From: Phycisphaerales bacterium
GTDB taxonomy: Bacteria; Planctomycetota; Phycisphaerae; Phycisphaerales; SM1A02
DNA: 64,000 nt
Direction: 5' to 3'
Assembly (NCBI GenBank): GCA_009691705.1
Contig: SIAR01000005.1
Coordinates: 1-64,000 of the forward strand
The position numbers were made by a program, and so were the translations under genes. The notes beneath the pieces are model-generated. The model was not told where the DNA came from. It did not search any database and saw only the letters and a list, made by a program, of their open reading frames with translations. Below are positions 1-64,000 of the stretch, piece after piece. Each line of letters begins with the position of its first letter. Position 1 is the stretch's first letter.

Positions 1-143
1 ATCTAAGCGGGAAGCCCCCCTGAAGATAATTATTCCATGTCGCAAGACGAAAGACCCCCGGTAGACCACCGGGTTGATAGGCCGCATGTGTAAGCGAAGT
101 AATTCGTTGAGCTAAGCGGTACTAACGGTCGAGTGCTTGGCCT
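1..143 (+). rRNA. rrl: 23S ribosomal RNA, 3' end (partial)
   Basis: The window opens inside the last ~140 nt of 23S rRNA. Highly conserved 3'-terminal blocks are readable: AAGACGAAAGACCCCCGG-like sequence, GGGTTGATAGGCC, GTGTAAGCG, and GTTGAGCTAAGCGGTACTAA followed by a CGGTCGAGTGCTTGGCC end. The 5' part lies outside the window. 5S follows after ~210 nt, so this is the distal end of an rRNA operon transcribed left to right. The exact mature 3' end is approximate. Confidence 0.95.
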
Positions 144-354
144 TGTCTATCAGGTTCCGTCTGACGGAACTGAAGCAAGTGCAACCAGCATTAGGTTGTT
201 TGTTTCAAACATCCGGATTGAAGATCTGATTGCAGATCTTCTCGGGTTTGATTCCGAAATGAAATTCACATGTCTTGTGAGGCGTACTGCGCCTTTCATG
301 CGACATCTGCCCTCGACTTCCTCCCTGAGGGTCCGAAAGGACGTTTAGGGATTT
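144..354 (+). other. 23S-5S transcribed spacer
   Basis: About 210 nt between 23S and 5S. No tRNA is visible. It holds short inverted repeats, for example GGTTCCGTC/GACGGAAC near 149-170 and a repeated AGATCT around 223-238. These could form processing stems for rRNA maturation; that role is inferred. A small ORF crosses it but nothing supports translation. Confidence 0.7.
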
Positions 355-460
355 GTCGGTGACGATAAGCGAAAGGAAACACCTGTTCCCATCCCGAACA
401 CAGAAGTGAAATTTTCGCTGCCGATGATACTGCTCAGCGGGAAAGTAGGTCATCGCCGAC
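355..460 (+). rRNA. rrf: 5S ribosomal RNA
   Basis: The terminal helix GTCGG...CCGAC closes the gene. Internally it carries the conserved 5S block ACACCTGTTCCCATCCCGAAC and GAAGTGAAA. It follows the end of 23S and is directly followed by an intrinsic terminator, the normal distal order of an rRNA operon. Ends are set from the terminal helix and may be off by a few bases. Confidence 0.95.
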
Positions 461-465
461 TTCAT

Positions 466-500
466 GAGCCCTGGCCGGGAAACCGGTCAGGGCTCTTTTT
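466..500 (+). terminator. rRNA operon intrinsic terminator
   Basis: A perfect 13-bp stem, GAGCCCTGGCCGG / CCGGTCAGGGCTC (allowing G-U), closes a GAAA tetraloop and is followed by TTTTT. It starts six bases after 5S rRNA. This is a textbook Rho-independent terminator for the rRNA operon. Confidence 0.95.
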
Positions 501-527
501 ATTGTCTTCGTTTCAGTTTGTCCAGGT

Positions 528-562
528 TGTTTGAACCTAGGCTGTTTGAACGATGTTTGAAC
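528..562 (+). repeat. three direct copies of TGTTTGAAC
   Basis: TGTTTGAAC occurs at 528-536, 543-551 and 554-562. An inverted TTCAAAC lies at about 633-639, just before the RRM gene's ribosome binding site. The array sits between the rRNA terminator and the RRM-protein gene. It could be an operator or an RNA element in that gene's leader. Function is inferred from position only. Confidence 0.5.
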
Positions 563-653
563 AGTGGTTAGTATCTCTCAGAACTGGGGCGCCCCTGTTT
601 GTCTGATGTCATTTGCGTCGTCGTCCGTCACATTCAAACCGGGGGAGTTTGAA

Positions 654-1403
654 GTGTCAAAAATGTACAAGGTCTATATCGGGAATCTCGAAAACGGAGT
701 GACGTTGGAGCAGCTGAAAGTGTTGCTTGCACCATTCACAGACCTCGAAGATTTGGTGCTAATTACTGATCCAGAAACTGGTCAAAGCCGCTGCTTCGCA
801 ATCGCGATGTTTCGTGATCCAGTGCGCGGGCAACTTGTGATAGAGACACTCAACGGCAAGATGTTGGTTGGCCGTCCATTGGTCCTCAACGAGGTTGCCA
901 AAAAGCGAAAGGGACTACCTCCCAAGAAAGAGATGAAGCGCCCTGATCGAGATCGGGGAACCCAGTCGTTTGGTGGGAGCCGCGGAGTCGGAACCAGTGG
1001 CGGTGGTGATGCTGGTCCACGTGGACCGGCGCGAATTCCATCTGGCCGTCCATCGAGTCGGCCGTTCGGTCGCGGGAATGTTCGGCGGGACTTTGGAACT
1101 TCAGGTGGCGCGAGCGGTGGAAGTGCTAGCGGTTTTTCTCGTGGACCACAGAACCCAAGTGAGTCGAGCGGTTTGAGTCGACCCGGCGGATCTGCTGGGT
1201 TCTCACGGCCTTCGCCGATTGGGAGATCTGGACCGTCAGACGGGGCAGACCCGCGCCATAGCGGGGTGAATCCACAGGCCCCACTGTCGCCACCCGCGGT
1301 TCCAGAGAATCCAGCGCCGAAGCCCACGCGCTCCGCTACGCCAAAGCCATCGACAGTGCGTCGATCAGACGCACCAGAAGAGGAAACGCCGAAGGGCACG
1401 TGA
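654..1403 (+). CDS. RRM-domain RNA-binding protein with long disordered tail
   Basis: About 250 aa. The N-terminal ~80 residues form one RNA recognition motif: RNP2-like KVYIGNL at the start and an RNP1-like segment RCFAIAMF. The RRM binds single-stranded RNA; in bacteria such proteins are often small and linked to cold or RNA metabolism. From about residue 95 the protein becomes a low-complexity Gly/Ser/Arg/Pro tail with several RG and FSR/FGR motifs and no predicted fold. GTG at 654 is preferred because GGGGGAG (641-647) lies 6 nt upstream; ATG at 663 is the alternative, and an upstream ATG at 564 would add unrelated residues. The tail is much longer than in typical bacterial RRM proteins. 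RRM fold is clear; target RNA is unknown. Confidence 0.85.
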   Translation: MSKMYKVYIGNLENGVTLEQLKVLLAPFTDLEDLVLITDPETGQSRCFAIAMFRDPVRGQLVIETLNGKMLVGRPLVLNEVAKKRKGLPPKKEMKRPDRDRGTQSFGGSRGVGTSGGGDAGPRGPARIPSGRPSSRPFGRGNVRRDFGTSGGASGGSASGFSRGPQNPSESSGLSRPGGSAGFSRPSPIGRSGPSDGADPRHSGVNPQAPLSPPAVPENPAPKPTRSATPKPSTVRRSDAPEEETPKGT

Positions 1404-1416
1404 TGGTTGTGCGGTG

Positions 1417-1956
1417 ATGACGAAGAGTGGGGCGGCTTCGCACGAGGATCCATTTGCGGCGCTTGGGTTGGCGCGATCATTCGTGATAGCCGAAGCAACC
1501 ATCATCGGAGCACAGGTTCGAGCGCTCGCGAAGTCTCATCCCGATCGCCAAACGGAGGGGGTTGATCGAGAAATCGCAATTGCCAAGAGTGCGCTCATCA
1601 ACGGCGCGTCGGCGATCTTGCGAGATCCGATGACTCGAGCGGAGGCTCTGATCGATCTTGAGAATCCAATGGGCGCGGCGGTGTCGTTGACTCCAACTCA
1701 ACTCGTCGAATTGCTTGAGCGGCGCGAAGAAGTTGAGATCATGGACTCGCAATCGCGTCGCCGCGTTGCAGAGACGCGGCATTGGGTTCAGGCCGAACTC
1801 AGCACCGCGTTCGACTATTTGGCAGCACAGCACGCATCGCACCACTGTGATTGGGTTAAGGCTCGAGCGGCAGTTGCATACGTGCGTGCGTTGCGGCGCC
1901 TCTCACACGAGATTGATCGCCTTGCCGAAGCGACCCCGTTGGATGGCGCACAGTGA
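1417..1956 (+). CDS. HscB-like J-domain co-chaperone
   Basis: About 179 aa. It begins with DPFAALGL and a J-domain helix containing the HPD motif (SHPDR), followed by NGASAILRDPMTRAEALI. That is the HscB arrangement (a J domain leading to a helical region that in HscB contacts IscU). A charged helical C-terminus follows. HscB proteins stimulate an Hsp70 during Fe-S cluster transfer. No iscU or hscA is nearby, so a specific Fe-S role is inferred from similarity. Start: GTG 1414 and ATG 1417 are adjacent. The stop overlaps the start of the next gene by 4 bases. Confidence 0.75.
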   Translation: MTKSGAASHEDPFAALGLARSFVIAEATIIGAQVRALAKSHPDRQTEGVDREIAIAKSALINGASAILRDPMTRAEALIDLENPMGAAVSLTPTQLVELLERREEVEIMDSQSRRRVAETRHWVQAELSTAFDYLAAQHASHHCDWVKARAAVAYVRALRRLSHEIDRLAEATPLDGAQ

Positions 1957-3236
1957 GCCTCACGACCAATGCGATGTGGGCAACGTTGCCGGCGCTTGTG
2001 GGACTGAGTGCAATCTTCTCGGGGTCAGAGACTGTGTTGTTTGGATTGACCGCGGATGATCGCTGGCGCATACAACGCGATCGCCCGAGCATTGGCAAGA
2101 TCGTCGAGCGGTTACTCGCGCAACCGCGTGGGTTGCTGCTCACGATTCTGCTCGCGAACACCGCTGTGAACACAGCGTTTTTCGCGGTAGCAACGGTTGT
2201 GCTTGAAAGCACTGAACTTTCCATGATGAGTCAAGTCGCAGTGGGAATGGCGGAAGTGGCCGGTCTGATCTTGCTTGGCGAGGTCTTTCCAAAGATCATC
2301 GGAAACTCGATGCGGGTGCGACTTGCGCCGCTCATTGCCTTGCCGATTCTCGCTCTCGCATGGCTGATGACTCCCGTGCGCGTGTTGATCGAGAGAGTCA
2401 TTTTTGTTCCTCTCCACAGACTCGCAGCCCCCTCGAGGGCGTTGGCTGGTCCAACCGCCAAGGAGTTGAGGGATTTCGTCTCAGCGGCACGATTGCAAGG
2501 CGACATCTCATGCGAAGAAGAGGCACTGCTGGGCAGACTGTTGATCATGCGCCGAGGGCGTGTGCGCGATGTGATGACTCACCGCACAGAAATGGTGCAT
2601 GCGCTGCGCCGGGCACCAAGGAGTGCGATCGTTGCACTCGCGCTGAAATCTCGTTTGAAGCGCCTGCCAATCGTTGATGGAACGCAAGATCGAATCGCAG
2701 GAATCCTCGACGTTCGTGGATATCTGCTTGATGCGCGCGGGGTCGATGTTGTGATCGACGCGCACCTGAAGCCTGCGGTCTTCGTGCCAGAGATCGCATC
2801 GCTCGAACAACTGCTTGAGTTGTTTCGCGTGCAGCGGTGCAGCATCGCGATCGTGGTGGACGAGTTCGGTGGCACTGCTGGAATCGTGGCACTCGAGGAT
2901 GCGATTGAAGAGATCGTTGGCGACATCGTCGCAGCGGATGAAGTTGAGATGATTGCTCCCGAGCCGATCGACGCTGATTCGTCACGAGTCGACGCAAGGA
3001 TGGCAGCGTCGGCATTCTGTGCTCACTATGGGTTGCCTCTGACACTTTCGCGCGCCTCGACTGTCGGTGGCATCGCGCTCGAAGAGTTCGAAGCGATGCC
3101 GCAAGTCGGACAATCATTTCACTTTGGAGCGCTCGAACTTCGCGTCGAGCGGGTCGAGAATGGCAACGCCCGGTCATTCATAGTGCGCCGAATCGGGAGA
3201 GTAGATCGCGAGCTAGAAGCGGGAGAGTCATCATGA
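1953..3236 (+). CDS. CNNM/CBS-domain transporter-like protein (HlyC/CorC family)
   Basis: About 427 aa. The N-terminal third holds several hydrophobic helices of the CNNM (DUF21) type, including GSETVLFGL and FPKIIGN motifs. A cytoplasmic CBS pair (about 195-315; RDVMTHRTEM, FGGTAGIVALED) and a C-terminal CorC_HlyC domain (about 335-410) follow. Family members are linked to Mg2+/divalent cation homeostasis. The GTG start overlaps the previous stop (GTGA), and its own stop overlaps the next CNNM gene, so the pair is translationally coupled. The ion is not deducible here. Confidence 0.85.
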   Translation: MSLTTNAMWATLPALVGLSAIFSGSETVLFGLTADDRWRIQRDRPSIGKIVERLLAQPRGLLLTILLANTAVNTAFFAVATVVLESTELSMMSQVAVGMAEVAGLILLGEVFPKIIGNSMRVRLAPLIALPILALAWLMTPVRVLIERVIFVPLHRLAAPSRALAGPTAKELRDFVSAARLQGDISCEEEALLGRLLIMRRGRVRDVMTHRTEMVHALRRAPRSAIVALALKSRLKRLPIVDGTQDRIAGILDVRGYLLDARGVDVVIDAHLKPAVFVPEIASLEQLLELFRVQRCSIAIVVDEFGGTAGIVALEDAIEEIVGDIVAADEVEMIAPEPIDADSSRVDARMAASAFCAHYGLPLTLSRASTVGGIALEEFEAMPQVGQSFHFGALELRVERVENGNARSFIVRRIGRVDRELEAGESS

Positions 3237-4213
3237 CGCTCACTATCGTGCTCGGACTCGCATCGCTCGCGATTTGCGGACTTCTCGCTGGAATGGAAAC
3301 TGGCATCTACACCCTGAACCGGGTGCGGCTAGCTGTTCGTGTCGCGCAGCAGCACCGTTCAGCGAAGCGACTGCGAGCGGAGATTCAACATCCCAGCAGA
3401 CTGCTTGCGACGGTGCTCGTTGGAATCAACTTGGCGCACGGAGGACTCAGCGCCGCAACTACGCACTTCGTTGAGTCGATCACGCAGGATCCCTTTCATA
3501 TAGCGCTCATCAACACGAGCATTGTCCTACCATTCGTGTTTTTCTTGGGGGATGCGATTCCAAAGGAGCTCTTTCGTATTTTTACGAACACCTGGACCTA
3601 TGGGTGCTCTTCGATCTTGTTGGGGTTGCGAGTCATGCTGACGTGGACCGGCATCGTGCCGATCATCCGAGTGCTTAGCGATTTGCTTGCCCACCTGCTG
3701 GGCTGTCGCAGCGACCAGCATGGACCAACACGCCAGCGCATCCTTCAATCGCTTCGTGATGGAATTGAGAGCGATCACATCAAGAATGTGCATCTTGAGA
3801 TGGCGGACAGATTGTTTGGGCTTGCTGATAGAACGGTGCAAGAGTGCGCGATTCCGTGGAGTCGTGTCACCACCATCTCGGCGGAGGCGTCGGCTGTGAG
3901 TCATGCGACTCTCTTTCGAGAATCTCCATTCAGCTACCTCCCAGTTGTCGCAACGAATGATGGAACGGTCCAGATCGTTGGCATCTTGTCGTCGCTCGAG
4001 GCGATACTCAAACCGAACATGCATGCCAGCGCACTCGCGCAAGAGGCGCTGTTGGTTGATTCGAAAACGCTCGTGATGGAAGCGGCCCGCCAAATGCGGG
4101 CGGCCCGCCGCCCACTAGCGGTCGTGTGCGAAGCTGGATCAAGCGTGCCTATTGGAATTGTCACACTCAAAGACCTTGTCGAGCCGATTCTGGGGGCAAC
4201 CCCGAGTTGGTGA
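3233..4213 (+). CDS. second CNNM/CBS membrane protein, lacking CorC_HlyC domain
   Basis: About 326 aa. The N-terminal CNNM transmembrane region carries GMETGIYTLNRVRL, GINLAHGG and GDAIPKELFR motifs. A shortened CBS pair follows (about 195-320, ending VPIGIVTLKDLVEPILG). Unlike the upstream paralogue it ends after the CBS region and has no CorC_HlyC domain. Its ATG overlaps the upstream stop by 4 bases (ATGA). Adjacent non-identical CNNM genes could make a heteromeric complex; this is inference. The family is assigned with good confidence, the substrate is not. Confidence 0.82.
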   Translation: MTLTIVLGLASLAICGLLAGMETGIYTLNRVRLAVRVAQQHRSAKRLRAEIQHPSRLLATVLVGINLAHGGLSAATTHFVESITQDPFHIALINTSIVLPFVFFLGDAIPKELFRIFTNTWTYGCSSILLGLRVMLTWTGIVPIIRVLSDLLAHLLGCRSDQHGPTRQRILQSLRDGIESDHIKNVHLEMADRLFGLADRTVQECAIPWSRVTTISAEASAVSHATLFRESPFSYLPVVATNDGTVQIVGILSSLEAILKPNMHASALAQEALLVDSKTLVMEAARQMRAARRPLAVVCEAGSSVPIGIVTLKDLVEPILGATPSW

Positions 4214-4781
4214 CTCCTCGGGAGAATCTTTGCGGATTCATTTGCACTCGACTCTGGGGAATGCCATCTTGTGGATGTCGGTGAATGTAAAGAGGCGCCC
4301 CGTCGGGCAGACGCGTGTGCGCCAATTGCCAACATCCAAAGCAAAGCCGCTGAGGCGACGGGGAACCGCAAGGAACACTCTCCCATGCGCAAGTTGATCT
4401 CTCTCAGTGCCAGCTCGAACCGAAGTGTGGCGACGATCCCCACGATCATCGCAAGCACTTCTGATTCCGCTCGCTCGACTGAGACGCTTGCGCACGTGGA
4501 AGGCTTTGAGTTATGAGCGACTCTTCGGCGGAGGGAAACCGTCAAGGCTGAATCGCGGGATGGATGGAAGGAAAAGTTTGGAGGGTAGGAAATGGTTAAG
4601 GCGGAATGAGGGAGGTGGGTCTCGGGTTGGTTCGACGCTGGGATGCGGCGAGGGAGGGAATGAAAACTGGCGCACTGCGCCACATGGATTGGGGATCTTG
4701 GCACAAGCCTGGTGAAAACTGGGCTTGTCGCTTTTTGTACGCACTCTCAAGAGAAATTGGATTGGCTATACTCGAACATCC
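4214..4781 (+). other. intergenic stretch without a supported gene
   Basis: About 570 bp between the second CNNM gene and tRNA-Ile. Several short ORFs cross it on both strands, but none has a recognisable motif, a convincing ribosome site or neighbour-like codon use. From about 4540 to 4670 the plus strand is strongly purine-rich (long runs of GGA/GGGA/GAA). The last ~20 bp hold a promoter-like TATACT. A decayed gene cannot be excluded. Confidence 0.6.
4767..4772 (+). promoter_or_regulatory. -10 box of tRNA-Ile promoter
   Basis: TATACT lies 9 nt before the tRNA 5' end. No good -35 box is seen at the usual distance. The same hexamer occurs at a similar distance before the tRNA-Met and tRNA-Ala genes, which supports it as the promoter element. 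Confidence 0.55.
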
Positions 4782-4856
4782 TGCGCCAGTAGCTCAGCTG
4801 GCTAGAGCACACCCCTGATAAGGGTGAGGTCGATGGTTCGAGTCCATTCTGGCGCA
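4782..4856 (+). tRNA. tRNA-Ile (anticodon GAT)
   Basis: Complete cloverleaf of 75 nt. Acceptor TGCGCCA pairs with TGGCGCA. The D arm is GCTCAGCTGGCTAGAGC. The anticodon stem CACCC/GGGTG closes the loop CTGATAA, giving anticodon GAT. The T arm is GATGG-TTCGAGT-CCATT. CCA is not encoded. A terminator-like hairpin follows directly. Confidence 0.97.
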
Positions 4857-4860
4857 TTCA

Positions 4861-4900
4861 CAGTGGCGGATCCCTTTGTGGATTCGCCGCTGTGCGTTTT
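4861..4900 (+). terminator. terminator after tRNA-Ile
   Basis: CAGTGGCGGATCC and GATTCGCCGCTG pair (some G-U) around a CTTTGTG loop and are followed by TGCGTTTT. It begins 5 nt after the tRNA, so the tRNA appears to be a single-gene transcript. Confidence 0.8.
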
Positions 4901-4996
4901 GCCTGTGATCACCGAAGGATTGGACCCAATTGGCAACGCACCATCTCGCTATGATCCTCGCCCTTCCATTTCATTCTTCAACGGAGTGCTACACAA

Positions 4997-5965
4997 ATGC
5001 GTCGCGCAAAAATCTCAATCATCGGAGCTGGAAATGTTGGTTCAACTTGCGCGCACTGGGCCGCGGCAAAGGAACTCGGCGACATCGTGTTGCTCGATAT
5101 TCCAGAGCGCGCGGGAGTTGCGAAAGGGAAGGCGCTCGATCTGGCGTGTTGTGGTCCCATTGAAGAGTTCGACGCGAAGGTCATCGGTACATCGGACTAC
5201 GCGGATACTGCGGGCAGCGACGTGGTTGTTGTCACCGCGGGCATTCCTCGCAAGCCTGGCATGAGCCGCGATGATTTGATTGCGACGAATGTGAAGATTG
5301 TGAAGGAGGTCGCGGAGAAGGTCGCGCAGCATTCACCCAATGCAATCATGATCGTGGTGAGTAATCCACTCGATGCAATGGTCTACACGGCGTGGAAGGC
5401 ATCGAAGTTTTCGACCAACAGAATTCTCGGCCAAGCAGGATGCTTGGACGTGGCGCGCTTTCGAACGTTTCTCGCGCTCGAGATAGGTTGCTCGGTCGAA
5501 GACATTCAGGCGCTCCTGCTGGGAGGACACGGCGATGACATGGTGCCGCTCGCTCGGTTCACGAGCGTGCACGGCATTCCAGTGGACATGCTCTTGACGG
5601 CAGAAAGGATTGAAGCGTGTACCCAGCGGGCGAAAGTTGGCGGTGGCGAGATCGTTCAACTCATGGGAACGAGCGCGTACTTCGCCCCTGCCTCGGGAAC
5701 GATTCAGATGGTTGAAGCAATCGTCAAAGACAAGAAGCGAATCCTTCCCTGCGCGGCCTATTGCGAAGATGCGTTTGGTGTTGCGCCAGGAGCCAAAGGT
5801 GCGGGGTACTTCATCGGAGTGCCATGCATCTTGGGCGCCGGTGGAATGGAGCGGGTGGTCGACATCAAATTCAATCCCGCAGAGAAGGCGCTCTTCGATG
5901 AATCTGTGCAACACGTGAAAGACCTGGTTGCAGTAGTGCAGAAGACATTCCCTGAACTAACCTAA
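4997..5965 (+). CDS. mdh: malate dehydrogenase
   Basis: 322 aa, the usual length of the lactate-dehydrogenase-like MDH group. It interconverts malate and oxaloacetate with NAD in the TCA cycle. The N-terminal Rossmann motif GAGNVGST is at about 10-17, and D34 (VLLDI) suits NAD binding. Substrate residues are R85/R91 in IPRKPGMSR, the N in VVSNPLDAM, R154 in DVARFR and catalytic H178 in GGHGDDMVP. The arginine at the specificity site favours malate over lactate. It is flanked by tRNA-Ile and an unknown protein and looks monocistronic. Confidence 0.97.
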   Translation: MRRAKISIIGAGNVGSTCAHWAAAKELGDIVLLDIPERAGVAKGKALDLACCGPIEEFDAKVIGTSDYADTAGSDVVVVTAGIPRKPGMSRDDLIATNVKIVKEVAEKVAQHSPNAIMIVVSNPLDAMVYTAWKASKFSTNRILGQAGCLDVARFRTFLALEIGCSVEDIQALLLGGHGDDMVPLARFTSVHGIPVDMLLTAERIEACTQRAKVGGGEIVQLMGTSAYFAPASGTIQMVEAIVKDKKRILPCAAYCEDAFGVAPGAKGAGYFIGVPCILGAGGMERVVDIKFNPAEKALFDESVQHVKDLVAVVQKTFPELT

Positions 5966-6010
5966 CTCGTTGCGACCTTCCACAACGTACGCATCGCAAA
6001 GGACGACAAT

Positions 6011-6418
6011 ATGACCAACTATTCGAATTCGATCAGACGCAGTGCTGGGGGACCATGGAGCCTTGGTGCTGGCGGGGTGGGTGGTGCGAAGCCAACGAAC
6101 GCGCCGCAGACTCCCCAGCCAAGCGGGGCAGCGGCTCAGCAAGCTGCGCAGGTTCAACTTACGCGTCACGAGAAGCGTTCATTTGTTGCCCAAACTGTGC
6201 ACTTGGCGGGGAATGCCTACGTCGACTGCACCTTTGATTCGTGCACCTTGATTCTGTCGAACGCCCCGTTCGTGTTCAGCGGGCAGTGCCGAGTACAGCG
6301 GTGCAACTGGCGTATCGAATACGACCTTCTTTGGGGAGCGCCAGCGATGCGGGCTCAGCTGCGGCAGATTCTCGATTCGATGGACTCGGTAGTCGATCCA
6401 CCGCCTGCAACAGCGTGA
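6011..6418 (+). CDS. hypothetical protein
   Basis: 135 aa, not recognised. The first ~50 residues are a Gly/Ala/Pro/Gln-rich flexible region. The middle (about 58-100) is rich in alternating hydrophobic residues and cysteines (VDCTFDSCTL, SGQCRVQRCNW), suggesting a small beta-structured domain with four cysteines that could bind a metal or form disulphides. No signal peptide or membrane segment is evident. It lies between mdh and another small unknown, with 45-bp gaps. The ATG at 6011 is preceded by AAAGGA. Confidence 0.6.
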   Translation: MTNYSNSIRRSAGGPWSLGAGGVGGAKPTNAPQTPQPSGAAAQQAAQVQLTRHEKRSFVAQTVHLAGNAYVDCTFDSCTLILSNAPFVFSGQCRVQRCNWRIEYDLLWGAPAMRAQLRQILDSMDSVVDPPPATA

Positions 6419-6463
6419 GCGAGATTCCTCACCTCATGGACGGCAATCTGCCGATTCCAAAGG

Positions 6464-6955
6464 GTGCGAGTTTCATTGCCGTTTTTCAATCCAGACCCTG
6501 GATGGCTCTTTCTCACCGCGGGAATCGCACTGATTGTTTGTGCTGCTGTGATCCCCGAGGCGCAGAAAGTGCACCAGATGCGCTCACAATTGCAGACGAT
6601 TCGGTTCGCAGAACAGCACAACTTTGCGCGCATGCAAGCCTGCTCTCGATTTCTGGACGATCTCAAGGCAGGTGACCAGGGATTGGTGCGTCGCCTTGCC
6701 GCGAGCCAACTCAATCTGATGCCTCGGGACGAGACCGCGCTGCTGATCGCGACCTCGATTGACTCAACTCCCAGCGATTGGATCGAAGCAAGCGTGACAC
6801 CGCCGATCGACGAGTCAGATCCGTACCCAGACACCTTGCTCGCGCGATGGACGCTTGGTCCACAGCGACTGTGGGTGATCGCGATGGGTGCGTTTTGTGT
6901 CTTCTTGGGACTCATCTTTGGTCCCGCGCCGCGAACGCCAGAAAAAGGGGCGTAG
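6464..6955 (+). CDS. hypothetical membrane protein with two TM helices
   Basis: 163 aa from a GTG start. One hydrophobic helix lies near the N-terminus (LFLTAGIALIVCAAVI, about 15-30) and another near the C-terminus (LWVIAMGAFCVFLGLIFG, about 134-152). The ~100 residues between are charged, with heptad-like helical character (QMRSQLQTIRFAEQ). The layout fits a membrane-anchored protein with a looped domain outside or inside the membrane. It is not recognised as a known family. It lies between the cysteine-containing unknown and dprA. Confidence 0.55.
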   Translation: MRVSLPFFNPDPGWLFLTAGIALIVCAAVIPEAQKVHQMRSQLQTIRFAEQHNFARMQACSRFLDDLKAGDQGLVRRLAASQLNLMPRDETALLIATSIDSTPSDWIEASVTPPIDESDPYPDTLLARWTLGPQRLWVIAMGAFCVFLGLIFGPAPRTPEKGA

Positions 6956-7003
6956 TTTTGTGAGTCGGTTGGCGGGGGGCTAGGTTGCCACCCGAGGTGC
7001 ACG

Positions 7004-7996
7004 ATGCCAACGGACGCAACGATCTTGGATGAGGGAACTATTCGCGCGGCGCTCGCGCTCGACCGCGGTTGCAGATCGTGGCGGATGGCCGCGCGGGGTG
7101 CCGGCGGGCTTGGCGCACTTGCCCATGATGCGCGAGCGGGTGGCTCGACCCTCGAGCTTTTGCTCGAAGCGAGCGATCCAGGAAGCGGTGGGACCGCCGT
7201 AGCACTACGCGAACGTCTCGCACGGTGCGATCCCGATGGTGAGCGTGCTTCGATGGAGTTGCTTGGTGTGGGGCTCGTAGCTGTTGGTGACAGCGACTAT
7301 CCGCCGATGTTGGCTGCGTGCGTTGATGCTCCAGTGGCACTATGGATTCGCGGCGCGTTTCTGGCGAATGACGCATGGTCAGTCGCTGTGGTTGGGGCGC
7401 GTCGGGCAACTGCCTATGGGATCGAACAGGCTGGAAGATTTGCGGCGGGTCTCGCCGCAAGCGAAGTGACAGTCGTATCGGGAGCGGCGCGTGGGATTGA
7501 TGCGGAGGCGCACCGTGGGGCTCTTCGCGCGGAGGGTCGCACGATCGCGGTGGTTGGCGGTGGGCTTCGTGATCCATATCCGCCTGAGCACATCGACTTG
7601 CTCGACGAGATTGTGGCCACAGGAGGGGCAGTCGTGAGCGAGTGCCCGATGATGGCGGTGGCAACCCCCGACCGATTTCCGAGTCGCAATCGAATCATCG
7701 CGGGGCTGAGCCTTGGCACGCTCGTCGTCGAAGCCGCGGTGCGGTCTGGCGCAATCTTGACTGCGAATCTGGCATGCGAATGCAATCGACTTTGCATGGC
7801 TGTGCCCGGGCCAGTGCAATGTGGTCGTTCAGCGGGATGCCATCTGTTGATTCAGTCGATGCAGGCCTGTCTTGTCGAAAACCCCGAGGATGTATTGAAT
7901 CATCTCGTCAGTCACGCAACGACGATTCAAGGGGCGCAACTACTCAGCGGTGCCGGCTTCGATCCTCCGCGCGCGGCGGCGCGCCGAGTTAGTTGA
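7004..7996 (+). CDS. dprA: DNA-processing protein DprA
   Basis: 330 aa. DprA loads RecA on incoming single-stranded DNA during natural transformation. The Rossmann-like core (about 100-300) carries VAVVGARRATAYG, VVSGAARGIDAEAH, IAVVGGGL, FPSRNRIIAGLS and VVEAAVRSGAILTANLA, all DprA signatures. The N-terminal ~95 residues are the usual variable helical region. A GAGGTG ribosome site precedes ATG 7004. The C-terminal winged-helix region seen in some homologues is absent or very short. Its stop overlaps the 3' end of the convergent mlaE gene by 8 bp. No other competence genes are nearby. Confidence 0.95.
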   Translation: MPTDATILDEGTIRAALALDRGCRSWRMAARGAGGLGALAHDARAGGSTLELLLEASDPGSGGTAVALRERLARCDPDGERASMELLGVGLVAVGDSDYPPMLAACVDAPVALWIRGAFLANDAWSVAVVGARRATAYGIEQAGRFAAGLAASEVTVVSGAARGIDAEAHRGALRAEGRTIAVVGGGLRDPYPPEHIDLLDEIVATGGAVVSECPMMAVATPDRFPSRNRIIAGLSLGTLVVEAAVRSGAILTANLACECNRLCMAVPGPVQCGRSAGCHLLIQSMQACLVENPEDVLNHLVSHATTIQGAQLLSGAGFDPPRAAARRVS

Positions 7997-8819
7997 ATCC
8001 AAGCGAATAGAAGAGAGCGGAGAAGAGAAGATCGGCAATGACAATCGCCACAGTTGTTTGCACGACTGTGTTTGTGGTCGCCCGACCGACGCCCGCCGCG
8101 CCCCCTGTGACGCGCAGTCCATTCGTGCAGGCAATCAGGCCAAGCATCGTTCCAAAAACCGCTGCCTTCAATAGGCCAGTGTTGAAGTCAACTGGGCAAA
8201 GTTGCATGAGCGTGTTTATCTTGTAGACCTCGTATGGAATGTCGAGCACAAGCACCCCGACCACTCCGCCGAAGAAGACTGCGCAGATATCCGAGAACAC
8301 CGTGAGGACAACCAGGCTGAGCATTGTCGCGATCACGCGTGGCATCACCAAAAACCGGATGGGGTTGAGTGCCATCGCTTCAAGCGCTTCGATCTCTTCG
8401 CCAACCTTCATCGTGCCGAGTTCAGCCGCGATTGATGCGCCCGCGAAGCCGGTCATCACAATTGCAGCGATGAGTGGACCGAGTTCACGAAAAACGGCGA
8501 CCCCCACCAGGTTTGCGACCTTGTCCGTTTGTCCGAACTGTTCGAGGCTCGGTGCCGTTTGGAGTGCCAAGATCGTGCCGATGCAACCCGAAACGAGAAG
8601 GACGATGCCGACTGAGCGGATCCCCACCCGCACAAACTGCACCGCAAGCGCGTGCGCACCGAAGCGGGCGCGCCGCTGAATCAATGATCGCACGATCCAG
8701 ACCAGCACGCTAAAGAAGAGATTCGCCCACGAGCCGATCAGTCCTAGCACGTCGGACCAGATGTGCCAATACCGGTTGACGACTCTCGTAAACATGTTGG
8801 CGTGTGCGATTGAGCTCAT
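7989..8819 (-). CDS. mlaE: MlaE-type ABC transporter permease
   Basis: 276 aa integral membrane protein with about five hydrophobic helices. It shows MlaE family features: FRELGPLIAAIVMTGFAGAS, AELGTMKVGEEIEALEAM and the late GLRVTGGAAGVGRATT segment. MlaE permeases work with an ATPase (MlaF) and an MCE protein (MlaD) to move phospholipids between membranes. Neither mlaF nor mlaD is in the window. The STAS protein upstream is encoded 8 bp away on the same strand, as MlaB (also a STAS protein) is in proteobacterial operons, so a functional link is plausible. Confidence 0.92.
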   Translation of the reverse strand: MSSIAHANMFTRVVNRYWHIWSDVLGLIGSWANLFFSVLVWIVRSLIQRRARFGAHALAVQFVRVGIRSVGIVLLVSGCIGTILALQTAPSLEQFGQTDKVANLVGVAVFRELGPLIAAIVMTGFAGASIAAELGTMKVGEEIEALEAMALNPIRFLVMPRVIATMLSLVVLTVFSDICAVFFGGVVGVLVLDIPYEVYKINTLMQLCPVDFNTGLLKAAVFGTMLGLIACTNGLRVTGGAAGVGRATTNTVVQTTVAIVIADLLFSALFYSLGFN

Positions 8820-8827
8820 GGGCGTGG

Positions 8828-9178
8828 TTATGCGTTTGAGGCATCTTTGAGTGTGGCGACGATCGTAAACATGCTCACGAGTTTTGTTATCTCGAAGGCG
8901 CTGTGGACTTGCGGAGTGACCCCAACGAGCACGAGTTTAATCTTGTTGCGCATCGACTGTTGCAGCGCTTCGACGAGTGTGGCGATTCCCGACGAATCCA
9001 TGTAGGCAACCGCGGAGAGATCGATGATGAGCCGCTCGGGACGATCGCGCATGATGTTTGCGACTGCCTTTCTAACGGCGGGGGCGCATGACATATCAAT
9101 GTCACCACCTGGTCGAAGCACCGCCGCTCCAGCGACGGATGTGAGATCCACGGTGAGTTCTCGGGTCACGGGGTGCAA
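8828..9178 (-). CDS. STAS-domain protein (anti-sigma factor antagonist or MlaB-like)
   Basis: 116 aa, one STAS domain. The conserved loop YMDSSGIATLVEALQ contains the serine phosphorylated in SpoIIAA/RsbV proteins. It overlaps the RsbW-like kinase gene by 13 bp and lies 8 bp before mlaE. Two readings are possible: a partner-switching antagonist that binds the upstream kinase, or an MlaB-like partner of the MlaE transporter. The overlap with the kinase favours the first, or a link between the two. No sigma factor or PP2C phosphatase is adjacent. Confidence 0.88.
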   Translation of the reverse strand: MHPVTRELTVDLTSVAGAAVLRPGGDIDMSCAPAVRKAVANIMRDRPERLIIDLSAVAYMDSSGIATLVEALQQSMRNKIKLVLVGVTPQVHSAFEITKLVSMFTIVATLKDASNA

Positions 9179-9636
9179 TTCTCCGACTGAGTGGGTGATG
9201 AGTTTTCTCGCTCTTCAGGTGCAAGTAGTTTGACAAGCGTGAGTCGCATTCCGCCGCCAGGGCGCATTTCCCATTTCGATTCGGTCATCGTCTCCTTGAT
9301 GATGTGGACGCCGAGGCCTCCGGGGCGAACATCAGCAAGGTTACGTCCCTTGATGAGCGTTGGGTCGACTGAACGGCCGAGGTCTTCGAGCACAATGCGA
9401 AGTCCCGCTGGCTCGTGGAGTCGCCAGATGTTGAGCCAAATCAAGCCATCGGTTCGCTCGCTGTAGCCGTGGCGAATAACATTCGCCAGAGCCTCGTCTA
9501 CTGCTAGTGAGAGGAGTCCACGTGACTTTTCTGAAAAGCCGATGCTTTTTGATAGACCATCGACGAACGCACGGATAGGAGAGAGCAACTTTGGGTCGCT
9601 GAATAGTCGAACGCTGATGCAGGGTTCACGATCCAT
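9166..9636 (-). CDS. RsbW-like anti-sigma factor serine kinase (HATPase_c)
   Basis: 156 aa GHKL-type ATPase. The N box is AVDEALANVIRHGY (about 47-60). A G1-like region is VLEDLGRSVDP and a G2-like region RPGGLGVHII (about 105-115). Such kinases phosphorylate a STAS protein and release or sequester a partner. Its gene overlaps the STAS gene by 13 bp, so co-expression is certain in practice. The G1 motif is a little degenerate (EDLGRS rather than DxGxG), so ATPase activity would need testing. Confidence 0.88.
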   Translation of the reverse strand: MDREPCISVRLFSDPKLLSPIRAFVDGLSKSIGFSEKSRGLLSLAVDEALANVIRHGYSERTDGLIWLNIWRLHEPAGLRIVLEDLGRSVDPTLIKGRNLADVRPGGLGVHIIKETMTESKWEMRPGGGMRLTLVKLLAPEERENSSPTQSENCTP

Positions 9637-9660
9637 GGCTACGCACTAGGCAATCATGAG

Positions 9661-10074
9661 TTACCACTGAGGTCGCGGCCGAACGGGGGGATAAATCGTT
9701 GAGGCGTAGGCCTGCATTGGCGGTGCGAGGTGCTGCGCGATCGTCCACTCTTGCCAGCGCTTGTATGCGGCGACGCGCAGCGGTTCTGGATCGTCAAACC
9801 GATAGTCGAGGTCTTGGTCGGTCAGCCGTTTCAGAGCACCGATTGCCATGAAGCGAAGTAACTCGTCGTCCGAGCAGAGGCACTCAACAATCGAAGGGAT
9901 GTCACTGCGGCGATTGAACTTCACTGAATCTTCGATTGCGTAGATGCGGGCGCCTGGCGCCGGATTTGAGAAGCCGCCTTCGGTCGCACTCGGTGCACAT
10001 CCTGCGAGCGTGGCGAGCAGAGCCCAGCACACTCGCCTTCGAATCACCCAACCGGTGCTTGGCTTACTGTTCAC
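9661..10074 (-). CDS. putative HEAT-type lipoprotein
   Basis: 137 aa. A basic N-terminus and hydrophobic stretch end in the lipobox LAGC (about residues 23-26), predicting a lipoprotein. The mature part contains one HEAT/armadillo-like helical unit (RRSDIPSIVECLCSDDELLRFMAIGALKRL) and a Pro-rich C-terminus. Function unknown. It lies 24 bp upstream of the kinase gene on the same strand and may be the first gene of the kinase-STAS-mlaE operon. Confidence 0.7.
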   Translation of the reverse strand: MNSKPSTGWVIRRRVCWALLATLAGCAPSATEGGFSNPAPGARIYAIEDSVKFNRRSDIPSIVECLCSDDELLRFMAIGALKRLTDQDLDYRFDDPEPLRVAAYKRWQEWTIAQHLAPPMQAYASTIYPPVRPRPQW

Positions 10075-10162
10075 TCGCGTGAGGATACAAGATTCTCCGT
10101 TACTATCCCTCCCCTCCGCGTTGGACGTTTGAAGTGTTCAGCGGGAGTAATGAGCACGCGAC

Positions 10163-11737
10163 ATGATGCACCCATCCAACAGCATGAACGAATCACGAAC
10201 TGAAACGGTGCTCATCCTCGACTTCGGAAGTCAGTACGCGCAGTTGATCGCGCGGCGTGTGCGTGAAGCAGGGGTCTACAGCCTGCTCGTGCGTCCCGAT
10301 GCTCCGCTTGCAGAGTTGATGGCGCACAAACCCGCAGGAATCATCCTCTCGGGAGGACCTGCCAGTGTTTCTGACGCGAATGCCCCGCGGTGCGACGCCG
10401 CAGTGTTTGAAGCAGGAATTCCGATTCTGGGAATCTGCTACGGAATGCAATTGACCTGCCAGACGCTTGGCGGGCGCGTCGACCGCGTGCCTACGCGCGA
10501 GTACGGACGCGCCAACATCACCGTGATGGACGATCGAGATCTCATGATGGGGGTGCCATCCAATGCCACAGTGTGGATGAGTCATGGCGATCAAGTATTG
10601 GGATTGCCGGCGGGATTTGCGGTGCTTGCATCGACTCCTACCTGTCCGTTTGCCGCCGTCGCCGACTCAGCGCGCCAGATCTTTGGCGTGCAGTTTCATC
10701 CCGAAGTGACCCACACACCTCACGGGATGGATGTGCTGCGCAATTTCCTCTTTCGCACATGCGGGTGCAAGGGCGCGTGGAAAATGTCCGACTACTCAAC
10801 TGCGGAGTGTGCGCGGGTGAAAGAGCGCGTAGGAACTTCGCGGGTCATCTGCGGGCTCTCAGGAGGGGTTGATAGTTCGGTGGTTGCTGCGCTCTTGGCC
10901 AAGGCAATTGGATCGCAACTCGTCTGCATTTTCATTGACAACGGACTGCTTCGCAAGAACGAGCGCACGCTGGTCGAGTCGACCTTTCGCGATCACTTCG
11001 ACGTTGACCTGCGGGTGATCGATGCGAGCCGCGAGTTTCTTGGTGATCTCATGGGAGTGACCGATCCACAAGAAAAGCGAAAACTGATTGGTCACAGATT
11101 CATCGATGTCTTTCGGGAAGCATCCAAGAGCATTCCGGGTGACGTGAAGTTTCTCGCGCAGGGGACGCTCTACCCAGATGTGATCGAGAGCGGGCATGGT
11201 CATGCAGGCACTGCGGCAAACATCAAGTTGCACCACAATGTCGGTGGGCTTCCTGAAGATCTCGGATTCGAACTGATCGAACCATTGCGTCACCTCTTCA
11301 AGGATGAAGTGCGCACTCTGGGAGAAGTGCTCGGGTTGCCCCCCCACATTGTCTGGCGCCATCCCTTTCCTGGGCCTGGGCTCGCTGTACGTTGTTTGGG
11401 TGCGATTGCCGAATCTCAGTTGCGGATCTTGCGAGACTGCGACGAAATCCTGCTCGAAGAAATCGTTGCGGCCGATCTCTACCGCAAAACTGACCAAGTG
11501 TTTGCTGTGCTCTTGCCAGTGCGTACGGTCGGCGTGATGGGTGATGGGCGCACGTACGACTCGGTCGTCGCGATTCGCGCCGTCACAACGCAAGACTTCA
11601 TGACTGCTGATTGGGCGCGATTGCCCTATGAAGTTCTTGCGACGATCTCAAGCCGAATCATCAACGAAGTGAAGGGCGTGAACCGAGTTGTCTATGACAT
11701 CTCAAGCAAACCGCCCGCCACGATCGAATGGGAGTGA
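10163..11737 (+). CDS. guaA: GMP synthase (glutamine-hydrolysing)
   Basis: 524 aa. It converts XMP to GMP with ATP and glutamine. The N-terminal class I amidotransferase domain shows [18 protein letters not shown], the nucleophile GICYGMQ and the HPE triad element QFHPEVTHT. The ATP pyrophosphatase domain begins near residue 215 with the P-loop [15 protein letters not shown]. The C-terminal dimerisation domain ends in KPPATIEWE, typical of GuaA. Start could be ATG 10163, 10166 or 10184; the core begins at ETVLILDFG in all cases. It is a single-gene unit. Confidence 0.97.
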
Positions 11738-11746
11738 GCGGGCGGT
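11705..11746 (-). terminator. candidate terminator for the minus-strand secreted-protein gene
   Basis: ACCGCCCGC at 11710-11718 region and GCGGGCGGT at 11738-11746 form a perfect 9-bp stem around the guaA stop codon. Read on the minus strand it is followed by TTTGCTT. That fits an intrinsic terminator for the gene ending at 11769. On the plus strand no T-run follows. The long loop (19 nt) lowers confidence. Confidence 0.45.
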
Positions 11747-11768
11747 CAGAATCTCGTGAAACTGGCGC

Positions 11769-12893
11769 TCATTTGCCGCGTCCGCCGTCACCGCTTGACG
11801 CACCGCCGGAAGAATAACCCGAGCGAACTCCTCCTCCGACAGGGCCAGCATTTGGACCGCGAACGAGTGCAGCATCACTGGAACGATTCCAAATCTTGTG
11901 CACACCCACTGGAGTGAAGTTGTCGCCGCCGAAACCAGTGTCGGCGGGATATCCATTGAGATCGTAGTAGCCGTCCGAGTAACTGTTCCAATTCGAGCCC
12001 CCGTAGTAGCCACCACTGCCAGAATATGCCCCTGGGTAGTACCCGCCGCCCGCACCCGCGTATTGCCACGGGGTGTTCACTCCAACAGCCTCAGGTGAAT
12101 TCACCGAGACACCGCCACCACCCACGGCGGCGTTGGCGGATTGTGCTGTCTGAGAAAACGCGCCCTTGTCGCCATCGCCCTGACTGCATATCTCATTGAA
12201 GTTCAATCCGGTGTTGTGCGGCATTTTGTCCCATTGCTCATGCAGTTCTTCGAGGTGCTTGTAGTACGCCGATGCCTGCGCGTTCAAATTTGCGTTCATC
12301 GCTGCATATCGAGCGGTTTGCGCCTTGCGCTGCGCCGCGGCGTAGGTCGGCGCCCATTGTTGATAATCGTCGAGCAGATTCTTGGACTGCAAGAACGCGG
12401 AGCGCAACGCGACCTGTGCGAAGCGCTGGTTCTGTGAGTTCCAACCGGCCTGCGCTTGGATCGTTGCTGCCGAAACTTCGCGCGTCAGCAGGTCGAGGTC
12501 TTGCATTGCCGCATTGGGAGTGCCCTTGAGTTGCTCCTGGTGCAGCGTTGTCTGATAGGCCGCGAGGAAACTCGTTCCAGGTGGCAGACTCTTTGTGGAC
12601 GCTGCATAGGTCTTCCATCCATCGGTGAGAACCTTCTCTTTGATGAATGCATCCATTGCATTGATGCGGTCTTCTGAATTGGTTCGCACATCTCCCAGCG
12701 AATCGATCATCGAATGCAGGGCGTTCAATTCAACCGTGAGGTGCCCCAGCGCCATGTTGATTTGTGGGTCAGATCCGGTCGCATCTTGCGCGGACGCATT
12801 TGCAGGCGCCGCAGGCGGATCTTGACCAAAACTTGGGAGCGATGAGAAGAGCGCGATCGAACTCGCGACGGTGAGAATGCTCGGAACGTTCAT
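11769..12893 (-). CDS. secreted protein with Gly/Tyr/Ser-rich C-terminus
   Basis: About 374 aa. The preferred ATG gives an N-terminal signal peptide (VPSILTVASSIALFSSLPSFGQ) and a mature protein starting near QDPPAAP. A GTG at 12914 would add seven residues. The central part (about 45-230) is helical, rich in Gln/Ala/Leu and heptad-like. The last ~100 residues are low complexity, rich in Gly, Tyr, Ser and Asn (GGYYPGAYSG, NWNSYSDGYYDLNG). It is probably an exported or surface protein of structural type. No family is recognised. It is convergent with guaA and divergent from the TIM-barrel gene. Confidence 0.65.
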   Translation of the reverse strand: MNVPSILTVASSIALFSSLPSFGQDPPAAPANASAQDATGSDPQINMALGHLTVELNALHSMIDSLGDVRTNSEDRINAMDAFIKEKVLTDGWKTYAASTKSLPPGTSFLAAYQTTLHQEQLKGTPNAAMQDLDLLTREVSAATIQAQAGWNSQNQRFAQVALRSAFLQSKNLLDDYQQWAPTYAAAQRKAQTARYAAMNANLNAQASAYYKHLEELHEQWDKMPHNTGLNFNEICSQGDGDKGAFSQTAQSANAAVGGGGVSVNSPEAVGVNTPWQYAGAGGGYYPGAYSGSGGYYGGSNWNSYSDGYYDLNGYPADTGFGGDNFTPVGVHKIWNRSSDAALVRGPNAGPVGGGVRSGYSSGGASSGDGGRGK

Positions 12894-12959
12894 CGCCGCA
12901 TCGTAGCGATTCACACCGAGTTATCTCGCTCTGCTATTGTCATGGAGAGGTTCTGTCCA

Positions 12960-13901
12960 ATGGATGATGCCCAATCAAGACGAGGAGTGATTCGCACGAT
13001 GGTCGGCGCGGCCATCGCCACTGCGATCGCCCCGACTGTTGCACTTGCCCAGTTGCAGGATGGCGTTGAGAAAAAGTCCGCGGCCGCGAGTTCACGCAAC
13101 AGGGTCAGTGTTGCGCAGTGGTCACTGCATCGGATGCTCAAAGACGGCACCTTGGCGCCGCTCAATTTTCCCGAGTTCGTTCGCACGACCTTTGGCGTTG
13201 CTGGGGTCGAGTATGTGAGCACCTTCTATCGAGCGATGGCTGCGAATGGGAGTTGGGTCGCCGACCTGCGCAAGCGGGCGGATGCAGCCGGTGTCATGAG
13301 CTTGCTCATCATGTGCGATGGTGAGGGCGATCTGGGCGATCCTGATGCGAACGCTCGCCGCCGGGCGGTCGATGCGCATCGCAGATGGCTCGATGCGGCG
13401 GCGGGGCTCGGCTGCCACTCGATTCGGGTGAATGCGCGCAGCGTGGGAACGGCGGATGAGCAGTGCGCGTTCTGTGCCGATGGATTGGCTCAGTTGAGCG
13501 CAGTGGCGTTGCCGATGAAATTGAACGTGATCGTGGAGAACCATGGAGGATGCTCGTGCGATGGCGCGTGGGTAGCGAGAGTGATTCGACAGGTTGGCGC
13601 GACAAACTGTGGCACACTTCCCGACTTTGGAAACTTTCGCTGCGAAGATGGAACGATGGCAGATAGATATGCGGGCATCGCGGCGATGATGCCATTCGCG
13701 CGCGCCGTGAGTGCCAAGAGCCACGACTTCAACGGGGATGGGTTCGAGACGACGACCGACTACACCAAGATGATGGGAATTGTTCGTGGGGCTGGGTACA
13801 CGGGATGGGTGGGCGTCGAATACGAGGGTGACCGGCTCACAGAGGTTGAAGGCGCCAAAGCGACGCGCGATCTCTTGCTCAAACTCGGTTGCATCTTGTA
13901 G
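12960..13901 (+). CDS. Tat-exported sugar phosphate isomerase/epimerase-like TIM-barrel protein
   Basis: About 313 aa. A twin-arginine signal (SRRGVIRTMVGAAIATAIA) leads to an AP-endonuclease-2/xylose-isomerase-like TIM barrel. Barrel elements include GVEYVSTFYRA, LGCHSIRVNARS, LNVIVENHGG, GTLPDFGNF, AVSAKSHDFNGDG and WVGVEYEGD; the E, D, H and E residues fit the family metal site. ATG 12960 is chosen because GGAGAGG (12944-12950) sits 9 nt upstream; ATG 12942 is the alternative. Such exported isomerase-like proteins are common in Planctomycetota. Substrate unknown. Confidence 0.82.
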   Translation: MDDAQSRRGVIRTMVGAAIATAIAPTVALAQLQDGVEKKSAAASSRNRVSVAQWSLHRMLKDGTLAPLNFPEFVRTTFGVAGVEYVSTFYRAMAANGSWVADLRKRADAAGVMSLLIMCDGEGDLGDPDANARRRAVDAHRRWLDAAAGLGCHSIRVNARSVGTADEQCAFCADGLAQLSAVALPMKLNVIVENHGGCSCDGAWVARVIRQVGATNCGTLPDFGNFRCEDGTMADRYAGIAAMMPFARAVSAKSHDFNGDGFETTTDYTKMMGIVRGAGYTGWVGVEYEGDRLTEVEGAKATRDLLLKLGCIL

Positions 13902-13942
13902 GGGCGGGGAAGTATTGCCCTCGGATATACCTTGCCCAATCT

Positions 13943-15043
13943 ATGACTCCCTCTTCGATGTCGCACTCAAATTCCCCTCCTCCTACAGGTCAACAGCGCG
14001 ATGCCGCGATTCTAGTCACAGGCGCAGGGGGCGAGATGGGGCACGGTCTTCTCTCTGCACTCTGGTCGACCCAAGGACGGCGCGCCGTCATTCTTGCGCT
14101 CGACGTTCGTGAACTTGCTCCTGAGATTCGCGCTCACTGTGATCATTCGTTTGTTGGAGACATCTGCGATCACGCACTGCTCGAGCGATTGCTTGCGATG
14201 TATGAGATTACTGAGATCTATCACTTGGCAGCGCTCCTTTCAACGCGCGGAGAGTTCGCCCCAGAAACGGCGCATCAAGTGAACGTGGGCGGCACGTTGA
14301 ATCTGCTGCACCTCGCTGCCGAGCAGGCAAGATCGCATGGTCGAACAGTCAAGTTCTTCTTTCCAAGTTCGATCGCGGTCTATGGACTGCCCGACCTTGC
14401 CTCCAAGCGTGCGGCGGGGGATGTGGGCGAAGATCAGCACTGCGAACCACACACGATGTACGGCTGCAACAAGCTCGCAGGTGAACATCTCGGCCGGTAC
14501 TACGCGCAGCACTACAGAAAACTCGCCAAGGATCGGATCGCGCATCCAGTTGATTTTCGTTCGATTCGTTTTCCAGGAATCATCTCCGCTGAGACGATGC
14601 CGTCGGGCGGTACGAGCGACTACGGTCCAGAGATGATTCACGCCGCTGCCGCCGGTCGGGCGTATTGCTGCTTTGTACGGCCCGATTCGAGAATTCCGTT
14701 TATGACCATGCCAGAGGCAATCGATTCGACGATGCGGCTGATGAGCGCCCCAAAGTCGACGCTGCGTCGAACGGTCTACAACGTCGCGAGTTTTTCTCCA
14801 AGCGCCGACGACTTCGCAACACTTGTGCGCCGCGCCTTCAGCGCCTCTCAAATCTCATTTGAGCCAGATCTTGGACGGCAGTCGATCATCGATTCATGGC
14901 CAGAATCCTGCGACGATGCAGCAGCGCGCGCGCAGTGGGGCTGGGTTCCCCAACACACGCTTGCAACGGCGTTCAGCGACTACCTTCTGCCACGGATTTC
15001 GAGTCGTTATCCCCAGACGAAGCCCGACGCGCAGACTGCGTGA
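13943..15043 (+). CDS. epimerase-type NAD-dependent L-threonine 3-dehydrogenase
   Basis: About 366 aa short-chain/NDP-sugar-epimerase-fold enzyme. The NAD motif GAGGEMG is at about 27-33, and the catalytic pair YGCNK (Y173, K177) follows SSIAVYG. It is immediately upstream of kbl, and epimerase-like threonine dehydrogenases are known to pair with KBL to split threonine into glycine and acetyl-CoA through 2-amino-3-ketobutyrate. The neighbour makes this assignment stronger than sequence alone. ATG 13943 removes an unlikely upstream extension; 13958 is also possible. An ordinary sugar epimerase is the main alternative. Confidence 0.82.
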   Translation: MTPSSMSHSNSPPPTGQQRDAAILVTGAGGEMGHGLLSALWSTQGRRAVILALDVRELAPEIRAHCDHSFVGDICDHALLERLLAMYEITEIYHLAALLSTRGEFAPETAHQVNVGGTLNLLHLAAEQARSHGRTVKFFFPSSIAVYGLPDLASKRAAGDVGEDQHCEPHTMYGCNKLAGEHLGRYYAQHYRKLAKDRIAHPVDFRSIRFPGIISAETMPSGGTSDYGPEMIHAAAAGRAYCCFVRPDSRIPFMTMPEAIDSTMRLMSAPKSTLRRTVYNVASFSPSADDFATLVRRAFSASQISFEPDLGRQSIIDSWPESCDDAAARAQWGWVPQHTLATAFSDYLLPRISSRYPQTKPDAQTA

Positions 15044-15074
15044 GCGCCGCGGCAGTTAGCCCTATCCTTTCGGA

Positions 15075-16289
15075 ATGCCCATGATCGCGCCACCGAACTT
15101 TCCATCACGTACGCAAGAGATTCTTCAGTCATTGCAGCAGAGTGGACAACTCAAACAACTGCAGATGATCGAAGGACCGATGGACGCAACGGTTCGCATT
15201 CGTGGCCGTGGCGAGGTTGTCTGCCTCTGCTCGAACAACTACCTCGGGCTTGCGAACCATCCCGAAGTGATCGAAGCGGCCCACGAAGGATTGCGCAGGT
15301 ATGGCGCTGGAACAGCCAGCGTGCGCTTCATCTGCGGCACATTTGATTGCCACGAACGACTCGAGTCGCGCATCGCGCATTTCTACGGCGTCGAAGCGTC
15401 GTACACATTTACGAGTTGCTGGAATGCCAATGAGGCGATCTTTCCAACGCTCTGCGAGCCGGGTGACATGATCATTTCTGACGAGTTCAACCACGCCTCG
15501 ATCATCGACGGAATTCGCCTTGCGGTCTCGATCAAGAAGGGACTGTTGCGCGGCGTCTACCGGCACAATGATCTCGCATCGCTGCGCGAAAGACTCGGGC
15601 AGGCGCGGGCGAATCCAGAAGTAACGGGAACGATTTGGATTGTGACCGACGGCGTCTTTTCAATGGAAGGCGACATCGCAGACCTACCGGGAATTCGGGC
15701 ACTCTGTGATGAGTTCGGCGCTTTACTGGTGGTCGACGACTCGCACGGCACAGGCGTCATGGGAGCGGCGGGTCGTGGCACGCACGAACACTGGGGGATG
15801 GCCGCGACACAGGTTGATTACTTCACTGGCACACTTGGGAAGGCGCTCGGTGGTGCAGCGGGTGGTTACATCGCAGGATCACGCGCGGCGATTGACCTCT
15901 TGGTGCAACGCGGACGACCCACTCTCTTTTCAAACGCATTGCCCTGCACGGTCGCATGCAGTGCAGACAAAGCGATCGAAGTGCTCATGCGGGAGCCAGA
16001 GCGGGTGAATAAGCTGCGCGCGAATGTTGCGTACGCGCGTGCGGGAATCGAGTCGAGTGGATTCTCAGTTCTCAAGAGCCCAACTGCGATCTGTCCAATC
16101 ATCGTGCACGACACAGCGAAGGCAATCGCGATGAGTCGGCAGTTACTTGATTCTGGTGTCTTTGTGATTGGATTTGGGTATCCCGTCGTGCCAGAAGGAC
16201 ACGCCCGCTTGCGGGTGCAGATTTCAGCGGCGCATGAGAGGCATCACCTCGATGCGCTCACCGCAGCACTCAAGAAACTCAAGGTCTAA
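15075..16289 (+). CDS. kbl: glycine C-acetyltransferase (2-amino-3-ketobutyrate CoA ligase)
   Basis: 404 aa PLP enzyme of the alpha-oxoamine synthase family. It converts 2-amino-3-ketobutyrate and CoA to glycine and acetyl-CoA. The PLP lysine is K256 in TGTLGKALGGAAGG. Other signatures are CSNNYLGLANHP, DEFNHASIIDGIRL, TDGVFSMEGD and DDSHGTGVMG. It lies 31 bp after the threonine-dehydrogenase-like gene, which favours KBL over the related biotin (BioF) and haem (HemA) synthases. Length matches KBL (~400 aa). Confidence 0.93.
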   Translation: MPMIAPPNFPSRTQEILQSLQQSGQLKQLQMIEGPMDATVRIRGRGEVVCLCSNNYLGLANHPEVIEAAHEGLRRYGAGTASVRFICGTFDCHERLESRIAHFYGVEASYTFTSCWNANEAIFPTLCEPGDMIISDEFNHASIIDGIRLAVSIKKGLLRGVYRHNDLASLRERLGQARANPEVTGTIWIVTDGVFSMEGDIADLPGIRALCDEFGALLVVDDSHGTGVMGAAGRGTHEHWGMAATQVDYFTGTLGKALGGAAGGYIAGSRAAIDLLVQRGRPTLFSNALPCTVACSADKAIEVLMREPERVNKLRANVAYARAGIESSGFSVLKSPTAICPIIVHDTAKAIAMSRQLLDSGVFVIGFGYPVVPEGHARLRVQISAAHERHHLDALTAALKKLKV

Positions 16290-16381
16290 GAGTCGATCGC
16301 CGCACGTGCGCATGCCAGGCGCGACAGAATTGGTGCGCGCTGACAACCTAAAAACTAACCTCAAAGGTGTAGCATTACCAT

Positions 16382-17800
16382 GTGATTGTTCGCCGGATCA
16401 TAGAAACCACCCTTTCGCAGTGCGCCTACTTCATCGCTTGTCCGCGAACCCGCCAGGCGATCCTCGTCGATCCAGTGCGAGATCCAGCGCGGTATGAGGC
16501 GATCGCTCAGGAACTTGGGGTCACGCCCATGGCGGTGCTAGAGACGCACGCCCCTTCGGACTATGTGTCGGGTATCTGCGAGATGCTCAGCGCCCACTCC
16601 GTGAACGCGTTTATTTCGGGCGAAACCGATCCGCCTGATTGGTACGTGCGCGACATCGACCGTTGGAAGCGACGGGTGACGTTCTTGAAAGATGGAACTT
16701 CGTTTTCAGTTGGGGACCTTTGCGTGCGGGCGATGCTGACTCCGGGTCATGCGGCGGGAGCAATGAGCATCGAGATTGAACACGCTCCAAGTGGAGTGCG
16801 GGTCGTGTTGACCGGCGATGCGCTGCTGCCCGGTGGTGCGGGACGAACAACTATCAAGGATTCACAGGCGCTGCAAGCGTCACTGCGCAGGCTGGCGCAG
16901 TTGCCCGATGAAACGATCGTGCTCGCCGGCCATTCTGGGGGAAGTGCGTGCGGCCACGCGGTGGACTTGCCCGGCGAGACAACTCTGGGAATCGAGCGTC
17001 GATTTAATCGGGTGTTCAAGGCACTCGACTCAGACGCAGCGTTCATCGCAGCGACTTGCGACAACCAACCAGAGCGTCCAGCTTATTTCACGCAAATAGA
17101 AGAACTCAATCACCGCGGTCACGCGGCGCTGTTGCGCGAGTTGCCGCCCACTCCAGAACTCACTGGCGACCAGTTCTTGCAGCTGATCTCGTTTCCAAGA
17201 ACGGTCGTGGTCGACACACGTCCGTGGAATCTCTTCACGCACGATGGTGCTGATGGCGCATTACACGCGCCGTTAGACCAACAGTTCGCCCCGCTGGTTG
17301 CAGCTGCGGTGCGCCCTGATGAGCGCGTGGTCTGTGTGTGTGAACAGAGCAAGATCGCAGACATCGCGCGCGTCTTGCATCTCATCGGAATCGATCGAAT
17401 CGATGGATGGATTTCTTCTAGCGATTACGGTCGACTCGACCATGAGATCTTGAGCCTCGGAGATGTGGATGACATCTCTCAGCAGGCGGCGCACACGCTC
17501 TACACGGCAGGGGAGTGTCTCATGCTCGATGTGCGGACTGTTGCAGAATGGTTGCGCGGTCGTATTGCCGGGGCACGTCTGATGACGATGTCACAACTCG
17601 CTGAGCAGGTGCATGCACTTCCCCGTGATCGACAAGTCGTCGTCTATTGCCGCCGAGGTAGTAGAAGTGCCAGAGCGTGCGCATTCTTGCGCCGGCGTGG
17701 CTTTCGAAGCTCGACCCTGCTCGGCGGGTATTGGCCGTGGCTGGGTCGCGGGTTTCCGGTTGAAGGTGTTGCTCAGCCAGTCACTGAGAGTGTTGGCTGA
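16382..17800 (+). CDS. metallo-beta-lactamase-fold protein with two rhodanese domains
   Basis: 472 aa, built like ETHE1/persulfide-dioxygenase-plus-rhodanese proteins. The N-terminal hydrolase fold (about 1-235) keeps H56, D60, H123 (TPGHAAG), D146 (LTGDALLPGG) and H184 (AGHSGGS). The canonical HxHxDH motif, however, reads HAPSDY, so two of its histidines are replaced by P58 and Y61. Rhodanese domain 1 (about 255-350) lacks a clear active loop. Domain 2 (about 370-460) has a perfect loop CRRGSRS with C423. It may act in sulfur transfer while the metal site is altered. GTG start at 16382. The stop overlaps convergent mrp by 28 bp. Confidence 0.85.
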   Translation: MIVRRIIETTLSQCAYFIACPRTRQAILVDPVRDPARYEAIAQELGVTPMAVLETHAPSDYVSGICEMLSAHSVNAFISGETDPPDWYVRDIDRWKRRVTFLKDGTSFSVGDLCVRAMLTPGHAAGAMSIEIEHAPSGVRVVLTGDALLPGGAGRTTIKDSQALQASLRRLAQLPDETIVLAGHSGGSACGHAVDLPGETTLGIERRFNRVFKALDSDAAFIAATCDNQPERPAYFTQIEELNHRGHAALLRELPPTPELTGDQFLQLISFPRTVVVDTRPWNLFTHDGADGALHAPLDQQFAPLVAAAVRPDERVVCVCEQSKIADIARVLHLIGIDRIDGWISSSDYGRLDHEILSLGDVDDISQQAAHTLYTAGECLMLDVRTVAEWLRGRIAGARLMTMSQLAEQVHALPRDRQVVVYCRRGSRSARACAFLRRRGFRSSTLLGGYWPWLGRGFPVEGVAQPVTESVG

Positions 17801-18870
17801 AGCAATCCGCCCTGCACTGAGATGATTGAGATCTGACTCGCGATTCGTTGGCACATCGCGTCGAGATCGCTGGCGAGTGTGGGGTTTGCGGTCCAATTCT
17901 TGAGCGGAGTTCCTTCGTCACTGTTACGGCGAAGATCCATGTGAATGGGGATCGCCCCAAGAAATGGCAGATTCATGGTGCTCGCCATGATTTCGGCGCC
18001 GCCCCGTCCAAAGAGGTCATAGGTCTTGCCATCGTCACCGATGAAGTACGACATGTTTTCGACAACGCCGAGCACGGGCACGCCGAGTTGTTGAAACATG
18101 CGCACGGCGCGCCGCGCATCGTCTTGTGCAACGCGCTGCGGTGTGCACACGACGACCGCTCCAGTTAGTGGCAAGAGTTGCGCGAGCGTGAGCGGGACGT
18201 CGCCCGTTCCAGGTGGTAAGTCGACGATGAGGTAGTCGAGCGCTCCCCATTCTGTTTGCAAGGCGAGTTGCTTGAACGCGCCGTGGGCCATTGGTCCCCG
18301 CCAAATGAGCGCCTTTTCTGGATCGACGAGTTTTCCAATCGTGATTGCGCGAATGCCGTGCACCTCAAATGGCACGAGCATCTCATCGCGAATTGCGCCG
18401 GTGAGTTCGGCGAGGCCGAGCATCGTTGGGGCGCTGGGTCCGTAGATGTCGCCATCGAGCAACCCGACCCGTGCCCCGAAGCGGGCAAGTCCAACAGCTA
18501 GGTTGACACTGACCGTGCTCTTGCCGACTCCGCCCTTGCCAGCGCCAACCGCGATGATGTGCTTCACATTGGGAAGCGGATTGCTCGCGTTCTTCGTTGC
18601 CGCGGCGCGAACTTGCGCGGTAAATTCGACCGAGATCTGAGGAATCGCCGCGCCAATTGATGAAGCGCGCGCACGCACTGCGCTCTCGATGTCGCCGCGA
18701 ATCTTGTCCTTCATTGGACATGCTGGCGTCGTCAATTCTATTCCAATGGTCACGGCCGATCCGTCGATGCGCACGTCCTTCACCATGTTGAGCGTGACGA
18801 GGTCTTTGCCGAGGTCAGGATCCTTTACGGTGCAGAGCGCTGCGTGGATGTCGCGTGTTGTGAGGGTCAT
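17773..18870 (-). CDS. mrp: Mrp/NBP35-family Fe-S cluster carrier ATPase
   Basis: 365 aa. An N-terminal MIP18-like domain (about 1-90; TTPACPMKDKI) is fused to a P-loop ATPase with the deviant Walker A GKGGVGKS at 111-118. Further motifs are DGDIYGPSAPTM, IWRGPMAHGA and DLPPGTGDVPLT. This family (ApbC/Mrp) carries and delivers Fe-S clusters. The usual CxxC bridging motif after ENMSYF is missing: the sequence reads FIGDDGKTYDLFG. Some bacterial Mrp proteins also lack it. The gene is convergent with the rhodanese protein and divergent from the Spy-like gene. Confidence 0.93.
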   Translation of the reverse strand: MTLTTRDIHAALCTVKDPDLGKDLVTLNMVKDVRIDGSAVTIGIELTTPACPMKDKIRGDIESAVRARASSIGAAIPQISVEFTAQVRAAATKNASNPLPNVKHIIAVGAGKGGVGKSTVSVNLAVGLARFGARVGLLDGDIYGPSAPTMLGLAELTGAIRDEMLVPFEVHGIRAITIGKLVDPEKALIWRGPMAHGAFKQLALQTEWGALDYLIVDLPPGTGDVPLTLAQLLPLTGAVVVCTPQRVAQDDARRAVRMFQQLGVPVLGVVENMSYFIGDDGKTYDLFGRGGAEIMASTMNLPFLGAIPIHMDLRRNSDEGTPLKNWTANPTLASDLDAMCQRIASQISIISVQGGLLQPTLSVTG

Positions 18871-18941
18871 TCAGAAAAATGGTATGGTATTTCGTGTCCC
18901 ATCCACGGCGCTGCGGGCAACTCCCACCGAAAGGAATCCAC

Positions 18942-19757
18942 ATGACTCAAAAAACATTTTTTACCTCAATCTTCACACTCGTAACGGCTGTTGCACTTGC
19001 GGGTCCAATGCCGATGGCATTCTCTGCCGTTGACGATGATCCGATGACTGCACCCGATGGCACCAAGGCGCCACCAAATGGAAAGCGTCCGCCGCGAGCT
19101 GGGGCAAAGCCAGGCTCGGGCGATGTGCTATCTGGTCCAGAAGTTCCTCCAGAGGCTGGCGAAGGAAACGGCGCCTTCGGTGGTGCCGACGGCAAGAAGG
19201 GACAGCGTCAAGGGCCAGGCGGCGGTGCGATGCAGGAAGTTCGCTTGTTCATGGGGGCGCTAGCGTCGATCGACACGCAACTCACCGAAGAACAGCGCAC
19301 ACAGATTCAGGCGATTCGCAGTGACATCGAAGGCAAGATGAAGGCTTGGAAGGAAGCCAATGGCGAGCAACTCGGAAAGCTCGAGGAGAAAATGCGCGCC
19401 TCGCGCGGCAAGGACCGACCCGCCAACCAAGGCAAGGATGGCAAGCCTGAGGGTGCGCCACCACAGGGCGGCGCAAAGCCCGACAAAGCCACGATGGAAG
19501 AAATGCGAAAACTTCGCGACACGATGCCAAAGATGGAATCTGCCCGCGACTCGATCATGGCAATCCTGACTCCGCAGCAGCAGGAAACTCTGAAGTCGAA
19601 CATGGTTGGCATGCGCAAGGCAGCGGAGAAGCGCGGTGAACGCGAGGGTGGCAAGGGCGGTAGAGGTGGCGAGGGTCGCAAGGGTGGCGAGGGCGCACCT
19701 GCGAAAGCTCCTCCTGCAGCCGATCCGCCAAAGGGTGATTACAAGTTTCCCCAATAA
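18942..19757 (+). CDS. exported Spy/LTXXQ-like protein
   Basis: About 271 aa. An AAGGAA ribosome site lies 5 nt before ATG 18942. A signal peptide (about 1-28) is followed by a Pro/Gly/Lys-rich linker. The helical centre then carries two repeats like the LTXXQ motif of periplasmic Spy/CpxP proteins: LTEEQRTQIQAI and LTPQQQETLKSN, about 100 residues apart. The C-terminus is Gly/Lys/Arg-rich and very basic. Spy proteins are ATP-independent periplasmic chaperones or sensors; a similar role is inferred. A strong terminator follows. Confidence 0.72.
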   Translation: MTQKTFFTSIFTLVTAVALAGPMPMAFSAVDDDPMTAPDGTKAPPNGKRPPRAGAKPGSGDVLSGPEVPPEAGEGNGAFGGADGKKGQRQGPGGGAMQEVRLFMGALASIDTQLTEEQRTQIQAIRSDIEGKMKAWKEANGEQLGKLEEKMRASRGKDRPANQGKDGKPEGAPPQGGAKPDKATMEEMRKLRDTMPKMESARDSIMAILTPQQQETLKSNMVGMRKAAEKRGEREGGKGGRGGEGRKGGEGAPAKAPPAADPPKGDYKFPQ

Positions 19758-19800
19758 GTCTGCGCAAAAAGTCTGCGAGAGTTGTTGAAACTAACTCCCA

Positions 19801-19833
19801 AGCGCCCCATGTCAAACATGCGGGCGTTTTTTT
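19801..19833 (+). terminator. terminator after the Spy-like gene
   Basis: CGCCC-CATG pairs with CATG-C-GGGCG (one bulge) around TCAAA, and seven T follow (19827-19833). It ends exactly over the stop codon of the convergent prepilin gene (TAA read at 19834-19832 on the minus strand). Confidence 0.85.
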
Positions 19834-20812
19834 AGCCTCCGCCAGAAACGATGACGTCGTTGTACGTCGTGTACACATCGGGCTTTCGTGCTTCTGCCGA
19901 GGTGAAGGCGAAGGCGGTAGCCGCAGTGGGACCATCATTGATCTTGGCGAAGTAGATGCCGTCGGGTCCAGGTGAGAAGAGAAAATACTTGCCACGTGGC
20001 GTGCCCGCGCGCGCATCCGCGAGCGCGACAAACGTTCCGAAGGCGGGATGCCGCAGAATTTGGGCGAGATAGGAGCGTTGATCTGCGGGGGTTCCAGATC
20101 CAAAGACGCTCGAAGAAACCTGGTCGACTCCGAGCTCTCCCAGCGCAGTTGAACTGAGATAGGGAGAGAGTGGCTCGAGATAGAACTGTGGCTTATCAGC
20201 GAGGAGTCCTGACACGAGTCCGCTCGATCGGGCTGAACGCACATAGCCGATGGGCTGTCCCCATGCATCGACCAAATCGGGAAGCACCAACTGCTCGCCA
20301 ACCTGTCCAGTGACTGGCTTGAGTTGATTGTCTTTGGGGGCGAAGAACGAGTCGTACTGCTTGCCTTCGATGCGCGGTCCCTTGCCGATGTCGATTGGAT
20401 TGACCTTGATCCTGATCTGACCGGTGCCGGTGGTGCCAGTTGTGCCGAAGATGTACTCGGTTCCGAGAGCCGTGCCGTAGGAAGTGTCGTCGCTGCGAAC
20501 CGCGCCACCCATCAGGTGCAGCAACGCATTCTCAGTTCCGCTGATCGGCGAGTTTACTGTCGCGGCAAGCATGTTTTCAGGAACGATGCCTGGGTAGTAA
20601 CCGAATTGCGCCTGAAAGGTGTCGCATGCTTTGGCAAACTCGTTCATCGTCGCCTGTGTCGACGTAACACGCGCCTTGGTTGAGACCTTGCCCAGCGCGG
20701 GCAGCAGGATGCCGATGAGCACAAGAATGATTGCGATGGCGACGAGCAGTTCAACGAGTGTGAACGCTCGGTGCGGCGAGTGAAGGCTGGTCGGTGGTAT
20801 CGCGGTTTTCAT
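19832..20812 (-). CDS. type II/IV prepilin-like secreted protein
   Basis: About 326 aa. Its N-terminus is a class III prepilin signal: a short basic leader, then FTLVELLVAIAIILVLIGIL, cleaved before F and methylated by prepilin peptidase, the E at +5 present. The mature part is a pseudopilin-like domain rich in Gly/Ser/Thr with SPGPDGIYF near the C-terminus, a motif seen in planctomycete prepilins. The ATG at 20812-20810 overlaps the TrmL stop as ATGA, fixing the start and arguing for translational coupling. An ORF extension to 20833 is unlikely. The protein may be a pilus or secretion-system minor subunit. Confidence 0.85.
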   Translation of the reverse strand: MKTAIPPTSLHSPHRAFTLVELLVAIAIILVLIGILLPALGKVSTKARVTSTQATMNEFAKACDTFQAQFGYYPGIVPENMLAATVNSPISGTENALLHLMGGAVRSDDTSYGTALGTEYIFGTTGTTGTGQIRIKVNPIDIGKGPRIEGKQYDSFFAPKDNQLKPVTGQVGEQLVLPDLVDAWGQPIGYVRSARSSGLVSGLLADKPQFYLEPLSPYLSSTALGELGVDQVSSSVFGSGTPADQRSYLAQILRHPAFGTFVALADARAGTPRGKYFLFSPGPDGIYFAKINDGPTAATAFAFTSAEARKPDVYTTYNDVIVSGGG

Positions 20813-21354
20813 AAATTTGGTTCTGTCGAGCAATTCTGCTCTTGATCATACGCAGGGGGCATGCGACCAGTTGCCAGCGAGACCTGACGAAGTGCCTCGT
20901 AAACACCGCAGGCGACCGCCGTGGCGAGGTTCAAACTGCGCGCCCGCTCGTGGGAAACCATCGGAAAGGTGACGCAGTGATCGGTGCCAAACTCACGCGC
21001 AACCCACTCGTGAATCTCCGGCGAAACGCCTCCTTGTTCCTGTCCAAAGAGCAGATGATCGCCAGGCTGAAAGTCTGCGTCCCAATGCGGTCGAGTCGAC
21101 TTGGTGGTGAAGAGCCAAAGTCTCTTTGGATTCTCGCGGGCGAGGTAGGCAGTCCACGACTCATGCTCTTTACAGTCGACATGTTGCCAGTAGTCGAGCC
21201 CAGCTCGTCGGCACGCCTTCTGCGACATGTCAAATCCGATGGGATGCACGACATGCAAGCGACAACCGGTCGCCATCGCCGTGCGCCCAATGTTTCCGGT
21301 GTTCTGTGGTATCTGCGGTTGCCAGAGAACGATGTTGAACAGAGGATCGCACAC
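20809..21354 (-). CDS. trmL: tRNA (cytidine/uridine-2'-O-)-methyltransferase TrmL
   Basis: 181 aa SPOUT methyltransferase that methylates the ribose of nucleotide 34 in certain tRNA-Leu. Motifs: PQIPQNTGNIGRT at the N-terminus (about 13-25), FGQEQGGVSPEI in the centre, and RSLNLATAVACGVYEALRQ in the C-terminal knot. The length is slightly above E. coli TrmL (157 aa) because of a C-terminal tail. Its stop is fused to the prepilin start (ATGA), an odd partner for an RNA-modification gene. Confidence 0.92.
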   Translation of the reverse strand: MCDPLFNIVLWQPQIPQNTGNIGRTAMATGCRLHVVHPIGFDMSQKACRRAGLDYWQHVDCKEHESWTAYLARENPKRLWLFTTKSTRPHWDADFQPGDHLLFGQEQGGVSPEIHEWVAREFGTDHCVTFPMVSHERARSLNLATAVACGVYEALRQVSLATGRMPPAYDQEQNCSTEPNL

Positions 21355-21422
21355 GCGCCAATGAGCGTAGACGCGCGGGGCACAGTAGCGAAATCAAACC
21401 GTCGCGCCACAGAAAAGTCTCT

Positions 21423-21566
21423 ATGATTCTCTTCATGGAACTTGTCTTGCTGTCGAATCTGCTCTGGATCATCTTTCTGTCAGGATGGTGCGTGCTGTAC
21501 TTCATCCAAGCCAAGGCCGATCGCCGTTGCGGCGGTCGCTACCCGGACTACAAAAAGCCCGATTAG
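21423..21566 (+). CDS. short single-TM membrane protein overlapping tRNA-Arg
   Basis: A 47-aa ORF, begins ATG ATT CTC TTC ATG (second ATG at 21435). The first ~30 residues form one hydrophobic segment (LVLLSNLLWIIFLSGWCVLY), followed by a basic/charged C-terminus with two cysteines and DYKKPD. GC at third codon positions is high, like neighbours. The last codons and stop lie in the first bases of tRNA-Arg. The ribosome site is weak (AGAAAAG). It looks like a real microprotein but this rests on amino-acid pattern only. Confidence 0.5.
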   Translation: MILFMELVLLSNLLWIIFLSGWCVLYFIQAKADRRCGGRYPDYKKPD

Positions 21567-21630
21567 CTCAGTTGGATAGAGCACTGGTTTCCTAAATCGG
21601 AGGTCGACGGTTCGAGCCCGTCATCGGGCG
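21557..21630 (+). tRNA. tRNA-Arg (anticodon CCT)
   Basis: Complete 74-nt cloverleaf. Acceptor GCCCGAT/ATCGGGC, D arm GCTCAGTTGGATAGAGC, anticodon stem CTGGT/ATCGG closing the loop TTCCTAA (anticodon CCT), T arm GACGG-TTCGAGC-CCGTC, discriminator G. CCA is not encoded. No TATACT-type promoter precedes it, and its 5' end is inside the short upstream ORF. Confidence 0.96.
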
Positions 21631-21660
21631 TTGTCGGCTTGACACGCGCGTAACTCGCGC

Positions 21661-22398
21661 TTACCCAGGTGGTGCAACTTGACTTGAAACCTGCGTTGCG
21701 ATGAGAGCATCGAGCGCGTCTACAAGTCGAACGAGTGCTTTGGAGAGATTGCGCGCAAATGCGCTCTCGGCGGGTTCGTGGTCGTCGACAAGATCAGTGA
21801 CAACTTTGACAGCGATGAATGGAATCGCATGATCGCGAGCGACGCGCGCGATCGCCGCCGCTTCCATGTCCTTGCATGTCACCCGCTCGCGCGCGAACAG
21901 TGCCATTTCACTTGGTGTCGCATCTAGGCTCGATCCGGTTGCGCAGATTCCATGCTTCGCGCGCATTGCGGCGCGAAAGGCTGGATGATCGCTGACCGTG
22001 CAATCGCCAATGGCGAACTGTTCAAGTTTGGGGATCGCCACCCGTTGATCGTGAAAGAAGAAGCGCGTTGGCATGTACAGGTCGCCAATCGCTCCCCCTT
22101 GCGTTTGGAATCCGCCGCATGCGCCGGCACTGACGAGCAATCTGGGATGGCACGCGCAGATGGCGAGGTGCGCCACGAGCGTCGCAGTCTCAGTGCCGAT
22201 GCGATCGCAATGAAAGTGCGGGTCGCGACCATGTGTCACGAGCGCGATGGACCGACCGTGCGCGGTTCCCGTGAAGAGTTGGGCGGGGGCGTTTGGGGAG
22301 AGTGCTCGGGCGGGAGCCAATCTGAAATGCGAGATCAACGGCTGCGCTTCAGCTTGCATCGCCAACTGAATCAGAAAATCGACCGAGGCTGGTTGCAT
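21661..22398 (-). CDS. nucleoside hydrolase/phosphorylase (MTA/SAH nucleosidase-like)
   Basis: 245 aa of the PNP/UDP superfamily. A conserved Glu of MTAN enzymes is present in the N-terminus (AMQAEAQPL), followed by a GACGGFQ nucleotide-site loop, the substrate element KDMEAAAIA and the VVTDLVDD catalytic aspartate region. MTAN hydrolyses methylthioadenosine and S-adenosylhomocysteine to adenine. Futalosine hydrolase is the main alternative. A 9-bp GC-rich hairpin lies just upstream of the start codon. tRNA-Met is on the same strand ~48 bp upstream. Confidence 0.78.
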   Translation of the reverse strand: MQPASVDFLIQLAMQAEAQPLISHFRLAPARALSPNAPAQLFTGTAHGRSIALVTHGRDPHFHCDRIGTETATLVAHLAICACHPRLLVSAGACGGFQTQGGAIGDLYMPTRFFFHDQRVAIPKLEQFAIGDCTVSDHPAFRAAMRAKHGICATGSSLDATPSEMALFARERVTCKDMEAAAIARVARDHAIPFIAVKVVTDLVDDHEPAESAFARNLSKALVRLVDALDALIATQVSSQVAPPG

Positions 22399-22411
22399 TG
22401 TGTTGCGCGCG

Positions 22412-22435
22412 CCCCACCCAGCGAGGTGGGTGGGG
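22412..22435 (-). promoter_or_regulatory. stable 9-bp hairpin just before the nucleosidase start
   Basis: CCCCACCCA (22412-22420) and TGGGTGGGG (22427-22435) form a perfect 9-bp stem with a 6-nt loop, ending 13 nt before the ATG at 22398. The T-run lies on the wrong side for a minus-strand terminator of tRNA-Met. The hairpin could affect access to the ribosome binding site; this is inferred. Confidence 0.5.
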
Positions 22436-22445
22436 AAAAACTGAG

Positions 22446-22519
22446 TGGCGATGGACGGACTTGAACCGTCGACCTAAGAATTATGAATTCTCCGCTCTAA
22501 CCAACTGAGCTACATCGCC
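22446..22519 (-). tRNA. tRNA-Met (anticodon CAT), elongator type
   Basis: 74 nt, read on the minus strand. Acceptor GGCGATG pairs with CATCGCC minus one end base; the D arm is GCTCAGTTGGTTAGAGC; the anticodon stem-loop GAGAA-TTCATAA-TTCTT gives CAT; the T arm is GACGG-TTCAAGT-CCGTC; discriminator A. The paired first acceptor base is unlike initiator tRNA. A lysidine tRNA-Ile2 (also CAT) is possible but less likely. Confidence 0.92.
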
Positions 22520-22530
22520 GAGGGTCGGGA

Positions 22531-22536
22531 AGTATA
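22531..22536 (-). promoter_or_regulatory. -10 box of tRNA-Met promoter
   Basis: On the minus strand TATACT lies 11 nt upstream of the tRNA 5' end. It is the same hexamer, at about the same distance, as before tRNA-Ile and tRNA-Ala. No clear -35 element is seen. Confidence 0.5.
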
Positions 22537-22549
22537 TCGACGGGCTCGA

Positions 22550-24391
22550 TTAGGAGCGGTTCGATGAAGAAGCCGTAGCTGTGTTGGCACGCACCCACCG
22601 CTGACCGAGTGCACTCTGCGCGAATGCAGGTTCGCGCTGCGCGATCGCCGCAGCGATCAATCCCATGAACATTGGATGCGGCTTCAGCGGACGGCTGAGC
22701 AACTCTGGGTGAAACTGGCCGCCGATGAAATATGGGTGCGTCGAGACGGGAAGTTCGAGCACCTGCATGATGGGATGCTTCGGATGACGCCCGCTGAAAA
22801 TGAGTCCGCCTGCTTCAAGCCGGCCCACAAACGCTGGGTCGACTTCATACCGATGGCGGAAGCGTTCGTGCACCGTCTTGGATTGGCCAAAGAGAAACGA
22901 CGCGAGCGAGCCCGGGGTAATCAGCACGTCTTGGGCGCCGAGTCGCATCGTTCCGCCCATGATTCCTTCAATGCGTTTCTGGTCGGGGAGTTCGCTGATA
23001 ATGACTGTGCCTGTAGTTGGATCGAACTCGCTCGAGTTCGCATCGGCCAGTCCAAGAACATTTCGTGCGTATTCGATGACGGCGACTTGGAATCCCAGGC
23101 AGATTCCTAGGAACGGAATGCGCCGAGTGCGCGCGTGCTCAACGCAGCGAATCTTGCCTTCGACTCCGCGCGATCCAAAGCCGCCGGGAACGATGATGGC
23201 ATCAGCGCCTTCGAGCAGGTCTTTCGCGCAAACGGCCGTTGTGACATCGGAGGTGTCGAGCCAACGCACGTCAATATCTGCGCAGAGTTCAACTCCACAA
23301 TGTTCGATTGCCTTATCGATCGATGCGTACGCGTCGCGCAGCGCTGCGTACTTTCCAGAGATACCGATGGTGATCTTGTGGTCGCGCGGCGCACTCAATC
23401 GCCGCGCGAATGCACTCCACGCCGATCGTGCCGAGTCTTCGATTCCAGCGTTCACACGCTCGTGGAGGCCGAGGATTGAGAGGATCTCGCGATCGAGACC
23501 TGCCGCGCGCATTGCATCTGGAATGACGTAGATCGACTCGCGGTCATGCATCGAGAAGACGCGCTTGAGCGGCACATTTGAGAACATCGAGATTTTCTGT
23601 GTGACCTTTGGAGTCACAGGATTCTTCGCCCGGCAGGCGATGATGTGCGGCTGAATACCCGCTTCCATGAGGCGCTTCATTCCGAGTTGCGCCGCCTTTG
23701 ATTTCTGTTCGCCGAGAATAGATGGTTCCAAGATGTAGGTGAGCGCGACGAAGCAGGTGCTTCCATCGCCCTCTTCGAAGGCGAGTTCGCGCAGTGCTTC
23801 GATGTAGAAACTGTTTTCGTAATCGCCAGCGGTTCCGCCGACCTCAACGAAGATCACATCGAACTGCTGGCCATTTGGACCATTCATCGCCAGTTCGCGC
23901 AGTTTCATTTTGACCACGCCAGTGACGTGCGGAATCATCTGCACATCGCGGCCGAGATATCCGCCGCGTCGTTCGCGTTCGAGAATCTCGGTATAAATCT
24001 GGCCGGCAGTGATGAAGTTCTTGCGCGAGAGATTCTGATTGAGAATGCGCTCGTAGGTGCCGAGATCCATGTCAGTCTCGAGGCCATCCTCGAGCACAAA
24101 CACTTCCCCGTGGCGATATGGATTGAGCGTGCCAGAATCGATGTTGAGGTAGCCCTCCATTTTCATGGGAGCGACGGAGAGTCCCTTGTCTTGCATCAAT
24201 TTTGCGAGGGAACTCGCAAAAATTCCTTTGCCAAGTCCACTCATGACGGTTCCAACGACCACCACAAATCTTGTGCGCCCGCGAACGTAGCCGCTAGGCG
24301 ATGGCGAGAAAAGTTCGCTGGACTCTTCGCTGTCGGAGAACTGTCTCAAGAAGTGTGAGGTCGAGTCTGGCTCCGAATCGTGCATAGCCAA
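22550..24391 (-). CDS. pyrG: CTP synthase, atypical N-domain
   Basis: 613 aa; typical PyrG is ~540. It aminates UTP to CTP with glutamine and ATP. The synthase domain has a P-loop GTVMSGLGKG (47-56), HGEVFV, LSRKNFITAGQIY and ERRGGYLGRDVQMIPHVTG. The usual UTP/Mg loop DPYxNxDPGTMxP is changed to MEGYLNIDSGTLNP (78-91). The amidotransferase domain has C431 in FLGICLGFQ and H561/E563 in FHPEL. A ~40-residue acidic Ser-rich N-terminal extension and a longer C-terminus account for the extra length. Single-copy status in this genome cannot be checked. It is divergent from the aminopeptidase gene. Confidence 0.93.
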   Translation of the reverse strand: MAMHDSEPDSTSHFLRQFSDSEESSELFSPSPSGYVRGRTRFVVVVGTVMSGLGKGIFASSLAKLMQDKGLSVAPMKMEGYLNIDSGTLNPYRHGEVFVLEDGLETDMDLGTYERILNQNLSRKNFITAGQIYTEILERERRGGYLGRDVQMIPHVTGVVKMKLRELAMNGPNGQQFDVIFVEVGGTAGDYENSFYIEALRELAFEEGDGSTCFVALTYILEPSILGEQKSKAAQLGMKRLMEAGIQPHIIACRAKNPVTPKVTQKISMFSNVPLKRVFSMHDRESIYVIPDAMRAAGLDREILSILGLHERVNAGIEDSARSAWSAFARRLSAPRDHKITIGISGKYAALRDAYASIDKAIEHCGVELCADIDVRWLDTSDVTTAVCAKDLLEGADAIIVPGGFGSRGVEGKIRCVEHARTRRIPFLGICLGFQVAVIEYARNVLGLADANSSEFDPTTGTVIISELPDQKRIEGIMGGTMRLGAQDVLITPGSLASFLFGQSKTVHERFRHRYEVDPAFVGRLEAGGLIFSGRHPKHPIMQVLELPVSTHPYFIGGQFHPELLSRPLKPHPMFMGLIAAAIAQREPAFAQSALGQRWVRANTATASSSNRS

Positions 24392-24427
24392 TAGTACTCA
24401 CAAGGGCATTGCGGGTACAAGACACGT

Positions 24428-27073
24428 ATGAAGAGAAGTCTAAGATTCGTGACGCTTTTCGTTGTGATTGCCGTCGCGTGCGTGCCGGGGCAGCTCGGGC
24501 AGGGGGCGCAACCTGCGTCAATGGTGCGCGCCCAAGAGCGCGAGAACTTTCCTCCCAATCCACAGGTGCTTTGGAAGCATTTACGGTTGGACTTGCGCAT
24601 TCCAGACCTAAACGAGCCTGCGCTTGAAGGGGTGGCAACCTACCGAATTGCACCAACGGGCCAACGGACCGAGTCGCTGCGGCTGAATGCGCAGGGGCTC
24701 GAGGTGCTGTCAGTGCGTGAGCGCGGTGCGAAGGGGGGTGCGCTTGAATGGTCGCATGATGGATCGATATTGCAGGTGCGCCTCGCACAGGCGATTGGTC
24801 CCGTGATTGACGGGGCGCCAAGCCCTGAGAGTGAGTTCTCGATCGAGTATCGGTTGCGGGATCCAAGCCTCGGGATGCGATTCTCTGTCGCACTGCCAGG
24901 GGTCGATGGATTTCCGCCAGTTCCAGCAGAAGTTCACACGCAGGGTCAACCTGAGACGAATCACTATTGGTTTCCCGTGCATGACTTTCCTAATATTCGC
25001 ATCGCTTGCGAGGTGGTGATTGACGTGCCGGCCGGGGTGAGCGCGAGCTCGAATGGTCGACTAGTTGAGCATCGATCAACCGACGGGCGCGAGATTTGGC
25101 ATTGGTCACAAGACGAGCCGCACGTGCCATATCTCGTCTCGGTTGTGGCGGGACATTTTCAGCGCATCGAGTTGCCGTCTCCCCAGAGTGGAGTTCCGAT
25201 GAGTGTCTGGACGCGTCCCGGGCATGCCCAATTTGCGAGCGCGACCTATGCCAACACCGATCGCATGATCGCGTGTTTCGAGCGGGTGTTCGGTGTGAAG
25301 TATCCGTGGAGTCGGTACGACCAACTCGTGGTGCGAAACTTCTCGGCCGGTGGCATGGAGAACACATCGGCGACGACGATGAACTCTGGTGCGCTGCTTG
25401 ATGCGACTGCGCTCTTGGAAGGAGACATGGATGGATTGATCTCTCACGAACTCTGCCATCAGTGGACAGGAGACTTGATGACGTGCAAGTCGTGGGAGCA
25501 TCTCTGGCTCAATGAAGGGTGGGCGACCTACGGGACGGCGCTGTGGATGGAAGAGCGCGATGGTGCCGATGGCTACTACGACGCGATCTTGGGAAGCGCT
25601 GAAGTTGCTGAGGCAGACACGGGAATCGCCAAGGCCGATGGCGCTCTGCCGCAAGGAATGTGTTCGAAGTTTTATAAGAATCCTGGCGAGACCTTTCGTC
25701 GAACCGCGAATCCATATTCGAAGGGGGCGTCGATTTTGCACATGCTGCGTCAGCAATTGGGCGACGCCGTTTTCTTTGCGGGTGTGCATCGCTACACCGC
25801 GCGGTTTGGCGAAAAACTTGTCGAAACTGCTGACTTTCGCACCTGTCTCGAAGAAGTGAGCGGGCGCAGTCTCGAGCAGTTCTTTACCCAGTGGTGCTTT
25901 CAATCAGCCACTCCGCGCGTCAAGGTCTCGTCGGATTACGACGTCGCGGCACGATTGCTAACGCTGCGGGTCGAACAGAAAGTACGGGGAGGCGCGGGGG
26001 ATGCCATGGTGTTTTCACTTCCGATCGTCGTGCGCACTGCAACGAGTGAGCGCACCATTGAAATCGACATGAGAGGCGAAACGGGAAGTCGCCAGCTCGA
26101 GCTTGATGGTCCTGCGACGATGATCGCGGTCGATCCCAATCTGTGTGTGCTCAAGGTGCTCGAGGTCACGACCGCAACTCCCCTACTGATCGAACAACTC
26201 AGGCACGGACCCACCAACGCATCTCGTCGGCAAGCGGCGCGAACTCTGCGCACGCGCGATACCGTTGAGGTTCGCACTGCCCTCGCCGCCGTTGTGCGCG
26301 ATGGCAAGGCGCGCTGGACGCTGCGCGACGAGGCAGCCTCGGTGCTCGCATCAATGGGATCGGTCGAGTCGCGCGCGGTGACGCGTGAACTATTCGACGC
26401 GATTGTGGCTCCAACACTCGGCAAGTCGCCCCAGGATGCCGCCGCGATGTGTCCCGCCCAACTGCGTGCGACGCTGACCGATTCAGTTGCGGTTGCTCCG
26501 ATCGAAGAGGCATCAACGCGGTTGATGGCGGTGCTTACCACTGACCACGGGTACGCCCCGCGCATTGCCGCAGCACGCGGATTGGCGCGCATGGGAGGAG
26601 TCGACTTCGCGGCCGATCGCGCCACAATCAGAGCCAATGACGCAGTTCGCGCTGGGCTCGAAGCGATGCTTGCACTCTCGACTCCTAATGAGCGGGTGCG
26701 AAGCGCTGCCCTCGAAGCGATTGGGTCACTCGGTCTAGTGCAATCGCAAGAGCGCGTTGCTCAACTAGCCGCGCTCGGGCACGTCGAGCGGCTGCGTCCA
26801 GTTGCGATCGCCACGCTGGTGAAGGTCATCCCCGCCACCTCTGATGGCCCAGCGCGCGCCAAGGTGATCGCACAACTTGTTGCACTGCTCGACGATTCTG
26901 AACCGCGGGCGCGAGACGCTGCAGGTGAAGGACTCGCGGCACTGCGTGCCCCCGAAGCACTGGCGCGGTTGGACGCCATGGCGACCAAGGCGCTCGATGA
27001 ACAGATACGCGAGCGAGCAGCGGGTTGGGCGAAGGAGATTCGCGCTGAGGGGGCGGTACCGCCAAAGTCGTAA
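24428..27073 (+). CDS. exported M1-family aminopeptidase with C-terminal HEAT repeats
   Basis: 881 aa. An N-terminal signal peptide (about 1-30) suggests export. The N-domain ends before the exopeptidase motif GGMEN (GAMEN variant). The zinc site is HELCH at 340-344 with E363 in NEGWATY, the normal 18-residue spacing. A beta/helical middle region follows, and from about residue 560 the protein is built of HEAT-like helical repeats (for example ARGLARMG, AALEAIGSLG, GEGLAALRAPEALARL). It removes N-terminal residues from peptides in the periplasm. The ATG lies 36 bp from divergent pyrG. Confidence 0.9.
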   Translation: MKRSLRFVTLFVVIAVACVPGQLGQGAQPASMVRAQERENFPPNPQVLWKHLRLDLRIPDLNEPALEGVATYRIAPTGQRTESLRLNAQGLEVLSVRERGAKGGALEWSHDGSILQVRLAQAIGPVIDGAPSPESEFSIEYRLRDPSLGMRFSVALPGVDGFPPVPAEVHTQGQPETNHYWFPVHDFPNIRIACEVVIDVPAGVSASSNGRLVEHRSTDGREIWHWSQDEPHVPYLVSVVAGHFQRIELPSPQSGVPMSVWTRPGHAQFASATYANTDRMIACFERVFGVKYPWSRYDQLVVRNFSAGGMENTSATTMNSGALLDATALLEGDMDGLISHELCHQWTGDLMTCKSWEHLWLNEGWATYGTALWMEERDGADGYYDAILGSAEVAEADTGIAKADGALPQGMCSKFYKNPGETFRRTANPYSKGASILHMLRQQLGDAVFFAGVHRYTARFGEKLVETADFRTCLEEVSGRSLEQFFTQWCFQSATPRVKVSSDYDVAARLLTLRVEQKVRGGAGDAMVFSLPIVVRTATSERTIEIDMRGETGSRQLELDGPATMIAVDPNLCVLKVLEVTTATPLLIEQLRHGPTNASRRQAARTLRTRDTVEVRTALAAVVRDGKARWTLRDEAASVLASMGSVESRAVTRELFDAIVAPTLGKSPQDAAAMCPAQLRATLTDSVAVAPIEEASTRLMAVLTTDHGYAPRIAAARGLARMGGVDFAADRATIRANDAVRAGLEAMLALSTPNERVRSAALEAIGSLGLVQSQERVAQLAALGHVERLRPVAIATLVKVIPATSDGPARAKVIAQLVALLDDSEPRARDAAGEGLAALRAPEALARLDAMATKALDEQIRERAAGWAKEIRAEGAVPPKS

Positions 27074-27090
27074 TGGCGAACCCCCTAGCG
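27043..27090 (+). terminator. inverted repeat between convergent genes, candidate bidirectional terminator
   Basis: CGCTGAGGGGG (27043-27053) pairs with CCCCCTAGCG (27081-27090), with a nested perfect palindrome GGCGGTACCGCC inside. It spans the M1 peptidase stop and the gap to the convergent kdsB stop. No good T-run follows on either strand, so the terminator call is tentative. Confidence 0.35.
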
Positions 27091-27091
27091 T

Positions 27092-27835
27092 CTAACGGTT
27101 GCGGCATCGCGCGACGAATGCGGCGTACTGCGCGGGGGTATCGATGCCTTGCGACCGCGCAATTCCATGAGCGACTGCGATCGTGTAACCATGCTCGAGC
27201 ACCCGCAACTGTTCGAGATGCTCAGTCTGCTCGAGTGGAGTTGCGGCGAGCGCAACGAATGTGCTCAAAAACGCCTTGCGATAGACGTAAACTCCAACGT
27301 GTTTGAGCGGTTCAGCTAGTGGATGGAGAGTGCCATCGCGATTGCATGGCACGAGCGAGCGAGTGAAGTAGAGAGCGCGGTGATTGCGCGAGACAACGCA
27401 CTTCACAATGTTTTGGTTCGAAGGATCTTCTCCCGCAGCGAATGGTGAGACGACGGTCGACATCGATGCTTCGCTATCTGCTTCAAGCGCCGCGATGGCG
27501 GCATCGATCAGTTGTGGCTCTACTTCGGGTTCATCGCCCTGCACATTGACGATGAGGTCGGCGTCGAGATGCAGGGCGGCCTGGGCGATTCTGCTCGTGC
27601 CATTGGGATGGTCACTGCGTGTCATGACGCATTCCGCCCCGAACGCCAGCGCAGCCTTGCGAATCGACTCATCGTCAGTCGCGATGAGCACCGAAGTGAC
27701 GCGGGCACACTGTGCTGCGCGCTCAAAGACATGTTGAATGAGGGGCTTGCCAGTCTCGCAGGCCAGCATTTTGCCTGGAAAACGAGTCGAATTCATCCGC
27801 GCGGGGATCACTGCGACCACCCGAGGTGCACTCAC
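27092..27835 (-). CDS. kdsB: 3-deoxy-manno-octulosonate cytidylyltransferase
   Basis: 247 aa. It activates Kdo as CMP-Kdo for LPS inner core assembly. Motifs: IPARMNSTRFPGKML at the N-terminus, ATDDESI, NGTSRIAQA and VNVQGDEPEVEP (nucleotide and Mg site), and later HVGVYVYRKAFL and TEHLEQLRVLEHG. The length is canonical. The start GTG at 27835 overlaps the stop of the TPR gene (GTGA). Its presence implies Kdo-containing LPS and hence an outer membrane. Confidence 0.95.
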   Translation of the reverse strand: MSAPRVVAVIPARMNSTRFPGKMLACETGKPLIQHVFERAAQCARVTSVLIATDDESIRKAALAFGAECVMTRSDHPNGTSRIAQAALHLDADLIVNVQGDEPEVEPQLIDAAIAALEADSEASMSTVVSPFAAGEDPSNQNIVKCVVSRNHRALYFTRSLVPCNRDGTLHPLAEPLKHVGVYVYRKAFLSTFVALAATPLEQTEHLEQLRVLEHGYTIAVAHGIARSQGIDTPAQYAAFVARCRNR

Positions 27836-29295
27836 GAGAGCTCCTTCACCAGCGCGTCGAGATACTTTCGGCGTTGACGAATGTCGCGAAAACCGATGTC
27901 CTTTCGCAGGATGCCAGAGCAGATTTCAGCGGCGTCGCGCGCATGGTGGGCGCTCTTCTCACTGCGCGCAAGCTCGATGAGCGAGAGCATCAAGTCATAT
28001 CGAATGTCTTGCTCGCGTTCAGACTGTGTGACATCCATCGAGGCGATGGCGTCCTTGTATTCGCCGATCGCTTCGGTGTGCCATCCTGAAACTGCAAAGC
28101 AACGGCCGAGCATGTGAGCCGCAGCAACGCGCATCTTTGGTTCTTCTTTGGCGATCTGCAGGCATCCCATAGCTTCTTCGAACTCGCCAAGTTCAAAGAG
28201 CAGTCGCCCGAGTTCAGATTTGATTGCACGGTCGGTCGGATAGACCGCCACGCGCTCGCGATATTCAGAAACTTGCAACTCGAGCACAGCCTTGCGAATG
28301 CGCACGACGTTTGTGTGCGCGGCCTCGTCGCTAGGGGCGTTCTTGGCGACTGCTTCAGCCGTCGAGAGTTGCCGTCCTGCCCGCATCAGTTTGATGTCGC
28401 CCGCGGCCATTTTGAAGCGATATTCCTTTGATGTCTCGTACGCAGCGAGGTAGACCCGATAGGCGAGCGATTCGTGCTCGGGCGTTCCCATGCGCCGCAG
28501 TGCAACGCAATACTTCTGAACGAGATCGGGGCTGGTCGGATTCGCATCGAAGTCGGTTCTGGTGCGTTCGAGGTTGCGCTCTTCGGTGCCTGCGCTTCCG
28601 GTGATCGCGTCTTTCTCGGCGAGCGCTTGTTGCTTCTCGAGATCTTTCACATTTCCGCGGAAGTTGCCTGGCCCACCTTCGCGGTCGTATCCGCCAGCAT
28701 CGATCGCGCGCTGGGCAAGAATCTGTTTGAACTCGCGGTCGAGTTGGATGTCCGTTGGATCAGCCTTGATCGCCTGCTCGACGCACAACTTCGCCTCCTC
28801 CCAGGAGCCGACGCCGATGAAGAGATCTTTGGCGCGCAGGAGAAGTTTCTTGTTTGGTTTGTCGCGCAGTGTCACAGAGAGCAGATTGAAAACCTTTGGA
28901 CCGACCCACGCGCCGAACGATGGCTGCTCGGCCTTTGAGGCGGCGGTCATCATGTCGAGGGCACGGTCGAGATTGTTGAGGTCGCGCATCCACAAGAGTT
29001 CGGCGACGGCAAGGCGATCAGTGGGAAGCGGACCTTCGAGTGGGCGAATCTCACCGGCAGTCGCGGGCTTCCCACCATTGGCGTGAAACAACTTGGCGCA
29101 CGCATACATCTCCTCGTGCACCATCAGGTCGGTTGGATCCCATTTCAGAGAGCTGGCGTAGTAGAAGAGCGCAACGTCGAAGGCGGATTGATCGCTGGCC
29201 TTCACGGCGCGCTCGACATATGGGCGCGCTTTCTCTGGGCAGGCAACGAACTTGACCTCGCCAGCGCTATCTTTCTTTTTCCAAGGGAGAATCAC
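27832..29295 (-). CDS. TPR-repeat protein
   Basis: 487 aa, no signal peptide seen. It begins with a basic MILPWKKKD stretch and then runs as a series of helical repeats with TPR spacing (for example KASDQSAFDVALFYYASSLK, ADPTDIQLDREFKQIL, ELGEFEEAMGCLQIAKEE), interrupted by a charged linker near 200-240 (EKQQALAEKDAI). TPR proteins are scaffolds for protein complexes. The partner is unknown. It overlaps kdsB by 4 bases, so the two are co-expressed. Confidence 0.75.
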   Translation of the reverse strand: MILPWKKKDSAGEVKFVACPEKARPYVERAVKASDQSAFDVALFYYASSLKWDPTDLMVHEEMYACAKLFHANGGKPATAGEIRPLEGPLPTDRLAVAELLWMRDLNNLDRALDMMTAASKAEQPSFGAWVGPKVFNLLSVTLRDKPNKKLLLRAKDLFIGVGSWEEAKLCVEQAIKADPTDIQLDREFKQILAQRAIDAGGYDREGGPGNFRGNVKDLEKQQALAEKDAITGSAGTEERNLERTRTDFDANPTSPDLVQKYCVALRRMGTPEHESLAYRVYLAAYETSKEYRFKMAAGDIKLMRAGRQLSTAEAVAKNAPSDEAAHTNVVRIRKAVLELQVSEYRERVAVYPTDRAIKSELGRLLFELGEFEEAMGCLQIAKEEPKMRVAAAHMLGRCFAVSGWHTEAIGEYKDAIASMDVTQSEREQDIRYDLMLSLIELARSEKSAHHARDAAEICSGILRKDIGFRDIRQRRKYLDALVKELS

Positions 29296-29414
29296 TGTGG
29301 TTTGTCTCGGGTGGGGTTGAGCCTTTGAAGAGTACTGGATCGGTTGGTGATTCGCCGCGGCGATCCTCTTCGAAGCGAATCTCGATTAGCCTTGTCCACC
29401 ATCGGCTGACACCT

Positions 29415-29924
29415 ATGCGAACTATCGTGATGCATCCTCACCCTGCTCTACGCAGCCGCGCCCTGCCCGTTGCCAAGATTGATGCGTCGATTGAGACGTT
29501 GGTGGGTGAGATGATTCAGACGATGCACGACGAGGGGGGCATCGGGCTCGCAGCGCCTCAGATTGGCGTCTCCAAGCGCGTCTTTGTAACGGTCGGCGAA
29601 TCAGAGGATGGCGGCGACGAGCGGGTCTTTATCAATCCAAAGTTTTTGCTGATCGATGGGCTGCTTGAGGCATCCGAAGAGGGGTGTCTGAGTTTGCCAG
29701 AGATTCGTGGATCGGTGCGCCGCCAGCCGCATGCTGTGATCGAAGCAACTGGGCTCAATGGAGAAATTTTCACCATGGAAAGCGCTGAATTGATGGCGCG
29801 CTGTTGGCAGCACGAAGTGGATCACCTTGATGGGATCTTGATCATCGATCGGATGTCGCCAATCGATCGGCTTGTCAATCGCAAGCGGCTTCGAGCCCTC
29901 GAAGCAGCGCAGGAGTCGGAGTGA
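29415..29924 (+). CDS. def: peptide deformylase
   Basis: 169 aa metalloprotease that removes the formyl group from nascent peptides. The three motifs are all present: GIGLAAPQ, EGCLSLPE (metal Cys) and QHEVDHLDG (metal His and catalytic Glu). ATG 29415 is the true start since the upstream ORF extension is not protein-like. Its stop overlaps the fmt start (GTGA). Def and Fmt are functionally paired in formyl-Met handling. Confidence 0.96.
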   Translation: MRTIVMHPHPALRSRALPVAKIDASIETLVGEMIQTMHDEGGIGLAAPQIGVSKRVFVTVGESEDGGDERVFINPKFLLIDGLLEASEEGCLSLPEIRGSVRRQPHAVIEATGLNGEIFTMESAELMARCWQHEVDHLDGILIIDRMSPIDRLVNRKRLRALEAAQESE

Positions 29925-30937
29925 GTTGCTCGCCCGATTCGCGAATCGACCAGAGTCGAACCGGGGTCGTGTTGCTTGGGAGTGGGGATTTTTCAGTCGC
30001 TCCATTTGAAGCGTTGCGCGCGCGAGCCGCAGAGATCGGCATCGAGATTCGCCTCGTCGTTTCGCAGCCTGATCGTCCGGCGGGTCGCGGTCGTATTGAG
30101 CAGCCCACGCCAGTGAGCCGTTGGGCGGCTGCGCACGGGCTGGCCGTGATCCGGCCAGCGAATGTGAATGCGCCGGAAGTGCTCGAGAAGATTCGATCAC
30201 TGCGCGCGGGTCTCTTTGTGGTCGTGGCCTTTGGACAGAAACTTTCGCCCGAACTCTTGCACGGGGTTGGGGCGATCAACCTGCACGGATCGCTTCTGCC
30301 CGCCTGGCGGGGGGCTGCGCCGATTCAGCGCTCATTGATGGCTGGCGACGCGAAAGTCGGCGTGAGCGTGATTGAAGTTGGCGAGAGGATGGACGCTGGC
30401 GGAATCTTCGCGACCGCTGAAACGACGCTCATTCAAGGGGAAACGGCCGGCGAATTGCATGATCGACTGTCGCTGCTGGGAGTCGAGCCACTGGTGAAAG
30501 TTGTAGCGCAGTGGATCGGTGGAGCACGCGGCACCCGCGCCCAAGACGAGTCGCTCGTGACGCGGGCACGAAAACTCTCCCGCGCAGATGCATGGGTCGA
30601 TTTCACGCGCCCTGCCAGCGAGGTGAGCGCACGCATCAACGGATTGAGTCCATGGCCAGGAGTCGACGCGATGATCGCTGGCCACTCGGTTCGGATACTT
30701 CGTGCGCGCATCGCCCAACCACTCGCTCCAACTTGCGAGGGCAGGATCGCAAGTGTTGGCGAGATCGCCAGCGACGGATCTGTCGGCTGCGGATCGGGCG
30801 CGGTCGAACTTCTCGAGGTTCAAGCACCGGGAAGTCGCGCCGTCACCCTGGCATCATTTCTCAATGGACGGCGACTCGCTGCTGGTGCGCGGGTCGAGTC
30901 GCCGGCGAAACCGACCGAGGGCGGCGGGCAGGCGTGA
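29921..30937 (+). CDS. fmt: methionyl-tRNA formyltransferase
   Basis: 338 aa. It formylates initiator Met-tRNA using 10-formyl-THF. N-terminal motifs: LLGSGDFSVAPFEAL, SQPDRPAGRGR, VVAFGQKLSPELL and the active-site region GAINLHGSLLPAWRGAAPIQRSL. The C-terminal tRNA-binding OB-like domain starts near residue 210. A GTG start overlaps the def stop. Its stop TGA shares its A with the ATG of queA (TGATG). Confidence 0.95.
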   Translation: MSCSPDSRIDQSRTGVVLLGSGDFSVAPFEALRARAAEIGIEIRLVVSQPDRPAGRGRIEQPTPVSRWAAAHGLAVIRPANVNAPEVLEKIRSLRAGLFVVVAFGQKLSPELLHGVGAINLHGSLLPAWRGAAPIQRSLMAGDAKVGVSVIEVGERMDAGGIFATAETTLIQGETAGELHDRLSLLGVEPLVKVVAQWIGGARGTRAQDESLVTRARKLSRADAWVDFTRPASEVSARINGLSPWPGVDAMIAGHSVRILRARIAQPLAPTCEGRIASVGEIASDGSVGCGSGAVELLEVQAPGSRAVTLASFLNGRRLAAGARVESPAKPTEGGGQA

Positions 30938-32091
30938 TGCAGGTGCCATCCACTTTGAATGATCTTGCGGCAAGCGAACTCGAGTATCCACTCGATGCTT
31001 CGCTGATCGCCACGAACCCCGCCGATCCGCGCGACCAAGCGCGGATGCTCGTCTTTCATCAGAAGTCGGGTCGGGTGGAACATCGAAAAGTGGCTGATTT
31101 ACAGGAGTATCTGCCGGCGGGGAGCGCGTTGATCGTCAACCAAACGCGGGTCGCACCACTGCGCTTTGTTGCGCGCCGACTCAGTGACGGGCGCGAGACG
31201 GAAGGACTCTTCTTGTGGCGCGCTGCCGATGAGCGTTGGGCTGCGCTGATCAAGGGATCGAAGAAGTTTCATCCTGGTGATGTGCTCGAACTCTGTCCAG
31301 CAGCGGAAAGCGCTGGGTCGGAGCGTGATCGAATCACACTGCATTCGCGGCGCGATATGCACTGGGAGGTCGCGCTCGCCTCAGGGAGTGATGCGGCGCG
31401 AATATGGGAGCGTTCTGGTCGCATCCCAATTCCGCCCTACATCTTGCAAGCGCGGCGAGCGGCAGGGGTGACAGGCGGTGATGAGAGTCTCGACCGATCG
31501 CAGTATCAGACTGTCTTCTCGCAAGAGTCAGAGTTGCCGAGTTGTGCCGCTCCCACAGCGGGATTGCATTTCACGAACGAGTTGTTGTCGCGCATCGCGG
31601 CGCAAGGCGTGGAGCGCATCGCGATCGAGTTGCAGGTTGGCACTGGAACGTTTCGTCCCGTCGACGCAGAACTGCTCAGTAAGCATCCCATGCACCATGA
31701 GCACTGCCGGATGAGTGCGCGCGACGCGCTGTTGCTTTCGGCGGTCAATCGCGACCTATCTCTTGTTGTAGGAACGACTTCGGTTCGGTTGCTCGAAAGC
31801 CTTCCCCACGACCTGCCACCTCAAATCGTTGCCGCTGCACAGGCGATGGTCGCCGCGGGGCATCCCGCAGGCACCGTCATGGACTTCGTAACCAACATTC
31901 TGATCACCCCTGGGTTTGAGTTTCAGTGGACGAAACGGCTACTCACAAACTTTCATCTGCCGCGCTCGACCCTGCTGGCATTGGTCGGTGCGATGGTCGG
32001 TCTCGACCAACTGAAAGAGCTCTACGCGCTCGCCCAAAGTGAGCGTTACCGCTTCTACTCATTTGGTGACGCAATGCTGGTTCAGCCTTGA
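30937..32091 (+). CDS. queA: S-adenosylmethionine:tRNA ribosyltransferase-isomerase
   Basis: 384 aa. It transfers the ribosyl moiety of SAM to preQ1-modified tRNA in queuosine synthesis. Motifs: LNQTR-like VNQTRVAPLRF, RIPIPPYI, FSQESELPSCAAPTAGLHFT, LQVGTGTFRPV and TNFHLPRSTLLALVGA near the end. The true start is ATG 30937, overlapping the fmt stop; the larger ORF starting at 30511 is an artefact in the fmt region. It is the third gene of the def-fmt-queA run. Confidence 0.96.
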   Translation: MQVPSTLNDLAASELEYPLDASLIATNPADPRDQARMLVFHQKSGRVEHRKVADLQEYLPAGSALIVNQTRVAPLRFVARRLSDGRETEGLFLWRAADERWAALIKGSKKFHPGDVLELCPAAESAGSERDRITLHSRRDMHWEVALASGSDAARIWERSGRIPIPPYILQARRAAGVTGGDESLDRSQYQTVFSQESELPSCAAPTAGLHFTNELLSRIAAQGVERIAIELQVGTGTFRPVDAELLSKHPMHHEHCRMSARDALLLSAVNRDLSLVVGTTSVRLLESLPHDLPPQIVAAAQAMVAAGHPAGTVMDFVTNILITPGFEFQWTKRLLTNFHLPRSTLLALVGAMVGLDQLKELYALAQSERYRFYSFGDAMLVQP

Positions 32092-32136
32092 AGCGCGACG
32101 ACGAGAAATGCCGATACTGGAGGTGCGGATTCGTGC

Positions 32137-33663
32137 ATGAAGTTGTCTCATCTCATCGCCAATGTGGACGGCGTCTCGGTCTTGCGCTCGGTTGATCCGA
32201 CAGTGCTATCTGTCACGGATGACTCGCGGCAAGTCGCGCCCGCGACGCTATTCATCGCCCGCGCCGGGAGCAAAAGAAACGGGCTCGATTTCATCGCCGA
32301 TGCCGTCGCGCGCGGAGCAGTCGCGGTCTGCGTTGATGCCAGTGTTGATCTCAACGGGGTGATCGCCCAGTGTGGGAGGGGTGGTGAAGGTGTTGCGATT
32401 CTGCTTGCGAGCGACGCCAATCGCGCTGCCCTGGCGCTTGCGCAGTCGTTTCACAGATTTCCCACCCGTGCGATGCGCATGATCGGCATCACTGGCACCA
32501 ACGGAAAGACAACGACTGCATTTCTCACCCAGCATCTCATCAACCATTCGGGTGTGAAGTGTGGGCTTCTAGGAACGGTGCTCACCGATGATGGGTTAAG
32601 GCGCGAAGCGGCCGAATTGACGACTCCCGGCGGTACCGAACTCGCCTCGATCTTCGCGCGCATGGTGCGAAATCGCTGCGAATGCGCGGCGATGGAAGTT
32701 TCGAGTCACGCACTCGATCAAGGACGCGTTGAAGGCATCGATTTCGCGGTGGGAGTTTTCACGAATCTCACGGGAGATCATCTCGATTACCACCAAACGA
32801 TGCAGGCCTACGGCGCGGCGAAGGCGAGACTTTTTCGCACGCTCTCGGCAGGTAGTTGCGCAGTCGTGAACGGCGATGATCCTGCGCACGAACAGATGGT
32901 GCGGGGATCGGCTGCGCGGGTGCTGCGCTGCAGCGCGCGCGATGAAAGTGCCGCGTGTTTTGTTGCGATTCAACGGGTGACGCTTGGTTCGATGCGATTG
33001 CAACTGCGCGGTCCGTGGGGAGATCTCGAAGTCGATCTTCCAGCAATTGGACGGCACAACGCGATGAACGCTCTGCAAGCAACGGCAGCGGCTTGGTCGG
33101 TCGGGGTCGATGCGCGCGCGCTTGCGAGCGGACTCGCGGGAGCGATCGCCCCTCCAGGGCGGCTTGAACCAGTCACGCCACCGAACGCCCCCTTCGCCGT
33201 GCTCGTTGACTACGCCCATACCGATGACGCGCTCTTGAACGTGCTCACGGCAGTGCGTCCCGTCGTGACCGATGGACGGTTGATCGTGGTCTTTGGATGC
33301 GGCGGCGACCGTGACCGCACGAAACGTCCCCGCATGGCGCACACCGCAGTCTCGCACGCCGACCACGTGATCATCACGAGTGACAATCCAAGAACCGAAT
33401 CTGCGCAGGCGATCATCACCGAGATTTTCAGTGGGATTCCAGCCCATTGCGCCGCAACGGTCGAGCGGGAGTGTGACCGTGCCACGGCGATACGAACGGC
33501 GATAGCGATGGCGAGACCAGGCGACCTCGTCTTGATCGCGGGCAAGGGCCACGAGGACTATCAGATCATCGGGAAGCAGAAGTTTTCATTTGACGATCGC
33601 ATCGAAGCGCGGGCAGCGCTTGCGGCGCTAGCGACGCGAACCATTCAAGGAGTTTCAACATGA
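32137..33663 (+). CDS. murE: UDP-MurNAc-tripeptide synthetase (meso-DAP type)
   Basis: 508 aa Mur ligase. It adds the third peptide residue to UDP-MurNAc-L-Ala-D-Glu. Motifs: GITGTNGKTTT (120-126), EVSSHALDQGR, the carbamylated-Lys site YGAAKARLF, and the C-domain DYAHTDDALLNVL. The specificity signature is DNPR (416-419), so meso-diaminopimelate is the likely substrate rather than lysine. It lies 45 bp after queA and overlaps murF by 4 bases. Confidence 0.96.
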   Translation: MKLSHLIANVDGVSVLRSVDPTVLSVTDDSRQVAPATLFIARAGSKRNGLDFIADAVARGAVAVCVDASVDLNGVIAQCGRGGEGVAILLASDANRAALALAQSFHRFPTRAMRMIGITGTNGKTTTAFLTQHLINHSGVKCGLLGTVLTDDGLRREAAELTTPGGTELASIFARMVRNRCECAAMEVSSHALDQGRVEGIDFAVGVFTNLTGDHLDYHQTMQAYGAAKARLFRTLSAGSCAVVNGDDPAHEQMVRGSAARVLRCSARDESAACFVAIQRVTLGSMRLQLRGPWGDLEVDLPAIGRHNAMNALQATAAAWSVGVDARALASGLAGAIAPPGRLEPVTPPNAPFAVLVDYAHTDDALLNVLTAVRPVVTDGRLIVVFGCGGDRDRTKRPRMAHTAVSHADHVIITSDNPRTESAQAIITEIFSGIPAHCAATVERECDRATAIRTAIAMARPGDLVLIAGKGHEDYQIIGKQKFSFDDRIEARAALAALATRTIQGVST

Positions 33664-35117
33664 CGTCTGAACCTGTGTGCGCCGACCGTGGTTTCATGAC
33701 ACCACAAGAGTTGCGCGTGTCGGTCGCAGGCAGGTGGGCCGTCGCGCCAGCATCGTCGGACCCAACGCGGGGGGTCGGAACTGATACACGGTGCGATCTC
33801 TCTGGCCGAGTCTTCTTTGCATTGCATGGCGATCGTCACGATGCGCACGATCACTTGCTCGAGGCGGTGCGGGCAGGCGCGCGCATTCTGGTCGTTGAAG
33901 AGTCGAAGTGGCGCCGCATTCGATTGACAACGACCCAACCATGCGCAGTGCTCGTCGTGCCAGAGACGCGCGCGGCATTGCAGGCGGCCGCCGCGGCGTG
34001 GCGCCAAATGCTCACTGGAACCCGCGTTTTTGGCATCACCGGCAGTGCTGGAAAGACAACGACCCGTCGACTCATCGAGGGAGTGCTTGCGACCGAGTTT
34101 CAGGGATCGGCGAGCCCAAAGAGTTTCAACAATGACGTTGGCGTTCCAATCACGCTCTGCGGCGGACGGCGCGGCGACCATTACCTCTTGGCAGAGATCG
34201 GCATGAATGCGCCGGGCGAAATCGCGATGCTCAGCGCACTTGCGAAGCCTGACGTGGCAGTTGTGACGATGGTTGGCCGCGCTCACCTCGAAGGTCTTGG
34301 ATCGGTCGACGCGATCATGCGCGAGAAGTTTTCACTGGTTTCAGCGCTCAGCGCAGGAGGACTCGCCGTCGTGCGCGGCGACAATTCGTTGTTGGATGCT
34401 GCGCTTGAGGGAGCACTGCCCGCGGGAGTGCGCGTGATTCGCTTCGGCGAGGGTGTGGCAAACCATGTTCGACTGCAACGGCGCACGCCGCGGGTGGGTG
34501 GCGGACAACACCTCGACATCGTCGCGTGTGGCCGCAGTTTCGCGGTGGAGTTGGCGCTCGAAGGGGCACACAACGCTATCAACGCGCTCGCAGCGATCGC
34601 GATGGGAATCGACAGTGGGCTTTCGGATCAGCAGATATCGCGTGGGCTGGCGAGCGTGCGTCCCAGCGAGATGCGCTTCGTGCGGCAGCAGTTTGGCGAT
34701 CTCACGATTTACAACGACGCGTACAACGCGAATCCAGACGCGGTGCTCGCGGCGCTCTCGACTTTCACAGAGCTTGTGGGTTGCGCTCAACGCCGCGTTG
34801 TCGTGCTCGGAGACATGCTCGAGCTCGGAGCACAAGCGCCCGCCCTGCATGAAGAGATCGGTCGCGCAGTTGCGCGCGGAGTCGGTGGAAGCGCTCCCGA
34901 TGTCGCGATCTTTGTAGGACCACTGGCAGCCCACGCCGCAGCGGCCTGTCGAAGTGTTGGCGGGTGCAAGGTGGTTCAAGTCGCAGAGTTGAATCCGCTT
35001 GGTGTCAGTCGGGTCGTAAGCGAATTCGCGACGGGTGATGCGATCCTATTGAAGGGATCGCGCGGTGCGGCGCTCGAGCGACTGCTCGCATCTCTCCAAG
35101 AGCGACTGGCTGCCTGA
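33660..35117 (+). CDS. murF: UDP-MurNAc-tripeptide:D-Ala-D-Ala ligase
   Basis: 485 aa. It adds D-Ala-D-Ala to UDP-MurNAc-tripeptide. The P-loop is GITGSAGKTTT (about 126-134), then SFNNDVGVPITLCGG, AEIGMNAPGEIAML, VGRAHLEGLGS and YNDAYNANPDAVLAAL. The order of domains is that of MurF. ATGA overlap with murE and a 1-base overlap with mraY (TGATG) show one transcript. Confidence 0.96.
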   Translation: MTSEPVCADRGFMTPQELRVSVAGRWAVAPASSDPTRGVGTDTRCDLSGRVFFALHGDRHDAHDHLLEAVRAGARILVVEESKWRRIRLTTTQPCAVLVVPETRAALQAAAAAWRQMLTGTRVFGITGSAGKTTTRRLIEGVLATEFQGSASPKSFNNDVGVPITLCGGRRGDHYLLAEIGMNAPGEIAMLSALAKPDVAVVTMVGRAHLEGLGSVDAIMREKFSLVSALSAGGLAVVRGDNSLLDAALEGALPAGVRVIRFGEGVANHVRLQRRTPRVGGGQHLDIVACGRSFAVELALEGAHNAINALAAIAMGIDSGLSDQQISRGLASVRPSEMRFVRQQFGDLTIYNDAYNANPDAVLAALSTFTELVGCAQRRVVVLGDMLELGAQAPALHEEIGRAVARGVGGSAPDVAIFVGPLAAHAAAACRSVGGCKVVQVAELNPLGVSRVVSEFATGDAILLKGSRGAALERLLASLQERLAA

Positions 35118-36319
35118 TGCTTTACAACCTCACCGTTGCAGCGCAGAGTTGGCTCGATGATCGCGGTCTGTCGTGGCTGGTGATGGTGATGTATCAGCTC
35201 GAGTTTCGCGCTCTCTTTGCGGGATTACTCGCCTTTGTGTTGGTGCTCTCATTTGGACCGCGCATCATTGGTTGGCTCGCGAAGCGCAGGATTGGCGACA
35301 CTCCTGAGTTCGGCAACGATGGAGTCAACAAGTTGATGGAGAGCCGCGCCGGCACGCCCACGATGGGAGGCCTCATCATTTTGGGAGCATTGCTGGCGAG
35401 CACGCTGCTGCTGAGCGATGTGATGCACAATCGATACATCCACCTCGGAATCATCGTGGTGCTTTGGTTGGGCATGGTCGGTGGCTTCGATGATTGGCTG
35501 AAACTTACGCAGAGTCGTCGATCGTCCGGCACCCGCGATGGTCTAGTTGCGTGGGAGAAACTGCTCTTTCAACTCGGGCTTGGACTGGTCGTTGGATTCT
35601 TTCTCTTTCGAGCGAGTGGGCTCGATGACGCGCACGTCTTGAACTTGCCGTTTCAACGCACATACGTTCCGACCCCCTCAATCGAGACGATCATTCAGCC
35701 TCCTGCGCTTTCGAGTGGCGTGGTCGTGCTCGGCATCGGGCTCTTCACGATGCTCACAATGATCTGGATTGCCGGCGTTTCAAATGCGGTCAACATCACC
35801 GATGGGATGGATGGTCTCGCCACCGGCACGCTCATCATCGCGAGCCTTGCGATGATGGCGCTCGTGTGGATTGCTGGCAGTCCGCGCGCCGCATATTTTC
35901 TGATGGTTCCGAGTGTGGCTGGCACAGGTGAGTTGATGGTGATGGCAGGCGCGATGGCGGGAGCTTGCCTTGGATTCCTCTGGTTCAACTGCAGTCCGGC
36001 CCGCATCTTTATGGGGGATACGGGCAGCCTCGCACTGGGAGGACTGCTCGCATACATGGCGGTCGCGGTGCGGCAAGAGTTGCTGCTGCTCTTGATCGGC
36101 GGCATCTTTGTTCTTGAGATGGGAAGTGTGATTGCGCAAGTCTCGTGGTTCAAGTGGACGCGCCGAAAGTATGGAGAGGGACGGCGCATTTTTCGGTGTA
36201 CGCCGATTCATCATCACTTTCATCTCGGTGGATGGAAAGAGCAACAAGTTGTTGTGCGCTTCTGGCTGATCACTGTCGTCTTGACGATGGTGGCGCTCGT
36301 GAGCCTGAAGTTGCGCTGA
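35117..36319 (+). CDS. mraY: phospho-N-acetylmuramoyl-pentapeptide transferase
   Basis: 400 aa membrane enzyme with about ten TM helices. It makes lipid I from UDP-MurNAc-pentapeptide and undecaprenyl phosphate. Signatures: GGFDDWLKL, NAVNITDGMDGLATG, NCSPARIFMGDTGSLALGG and TPIHHHFHLGGW. It shares one base with the murF stop. The murD/ftsW/murG genes expected next in the dcw cluster are absent: a minus-strand gene follows instead. Confidence 0.96.
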   Translation: MLYNLTVAAQSWLDDRGLSWLVMVMYQLEFRALFAGLLAFVLVLSFGPRIIGWLAKRRIGDTPEFGNDGVNKLMESRAGTPTMGGLIILGALLASTLLLSDVMHNRYIHLGIIVVLWLGMVGGFDDWLKLTQSRRSSGTRDGLVAWEKLLFQLGLGLVVGFFLFRASGLDDAHVLNLPFQRTYVPTPSIETIIQPPALSSGVVVLGIGLFTMLTMIWIAGVSNAVNITDGMDGLATGTLIIASLAMMALVWIAGSPRAAYFLMVPSVAGTGELMVMAGAMAGACLGFLWFNCSPARIFMGDTGSLALGGLLAYMAVAVRQELLLLLIGGIFVLEMGSVIAQVSWFKWTRRKYGEGRRIFRCTPIHHHFHLGGWKEQQVVVRFWLITVVLTMVALVSLKLR

Positions 36320-36324
36320 GCGTC

Positions 36325-36888
36325 TCAGTCGCCGTGCAGTTGGCGCAGGCGGGGTGAGAGGCGCAGCACAAGTTGCACCCGTTCAAACTCACGCACCCAT
36401 TCGCCGAGCACTGTTGCGCTCTCATCCGGCGGGGGAACGGCTCTCGGCAGCTGACACGCTGCGCCGAGTTGATTTGCGGCGATGTGCCTGTACCGACTTA
36501 GAGTGCGATCACCCAGGAGGTGGACGAATTCGAACTCTTCGCTGAGCCAGAGCACTGTCGGCACGCGATTGCCGCCCGCGATGCGAACTTCGTTCGAGAG
36601 ATCGGCGTGTTCATCGCGATCAAGAAAGACGAGGTCGACCATCGGGCACCTCTGCGCGATGACAGCAAGCATTGGACCCTGCACCGCGCAATCTCCGCAC
36701 CAGAGTCCACTGAGGCACATGACGGGCATTCGGCGCGTGAATGAGGCAAGAAGTGACTGATCATCGGGTGGGAGTCGCAGCGCCGCGCCCTGACGGGTCC
36801 AGTTCGCCGCATGCGAGGGGCTCGTGGCGAGGTAGTCGGCGTACCCGAGTCCCTGCGCGTGTTTGGATTTGAGAAATGCGGCGAGCAT
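36325..36888 (-). CDS. thioredoxin-like protein with CGDC motif
   Basis: 187 aa. The active-site region is GLWCGDCAVQG (C64, C67), a CGDC variant of the thioredoxin CGPC motif, followed by a cis-Pro region NRVPTVLWL. No signal peptide is apparent, suggesting a cytosolic dithiol protein. The C-terminal ~60 residues are an additional helical part not found in thioredoxin itself. It is 28 bp from the TolC gene on the same strand and convergent with mraY. Confidence 0.78.
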   Translation of the reverse strand: MLAAFLKSKHAQGLGYADYLATSPSHAANWTRQGAALRLPPDDQSLLASFTRRMPVMCLSGLWCGDCAVQGPMLAVIAQRCPMVDLVFLDRDEHADLSNEVRIAGGNRVPTVLWLSEEFEFVHLLGDRTLSRYRHIAANQLGAACQLPRAVPPPDESATVLGEWVREFERVQLVLRLSPRLRQLHGD

Positions 36889-36915
36889 CAGCAGGATCGC
36901 GGGTGCATCGGGCTA

Positions 36916-38418
36916 TCAACTTCCGAGTGCCAGCACAAACGTCGCGCTGGCGGTAAGCAGTTCTGCGCGCGACTTGATCAATTCGAAGCGCGAATCGAAG
37001 AGGTCAGATTCGGATTGCAAGAGATCATTGATAGTGACGAGTCCGTTGAGGTAACTCTGGTAGACGCTCTCGTACGAATCTTGCGAAGCAGTCAACAGTG
37101 CTACGCCAGCCTCGTAGCGCTTCTGCGCTGAGAAGAACTCGAAGTAGCCGGTCCAAACTTCGCCTGTCGTTTGCAAGCGCAAGTTCTCGAGAAGCGCTTG
37201 CGCCGCGCGCACTTCGCTGCGTGCCTGCTGCAGTGCATGCGCGCGTTCGTATCCATCAAAAATCAGCCAACTGGCCGTCAGTTTCGCGGCGTAGGTTCCA
37301 AACGTGCTCGACGCATCTTGGGGGGTGTTTTGTGGGGCAGTTTGAACGTGGTAGTTCTGGCTCGAAACTCCCCCAAATCCCTCGAACGAGACGATGGGCA
37401 GAAAATTCGCCTCGGCCCGCTTGACCGATTCTTCGCGGGCGCGCACTTGTGATAGAGCAGCGACGATGTCCGGTCGTTGCTCGAGTGCCTGACGAATTGA
37501 GCCGTCAATGGCGCTGGTGAGGTTCTCGGGAAGTGGCAGATCGCTGAGGCGAACGATTTCGCATGGGCGATCCGCCGGCACTCCCATCGCAACCGACAGA
37601 CGCGCCTGTGATCCGTAGACGTCCGCTTTGGCATCCTCGAGGTCATAGTTCGCTTGCAAGAACTGCTGGCGCGCCTGCAAGACTTCAGGGCGGGTCGCAA
37701 GACCGACGGTCATGCGGTCTTCTGTGGCATCGAGTTGCTTGCGGGCAGTTGCGACATTTTCGTGGGCGGCTTCGCGCAGTGAGATTTTGGCGTCGAGCGT
37801 GAAGTAGGCAACTTGCACCTCATAGACCAGTTTCTGCATTGCGCGATTGAACGTGTAGTTCGAACCAATCAACTGCGCGCGTGCGCGGGCACTATCGGCG
37901 TCACGCCGTCCGAAATCCATGAGTACCCAGTTCAATCCAATGGCGGCGAGTCCAAGATTCTGCTGGTTTCGAATCGGGCCGATGATGTCTTGTTCTGGAC
38001 CGACCGAACCCGTCAAGAAGATGTCTGGCATGTACGCGGCATCGGCGATGCCGACCGTCGCCGCTGTGGCTCTTGCTGATTCCCACGCGGCTCGGGTGAC
38101 TGGGCTGTTCGAGAGCGCTGAGTCGACGCAGCGGGGCAGCGACATTCGCGCCGATTCTGCGGCAGCGCCGGGCCCATCCGAGCGTTGCAAAATTGGCAAG
38201 ATCGCAGGCTCTGTCGGAACTGCAGCCAAACTCACCGGCACGGCGAGTGGGGTGGCCGAAGCAGTAGCGCCGTGTGGAGTGAAGGCCACCGCTGAGTCTT
38301 TCGAGACGAGTCGGTCGATGTCCGCTGCGACGAAGGGACCGTCCATCACACATCCACTCATTACCTCACCAGCCACGAGTGTCGCAAGTGCGAGTGGGCA
38401 AAGTGTTCGCACGGGCAT
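36916..38418 (-). CDS. TolC-family outer-membrane efflux lipoprotein
   Basis: 500 aa. The N-terminal signal sequence ends in a lipobox-like MSGC (about 20-23), so it is likely an outer-membrane lipoprotein like NodT/MdtP. Two repeated helical halves follow (about 95-280 and 290-490) with typical OEP features such as EQRPDIVAALSQVRAREESVKRAEANFLP and GLVTINDLLQSESDLFDSR. It would form the exit duct of a tripartite exporter. It is divergent from ytcA and the MdtN-like adaptor, starts 35 bp apart. Confidence 0.9.
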   Translation of the reverse strand: MPVRTLCPLALATLVAGEVMSGCVMDGPFVAADIDRLVSKDSAVAFTPHGATASATPLAVPVSLAAVPTEPAILPILQRSDGPGAAAESARMSLPRCVDSALSNSPVTRAAWESARATAATVGIADAAYMPDIFLTGSVGPEQDIIGPIRNQQNLGLAAIGLNWVLMDFGRRDADSARARAQLIGSNYTFNRAMQKLVYEVQVAYFTLDAKISLREAAHENVATARKQLDATEDRMTVGLATRPEVLQARQQFLQANYDLEDAKADVYGSQARLSVAMGVPADRPCEIVRLSDLPLPENLTSAIDGSIRQALEQRPDIVAALSQVRAREESVKRAEANFLPIVSFEGFGGVSSQNYHVQTAPQNTPQDASSTFGTYAAKLTASWLIFDGYERAHALQQARSEVRAAQALLENLRLQTTGEVWTGYFEFFSAQKRYEAGVALLTASQDSYESVYQSYLNGLVTINDLLQSESDLFDSRFELIKSRAELLTASATFVLALGS

Positions 38419-38453
38419 ACACGCAGGGTAACACCTGCGTTAGTCTGCGCACG

Positions 38454-38714
38454 ATGCGAATGCGCGGCGAGTTTCTGTTGGCTCTCCTCGGCATCGTGGC
38501 GATGTCGGGGTGCGATCCAATTCTGAGCATTGATGGAGCGTTCTTTCCGGCGTGGCTGATGTGCCTCGTCGTTGCAGGGATGCTCTTGGCGATCATTCGA
38601 GGTCTTGTGCGGAGAGCGGGTGTTGAGCAATTCATCGGTCCAAGGCTGGTGGTTTACTTCTGTGTCTATCTCTCGTGCACGCTCGCGCTTTGGCTAGGGT
38701 TCTTTCGCACATGA
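38454..38714 (+). CDS. ytcA: YtcA-like small membrane lipoprotein
   Basis: 86 aa. The signal peptide ends in the lipobox MSGC, then DPILSIDGAFFPAWLMCLVVAGMLLAI, one TM segment, and another at the C-terminus (LVVYFCVYLSCTLALWLGFF). This layout and the GAFFPAW motif match YtcA of enterobacteria, encoded just before the MdtN adaptor. ATG 38454 or 38460 are possible starts. The stop overlaps the MdtN-like start (ATGA). Function is unknown, but it co-occurs with MdtNOP-type efflux. Confidence 0.78.
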   Translation: MRMRGEFLLALLGIVAMSGCDPILSIDGAFFPAWLMCLVVAGMLLAIIRGLVRRAGVEQFIGPRLVVYFCVYLSCTLALWLGFFRT

Positions 38715-39865
38715 GCGCCGCGCAACCACCGAATAACCCAACGATGGCGCCAGTGCGGGGATTCATCCCCGTCGCTCTTTGCCCGATTGTTGGACGGATG
38801 TTTGGAACTGGCGCGGTTCTGTGCGCCATGGTTCTGTCGTTTCTCACCTGGTGGGAACTCGACATTCGCCCGCGCACCGATGATGCCTATCTGCGCGCGA
38901 ACATCGTTGGAATCGCGGCAAACGTTGCGGGATATGTGACTGACCTTGCGGTTGTCGACAATCAACAGGTCAAAGTCGGCGATCTGCTCTTTCGCATTGA
39001 CGTGCGACCATTTCAAGCCGAACTCGATGTTGCCCTTGCCAATCTTGGCTACGTCGAGCTCGAGATTAGCGCACTCACCAACGCGATCGTGCAGCGCGAG
39101 GCAGAGGTAGTGAGTGCCGAGGCGATCGCTGATTACAACGCCCAGTATCTCGCCCGCATCGAACCACTCTTGCCAAAGCAGTTCGTCACACCCGATCAGA
39201 TTGATGCGGCGCAGCGCAACGTGCGGGCTTCAATGGCAGCCGTCTTGCAGGCGAAGGCGGGGGTCGCCCAAGCGCAAGCGAACCTCGGCCAGATTGGCGA
39301 TGTGAATGTTCGGCGTGCGAAAGCGCAAGCGACGGTCGTCGAGAAGCAACTGAATGTTGGATATTGCGAGGTGCGATCGCCCGTTGCTGGCTATGTGACG
39401 AACTTCAACATCTCTGCTGGGCAGTATGCGCAGCGCGGATCGCAAATCTTCGCGCTGGTCGACACGACCAACTGGTACTTGCTGGCGAACTTTCAAGAGA
39501 CTGACATTCGCGCCATCGAGCCAGGAATGGAGGTCGAGGTCTATCTGATGGCGTACCCGAATGCGAGGTTTCGCGGCACCGTGCAGGGCATTGGATGGGC
39601 GCTCTACGACCCAGATCAAGGATCGCATGGAGTGTTGCCGACTGTTTCGCCGACACTCGATTGGGTGCGACTCGCGCAACGCTTTCCTGTACGCATCGTG
39701 ATGGAAGGAACAGAAGCAAAGGCTCCATATCGCATGGGGGCGACCGCCACGGCGATTGTCGACACGAAGAAGAAGCGCGAAGTGCCAGCCATTCTCAAAC
39801 CACTATTGCCTGATGCGATCGAAAGATGGCTCGACACGTTGACCGTGCCAGCGACGAAGCAGTAG
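38711..39865 (+). CDS. MdtN-like HlyD/membrane fusion protein
   Basis: 384 aa. One N-terminal TM helix is followed by a lipoyl/beta-barrel region: DDAYLRANIVGIAANVAGYVTDL, a long helical hairpin (about 100-200), VRSPVAGYVTNFNISAGQYA and the beta-barrel with ETDIRAIEPGMEVEVY. It bridges an inner-membrane pump and the TolC duct. The order ytcA-adaptor plus divergent TolC resembles mdtNOP, but the inner-membrane MdtO protein is missing here. The stop is 3 bp from convergent mutS. Confidence 0.88.
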   Translation: MSAAQPPNNPTMAPVRGFIPVALCPIVGRMFGTGAVLCAMVLSFLTWWELDIRPRTDDAYLRANIVGIAANVAGYVTDLAVVDNQQVKVGDLLFRIDVRPFQAELDVALANLGYVELEISALTNAIVQREAEVVSAEAIADYNAQYLARIEPLLPKQFVTPDQIDAAQRNVRASMAAVLQAKAGVAQAQANLGQIGDVNVRRAKAQATVVEKQLNVGYCEVRSPVAGYVTNFNISAGQYAQRGSQIFALVDTTNWYLLANFQETDIRAIEPGMEVEVYLMAYPNARFRGTVQGIGWALYDPDQGSHGVLPTVSPTLDWVRLAQRFPVRIVMEGTEAKAPYRMGATATAIVDTKKKREVPAILKPLLPDAIERWLDTLTVPATKQ

Positions 39866-39867
39866 TG

Positions 39868-42582
39868 CTATTTTTCGTTCGCCTTCCACTTGCGGATCAA
39901 GTCGAAGGCTTGCAGCGGAGTGATCGCATCAATCGAGAGTTCGCGCAGTTCGCCCAGCAGTGGCGGCTCTGGCGGCGCTTGGGTGGGAGGGGCGAAGAGC
40001 AATCCCTGTGAATCATCGTGCTTTGCCCGCTTGCTCGGCGCGCTTTCGGCCGTGAGTGACTCGAGGATGCGCCGCGCCCGCTCGACGACGGCCGGGGGCA
40101 AGCCGGCAAGTTTTGCAACGTGAATTCCGTAAGACCGATCGGCGCGACCCGCTTCAATGCGGTGCAGAAAGATCACTTCATCTTTCCACTCGCGAACGCA
40201 GACTTGCAGATTAGCGATGGCCGTGTCGCGGTCTGGGAGGGCAGTGAGTTCGTGATAGTGCGTTGCGAAAAGCGTGCGCGTTCCGCGCGCCGCGAGCCAT
40301 TCTGTGATTGCCCATGCGAGGCTGAGTCCGTCGTATGTGCTTGTGCCACGACCGATCTCGTCGAGCACGACCAGGGTGCGATTCGTCGCGTGATGCAAAA
40401 TGTTTGCAGTCTCAGTCATCTCGACCATGAAAGTGGATCGTCCCGTGTGCAGTTCATCGCCAGCACCGATGCGCGCAAAGATGCGGTCGCACAGGCCAAC
40501 CGTGGCGCGCGAGGCTGGCACAAAACTTCCGGCGAGTGCCATGAGTGCGATGAGCGCGTTCTGCCGGATAAACGTCGACTTTCCAGCCATGTTCGGCCCC
40601 GTCACCAGCGCAAGTGTCGCATTTACGCGTTCTGCGCCGGGTGCGTCGGCGTCGGTGCGAGTCGTCCCCCCGAGTGTGCAGTCGTTGGGGACGAAGGATC
40701 TTGCGAGCGATCGATCAAGAACAGGATGGCGTCCCCCTTCAATACGCAAGATCGGCTGGTCGACGATCTCAGGTCGGACGTAGCCAAAGCGCGTCGCACT
40801 CTCGCCGAATGAGCAGAGGCAATCAAGTTCAGCGACGATGTGCGCATAGGCCGCGATCGCCTGGGCATTGTGTGACACCGCGGTGAGCAACTGCTCGAAA
40901 AGAATCTTCTCGCGTTCGATGGCCCGACTCTCTGCACTGAGCACCCGCTCTTCAAATGCCTTGAGTTCTGGAGTGATGTATCGCTCTGCGTTGCGCAGAG
41001 TCTGGCGGCGGGTGAATGTGACTGGCGCACGCGACGAGTGCGTGTGTGTGATCTCGATGTAGTAGCCAAAGACTCGATTGAATCCAGTGCGAAGAGTCTC
41101 GATGCCTGTTTCGCGGATGAGTTGGGCTTGGTAGTTGGCGATCCACTCGCCAGCATCGCGTTGCAACGCCTTCGCCTGATCGAGTTCGTCGTCGACGCCC
41201 TCGCGCAAAAGTCCACCTTCGCGTAAGTGAGTGGGGGGACTCTCGACGCATGACTGCACGATGTGGATGCCAAGTTGCGAAAGTGCGCCGCTGATCGCGG
41301 CGAGTCGTGCGCAGGTCTCGGCGAATGCGGGCGTTCCTTCGAGAATCTCGATCGCGCTGCCGGCGGCGGCGAGCGAGCGGCCGAGCGCGACGAGATCACG
41401 CGGAGTTGCACGGCGCATCGCGACGCGTCCGTGAATGCGCGCGACATCTTGGATGCGCGCGAGTACTGAGGCGAGTGATTCGCGCAGTGGTTGATCTTGC
41501 GTGAGTGCGGCCACCGCACTGTGACGACTCTCAATGGCATGACGATCGCGCAACGGAAAGCACAGCCATTCGCGCAGAAGACGGCGTCCCATGGGGGTAC
41601 GAGTTGCGGTGAGTGTTGCGAGAAGCGACCCATCCACTGTGCCTGCCAGCGAGGTGCGTTCGATTTCGAGCGCGCGCAATGTCCAGCCGTCGAGGATCAC
41701 CGACGTCGCGCGGTCGACAATGCGCGGCGGTTCGAGATGGGCGAGTGTTCGGATTCCAGCCGCGACTCCAGCGGCGCCATCTGCGGCTAGCCCCGCTTGT
41801 GTCTCGGTGAGGTATCCCAGAAGCCCGCCTGCGGCGCAGAGTGATGCGCCGTCGAGTGACCACGCGCTGAGTTGTGCGATTCCGTAGTGGCGACGAAGTG
41901 CCGCCGCGCACTCTTCGCTGCTCATCGACCATGGTGAGCGGGTTGTCACAGATGCGCGCAGTGATCGGGCGATGTCGGCGACTGCGATGCCAACAGAGCC
42001 GCCAACCGAAACGCTGCACTCTTGGGCGCAGACAACTTCTGCCGGAGCGGCTCGGGCAAGTTCGTCGGCGAGAGCATCTAGTGCGCAGGGAAGCACGGAA
42101 AATGCGCCCGTCGAAAGTTCAACGACTGCGACTGCGGCGCGACCGTCGACGATTGCGACCGATGCCACCACATTGCGCGCGCCCTCTTCGAGAAGGGCTT
42201 CATCGACGCGTGTGCCTGGAGTGACAACGCGCACAACCGCGCGCGCGACGATCCCCTTGGCCTCCTTTGGATCTTGAATCTGCTCACACACCGCAACGCG
42301 CTCGCCCTGTTCGACGAGGCGACGCAAGTATCCCTCGGCGGCGTGAAACGGAACGCCGGCCATTGGAATTCCAGATGTGCGCTCTGTCAGTGTGATGCCG
42401 AGCAACCTGTGCGCGCGGATCGCATCGTCGTCGAACATCTCGTAGAAGTCGCCCATACGGAAGAAGAGGATGCATCCGGGATGTTCGCGGCGAAACTGCA
42501 TGTATTGCCGCATCGCTGGCGTGTCGCGATTGGGCACGGGCGCATCTCTCTCTGGTTGAATTGTCTCTGGCGCCACGAACAC
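39868..42582 (-). CDS. mutS: DNA mismatch repair protein MutS
   Basis: 904 aa. Mismatch-binding domain motif FRMGDFYEMF (F-x-E), followed by connector, lever and clamp domains. The ATPase domain has Walker A TGPNMAGKSTFIRQ (about residue 675), STFMVEMTETA and Walker B VVLDEIGRGTSTYDG plus FATHYHELT. It recognises base mismatches and recruits MutL. A GTG start at 42582 is given; the core begins at about residue 24. It is convergent with the MdtN-like gene. No mutL in the window. Confidence 0.97.
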   Translation of the reverse strand: MFVAPETIQPERDAPVPNRDTPAMRQYMQFRREHPGCILFFRMGDFYEMFDDDAIRAHRLLGITLTERTSGIPMAGVPFHAAEGYLRRLVEQGERVAVCEQIQDPKEAKGIVARAVVRVVTPGTRVDEALLEEGARNVVASVAIVDGRAAVAVVELSTGAFSVLPCALDALADELARAAPAEVVCAQECSVSVGGSVGIAVADIARSLRASVTTRSPWSMSSEECAAALRRHYGIAQLSAWSLDGASLCAAGGLLGYLTETQAGLAADGAAGVAAGIRTLAHLEPPRIVDRATSVILDGWTLRALEIERTSLAGTVDGSLLATLTATRTPMGRRLLREWLCFPLRDRHAIESRHSAVAALTQDQPLRESLASVLARIQDVARIHGRVAMRRATPRDLVALGRSLAAAGSAIEILEGTPAFAETCARLAAISGALSQLGIHIVQSCVESPPTHLREGGLLREGVDDELDQAKALQRDAGEWIANYQAQLIRETGIETLRTGFNRVFGYYIEITHTHSSRAPVTFTRRQTLRNAERYITPELKAFEERVLSAESRAIEREKILFEQLLTAVSHNAQAIAAYAHIVAELDCLCSFGESATRFGYVRPEIVDQPILRIEGGRHPVLDRSLARSFVPNDCTLGGTTRTDADAPGAERVNATLALVTGPNMAGKSTFIRQNALIALMALAGSFVPASRATVGLCDRIFARIGAGDELHTGRSTFMVEMTETANILHHATNRTLVVLDEIGRGTSTYDGLSLAWAITEWLAARGTRTLFATHYHELTALPDRDTAIANLQVCVREWKDEVIFLHRIEAGRADRSYGIHVAKLAGLPPAVVERARRILESLTAESAPSKRAKHDDSQGLLFAPPTQAPPEPPLLGELRELSIDAITPLQAFDLIRKWKANEK

Positions 42583-42635
42583 AAGATTACTGAGCGCGGC
42601 GACGCGACCGTGCGAGCAGGAGGTCGATTGTTCGT

Positions 42636-42641
42636 TATACT
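42636..42641 (+). promoter_or_regulatory. -10 box of tRNA-Ala promoter
   Basis: TATACT lies 11 nt upstream of the tRNA-Ala 5' end and is the same hexamer seen before tRNA-Ile and tRNA-Met. No good -35 motif is found. It lies in the gap between the mutS start and the tRNA. Confidence 0.5.
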
Positions 42642-42652
42642 TTTCGAGGTTC

Positions 42653-42725
42653 GGGGTGGTAGCTCAATTGGGAGAGCGCTTGAATCGCATTCAAGAGGTT
42701 GTGAGTTCGATCCTCATCCACTCCA
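42653..42725 (+). tRNA. tRNA-Ala (anticodon CGC)
   Basis: 73-nt cloverleaf: acceptor GGGGTGG/CCACTCC (one G-U), D arm GCTCAATTGGGAGAGC, anticodon stem CTTGA/TCAAG with loop ATCGCAT (anticodon CGC), T arm GTGAG-TTCGATC-CTCAT, discriminator A. CCA is not encoded. Confidence 0.96.
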
Positions 42726-42731
42726 CTTTCG

Positions 42732-42759
42732 AAACCCCCGCCGATATGGTGGGGTTTTT
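42732..42759 (+). terminator. terminator after tRNA-Ala
   Basis: AAACCCC and GGGGTTT pair around CGCCGATATGGT, with TTTTT at the end. It begins 6 nt after the tRNA, so this tRNA is a monocistronic unit. Confidence 0.8.
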
Positions 42760-42806
42760 GATTGAATGACGTGATTTAGCCGCGCCCCATCCTATCCTTC
42801 GCGCTT

Positions 42807-43445
42807 GTGAAACCCAGTGCCGTGCTGTTGCTCATCGACAATTACGACTCGTTCACGTGGAATCTCGTGCAAGCGTTCGGCGTGCTCGATGGAACGCTCG
42901 AGATTCGGGTCGTGCGCAATGATGCGATGAGCGCAGCTGCCGCGGTCGCGCTCTGTCCGCAGTATCTCGTGATTTCGCCGGGTCCTTGCACGCCGCGCGA
43001 GAGTGGCATCTCGTGCGAACTTATCGCGAGATTGCGCGGCGAGATTCCGATTCTTGGAGTTTGCCTTGGCCATCAGGCGATTGGCGATGTGCATGGGATG
43101 ACCGTCGGGCGCAATGATCGTCCTGTGCATGGCAAGACATCGGCGATTTTTCACGATGGGCTGGGACTGTTCGCGGGTGTGAGTTCTCCCACGACGGCGA
43201 CGCGCTATCACTCGCTGATTGTTGAGCGCGCTAGCGTGACGCGCGAGTTCGAAATCTCTGCCTGGACCGACCGTGATGAAGTGATGGGTCTGCGATGGAA
43301 AGCCCCGGCAGGCTGCGCGCCACTAGAAGGGGTGCAGTTTCATCCAGAGAGTTTTCTTTCTGTGGATGGTCCGACGATGCTTGGGAATTTCTTGAAGATG
43401 GCCCGCCCCGACCGTACCGCCGTAACTCATTCGCCTGGAATGTGA
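42807..43445 (+). CDS. anthranilate/aminodeoxychorismate synthase glutamine amidotransferase subunit
   Basis: 212 aa class I amidotransferase of the TrpG/PabA type. N-terminal [16 protein letters not shown], oxyanion loop [11 protein letters not shown], nucleophile [10 protein letters not shown] (Cys), and C-terminal QFHPESF for the His/Glu of the triad. It provides ammonia to TrpE or PabB; no partner gene is adjacent, so which pathway (tryptophan or folate) is open. GTG start at 42807. It overlaps the convergent thiG stop by 19 bp. Confidence 0.9.
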
Positions 43446-44302
43446 GTCACGACGCCCTCCCAAGGGCTCGACGCGCTCGCGTATCTGCGCTTGGGCATCC
43501 GCCCCGCATGCGCACCCATCCAACCAGAATCACATGCCATGCGCATCGCACTTGCCATCATCACCGAGTCACCGGCGTGCGCGATGGCAGTGTTGAGAAG
43601 CACGCCATCTGCGCCGAGTTCCATCGCCAGCGTGACATCGCTTGGCGTGCCGACGCCAGCGTCAACGATTACCGGGTAACTCGGATCGCCACCCGCCGAC
43701 TTGTCTTTGAGCAGTTCGAGGATGATCGAAATCGCACTTGGATTCGAGATGCCGCGACCCGATCCAATTGGACTTCCTGCGGGCATCACGCTTGTCGCGC
43801 CAGCATCGCGCAGTCGCACAGCCATTATTGGATCGTCACTCGAATAGCAGAGCACTTCGAATCCATCGGCGACTAGTTCGCGGCAAGCTTCGAGTGTTCC
43901 CACCGGATCGGGCAATAGAGTGCGTTTATCTCCCAGCACTTCTAGTTTCACCCAGCGCGCGCCAGGATTCTTTAGTTGTTCCAAGATATCGCGCCCGAGC
44001 CGGGCGACCCGCACGGCATCGGCGGCGGTGAAACAGCCGGCGGTGTTGGGAAGGATGGTCAGTCGAGAAGTGTCCATCGCATCGAGCAGCGACTTGCCGT
44101 TCGCATCGATAAGTCGCTCCCGCCGCACGGCGACGGTCACGACATCACAACCGCAAGCAGCAAGGGCGCGGTTCATGGTCTCGTCGTTGGCGTACTTGCC
44201 AGTGCCGACAATGAGCCGCGAGTGCAGGGTGAACGATCCAACCCTCAGAGGCGGAATCGGGTGAGTTTCTGTGGTTTCGAGAAGTTGCGCCATTGGTTTC
44301 AT
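43427..44302 (-). CDS. thiG: thiazole synthase
   Basis: 291 aa TIM-barrel enzyme. It builds the thiazole phosphate from 1-deoxyxylulose 5-phosphate, dehydroglycine and ThiS thiocarboxylate. Motifs: [16 protein letters not shown], the catalytic lysine in [20 protein letters not shown] and [31 protein letters not shown]. It overlaps thiS by 4 bases (ATGA). The C-terminal ~25 residues extend beyond the usual end and overlap the amidotransferase gene. Confidence 0.96.
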
Positions 44303-44499
44303 CCGCCTCCGACAAGTGTGACTATCTCGATGCGATCGCCATCGCGCACTTCGACTTGTGTGCGCTTGCTGTGGGGGACGAGCCGCGCATTCACCTCAAC
44401 CGCGCAGGGGACTTCGCTGGTGCGGAATCGCACGACGACCTCTTCAACCGTTGAGTGGACCGCAAGAGTTTCTAGTTTTCCGTTCACGGTGATCTGCAT
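44299..44499 (-). CDS. thiS: sulfur carrier protein ThiS
   Basis: 66 aa ubiquitin-fold carrier. N-terminal [13 protein letters not shown] in the middle, C-terminus ...IVTLVGGG. The usual diglycine is preceded by one more Gly; the final Gly still serves as the thiocarboxylate site. The start is ATG at 44499-44497. It is separated by only 21 bp from the divergent lipoprotein start, so there is no room for a TPP riboswitch. ThiF and other thi genes are not in the window. Confidence 0.9.
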
Positions 44500-44520
44500 C
44501 AGAGTCGTAAGATTAGCGCA

Positions 44521-45312
44521 GTGAAGTATCTCATGAGAACACCATTCATTGTTGCGCTCACGCTGGCCGCGCTGACCGGATCGGGCTGCGGCGCCAAGCG
44601 CGAAGACACGAGTACTCCGCAGAAGGCACTCGACGCGATTGCCCGCATGATCGAAGAGGGGCATCCAGAGGGACTCCCCCAGATGATCGAAATCAAGGCG
44701 CGCGACGTCACGTTTGATGATGGCGTCACTGAGGCGAGTGCCATTGAGAATGTCAAAGACAAGATGGCGCAGATGATCGGACAGTTGTGGCGGGTATCGA
44801 AGAAAATCAAGGCGCGGTTTCCAGAAGAACTCTCGAAAGAGGCTGCCGTCGGGGGGCAGATCGCGGCGCGCGAGGGATTCGACTACCGCGAACTCGCCAA
44901 GCGTGTGCTGGGCGATCCATTTGGATTTCTCAGTGAACAGCGGGCGCGCATGACCGTCGAAGATCTCGGGGATGGCACCGCCGCAATTCTGTTCGACGAC
45001 GAGCCTGCCTACGGCGGACTTCTGACGATGGTCGAGACGCCAGATGGTTGGAGGGTGAGTGTTCCCGTCGACACGTTGCGTTCGAATGAGTATTGGCCCG
45101 ACACGCGCCACGAATGGGCGGTGATCGCATCGATGATGCTCGGCATCGAAAACTCGCTCTGCGATTTCGAGGCAGAGTTCGACGATGGAAAGATTCGCTC
45201 GGTGCGCGAAGCGGGGGAACGGGTTGGAAGACTCGTTGGTGAGTCGGTCGTCGTGCAGAGCGTGATCTACGCGATGATGAAACGCAAGGATGACGCACCC
45301 GCAACGCGTTGA
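44521..45312 (+). CDS. hypothetical lipoprotein
   Basis: 263 aa. The N-terminal signal ends in the lipobox LTGSGC at about residue 23. The mature part (SCGAKRED... onward) is acidic and helical, with repeated ALDAIARMIEEGHPEGLPQMI-type segments. No homologue is recognised. A GTG at 44521 gives the longest form; ATG 44533 is also possible. It is divergent from thiS and convergent with the antiporter. Possibly a periplasmic binding or stress protein; no function claimed. Confidence 0.65.
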   Translation: MKYLMRTPFIVALTLAALTGSGCGAKREDTSTPQKALDAIARMIEEGHPEGLPQMIEIKARDVTFDDGVTEASAIENVKDKMAQMIGQLWRVSKKIKARFPEELSKEAAVGGQIAAREGFDYRELAKRVLGDPFGFLSEQRARMTVEDLGDGTAAILFDDEPAYGGLLTMVETPDGWRVSVPVDTLRSNEYWPDTRHEWAVIASMMLGIENSLCDFEAEFDDGKIRSVREAGERVGRLVGESVVVQSVIYAMMKRKDDAPATR

Positions 45313-45330
45313 ATCAATCGCGTCGCCACC

Positions 45331-46662
45331 TCACTCCATAAACAACAGCGTGACCAGCACAAAGACGGGGACGAGCACCGCGAGGGACCATCCCATGTAC
45401 CCGAAGAAACTAGGCATTTTTACGCCACTTTCTTCAGCGATTGCCTTGACCATGAAGTTGGGTCCATTGCCGATATAGGTGTTGGCTCCCATGAAAACTG
45501 TCCCGAGTGAAATGGCAACGAGTAGCGGCCCGCTCACGGTGATACCACCCGTGAGCGCGACCATAGCCACCGCCGGGTCGACTGGAAGCGCCGTCGCCGT
45601 CGTCAGAAACACGAGATAGGTCGGAGCGTTGTCGAGCAGGCTCGACAGAATGCCAGTCATCCAGAAAAACTGGGTTGGTGTGGTGATGCCGAGATCTGAT
45701 CCACGGTGGGCGAGAACCGCGAGTGGCACTTGCATGGTGAGAAAGATCCCCATGAAGAGCAGGGCGACTTCGACGATCGGCGACCATGAAAACGAGTTGA
45801 GTTTGCGCAGGGCGCCACTGGTTGTCCAGAGGCTCAGCACTGCGAAAAGAATCATCGCTCCTTCGCGGGAGAACTCTGGAATCACGAACGTTGTTCCGAT
45901 GAGGGGCTGACCGGGCAGTAGCAGGATGACCGCTGCCAAGATTCCTGCCAGCCACACGAAGTTGACGCGGCCACCGATGTGCAGCGGATGACGCACGACC
46001 GATTCGAGGCGGATGACACGCGCACTCTCATGGCGCACCATCCACGTGTCGATCATGAAGTAGATCGCCAGCAACACGCCCACCGTGAAGAGCCATGGCT
46101 GCCAGAGTTGGAGGGTCCAGAAGAATGGAATTCCCCGCAGATATCCCAGAAAGAGCGGAGGGTCGCCGATGGGCAGCAGTGTGCCGCCGATATTGGCGAC
46201 GAGGAAAATGAAAAACACCACCGTGTGCGAAACGCGCGTGCGATGGCGATTTGTGTCGAGCAAGAGTCGGATGAGCAACATGCTCGCGCCGGTCGTACCA
46301 AGCACGCTGGCCAGCAGCGCCCCAGAGGCAAGAATGATCGTGTTCGTTCGCGGCGTCGCCGCAAGATCACCTCGTAACACGATTCCGCCAGCGACGACAT
46401 AGAGCGATCCGAGCAGCACCATGAAGGGGATGTATTCACTCAACAGGGTGTGGTGAAAGAGTTGCGCGCCCTGCGTCGCCCCCTCGGTCTGCCACACAAA
46501 CAGCAGTGTGAGCAACCCGCAACCACCTGCCACGAGCGCTTTGTTCGGGTTGGCGTGCCACCAATGCTTTGTCGCAGAAAAGAGCGGCAGCACCGCAATG
46601 GCGAGCAGAAGTGCGACGAATGGCAATGCGCCGAGCGGCCAGAAGGGTTGAACTTGCTCCAT
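45331..46662 (-). CDS. NhaD-type/citrate-transporter-like sodium:proton antiporter
   Basis: 443 aa with about 11-12 hydrophobic helices. Features of the ion transporter superfamily are PIGDPPLFLGYLRGIPFFW, a hairpin-like GASMLLIRLLL and, in the second half, DNAPTYLVFL and GANTYIGNGPNFMVKA, which correspond to the substrate-binding NAPT/NGPN elements. It likely exchanges Na+ for H+ across the inner membrane. It is in single-gene form between a lipoprotein and the propeller operon. Confidence 0.85.
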   Translation of the reverse strand: MEQVQPFWPLGALPFVALLLAIAVLPLFSATKHWWHANPNKALVAGGCGLLTLLFVWQTEGATQGAQLFHHTLLSEYIPFMVLLGSLYVVAGGIVLRGDLAATPRTNTIILASGALLASVLGTTGASMLLIRLLLDTNRHRTRVSHTVVFFIFLVANIGGTLLPIGDPPLFLGYLRGIPFFWTLQLWQPWLFTVGVLLAIYFMIDTWMVRHESARVIRLESVVRHPLHIGGRVNFVWLAGILAAVILLLPGQPLIGTTFVIPEFSREGAMILFAVLSLWTTSGALRKLNSFSWSPIVEVALLFMGIFLTMQVPLAVLAHRGSDLGITTPTQFFWMTGILSSLLDNAPTYLVFLTTATALPVDPAVAMVALTGGITVSGPLLVAISLGTVFMGANTYIGNGPNFMVKAIAEESGVKMPSFFGYMGWSLAVLVPVFVLVTLLFME

Positions 46663-46860
46663 TCACGGAAGGTTAGTGCAGGGTCGTGGCCGATCTAGTG
46701 TCGGCGTTCTTTGATGAAAGCAAGAAAAGACGATCATGCTCTCTTGAGTCATTCCGCCAACCACATTGTTGTGCTCACACCGCCTCAAACGAACCCCGGA
46801 GTTTTCAAGGGCGGAAGCACAAGAATCCCCTGATTCGCGCTGTCGCTGCGCGATTGTCTG

Positions 46861-48894
46861 GTGGTTAGACTCGCCTGTCTGATGGTTGTCACCCTCCTCT
46901 GTGCGTTCGTCTCGACCGCAGTGGCACAAGTGGTGCCCGTTGCAGTTCCATCGTCGAGCGAACTTGCTGGCGCATATCTCTGGCAGTGCACCGAATTGCA
47001 AACACCTGTTGGGTGTGCGATCACCCGCGATGGCCTCGTCGCAGTCGCCGACGCCGCTGGCGAAGTGGTTGGACTGTCCGCGGTGGATGGAGCGGTTCGC
47101 TGGCGCACTTCGCGGGCTGGCGACGAAACCCTAGTGAATCCTGCAGGAATCGCGGTGCTGCCAGATGGTTCATTGCTCGTGAGCGATGCGCGTCGCGGCC
47201 GCGTCGATCAGTTTTCGCAACAAGGCAATTGGATAGCACGCTTCGCTGAGCAAGTCGCGCTCACGCGCCCGACTTCGATCGCAGTTGGCAGGCGCAGTGA
47301 TGGTGCCCACTGCGTCGCAATCGTCGACGACGCATCTCACGAGATCGTGATCATCGGCCAAGATGGCATCGAACTCTGCCGCATCACGCGCCATCATCTG
47401 CAGATGAATGATGGATCTAACGCGCGGCCATCCCATGTCGCATTTGTGGCAGCGGGAGCGCTCGCTGTGAGTGCATCCGAGCAACACCAACTCTTTGTCT
47501 TGGACATCGCGAACTGCGACTCACCAACTAACGCCGCACCAGTTGTGCAATCATCGTGGGGAGGGCGCGGTCCATTTCCTGGGCTCTTCAATCAGCCGAT
47601 GGGAATCGCGAGTGACGGCGCGTGGCTTTGGATCGCCGATCAGTTCAATCATCGCATTGCACGGCAGTCGCACACTCTCGCGGTGCGAGGCGAAGGCAAA
47701 CTTGCCTATGGACAACACGCGGTCTTTCCGCGGGCGGGCGAGGGGGCGGTGCACTATCCGGTGGCGATCGCAGTTGGGCGCGACATCGCGCTGGGTGCGA
47801 AGCGCGGCGCACTCGCGGTCGCCTGCGAACCATTCGAGCGCCGCGTGCAAGCGTTCGTGCCCAGCGCTAGCGAGGAACCGGCTGACTTGCGGCTGATTCT
47901 TCCCAAACTCGCGGGAGTGCAAAGTCACTTTGGCGCAGCAGCAACTATTGCTGGTCAAGAGGGCAATCAGCGCTTGTTTATGCATGACCCCGAGTCTGCG
48001 ACGGTTGTCGCGTTTGATCTTTCGCGCGGGCAACCGATTCATGTCTCGACAATTTCTGGCGCGGGCACCAAACCGCACGAATCGGGACGCATCGACGCAC
48101 TCGTCGCGCTGAGCGGCGCGCAGGATGGACCCCAGCGTCTGCTCGTCGCCGATGGTGCAAATCGCCGGCTTGCGCTTTGGGAACTCACCGATCCTCCAGC
48201 GGAAGTCATCTTCGAACCATTCATGGCAAAGCTCGTCAAGACGCGCTCGTACGCGCGACTCGATCTTCCCGCTGACGCAATCATTGTCTCGCTTGCGCTC
48301 AGCGGCGACAACATGGTTCTCGCGCTGTGCGCCGATGGCCCGCACATCGTGACACTTGATCCCTCCCTGCGCACCGCAACGCTGCTGCCCATCACCGCTC
48401 CAGACACGACCGCCCGTGCCGTCGCAATCGCGTGCGCCAGCGATGGAACCATCGGCGTTCTCTTCGACACCCCAGCGATGATCTGTCAGTATCGATTCGA
48501 GAGCGACCGCTGGAAACCCGTAGGAACTGTGCCACTTGCTGCGGTCGCTCATGCGCGCAACCTCTGCGCGGGAGTGGCGGGAGAATGGTGGGTGGACGAC
48601 GACGCCAACGATTGCATTGTCGTTGTGCGGGCCGATGGTTCGACTGCCACAATTGGATCGCGCGGCGTCGCCGATGGCGCATTCTGGTTGCCAACCGCGT
48701 GCGCGCGAGATGCGCGTGGGGCGATGTACGTTGTCGATAGCGGCAATCATCGCGGTCAACGGTTCAGTTCGACGGGCGAGTGGCAACTGACCTTCAGCCT
48801 CGGTCGCACATACACGCGGGCGCGAGGCGCCAATGAAGTGATGGGAGTACGCAAGGCGCCCAGCGCTCTACCAACGCAGGGCACCAAACAATGA
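46861..48894 (+). CDS. secreted NHL-repeat beta-propeller protein
   Basis: 677 aa from a GTG start. The N-terminal signal peptide (about 1-24, VVTLLCAFVSTAVAQ) targets export. The body is built of NHL-like repeats, e.g. VNPAGIAVLPDGSLLVSDARRGRVDQFS, FNQPMGIASDGAWLWIADQFNHRI, AMYVVDSGNHRGQRFSSTGEW near the C-terminus. Such six-bladed propellers mediate protein or ligand binding. The stop overlaps the ATG of the YtkA-like gene (ATGA), so it heads the exported operon. Alternative start ATG 46882. Confidence 0.82.
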   Translation: MVRLACLMVVTLLCAFVSTAVAQVVPVAVPSSSELAGAYLWQCTELQTPVGCAITRDGLVAVADAAGEVVGLSAVDGAVRWRTSRAGDETLVNPAGIAVLPDGSLLVSDARRGRVDQFSQQGNWIARFAEQVALTRPTSIAVGRRSDGAHCVAIVDDASHEIVIIGQDGIELCRITRHHLQMNDGSNARPSHVAFVAAGALAVSASEQHQLFVLDIANCDSPTNAAPVVQSSWGGRGPFPGLFNQPMGIASDGAWLWIADQFNHRIARQSHTLAVRGEGKLAYGQHAVFPRAGEGAVHYPVAIAVGRDIALGAKRGALAVACEPFERRVQAFVPSASEEPADLRLILPKLAGVQSHFGAAATIAGQEGNQRLFMHDPESATVVAFDLSRGQPIHVSTISGAGTKPHESGRIDALVALSGAQDGPQRLLVADGANRRLALWELTDPPAEVIFEPFMAKLVKTRSYARLDLPADAIIVSLALSGDNMVLALCADGPHIVTLDPSLRTATLLPITAPDTTARAVAIACASDGTIGVLFDTPAMICQYRFESDRWKPVGTVPLAAVAHARNLCAGVAGEWWVDDDANDCIVVVRADGSTATIGSRGVADGAFWLPTACARDARGAMYVVDSGNHRGQRFSSTGEWQLTFSLGRTYTRARGANEVMGVRKAPSALPTQGTKQ

Positions 48895-49328
48895 AGATAT
48901 TTCTGGCGACCATCGCACTGCTCCTCGCCCAGGGGTCGCAGCCGAGCGCTCCTGCGCCCGCGGCTGCCTGGCGTGCGGTGACCAGCAACGATGGGTCGTG
49001 GATCGTGCGTTGGCGGCTGATTGTCGAAGGAAAGCCAGCAGAAGTTCCACTTGTACGCAAGCGATTCACAATCGAGTTGCAGGTCGAGTCGAAGCTCGAT
49101 CCCACGATGAGAGCGCGGGCGCTGACGGTCGATGCACAAATGCCAGAACACTTGCACGGGATGAATGTCGCGCCGACGGTCGCGCTCGATGATGGTGGGC
49201 AAGGTGGCGCTGCGCTGGGCACCGCCCAGGGGATGCTCTTCCATATGTCTGGTCGTTGGGAGGTCGATATCGACATCGACGATGGAACTACCGTGGAGCG
49301 CGCGCAGTGGAACATCGCACTTCCATAA
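48891..49328 (+). CDS. YtkA-like exported protein, possible copper binding
   Basis: 145 aa. Signal peptide (FLATIALLLAQG). The rest is one beta-sandwich domain resembling YtkA/auxin-binding-like exported proteins: MPEHLHGMNVAPTVA followed by GMLFHMSGRWEVDIDI. His/Met pairs in these two segments (HLHGM, FHM) could bind copper. It has five Trp (W27, W37, W41, one in GRWE, one near the end). Overlap with the di-heme gene (22 bp) argues that they act together. Assignment is to the fold, role inferred. Confidence 0.72.
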   Translation: MKIFLATIALLLAQGSQPSAPAPAAAWRAVTSNDGSWIVRWRLIVEGKPAEVPLVRKRFTIELQVESKLDPTMRARALTVDAQMPEHLHGMNVAPTVALDDGGQGGAALGTAQGMLFHMSGRWEVDIDIDDGTTVERAQWNIALP

Positions 49329-50500
49329 TCGTCACGCTCGCATTTCTGTGCGCGTGTGAGCCGTCCGTGCAGTTGACGAATTCGCAGGTCAACCTCATCA
49401 AAGAGATGGGATTCCCTGGCGCACCGCCGCTCGATCCAACGAATCGCTACGCAGACGATGCCGGGGCGGCCGGGCTGGGACATGCTCTGTTTTTCGATCC
49501 AAACCTCTCGAGGAATGGGGAGATTTCATGTGCGACATGCCACCTACCAGAGCGCGGTTTTACCGATGGGCTCGCGCTCAATCTCGGGCTCTCGCAGGGT
49601 GTGCGCAATACGCTTTCGCTCTTGGACTGCGCGCATCAGCAGTGGTTCAACTGGGATGGTCAATTCGATTCGCTCTGGAGTCAAGCGCACGGTCCTATGT
49701 TGCATCCTCGCGAGATGGGAAGTTCGTATGAGCACATCATCGATCGCGTGCGAGGCGAACCGATCCTCTGCAATCAGTACGAAAAAGTCTTTGGACTGCT
49801 GCCTCAACCGCCACTCACAGAAAGTCAGAGCGAAACAATTGTCGCGAATCTCGGCAAGGCGATAGCGGCGTACGAGCGAAAACTTGTCACAGGACGGAGC
49901 CCTTTCGATCGGTGGGTCGAGCGATGGAAGCAGGTGGGGGCACCAAGCGATCTCGCGGGGGTGACTCTTGGCGGGTTTTCAGCCGCGGCGCAACAGGGAC
50001 TCGCAACATTCACAAGCCGCGGCGAGTGTTGGAAATGTCATGTTGGACCGCTGCTCAGCGACGGTGAGTTTCACGCGCTCGGCGCCGCTCCGCGCAACGA
50101 TCTCATCGCAGATTCAGCGCGATTTGGCGCGATCGCAAAACTGCAGTCGAACCGCTATCGCTCAAGCGGTGCGCACTCGGATGCCGCCCAAGGCGAGCAG
50201 GCCAAAATCGTCGAAGCCCTCGTCGCGCGGTCCGATCAGTGGGGGGCATTTCGCACGCCAACCCTTCGAAATATCGGCAAAACAAGCCCGTATTTTCACC
50301 AAGGGCAATTTGCAACACTGCCAGAGGTCTTGCACTTTTATAGCACGCTTGAGGGGGCGGTCACGATGGATCACCACCGCGAATCAGTGCTGCGAAAGAC
50401 CGATCTCTCGCCGGACGAAATCGCAGGCTTGCTCGCCTTCCTCAAGACCCTCGATGGGGACGATCCGCCGATTCAGTGGACGATCAATCCCTGGAATTGA
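49307..50500 (+). CDS. di-heme cytochrome c peroxidase (MauG/MbnH-like) lipoprotein
   Basis: 397 aa. GTG 49307 is chosen because GGAG (49295-49298) lies 8 nt upstream and the peptide then starts with a lipoprotein signal ending LCAC (C17). Two c-type heme motifs are present: CATCH (75-79) and CWKCH (241-245). Conserved peroxidase elements are LGHALFFDPNLSRNGEISC, the tryptophan-rich WFNWDGQFDSLW and GAFRTPTLRNI. The family reduces H2O2 or oxidises a partner protein. Direct overlap with the YtkA-like gene makes that protein the candidate partner. Confidence 0.92.
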   Translation: MEHRTSIIVTLAFLCACEPSVQLTNSQVNLIKEMGFPGAPPLDPTNRYADDAGAAGLGHALFFDPNLSRNGEISCATCHLPERGFTDGLALNLGLSQGVRNTLSLLDCAHQQWFNWDGQFDSLWSQAHGPMLHPREMGSSYEHIIDRVRGEPILCNQYEKVFGLLPQPPLTESQSETIVANLGKAIAAYERKLVTGRSPFDRWVERWKQVGAPSDLAGVTLGGFSAAAQQGLATFTSRGECWKCHVGPLLSDGEFHALGAAPRNDLIADSARFGAIAKLQSNRYRSSGAHSDAAQGEQAKIVEALVARSDQWGAFRTPTLRNIGKTSPYFHQGQFATLPEVLHFYSTLEGAVTMDHHRESVLRKTDLSPDEIAGLLAFLKTLDGDDPPIQWTINPWN

Positions 50501-50569
50501 CGCGAGGAAATCGCCAGATCTCGCCCGACTGCGAGTGGAATTGGCTCGCGACCGTTGTAGAGTGAAAGG

Positions 50570-52819
50570 GTGAAGATATTCTCCTTTATTGGCGCGCTCG
50601 TTCTGACCTGTTCATTCACCGGCCTCGTCATCGCCCACGAGGATGATCCCAAAGAGCAGAATCAAGAGCCACCATTCTTCGGTCCGATTTGGAGGGCAAG
50701 CGATGGCGGAGTCGCTGGAGGAACATTTCAGTATTCGGGGGTGAACCTGCAGGCGTGGCTTCCATTCACCGCCATCAGTGCGGCAGCCACCAGCGCGAGT
50801 GATGCGTGGGGATATGTCAGTGCAAGCGGTCGCGAGTATGCGATTCTTGGCATGAGCAACGGAACTGCATTCGTTGAGATCACAGTTCCCTCGGCATCGG
50901 TGCTGACAAAGTTCATGCCTCGACCAGCGAGCGCGAGCGACAGTCTCTGGCGCAACATGAAGACCTACCAGAACTACTGCTATGCGGTGAGCGAAGGCGG
51001 CGGCGGCATCCAGGTGTTTGACCTTGCGCAGATTGACAGCGGCATGATCACCGATTTGGGAACAGTCACAACGGGTGGTGTCGCGTCATCGCACACAATG
51101 ATCATCAACGAAGCGACGGGCTTTCTCTACCGAATGGGTGGAGGATCCAGTGGCGTGCGTTGCTACAGCCTGGCCAATCCCGCAGTTCCGACCTACGTTG
51201 GCGCGTGGAGTGCGAAGTACACGCACGATGGTGCCGTCTTCACCTGGCCGACCGGTCCATACGCGGGGCGCGAAATCTTACTGGCGTGCGGCGGACTCAA
51301 TGGCGGGCAGACTGAAACGGGTCTTGACATTCTCGACATCACCGACAAAGCAAACATCGTCGTCATTGGTCGCGCGACCTATCCCAACGCTGCATATTGC
51401 CATCAGGGATGGATTTCACCTGACTACAAATATTTTTACATCAACGACGAGATTGACGAGGCAAACTTCGGCGTGCTCTGCCAGACCAAAATCATCGACA
51501 TTCAGAATCTCGCCGCGCCGTTTCTTGCCGGCACTTATTCGAATGGGCAAGTCTCAGTCGATCACAATCTCTACATCAAGGGCAACGACCTCTTCGCGAG
51601 CAATTACAAGAGTGGCTTGCGCATCTACGACATCACTAATCGCACGTCGCCATCTGAGCGGGCGTGGTTCGACACCTACCCAACTGAAAACGCAACGGGA
51701 TACGCGGGATTGTGGAGCAACTATCCATACTTTCCAAGTGGCACGGTCATTGGCAGCGACATCCAGCGCGGGCTCTTTGTTTGGACTGTTGGCGCAGCGC
51801 CATTGACCATTGCATATCCGCAGGGGATTCCCACAACGGTCACTCCTTCCGGCGGATCGTTCAACGTCACAACAACGCTCGGAGCGGGTCAGACGATCGC
51901 GGCTGGCGGTGCAAAGTTGGTTTTCAACACTGGTGGTGCAACGAATCAGACGGTGCCATTGCAAGTCACAGGCGCGGGAGCGTGGAAGGCAGCCTTCCCG
52001 GCGCTCGCGTGTCCATCGACGGTGGGATTTGCTGTTGAGTTCACGCTGACTGGTGGAACGATCGTGCGCGATCCGGTGAGTGGACTTCGAACGGCATCGG
52101 TGAACTATGGTGAGATTGTCGACTACACCGATTCAATGGAAGTTGGAACGGCGGGATGGACCGTCGGAACGACCGGCGACAACGCCACGAGTGGAATCTG
52201 GGAGAGAGGCGATCCAGTTGGAACAACCGCACAGCCCGAATCTGACAACACGGTCGCGGGTGTCGCGGCATGGATCACCGGCTTGGGTGTGGTCGGTGGC
52301 TCAGCGGGGGCGGCCGATGTCGATGGTGGAACAACGACGCTCACCTCTCCAACAATCAATGCAACTGTGATTGCCGATCCAGTTTTCTCTTGTTACGTCT
52401 GGTATTCGAACAACCTCGGCGGAGCGCCAGGTCTAGATTCGATGCCAATCTTGCTCTCGAACAACGGGGGAACTTCCTGGACACAGGTCGATCTCGTGAC
52501 GGCGAGTCCGGCTGTGTGGACTGAGAAACGTGTTCGCATCGCAGACTTCATGACGCCAACCACGTCGATGAAGTTGCGATTTCAAGCGCGCGATCTCGAT
52601 TCGGGCAGCCTGGTCGAAGCGGGCGTTGATGACGTGCGCCTCATCGGATTCAATTGCACTGTGAGCCGTCCCGCCGATCTCAATGGCGACGGCATCGTCA
52701 ACGGATCAGACCTCGCAGTGATGCTCTCACAGTGGGGCAGTGCAGGCTCTGCAGATATCACTGGAGATGGCACGGTCGGCGGCGCTGATCTTGCGGCGCT
52801 GCTCTCTGACTGGGGTTGA
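50570..52819 (+). CDS. choice-of-anchor B (LVIVP) protein with C-terminal dockerin-like domain
   Basis: 749 aa. Signal peptide (about 1-22) ends in IAHED. An LVIVP-type propeller follows (about 40-425; FMPRPASASDSLWRNMKTYQ, SHTMIINEATGFLYRMGG, VDHNLYIKGNDLFASNYKSG). A beta-sandwich carbohydrate-binding-like region occupies about 430-700. The last 47 residues are two dockerin-like calcium loops, DLNGDGIVNGSDLA and DITGDGTVGGADLA. Calcium loops and anchoring suggest a cell-surface or matrix protein. GTG start at 50570. It follows the di-heme gene by 69 bp on the same strand. Confidence 0.88.
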   Translation: MKIFSFIGALVLTCSFTGLVIAHEDDPKEQNQEPPFFGPIWRASDGGVAGGTFQYSGVNLQAWLPFTAISAAATSASDAWGYVSASGREYAILGMSNGTAFVEITVPSASVLTKFMPRPASASDSLWRNMKTYQNYCYAVSEGGGGIQVFDLAQIDSGMITDLGTVTTGGVASSHTMIINEATGFLYRMGGGSSGVRCYSLANPAVPTYVGAWSAKYTHDGAVFTWPTGPYAGREILLACGGLNGGQTETGLDILDITDKANIVVIGRATYPNAAYCHQGWISPDYKYFYINDEIDEANFGVLCQTKIIDIQNLAAPFLAGTYSNGQVSVDHNLYIKGNDLFASNYKSGLRIYDITNRTSPSERAWFDTYPTENATGYAGLWSNYPYFPSGTVIGSDIQRGLFVWTVGAAPLTIAYPQGIPTTVTPSGGSFNVTTTLGAGQTIAAGGAKLVFNTGGATNQTVPLQVTGAGAWKAAFPALACPSTVGFAVEFTLTGGTIVRDPVSGLRTASVNYGEIVDYTDSMEVGTAGWTVGTTGDNATSGIWERGDPVGTTAQPESDNTVAGVAAWITGLGVVGGSAGAADVDGGTTTLTSPTINATVIADPVFSCYVWYSNNLGGAPGLDSMPILLSNNGGTSWTQVDLVTASPAVWTEKRVRIADFMTPTTSMKLRFQARDLDSGSLVEAGVDDVRLIGFNCTVSRPADLNGDGIVNGSDLAVMLSQWGSAGSADITGDGTVGGADLAALLSDWG

Positions 52820-52967
52820 GATCGACGCGACACGAAACCCCTTACCGCGGTGAGATTGTGCCGTTCAACCGTCGATTTTCACCGCAGTGGGGCAGTGCTA
52901 GTTCACTTCGTGACGGGCGCGGTGGCTAGACTCGCCAACTGAAATGGCGCGTAACCGCGAGAACAAG

Positions 52968-53831
52968 ATGTTAATTTCGACCCTTCTCCTAGTCGCCATT
53001 GCTTCGGGTGCCGCCGAGAGAAACCCTAAGTCCGCGGTGGATTCGTTTGGCGAGTCCATCAAGGGCACTGCACTCTCGATCGACATGCGTCGCATCGCCT
53101 CGGCGAAAGACGCTCCAGCAATCTGGATGAGTCGCACCGAGATTCCATGGGAAGTGCTCGATGTCTGCATTTACGGCTTCGACACAAAGGATGGCAAGAG
53201 TGATCCGGCGAGTGCAGATGCGGTGACGCGTCCGACGAAACCATACATCGCGATCGATCGCGGCTTTGGGCACGCGGGGTGGCCGGCAAACTCAGTGAGT
53301 TTTCACAACGCAAAGGCGTTCTGTCTCTGGCTCTCAGCGAAGACAGGCAAGACTTATCGCCTACCGACCAATGCTGAGTGGACGCTCGCGTGTGAGAATT
53401 CGAAAGTCGATGCGGCTTCGCTCGAGAACCATGCGTGGTTCAACGAGAACAGCGCTGGAGCAACGCACAAAGTCGGATCGAAGAAACCTGACGCGCAGGG
53501 ACTCCACGACCTCTACGGAAATCTTGCCGAGTGGTGCGTTATGCCAGATGGAACTGGCGCGGTTGTCGGAGGTTCGTACCGCGAGGAGCGTGCGGAGCTC
53601 TCCTGCACTGCGCTCGAACACGACACCACCAACTGGAATCTGACTGATCCACAACTTCCGCGCAGCATCTGGTGGCTTGCAGACGCGGGATGGATCGGCT
53701 TTCGAGTCGTCTGCGAAGAAGCCCCGCCACCACCACCAGCCCCGCCACCACCACCAGCCCCGCCACCGCCACAGCCACCAATAGGAGTAACACAGTGGAC
53801 AACGCCCATTCCTCTCGCCGAACATTCGTAA
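52968..53831 (+). CDS. secreted FGE/sulfatase-modifying-factor fold protein
   Basis: About 287 aa. A signal peptide (LISTLLLVAIASG) precedes the FGE-sulfatase (SUMF1) domain: MSRTEIPWEV, NSVSFHNAKAFCLWLSAKTGKTYRLPTNAEWTLA, GLHDLYGNLAEWC, VVGGSYREER and IGFRVVCEE. The catalytic cysteines of true formylglycine generators are not clear, so a non-enzymatic or structural role is likelier. The C-terminal tail is repetitive proline (see repeat). ATG 52968 is preferred over 52944 as a GAGA element precedes it and the signal peptide starts there. It overlaps the next gene by 37 bp. Confidence 0.82.
   Translation: MLISTLLLVAIASGAAERNPKSAVDSFGESIKGTALSIDMRRIASAKDAPAIWMSRTEIPWEVLDVCIYGFDTKDGKSDPASADAVTRPTKPYIAIDRGFGHAGWPANSVSFHNAKAFCLWLSAKTGKTYRLPTNAEWTLACENSKVDAASLENHAWFNENSAGATHKVGSKKPDAQGLHDLYGNLAEWCVMPDGTGAVVGGSYREERAELSCTALEHDTTNWNLTDPQLPRSIWWLADAGWIGFRVVCEEAPPPPPAPPPPPAPPPPQPPIGVTQWTTPIPLAEHS
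53721..53771 (+). repeat. 18-bp proline-coding tandem repeat
   Basis: Two exact copies of an 18-bp unit (53721-53738 and 53739-53756) and a partial third encode the tail APPPPPAPPPPPAPPPP of the FGE-like protein. The unit length keeps the frame. It lies immediately before the ribosome site (AGGAG 53783-53787) of the downstream Gfo/Idh gene. Copy number could vary between strains. Confidence 0.85.
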
Positions 53832-55102
53832 AATCTGCGGCAATTGCGGGGGGAGCCGCACTTCTTAATCCCACGCTCGGCGGCGCGCCCGCTCGGCACG
53901 ATGACCGCATCAGAGTGGGACTCATCGGCTGCGGAGGTCGCGGAACAGGTGCCGCGGCGCAGGCGCTTGCTGCCGATAAGGGTGTCGTGATCTGGGCGAT
54001 GGCCGATGCTTTTCGAGACCGACTCGACAGCAGTCTTGCGAGCCTCGGCAAGAGCGAGAGCAGCGACCGCGTGCAAGTCGCAGCAGAGCGGCAGTTCATC
54101 GGAGTCGACGCGATAGACCAAGTGTTGCCTCTTGTCGATGTCGTGTTGCTCTGTTCGACCCCCTCGTTTCGTCCTGCCCAGTTGGCAAAGGCCGTCGCTG
54201 CTGGCAAGAACATTTTCTGTGAGAAGCCCGTCTGCGTCGATTCGGTTGGATACCAATCGGTGCGTGAGAGCGTCAGGATGGCGCGCGAGAAAAACCTCTC
54301 GCTCGTGAGCGGTTTCTGCTGGCGAAGTTCGAGCCCCGAGCGCGCGATGGTTGGTGAGATTCACGGAGGGCGACTTGGTGAAGTTGTCGGCATCACCGCG
54401 ACCTATCTCACATCACCTTTAGGAACGCGCCCCCGTCAACCGGGATGGAGTGACTTCGATTTTCAACTGCGAAACTGGCAACACTTCAACTGGCTCTCTG
54501 GTGATCATCTTGTCGAACAAGCGGTGCACTCGATCGACAAGATCAACTGGGTGATGGGGGGGCGCCATCCTGTGAAATGCACAGCGCTGGGAAGCCGTTT
54601 CTGTCGCGAAGACAAGCCGGAATTCGGCGATATTTACGACAATTTCACCGTGGTATATGAATACGAGCATGGACCGCGCGCGACGATGATCGCGCGGCAA
54701 CAACCCAACTGTTACAACGACAACACCGACTGGATCACTGGCACGAAGGGTTATGGATGGATCAACGGGTGGGCTCCAACACACTGGATCAAGGATTATT
54801 CAGGCCAGACGCTCTGGGCGTATCCCAAAGATGGACCGACGCCAAACATGTATCAGGTTGAACATGACACGCTCTTCAAATCGATTCGTGATGGACGGTC
54901 GATCAACGAGGGAGAGTTCATGGCCGACTCATGCTTGATGGCGATCATGGGACGGATGTCTGCATACACCGGTCGCCAAGTGACGTGGGAGGAAGCCGCG
55001 ACTGGCAGCGAGAGTCTCACGCCGGCATCGCTGGCAGATCCGCTGCCCGTTGGAAAAGTTCCACATCCAGGCAGCGCACCGACTGGATCTGCGGCATCAT
55101 GA
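53795..55102 (+). CDS. Tat-exported Gfo/Idh/MocA oxidoreductase (first of tandem pair)
   Basis: About 435 aa from GTG 53795, fixed by AGGAG 7 nt upstream. A twin-arginine signal (SSRRTFVKSAAIAGGAALL) opens the protein. NAD(P) motif VGLIGCGGRGTGA is near residue 42-54, and the EKPVCVD motif follows. The C-domain has WLSGDHLVEQAVHSIDKINWVMG, with the His and Asp typical for this family. The substrate is unknown; such exported oxidoreductases in planctomycetes often act on sugars. It overlaps the FGE gene by 37 bp and the next paralogue by 4 bp. Confidence 0.88.
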   Translation: MDNAHSSRRTFVKSAAIAGGAALLNPTLGGAPARHDDRIRVGLIGCGGRGTGAAAQALAADKGVVIWAMADAFRDRLDSSLASLGKSESSDRVQVAAERQFIGVDAIDQVLPLVDVVLLCSTPSFRPAQLAKAVAAGKNIFCEKPVCVDSVGYQSVRESVRMAREKNLSLVSGFCWRSSSPERAMVGEIHGGRLGEVVGITATYLTSPLGTRPRQPGWSDFDFQLRNWQHFNWLSGDHLVEQAVHSIDKINWVMGGRHPVKCTALGSRFCREDKPEFGDIYDNFTVVYEYEHGPRATMIARQQPNCYNDNTDWITGTKGYGWINGWAPTHWIKDYSGQTLWAYPKDGPTPNMYQVEHDTLFKSIRDGRSINEGEFMADSCLMAIMGRMSAYTGRQVTWEEAATGSESLTPASLADPLPVGKVPHPGSAPTGSAAS

Positions 55103-56424
55103 CGCGACCAATCGATCGACGCTCATTTGTGAAGGCGACTGCCGCAACCATCGCTGCGGCGAGTGCGATGGGAGTCTTCTCGCCAAACGCCAGCGGCGCG
55201 CGCACCGTCGCTGCGCGTGGACGACGAGAGATTCGGGTGGGCGTGATCGGTTGCGGCGGGCGCGGCACGGGGGCGGCCGGCAATGCCCTCGAAGCGTCGA
55301 CTGCTGTGCGCATCGTTGCGTTGGGTGATCTCTTTGCCGACCGCATCACCAAGGCACAGACCCAACTCGCAGGATTCGGCGACCGTGCCACTGTCGCTGC
55401 TTCCCAGTGTTTCACGGGGTTTGACGCTTATCAGGGAGTGATCGCTGTGCCGTGCGACTATGTGATCTTGGCGACGCCTCCAGGGTTTCGTCCGATCCAT
55501 TTTGCGGCGGCGATCGCGGCGGGTAGAAACGCGTTCGTCGAGAAACCAGTTGCGGTCGATCCAACAGGAATTCGAACGATGCTCGCCACCTCGGCAGAGG
55601 CCGATGCGAAGGGATTGCGAGTCGCTGCTGGCACGCAGCGCCGACACGAGTGGTCCTATCTCGAGGCGATGCAGCGCATAAAAGAGGGGGCGATCGGTCG
55701 CGTCGTCGCGGCGCGCGTCTTCTGGAACATGGGATCGCTCTGGAACGTTGCTCCCGATGCGGCGCGTAGCGATGTCGAGAATCAGATTCGCAACTGGCTC
55801 TATCACACCTGGCTCTCCGGTGATCACATAGTTGAACAGCATGTGCACAACATTGACATTGCAAACTGGGCAATGGGATCGCACCCCGTTCGATGCATCG
55901 CAGTCGGTGGTCGTCAAGTGCGCACCGACACGAAAGCGTTCGGTCATGTGTTTGATCATTTCGCCGTTGACTACGAGTATGCCTGCGTCGACGGGTCGAC
56001 GGGATCGCGCTTCGCACTCAGTATGGCACGACAACAGGATGGCACTGCGGGACGGGTTGAAGAGGTGATCTATGGCTCAACGGGAGTCGCGCGACTCAGT
56101 TCCGGCTCAGCGCGAATCACCGCAGAATCAGCCGAGAAATCATGGACATTCAATGGTCCAAACAACAATCCGTATGTGCAGGTTCACATCGATTTGCAGA
56201 AGGCGATCATCGATTCGACGCCACTCAACGAGACGACCCAAGTCGCAACTAGCACTATGAGTGCCATCATGGGACGGATGGCCGCGTACAGCGGCGCTGA
56301 GATCACTTGGGATGACGCGCTGGCGAATCCGATGAATCTGATGCCGCCTTCGTTGCAGTTTGGACCGTTGCAGCAGGCGCCGGTGGCGATTCCTGGAGCG
56401 AGTGCCATCCCTTCGTCGCAGTGA
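55099..56424 (+). CDS. Tat-exported Gfo/Idh/MocA oxidoreductase (second of tandem pair)
   Basis: 441 aa. Twin-arginine signal with DRRSFVKATAATI. NAD motif VGVIGCGGRGTGAAGNALE, EKPVAVDPTGI, and WLSGDHIVEQHVHNIDIANWAMG with the family His. It is a paralogue of the upstream protein, with similar motifs in the same order but clearly different sequence between. ATG 55099 overlaps the upstream stop (ATGA). The C-terminal part overlaps the convergent ApbE gene by 122 bp. Substrate unknown; possibly partner subunits. Confidence 0.88.
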   Translation: MTRPIDRRSFVKATAATIAAASAMGVFSPNASGARTVAARGRREIRVGVIGCGGRGTGAAGNALEASTAVRIVALGDLFADRITKAQTQLAGFGDRATVAASQCFTGFDAYQGVIAVPCDYVILATPPGFRPIHFAAAIAAGRNAFVEKPVAVDPTGIRTMLATSAEADAKGLRVAAGTQRRHEWSYLEAMQRIKEGAIGRVVAARVFWNMGSLWNVAPDAARSDVENQIRNWLYHTWLSGDHIVEQHVHNIDIANWAMGSHPVRCIAVGGRQVRTDTKAFGHVFDHFAVDYEYACVDGSTGSRFALSMARQQDGTAGRVEEVIYGSTGVARLSSGSARITAESAEKSWTFNGPNNNPYVQVHIDLQKAIIDSTPLNETTQVATSTMSAIMGRMAAYSGAEITWDDALANPMNLMPPSLQFGPLQQAPVAIPGASAIPSSQ

Positions 56425-57388
56425 TACGCGCGGCGGTGGGCGCGCCGTTCGCATCCGCGCGCAGTTCGATGACGTAGGCTTCGAACCCTCCCAGCGCATC
56501 CACGAGCCGCGCCTGTTGGTTGAGCAGCGCCTCTCCTTCAACGCAGAGTGCCGTAGCGAGCGCGTCGGCGACTGCGCCACTGCGACTCACCACTGTTGCC
56601 GCGATTCGCCGTGTCACCGCGCGACCAGTGCGCGGGTCAAAGATGTGGGAGTGACGCTCGGCGCCCATCTCAAGGTGCTGCGATGCATCACCACTCGTCG
56701 AGATCGACTGGTTGCACAACAGAACTCTGTGAGTGGCGGAGTCACCGAGTTCGCTCGCGATCTCGATCGACCATCCCAGAGTGCCTGGTGGGGGATCGCC
56801 ACACGCGATGTCTCCCGCGACCGCGCACAGCGCGCTGTTCACTCCGCGACTCTTCAGCGAATCGACCGCTGCCTGTGCTGCAAAACCTTTGCCGATGGCG
56901 CCGAAATCGAGCCGCAGGTCTGCGATGGCACAGGTCAGCCGTGGAGGATCTTGCTGCAAAGTGAGCGCTGCAAATCCGCACCGCGCGCGCGCCGCCGCAA
57001 TGGCCTCGTCAGTTGGAAGCAACTTCTGGCGCCGCGCATCGCGCCAGAGTTGACTCAGTGCCCCCGCCGAGAGATCGAACGCACCATCGGTTGCGCGCGT
57101 GACGCGCAGTGACTCGCTGATGGCCGCTGCGAGGTCGGCGCTGATTACCGTCGAACTGCCCGCTTCGCTGGGTATCCGATTGACTTCAGAGCTCTGCAGG
57201 TAGTCGCTGAGCGTTTCGTCAAGAGCGCGCACCCTGTCGAATGCCAGTCGCGCCGCTTGCACGGCTTCATGCTCGCAGGAAGCAAAGAGTTCGATGCGCA
57301 CATCGCACCCCATCGCGATTTCGGTGAATGAAAATCGCGCGCGTTGCTCGGGCGCGATCACAATCAGTAATGCCAAGGCGCAGAGCAT
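56303..57388 (-). CDS. ApbE FAD:protein FMN transferase
   Basis: About 361 aa from ATG 57388 (8 bp after the upstream stop); starts at 57433 and 57466 are possible. It attaches FMN to Thr of target flavoproteins. A hydrophobic signal (LCALALLIVIA) suggests export. ApbE motifs: MGCDVRIELFA, LDETLSDYLQSSEVNRI, AIGKGFAAQAAVDSLKSRGV and HIFDPRTGRAVTR, GAVADALATAL. The last ~34 residues are Ala/Pro/Ser-rich and lie in the 122-bp overlap with the Gfo/Idh gene. A likely target is an Nqr/Rnf-like flavoprotein, none of which is in the window. Confidence 0.88.
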   Translation of the reverse strand: MLCALALLIVIAPEQRARFSFTEIAMGCDVRIELFASCEHEAVQAARLAFDRVRALDETLSDYLQSSEVNRIPSEAGSSTVISADLAAAISESLRVTRATDGAFDLSAGALSQLWRDARRQKLLPTDEAIAAARARCGFAALTLQQDPPRLTCAIADLRLDFGAIGKGFAAQAAVDSLKSRGVNSALCAVAGDIACGDPPPGTLGWSIEIASELGDSATHRVLLCNQSISTSGDASQHLEMGAERHSHIFDPRTGRAVTRRIAATVVSRSGAVADALATALCVEGEALLNQQARLVDALGGFEAYVIELRADANGAPTAARITATKGWHSLQESPPAPAATVQTATKAASDSSDSPARHPK

Positions 57389-57395
57389 GCTGCAA

Positions 57396-59153
57396 CTACG
57401 CGCGCACGTTCGGAGGCAGATCTGGATTGCCATCGCGGACGCTGCGAATCTCGTCGAGGCGCGCAAAGAGAATGTCGACGAGCTCAGGGTCGAAGTGTCC
57501 TGCAGACTCCGCTTGGATCAGTTCGAGCACGCGATGTTCTGGCCAAGCCTCTTTGTATGAGCGGGGGCTACCCAACGCATCAAACACATCGGCAAGCCCG
57601 ACGATTCTGGCAAAAAGTGGAGTCTCTTCTCCGCGTCGACCACGGCGAGTTCCATCCTCTTCGATGCCTGGATAGCCCTGGCCATTCCACCGCTCGTGGT
57701 GCAACAACGCAACCTCACGCGCGGCGTCGTCAAAGTCTGAGGGCGAATCTCCAAAGAGATCTGCGCCGATTTGCGCGTGACGTTTGATCTCTTCGAACTC
57801 GTGCGGTTCGAGCTTTCCGACCTTCTTCAAGATCAAATCTGAGACGCCGATCTTTCCGACATCGTGCAACTTTGCCGCGGTTCGAAGTCGATCGCGCTGC
57901 CGTTCGAACGCCGGACCTTCGAGCCCTCGCCGCCGCGCCCACTCCTCGAAGATCAAGGCCGAGTATCCAGCGACCCGTTCGACGTGTCGACCAGTCTCGG
58001 CAGGATCGCGGAGCTCTGCCATGCGAATCATTCGCAACACAGTGCTCTCAGTTAGTCGCGCGCGTTCGATTGCCACTGCTGCGACGCTTGCGAAGTGTTC
58101 CACGAGTCGGATGTCTGATTCTGAAAAGGTTGTGGACTGCAGTCCGTCGATGCTGAGGGGATTGATGAGCTCCATCACACCCAATACGTGGCCCGCTTGG
58201 CTCTTCAGAGGCACCGCCAACATCGCGCGGGTGCGGTATCCCAAGACTTGATCGAACGACGAGTCGAATCGATAAGGGTTTCCGATAGCGATCTGATAGC
58301 AGTCTGGAATGTGCAGATGCTGACCGGTGAGGCACACCCATCCTGCCAGGCTTCGGTCGGTGATTGGCAGCCGAAACGCCGAGACTTGCGGGGTATCACC
58401 AGTGCCCGTGCGCTGCGCGATCGCCTGATTATGAAAGAAGGCGAAGCGCAGGAAGTCACCCTCACGCAAGAACACCGTGCCCGCCTCGGTGCGAACGAGG
58501 TTGCGCGCCTCCGAGAGGATGCGATCCATCAGAGTATGAAAATCTTGAATCTGGTTGAGTTCAATGCCAACTTGCAAGAGACCACGCACGCGGAGTTGCC
58601 ATTCGAGGTCAGAAGGAGCGTCGCTCTGCTTGGCGAGTTGCAACTTGTGCTGCTCAAGCGCGCGATGCGCACTGCGCAGTTCACACTGCAGCGACTCATA
58701 TGCCGCGGTGCTGCGATTTCTGCGCACAACGTTGAGATAACCCATCGAGTGTCCGCGCACGCGGGCGACCAACTCGGCAGTGCTCACCGGATAGACAATA
58801 AAATCAGTCGCGCCGTGCACGAATGCCGCCTCACGTATTGCGCAGGTTGCCGCAGAGACAACCACGATGACTGGCACTGCACCCACCTCGGGGCTTCGTG
58901 CTAGAGAGTTGAGCGTTGCGATCGGATCGAACCCAGGCTCGCGAAGATCAAGCAGGATGACCGTCGGGCAGGTGCGCATTGCCTCATCCACCGCGTCATT
59001 CGCCCGCGAGCAGTAGGTGATTGTGATTCCCCCCGCAGCGGCGAGCAATTCGCGCAGCGCAATAGTTGCTGTGTAGCCGCCGCCCACAAGCAGCAATTCA
59101 TGCTCGTCGCGCGGTACGGACTCGAGGGGGGATGAGTCGTGAGGATTTGACAT
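57396..59153 (-). CDS. HD-GYP c-di-GMP phosphodiesterase with receiver-like and GAF domains
   Basis: 585 aa. N-terminal receiver-like domain (about 18-135) keeps D69 (LLDLREPGFD) and S100 but lacks the acidic pair (LVGGG in place of a DD pair) and the conserved Lys (Y121). A GAF domain (about 200-360) and a full HD-GYP domain follow, with HD at 430-431 (KLHDVGKIG), HHERWNGQGYPG (GYP at about 493-495) and LADVFDALGS. HD-GYP hydrolyses c-di-GMP. The receiver may be phosphorylation-independent. It lies just upstream of apbE. Confidence 0.92.
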   Translation of the reverse strand: MSNPHDSSPLESVPRDEHELLLVGGGYTATIALRELLAAAGGITITYCSRANDAVDEAMRTCPTVILLDLREPGFDPIATLNSLARSPEVGAVPVIVVVSAATCAIREAAFVHGATDFIVYPVSTAELVARVRGHSMGYLNVVRRNRSTAAYESLQCELRSAHRALEQHKLQLAKQSDAPSDLEWQLRVRGLLQVGIELNQIQDFHTLMDRILSEARNLVRTEAGTVFLREGDFLRFAFFHNQAIAQRTGTGDTPQVSAFRLPITDRSLAGWVCLTGQHLHIPDCYQIAIGNPYRFDSSFDQVLGYRTRAMLAVPLKSQAGHVLGVMELINPLSIDGLQSTTFSESDIRLVEHFASVAAVAIERARLTESTVLRMIRMAELRDPAETGRHVERVAGYSALIFEEWARRRGLEGPAFERQRDRLRTAAKLHDVGKIGVSDLILKKVGKLEPHEFEEIKRHAQIGADLFGDSPSDFDDAAREVALLHHERWNGQGYPGIEEDGTRRGRRGEETPLFARIVGLADVFDALGSPRSYKEAWPEHRVLELIQAESAGHFDPELVDILFARLDEIRSVRDGNPDLPPNVRA

Positions 59154-59179
59154 TGTTTGGACTTCGCAAGGGCCGCGCG

Positions 59180-60469
59180 CTAGCCGCGGCGTGGATTGCG
59201 ACCTCCGTGCGATGGTTCGCGACGCGCATGTTCATTCTCTGGGATCGGTTCGCGCGGTTGCCCGACTGCCTTCGCCGCCATCGACTCACTAGTGCCTGGC
59301 GCATGCGCTTCAGCGCGCGCAAAGATGATTCGACCGCCCGCGGTCTGAAGAATGTTGTTGATGACTCCCTCGGCACGAGATCCCACGAGCTCGGCAGCAC
59401 CGTCGATCACAACCATCGTTCCATCGGCTAGGTGTCCAACGCCTTGTCCGCCTTGTTCGCCAACCCGAGTGATCTCGACAGCGACGATTTCGCCCGGGAA
59501 AAGTTGCGGCTGCAGTGCCAAAGAGATCGCATGCAGATTGATGGTGACGATGCCGCTGATGTTTGCAACCTTTTGCAATCCTGAGTCGCTGGTGGCGATG
59601 CGCATGTGCTCGCGCGAGGCGAGTTCAACGAGCATGCGATCGACTCCCCGTCCATCGAGGTCAATTGGCTCAATGCGCAAGTCAATCGAAGAGTTCTCTT
59701 GCATGCGGGAGATCACGTCGAGTCCGCGCCGTCCCTTTGCCCGTTTGTGCTTGTCACTGCTGTCGCAAAGGTGTTGCAGTTCATCGAGCACAAACTTTGG
59801 AACGACCAATGGCGCGTCAAGAATCTGGCTCGTGGCGAGTGCCTCGATGCGTCCATCGATAATCGTCGAACTATCGAGCAGAATTGCCGCAAGTCCGCTG
59901 GGCTGCTTGTTGAACTCAACATAAGGAATGACGAGGCGAAAGTCATCTTTGGTGGTCAAGACGATCGAAACCGAGAGGTAGCAGAGCACAATGCCCAATA
60001 TGAGCTTCGACAAACCCAAATAGAGTTGCGCAGGACCGCTACTGATTTCCCACGCCCGCGCGACCGTATCGATGAGCGATCCGATGGCGACGGCGGCGAT
60101 GAGGCCGAGGCATATTCCTAGATACACACCAGCGACCGATGTCAATCGTTTCTCGGGAGTGAGGTGGTCGAGCAGCAGCACCACCAATCCGATACTGACT
60201 CCGGCGATGATGAGACCGATGACGGTGGGATGGCCAAAGTCTTCGACGTTGCGAGAACTCGCGACGGTGACCGTCGTGACCACCACAAGCATAATGATGA
60301 AGATCAGCCGCACGGCGAGCAGCAGAAACGGGCTCTCGCGACCGCGCCGCATCGGCTTGTGCGCCGACTTCGGTCGACCCAAGTCACTCGTCGGCTGCGT
60401 GGGCTGTTGATCGGGCAGAGCAGGCACGCAACGAGTGTAGGCAGTGGTGCTAAGATCACCGTCGGTCAT
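59180..60469 (-). CDS. YacL-like PIN/TRAM-domain membrane protein
   Basis: 429 aa. Four hydrophobic helices (about 48-165) precede a PIN domain with acidic residues in LLDSSTIIDGRI (about 196), DELQHL and ATSDSGLQ, then a TRAM domain (about 340-400, GEIVAVEITRVGEQGGQGVG). PIN domains are metal-dependent RNases; Bacillus YacL is a related protein. The ATG at 60469 lies 3 bp from divergent SRP RNA and has no ribosome site, so the true start could be near M40 (60352). The C-terminus is basic and disordered. Confidence 0.83.
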   Translation of the reverse strand: MTDGDLSTTAYTRCVPALPDQQPTQPTSDLGRPKSAHKPMRRGRESPFLLLAVRLIFIIMLVVVTTVTVASSRNVEDFGHPTVIGLIIAGVSIGLVVLLLDHLTPEKRLTSVAGVYLGICLGLIAAVAIGSLIDTVARAWEISSGPAQLYLGLSKLILGIVLCYLSVSIVLTTKDDFRLVIPYVEFNKQPSGLAAILLDSSTIIDGRIEALATSQILDAPLVVPKFVLDELQHLCDSSDKHKRAKGRRGLDVISRMQENSSIDLRIEPIDLDGRGVDRMLVELASREHMRIATSDSGLQKVANISGIVTINLHAISLALQPQLFPGEIVAVEITRVGEQGGQGVGHLADGTMVVIDGAAELVGSRAEGVINNILQTAGGRIIFARAEAHAPGTSESMAAKAVGQPREPIPENEHARREPSHGGRNPRRG

Positions 60470-60471
60470 GA

Positions 60472-60579
60472 GGAGGACGGTCGGGTCCGCTGGGCGGACG
60501 GCTCGTGAACCTGGTCAGGGCTTGACGGCAGCAGCCATAAGCGTCGTCGCCCGTGCCATTGGCTACCTGGCCGTCCTCC
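60472..60579 (+). ncRNA. ffs: signal recognition particle RNA (bacterial small type)
   Basis: The ends GGAGGACGG and CCGTCCTCC pair to close a long hairpin. The conserved core reads GAACCTGGTCAGG...GGCAGCAGCCATAAGCG, i.e. the GUCAGG and GCAGCCA signatures that bind Ffh, with a TTGA-type tip. The usual GGAA tip is replaced. A short GTCCGC/GCGGAC hairpin is in the upper arm. It lies directly upstream of dnaX, a common position for SRP RNA. Ends are from pairing. Confidence 0.9.
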
Positions 60580-60595
60580 ACGTGACCTGTTTTTT

Positions 60596-61858
60596 ATGAC
60601 GACCAAAGCAACATCTAAAACGCGCGCAAGCGAAACGACGCCCGCATCCACCACGAGCGCTGCAACGCCGCTGGCCACAAGTTCGGACGGGAACTTGTTC
60701 GCGGCAGAAGCGCTGAATGCGCCCTACCAGGTCTTCGCGCGCCGCTATCGATCGCGTTCATTCGCTGAACTCATCGGGCAAGATTCGATCGCCAACACTT
60801 TGCGCAGCGCAATCGCGATGGGGCGAACGGCACACGCCTATCTCTTCTGCGGCACGCGGGGGGTGGGAAAGACCTCGATGGCGCGCATTTTCGCCCGTGC
60901 CCTCAACGCCGTGGACTCTCTTGGGGAGCGCGACGCGATCGCTCAGTCGATCATGCGCGGCGAAGATCTCGATGTCGTTGAAATCGACGGAGCGAGCAAT
61001 CGCGGCGTCGACGATGCGCGCGATCTCATTGCCGGGGCTGGAATGGCTCCCGCGCGCAGTCCATACAAGATTTACATCATTGACGAAGTGCACATGCTCA
61101 CCCAGCCGGCCTTCAACGCGCTGCTCAAGACGATGGAAGAACCTCCCGCGCATGTGAAGTTCATTCTCTGTACGACCGAACCGCACAAAGTTCCCGCGAC
61201 CATTCAGAGTCGCTGCCAGCGATTCGATTTTCGATCGATTCCAACCACGCTGATCGCCGACCACTTGCGCAGTGTGCTCGCCGGCGAGAAAGTCAGCGCG
61301 GACGAAGCGGTCATCTTGCAAGTTGCTCGACTCGCCAACGGTTCGATGCGGGATGGACTCAGCCTGCTCGATCGACTCGTCTCGGCGTCACCGGGTCATG
61401 TCTCAGTGGCACTTGCGCGTGAAGTGTTGGGATTGCCCGACGAAGAGTTACTTGAGTCGCTTGTCGCGGCGATCGCACAAGGCGATCCTCCGGCAGGTCT
61501 TGAGGCAGCTGCGAAGTTGCTCGAGCAGGGGATGTCGCCCGACCATGCCCTCGACACCATCGCAGCGCGATTGCGCGATGCACTGCTGATTCGCACCTGT
61601 GGCGCGCAGAGCGCGATGGTCGATCTTCCGCTTGAGGCACGCGAGCGACTCGCAGAACACGCCAAGCATCTCGATCCACCAGTGCTGGTGCACCTCATCA
61701 CGCTGTGCGACGGGGCCGTACGAAACATTCGTGGTTCATCGGTGCCGCGGGCGCTATTCGACGCGGTCATCGCTCGATTGTGCATGGCGGAGCACTTCGT
61801 TGCAGCGGCGACACTGCTCGCGGCACCATCCGACGCGCCAACTGTAAAAAAAAAGTAG
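60596..61858 (+). CDS. dnaX: DNA polymerase III subunit gamma (dnaX zero-frame product)
   Basis: 420 aa clamp-loader ATPase. After a ~40-residue disordered N-terminus come FARRYRSRSFAELIGQ, Walker A GTRGVGKT (86-93), DEVH (163-166), NALLKTMEEPP and sensor SRCQRFDF. The zinc-finger cysteines of typical DnaX (CxxC module after the P-loop) are absent: the segment RALNAVDSLGERDAIAQ has none. The zero frame ends in VKKK at the A9 run (stop TAG 61856-61858). Frameshifting would extend it to tau (see next entries). Confidence 0.95.
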   Translation: MTTKATSKTRASETTPASTTSAATPLATSSDGNLFAAEALNAPYQVFARRYRSRSFAELIGQDSIANTLRSAIAMGRTAHAYLFCGTRGVGKTSMARIFARALNAVDSLGERDAIAQSIMRGEDLDVVEIDGASNRGVDDARDLIAGAGMAPARSPYKIYIIDEVHMLTQPAFNALLKTMEEPPAHVKFILCTTEPHKVPATIQSRCQRFDFRSIPTTLIADHLRSVLAGEKVSADEAVILQVARLANGSMRDGLSLLDRLVSASPGHVSVALAREVLGLPDEELLESLVAAIAQGDPPAGLEAAAKLLEQGMSPDHALDTIAARLRDALLIRTCGAQSAMVDLPLEARERLAEHAKHLDPPVLVHLITLCDGAVRNIRGSSVPRALFDAVIARLCMAEHFVAAATLLAAPSDAPTVKKK

Positions 61859-61878
61859 ATGACTCACCGCGGGCGAGT
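61846..61878 (+). promoter_or_regulatory. A9 slippery run with downstream hairpin, dnaX frameshift site
   Basis: Nine A (61846-61854) precede the zero-frame stop. From 61862 a stem ACTC-A-CC / GG-C-GAGT with a GCG loop can form, one A/C mismatch, 7 nt after the run. Such spacing suits a -1 ribosomal frameshift stimulator; A9 is also the type of run that causes polymerase slippage (as in Thermus dnaX). Shift by -1 (or loss/gain of A with the same result) joins the downstream DnaX-like tail. Confidence 0.75.
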
Positions 61879-62172
61879 GTTCCCATTGCGCCACCACCCA
61901 TTGCGCCACCACCCATTGCGCCACCACCCATTGCGCCACCACCCATTGCGCCACCACCCATTGCGCCACCACCCATTGCGCCACCACCCATTGCTGCGCA
62001 ACCTGTGCGGACAACTTCGACCCAGGATGCCGACGCGATTCGGCGCCATCCACTCGTGATTGAAGCGGCGAGAATTCTCGACGCTGCCATCGCGCGGGTG
62101 ACGCCGCGCACGCTGCCCACACCCACGCCAGCTGATGAACTGCAAAATCCGCAAGTTGAGGAGTCGGCGTGA
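61855..62172 (+). CDS. dnaX: dnaX tau-specific extension in the -1 frame
   Basis: This -1-frame stretch has no start of its own. Fused after K419/K420 of the zero frame it gives a predicted ~525-aa tau. It begins VDDSPRASV, runs through seven PIAPP repeats as a hinge, and ends with HPLVIEAARILDAAIARVTPR, resembling the short conserved C-terminal segment of other DnaX proteins, then an acidic tail. Its stop (62170-62172) shares a base with the recR ATG, so the reading frame is preserved by coupling. If the slip did not occur, this tail would be lost. Confidence 0.75.
   Translation, partial: VDDSPRASVPIAPPPIAPPPIAPPPIAPPPIAPPPIAPPPIAPPPIAAQPVRTTSTQDADAIRRHPLVIEAARILDAAIARVTPRTLPTPTPADELQNPQVEESA
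61882..61994 (+). repeat. seven perfect 15-bp tandem repeats in dnaX tail
   Basis: The unit CCCATTGCGCCACCA occurs seven times without mismatch (61882-61986), plus 8 bases of an eighth. In the -1 frame each encodes PIAPP. Perfect identity suggests recent expansion by slippage, and copy number may vary. Direct units without spacers exclude CRISPR. Confidence 0.95.
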
Positions 62173-62813
62173 TGGCGCGCGAGTCGAACCAACGTGGTGC
62201 CTATCCCGAGAGCGTGAACCGCTTGATTCAAGCCTTCTCAACGCTTCCTGGGATCGGTGGACGCACCGCCCAGCGACTTGCATTCTGGGTCTTGAAGTCG
62301 TCGAGCGAGGAGGCGCTTGCGCTCGCGGATGCGATCACGAGCGTGAAGCAATCGGTGCGCCACTGCCCAGTCTGTTGGAATCCAGCCGATAGTTCGCCCT
62401 GTCACATCTGCGCCGATGAGAGTCGCGACGGGTCGATCGTGATGGTCGTTGAGCAACCCAAAGACCTAATCAATCTCGAACAAACAGGACGCTACCGCGG
62501 GCTCTACCACGTCCTGATGGGACGACTCGATCCACTCGATGGAGTCGGCCCAGAGAGCATCACGGCAGCAGATCTTCTGGCGCGGGTGAATGATGCGAGT
62601 CGCAACGCGCGTGGCGTCGAAGTGCGAGAGATAGTGCTGGCGTTGAATCCTGATCTCGAGGGTGATTCAACGGGTCTGTATCTCGCTGAGATTCTCAAAG
62701 CGCAAGCAGTCAAGGTCACCCGACTCGCCCGCGGGTTGCCAAGTGGATCGCAGATCGAGTTCGCTAACCGCGCCGCACTCGCCGACGCGATTTCTCTGCG
62801 GCAACCATTTTGA
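62172..62813 (+). CDS. recR: recombination protein RecR
   Basis: 213 aa. RecR works with RecO/RecF to load RecA on gapped DNA. An HhH motif (STLPGIGGRTAQRLAFW), a zinc finger C66-x2-C69...C78-x2-C81 (CPVCWNPADSSPCHIC), and a Toprim domain with VVEQPKDL, YHVLMGRLDPLDGVGPES and EIVLALNPDLEGDSTGLYL. GTG 62169 and ATG 62172 are both possible starts; the ATG shares a base with the dnaX -1 frame stop. dnaX-recR order is common in bacteria. Confidence 0.96.
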   Translation: MARESNQRGAYPESVNRLIQAFSTLPGIGGRTAQRLAFWVLKSSSEEALALADAITSVKQSVRHCPVCWNPADSSPCHICADESRDGSIVMVVEQPKDLINLEQTGRYRGLYHVLMGRLDPLDGVGPESITAADLLARVNDASRNARGVEVREIVLALNPDLEGDSTGLYLAEILKAQAVKVTRLARGLPSGSQIEFANRAALADAISLRQPF

Positions 62814-62852
62814 ATTCTGACGATCGCCGCGGGCACCCTGTACGATTGGATT

Positions 62853-64000
62853 ATGCGCTTCGAACTCTCTCAGCTTCCCCAAGCGCGACTTGGGCAGCAG
62901 ATGAAACTCGCGCCGCGAGTTCTGCAATCGATGGAGTTGTTGCAAATGCCCCTGGCTGCGCTCGCAGAGCGCGTTGAGGCCGAACTCGAATCCAACGTCG
63001 CGCTTGAGCAGGTCGAACCATCTGAGTCGCAAGCGTCCGAAGACGCAGCGTCGGGCGTAGACGCAGTCAACCAAGCCACAGCGGCTGGACCAGCCCCAGC
63101 GGGTGCCGATCGCTTTGAGCGCGCCCAGGAGTGGCACGACCGGATGGGTGACGATGAGTCGGGTGAGACTTGGCGCGAGGCGGCGCGGCGCGATGGCGAA
63201 TTCGATCCGCGCGCAGCAGCACTCGCGAGTCTGCCAACCCGAGGTGAAAGTCTTGAAGAGATACTGCTGAGCCAGTGGGCGCTCTGCGACGCAGCGCAGC
63301 CGATCATGCAAGCGGGGCGGGCGCTCTTGGAGTTTGTCGGCGAAGATGGCTTTCTGGTGCGACCGCTCGAAGAGATCGCCGCAACTCTCGCTGCAGCCTC
63401 GCCAGATGCGCCAACGCTTTCGCTTCTCACCGAAGCGCTTTCGCGTTTGCAATCCCATCTTGAACCCACTGGTGTTGCCGCCCGAGATCTCACTGAGTCA
63501 TTGCTTCTGCAGCTCACAGAACTCGAAGCGACGCTGACGGCACACCCTGCAGAGACGCGCTTTCAAGATGCACGCATTCTTGTGAATCAGTACATGCCCG
63601 ATCTTGCCCAGCGCAAAATCGCAGTGATTCGTGCCAAGACGCAGTGGTCTAGCGAACGACTCGATCTGGCACGCGAAGTGCTACGCCATCTCGATCCCTG
63701 CCCGGGGCGCGCGCTCAAGATTGAGAGTTCGCCAGTGGTGCGTCCTGATGTGATCATCGATTACGACTCTGAGGCCGACGTGTACACCGCCAGACTCGCC
63801 AGCGGAGTGCTTCCGAACTTGCGCGTGAGCGAGGAGTACCTGAAGTTGGCGCAAGCAAAGCGCTCCGACCCTGCGACAAAGTTGCTGCTGAATGATGGCA
63901 TTCGCCGCGCGCGCTGGTTCATTGATGCAATCGAACAGCGCGGCGCGACACTCTTGCGCGTTGTGAATGTTGTGATCGCACGGCAGCGCGAGTGGCTCGA
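62853..64000 (+). CDS. rpoN: RNA polymerase sigma-54 factor (5' part, runs off window)
   Basis: ATG 62853; no stop before the window end (382 codons). The glutamine-rich N-terminal region I is clear: LGQQMKLAPRVLQSMELLQMPL, which interacts with enhancer-binding proteins. An acidic linker (about 50-120) follows, then the core-binding domain with LEPTGVAARDLTESLLLQL and later LRHLDPCPGRAL. The DNA-binding RpoN box lies beyond the window. It directs transcription at -24/-12 promoters. The gap after recR is 39 bp. Confidence 0.93.
   Translation, partial: MRFELSQLPQARLGQQMKLAPRVLQSMELLQMPLAALAERVEAELESNVALEQVEPSESQASEDAASGVDAVNQATAAGPAPAGADRFERAQEWHDRMGDDESGETWREAARRDGEFDPRAAALASLPTRGESLEEILLSQWALCDAAQPIMQAGRALLEFVGEDGFLVRPLEEIAATLAAASPDAPTLSLLTEALSRLQSHLEPTGVAARDLTESLLLQLTELEATLTAHPAETRFQDARILVNQYMPDLAQRKIAVIRAKTQWSSERLDLAREVLRHLDPCPGRALKIESSPVVRPDVIIDYDSEADVYTARLASGVLPNLRVSEEYLKLAQAKRSDPATKLLLNDGIRRARWFIDAIEQRGATLLRVVNVVIARQREWL

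Follow-up and report, generated by a model that had tools for sequence, protein, structure and literature searches.

A probable transcriptional-slippage switch between gamma and tau at an A9 run in dnaX of a Phycisphaerales bacterium, and two classes of dnaX slip site among its relatives

In a Phycisphaerales bacterium, dnaX, the gene for the clamp loader of DNA replication, contains a run of nine As (A9), and slippage there, mainly during transcription, probably yields both gamma and tau, as judged by sequence comparison with relatives. The gene lies near the end of the window, the 64,000-nucleotide stretch that was analysed (positions 1 to 64,000 of contig SIAR01000005.1, assembly GCA_009691705.1). 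The unslipped mRNA would be read in the zero frame to a stop right after the A9 run, giving gamma. By adding one A (A10) or dropping two (A7), RNA polymerase would lead translation into the -1 frame, and the slipped mRNA would give tau, with a proline-rich linker and a conserved C-terminal block. In third-frame mRNAs (other numbers of As), translation would end at 61860, again with a gamma-like product. Production of both proteins and a mainly transcriptional slip are inferred from the sequences; by analogy with other bacteria, tau is presumably needed. The serious rival is slippage of the ribosome on these letters, and both routes could add up.

The features of the locus are listed in Table 1. 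The zero-frame product of dnaX matched the Pfam models DNA_pol3_delta2, DNAX_ATPase_lid and DNA_pol3_gamma3, and the NCBIfam model TIGR02397 with 368.5 bits. Its last codons, GTA AAA AAA AAG TAG, spanned the A9 run, and a sequence-only reading of this DNA had correctly placed the stop there (VKKK, then TAG at 61856-61858). The same reading had described a -1 frame with seven PIAPP units and a DnaX-like end, stopping on the recR start. This was also borne out: the -1 frame was open from the A9 run to the TGA at 62170-62172, on the recR ATG at 62172. Taken alone, the tau tail had no match to any Pfam or NCBIfam model. An automatic annotation would stop DnaX at the run in such genomes and would lose tau.

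Table 1. Features of the dnaX locus in the window.
Feature	Position	Strand	Match or remark
Small bacterial SRP RNA, directly 5' of dnaX	60479-60575	+	Rfam RF00169, 48.4 bits
dnaX zero frame, gamma form, 420 aa, ends VKKK*	60596..61858	+	AAA+ ATPase core and domain III
A9 slippery run, phase 2 of zero frame	61846..61854	+	
A_AAA_AAG heptamer inside A9 run, in zero frame	61849-61855	+	as in E. coli
Zero-frame stop TAG, abutting A9 run	61856..61858	+	
+1-frame stop TGA, 5 nt past A9	61860..61862	+	shuts third frame
Predicted tau tail, -1 frame, 108 aa from run plus TGA	61846..62172	+	tail profile, E 1.1e-8
Seven exact 15-bp PIAPP-encoding units, tau linker	61882..61986	+	
Conserved DnaX C-terminal block RRHPLVIEAARILDAAIARVTPR within tau tail	62041..62109	+	
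recR, ATG overlapping tau stop (TGATG)	62172..62813	+	RecR TIGR00615, 210.8 bits

No ybaB/ebfC-like gene, a common neighbour in other bacteria, was present between dnaX and recR (61859-62172). Because the recR ATG overlaps the end of tau, ribosomes ending tau may couple to recR; those ending gamma would halt about 310 nt before the recR start. The assembly of the window (G000) consisted of 1,985,919 bases in 46 contigs and was 93% complete. Only three A or T runs of at least nine were present in the whole 1.99-Mb assembly, the dnaX A9 included. Read from the letters by eye, neither of the other two lay in a gene: one was an A10 run adjoining a terminator-like hairpin, and the other was a T9 run just 5' of a nusA-like frame (L255 166-174, G000 contig C3).

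A search of relatives found DnaX in 60 of 61, and in 155 of 181 genomes of the family at a stricter cut-off. The loci tabulated numbered 168, from 144 family and 24 sister-family genomes; 11 of the 155 matched family genomes were left out because the match had no listed place, was partial or fell at a contig end. Four of the 168 (G001, G015, G161 and G200) ended before the site and were unreadable. Of the 164 readable genomes of the family and sister families, 160 had a slip site at this position in the gene, and the other four (G033, G163, G166 and G168) lacked any recognised site closely followed by a stop. Runs of As stood shortly past domain III in 153 of the 168 loci (A10 in 90, A9 in 21 and A7 in 42), and an in-frame G_GGA_AAA stood there in 7 further loci. 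The sequence-only reading had proposed an alignment of dnaX and the tail across relatives; the rarity of such runs in the assembly and the recurrence of the site in relatives mark the run as more than a chance feature.

The split seen in the window was common to three other members of its genus: G005 (A10 followed by TAG), G007 (A10, G, TAG) and G018 (A10, G, TAA). In the 12 other genus members with a readable run, tau was encoded in the template frame. The tails of 16 genus members aligned from KKK onward, whichever frame held them. In a 25-codon block of the tail compared in the three pairs among G000, G005 and G007, there were 18, 7 and 45 differences at codon positions 1, 2 and 3 of the -1 frame, with 36 synonymous and 16 nonsynonymous codons. 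This pattern indicates that the -1-frame tail is under selection. With the split shared and the tail conserved with a third-position bias in the -1 frame, the earlier claim that the A9 run is a programmed switch between gamma and tau was supported.

A sequencing or assembly error, or a pseudogene, would mean that the true run is one A longer and that dnaX is a single frame. Homopolymers are error-prone and tau lies in a single frame in most relatives (125 of 163 scored rows). However, G005, G007 and G018 keep the frame relation with different letters and both frames are conserved; since the same split recurs in three genomes of the genus, a one-base sequencing error, named beforehand as a way to overturn the switch, is very unlikely. 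Single-frame relatives had been named as a second such way. They do exist, in those 125 rows, yet they keep the slip site, and their presence is therefore best taken as a flip of orientation, which leaves the switch unrefuted.

Phase variation, in which slippage during replication would alter the run length between cells and toggle gamma alone against tau, would agree with the variation of run length and frame register between species. But the register was stable in G000, G005 and G007 over substantial divergence. Moreover, tau is thought essential in E. coli, and the off state should therefore be lethal without slippage in expression; we regard phase variation as highly improbable. It is harder still to credit that the tail is translated separately, from a start of its own or by reinitiation. 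The -1 open reading frame as listed does have a GTG at 61705, ahead of the run; but the ATG at 61859, just past the stop, belongs to the zero frame and not to that of the tail, and 125 of 163 scored rows have core and homologous tail as one in-frame fusion.

The tau tail was much shorter in the genus of the window (108 aa from the run) than in the other genera of the family, where about 100 more residues stood ahead of the same C-terminal block (L027 compared). In G001 (contig C15) and G015 (contig C95), the contigs (L012 and L013) broke just before the dnaX run, possibly because of linker repeats or heterogeneity of the run. Among 80 named contigs, A9 or A10 runs with nearby stops were also found in other planctomycetes, among them Aporhodopirellula, Gemmata and Schlesneria, and an A8 run was found in L038. 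In two Opitutaceae of another phylum (L075 and L079), the run was A10, the zero frame closed 4 nt on and the -1 frame was long, which is the reversed orientation of the window.

The sites were divided into two classes, A9/A10 runs and heptamers (A7 or G_GGA_AAA), which were drawn after the table of the relatives' sites had been viewed. Run lengths in the 167 tree rows were bimodal (90 A10, 20 A9 and 42 A7), and neither an A8 run nor a run longer than 10 was found among these rows, as if A8 suited neither mechanism. The phases 0, 1 and 2 of the 110 A9/A10 rows were 36, 46 and 28, and all 42 A7 rows, from 11 genera, were in phase 2, the phase of X_XXY_YYZ. Since any run of nine includes one of the heptamers A_AAA_AAA and A_AAA_AAG in the proper register, freedom of phase does not by itself decide against ribosomes.

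The classes also differed in the stops behind the site. Of 107 A9/A10 genomes, 91 had both off-frames shut within 30 nt, where codon shuffles predicted 8.7; at control positions 45 nt and 90 nt further on, the counts were 5 of 107 (6.1 expected) and 1 of 105 (6.3 expected). Among the A7 genomes, the count was 4 of 40 (0.8 expected). G186 and G131 were left out of the 30-nt count, and G153 was too short for both off-frame analyses. Where the run was A9/A10 and tau was in the template (98 genomes, 39 genera), the off-frames closed at medians of 9 and 8 nt, where codon shuffles gave 95 and 70 nt. Where the run was A7 and tau was in -1 (21 genomes), the frame needed for -1 shifting shut at 15 nt against 243 nt in shuffles, and the third frame at 196 nt against 133 nt; where tau was in frame (20 genomes, including the misassigned G186), the values were 5 against 88 nt and 82 against 152 nt. 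In A7 genomes, the only frame closed early is the one that -1 shifting needs. The orientation of the window (A9/A10 with tau in -1; 9 genomes, 6 genera) showed the same trend as the other A9/A10 genomes, weakly (KS p 0.078 and 0.0057).

Stimulators were compared with identical sites counted once. The 50 nt starting 2 nt past heptamer sites were structured (genus mean z -2.18, p 1.5e-4, 13 genera), and those past A9/A10 sites showed no significant excess (genus mean z -0.21, p 0.14, 45 genera). With a 70-nt fold, A9/A10 sites were slightly more structured than expected (z -0.43, p 0.0042) and heptamers had z -1.63. Shine-Dalgarno-like words were present at 34 of 47 distinct heptamer sites and at 18 of 109 A9/A10 sites. 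Both features were positioned in the heptamer class: the structure had z near 0 at most other offsets, with an exception at -150 nt (z -0.32, p 0.03), and the fraction with such words, 0.72 at its place, was 0.2 or less further upstream; in the A9/A10 class the fraction was steady at about 0.17-0.24 near the site. Heptamer loci were richer in G+C (0.667 vs 0.606), for which shuffles and offsets control only partly.

The A9/A10 class, with its early closure of both off-frames and without significant extra structure in the next 50 nt, looks like the Thermus-type signature of transcriptional slippage. The A7 and GGGAAAA heptamers, in frame, with one off-frame shut, a structure and a Shine-Dalgarno-like motif, carry the signature of ribosomal frameshifting, to which this class is assigned. 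By its length, its phase and its off-frame stops, the run of the window is of the A9/A10 class, in a reversed form: its template encodes gamma, and slippage would make tau.

The window was also judged on the ribosomal route, by which a programmed -1 shift of the E. coli style on A_AAA_AAG (61849-61855) would give tau and the zero frame would give gamma. The exact E. coli heptamer lies in frame with a stop directly behind it, and 49 tree rows of the same order hold clear sites of this kind (A7 or G_GGA_AAA) with structure and Shine-Dalgarno-like words. Against this, A_AAA_AAG occurred in 0 of these 49 rows, which held A_AAA_AAA or G_GGA_AAA instead, and the +1 frame of the window is also shut at once, which would be superfluous for ribosomal -1 shifting. 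The hairpin proposed 7 nt past the run did not hold up: the fold of the sequence after the run was not stronger than in its dinucleotide shuffles (z +0.23, +0.45 and -0.47 for 46, 76 and 136 nt), its first predicted pair stood at 15 nt, and the cross-genome fold comparison gave no significant hairpin in the window (z +0.6 and +0.4). No listed Shine-Dalgarno-like word was present in the 14 nt ending 4 nt before the run. The suggested ribosomal stimulator was therefore abandoned, the class of the run also looking transcriptional.

The lysine tRNAs pointed the same way. ARAGORN found tRNA-Lys(CUU) in the genome of the window, and tRNA-Lys(UUU), though present in 10 of 10 relatives searched, did not turn up among the 39 tRNAs (a few untyped) of this incomplete assembly. 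A tRNA-Lys(CUU) pattern occurred in 151 of 181 family genomes; a reversed control pattern also matched often, and therefore only the tRNA-Lys(CUU) of the window's own genome was counted as confirmed. By an argument taken from one review (PMC5009743), tRNA-Lys(CUU) is expected to weaken slippage on AAG, and the review ties the state of two lysine tRNAs in Thermus to slippage, not to ribosomal shifting. A programmed ribosomal shift in the window is considered the less likely route. Of the earlier account of the mechanism, the slip at the A9 run was supported and its ribosomal stimulator was not; transcriptional slippage, named there only as an alternative, fits better.

A quick tree of 167 DnaX cores was constructed with IQ-TREE (LG+G4, SH-aLRT only); G011 was too short and was left out. 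Among the 163 rows scored for orientation, tau was in the template in 125 and in -1 in 38, and the orientation changed at least 13 times on the tree, 9 of the changes being forced by well-supported branches. For the 159 rows scored for class (110 A9/A10, 49 heptamer), 8 changes were needed, 4 of them forced by such branches; the direction of changes is not readable from such counts. G000, G005 and G007 formed one well-supported clade, and G018 lay elsewhere in the genus. In G186, the zero frame was shut 15 nt past the run and near-identical relatives had tau in -1; it was scored likewise, which gave the 13 changes (14 with tau in the template). For G189 and G137 (no profile match, contig ends), the orientation was taken from the nearest relatives.

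Two tails found in the +1 frame were not accepted as a third arrangement, and both genomes were scored by judgement as having tau in the template: that of G051 was read as a core indel about 90 nt upstream of the run, and that of G131 was taken as a weak match close to the end of its contig, up to which the zero frame stayed open.

It is likely from these counts that, within one planctomycete order, there were repeated moves between RNA polymerase slippage (A9/A10) and ribosomal frameshifting (A7, G_GGA_AAA) and repeated swaps of the template-encoded product, with the split point kept. If this is true, the order is a natural experiment on the replacement of one recoding mechanism by another. 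Close relatives here differ in signature and in orientation, so the exchange of mechanism without loss of gamma or tau can be studied. The textbook example of one pair of proteins made by ribosomal frameshifting in one bacterium and by transcriptional slippage in another is dnaX. In the open-licence literature searched, nothing was found on dnaX of planctomycetes, and no published account was found of both mechanisms and both orientations interleaved in one bacterial order.

The E. coli dnaX shares with the window an in-frame A_AAA_AAG and two products with a common N-terminal part. However, the window is without the Shine-Dalgarno-like stimulator and without a significant hairpin, and E. coli shifts to make gamma, whereas the shifted product of the window would be tau. 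The mxiE gene of Shigella flexneri, as described in PMC1088944, is like the window in that transcriptional slippage yields a longer product from two overlapping ORFs; unlike the window, it has a run of Us and is an unrelated activator gene.

Two-ORF dnaX genes with poly-A runs were described in 12 genera, with slippage suggested (Antonov et al. 2013, PMC3711429); nine had A10 and one each had A9, A8 and A7. Like the window, they have a zero-frame gamma, a -1 tail and 7-10 As, and slippage is required for tau. The organisms are others as far as described there, and the 12 genera may include a planctomycete. The window has the gamma stop at the run, the -1 tail and an arrangement conserved in relatives; since such genes were published in 2013, its locus falls within an already known arrangement.

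The dnaX of Thermus thermophilus slips at an A9 run (Larsen et al. 2000, as described in PMC1088944 and PMC5009743). By these descriptions, both genes have an A9 run near the gene end, with the non-tau frames closing nearby; in the window the run has at least nine As, and both non-tau frames are shut early (TAG at 61856, TGA at 61860). Two lysine tRNAs, as in Thermus (PMC5009743), are represented by CUU in the window's genome and UUU in its relatives. The Thermus template, however, encodes tau and slippage gives gamma (PMC1088944, PMC5009743), whereas the template frame of the window encodes gamma, and the slippage predicted there would give tau. The dnaX of the window would thus work like that of Thermus but is arranged otherwise.
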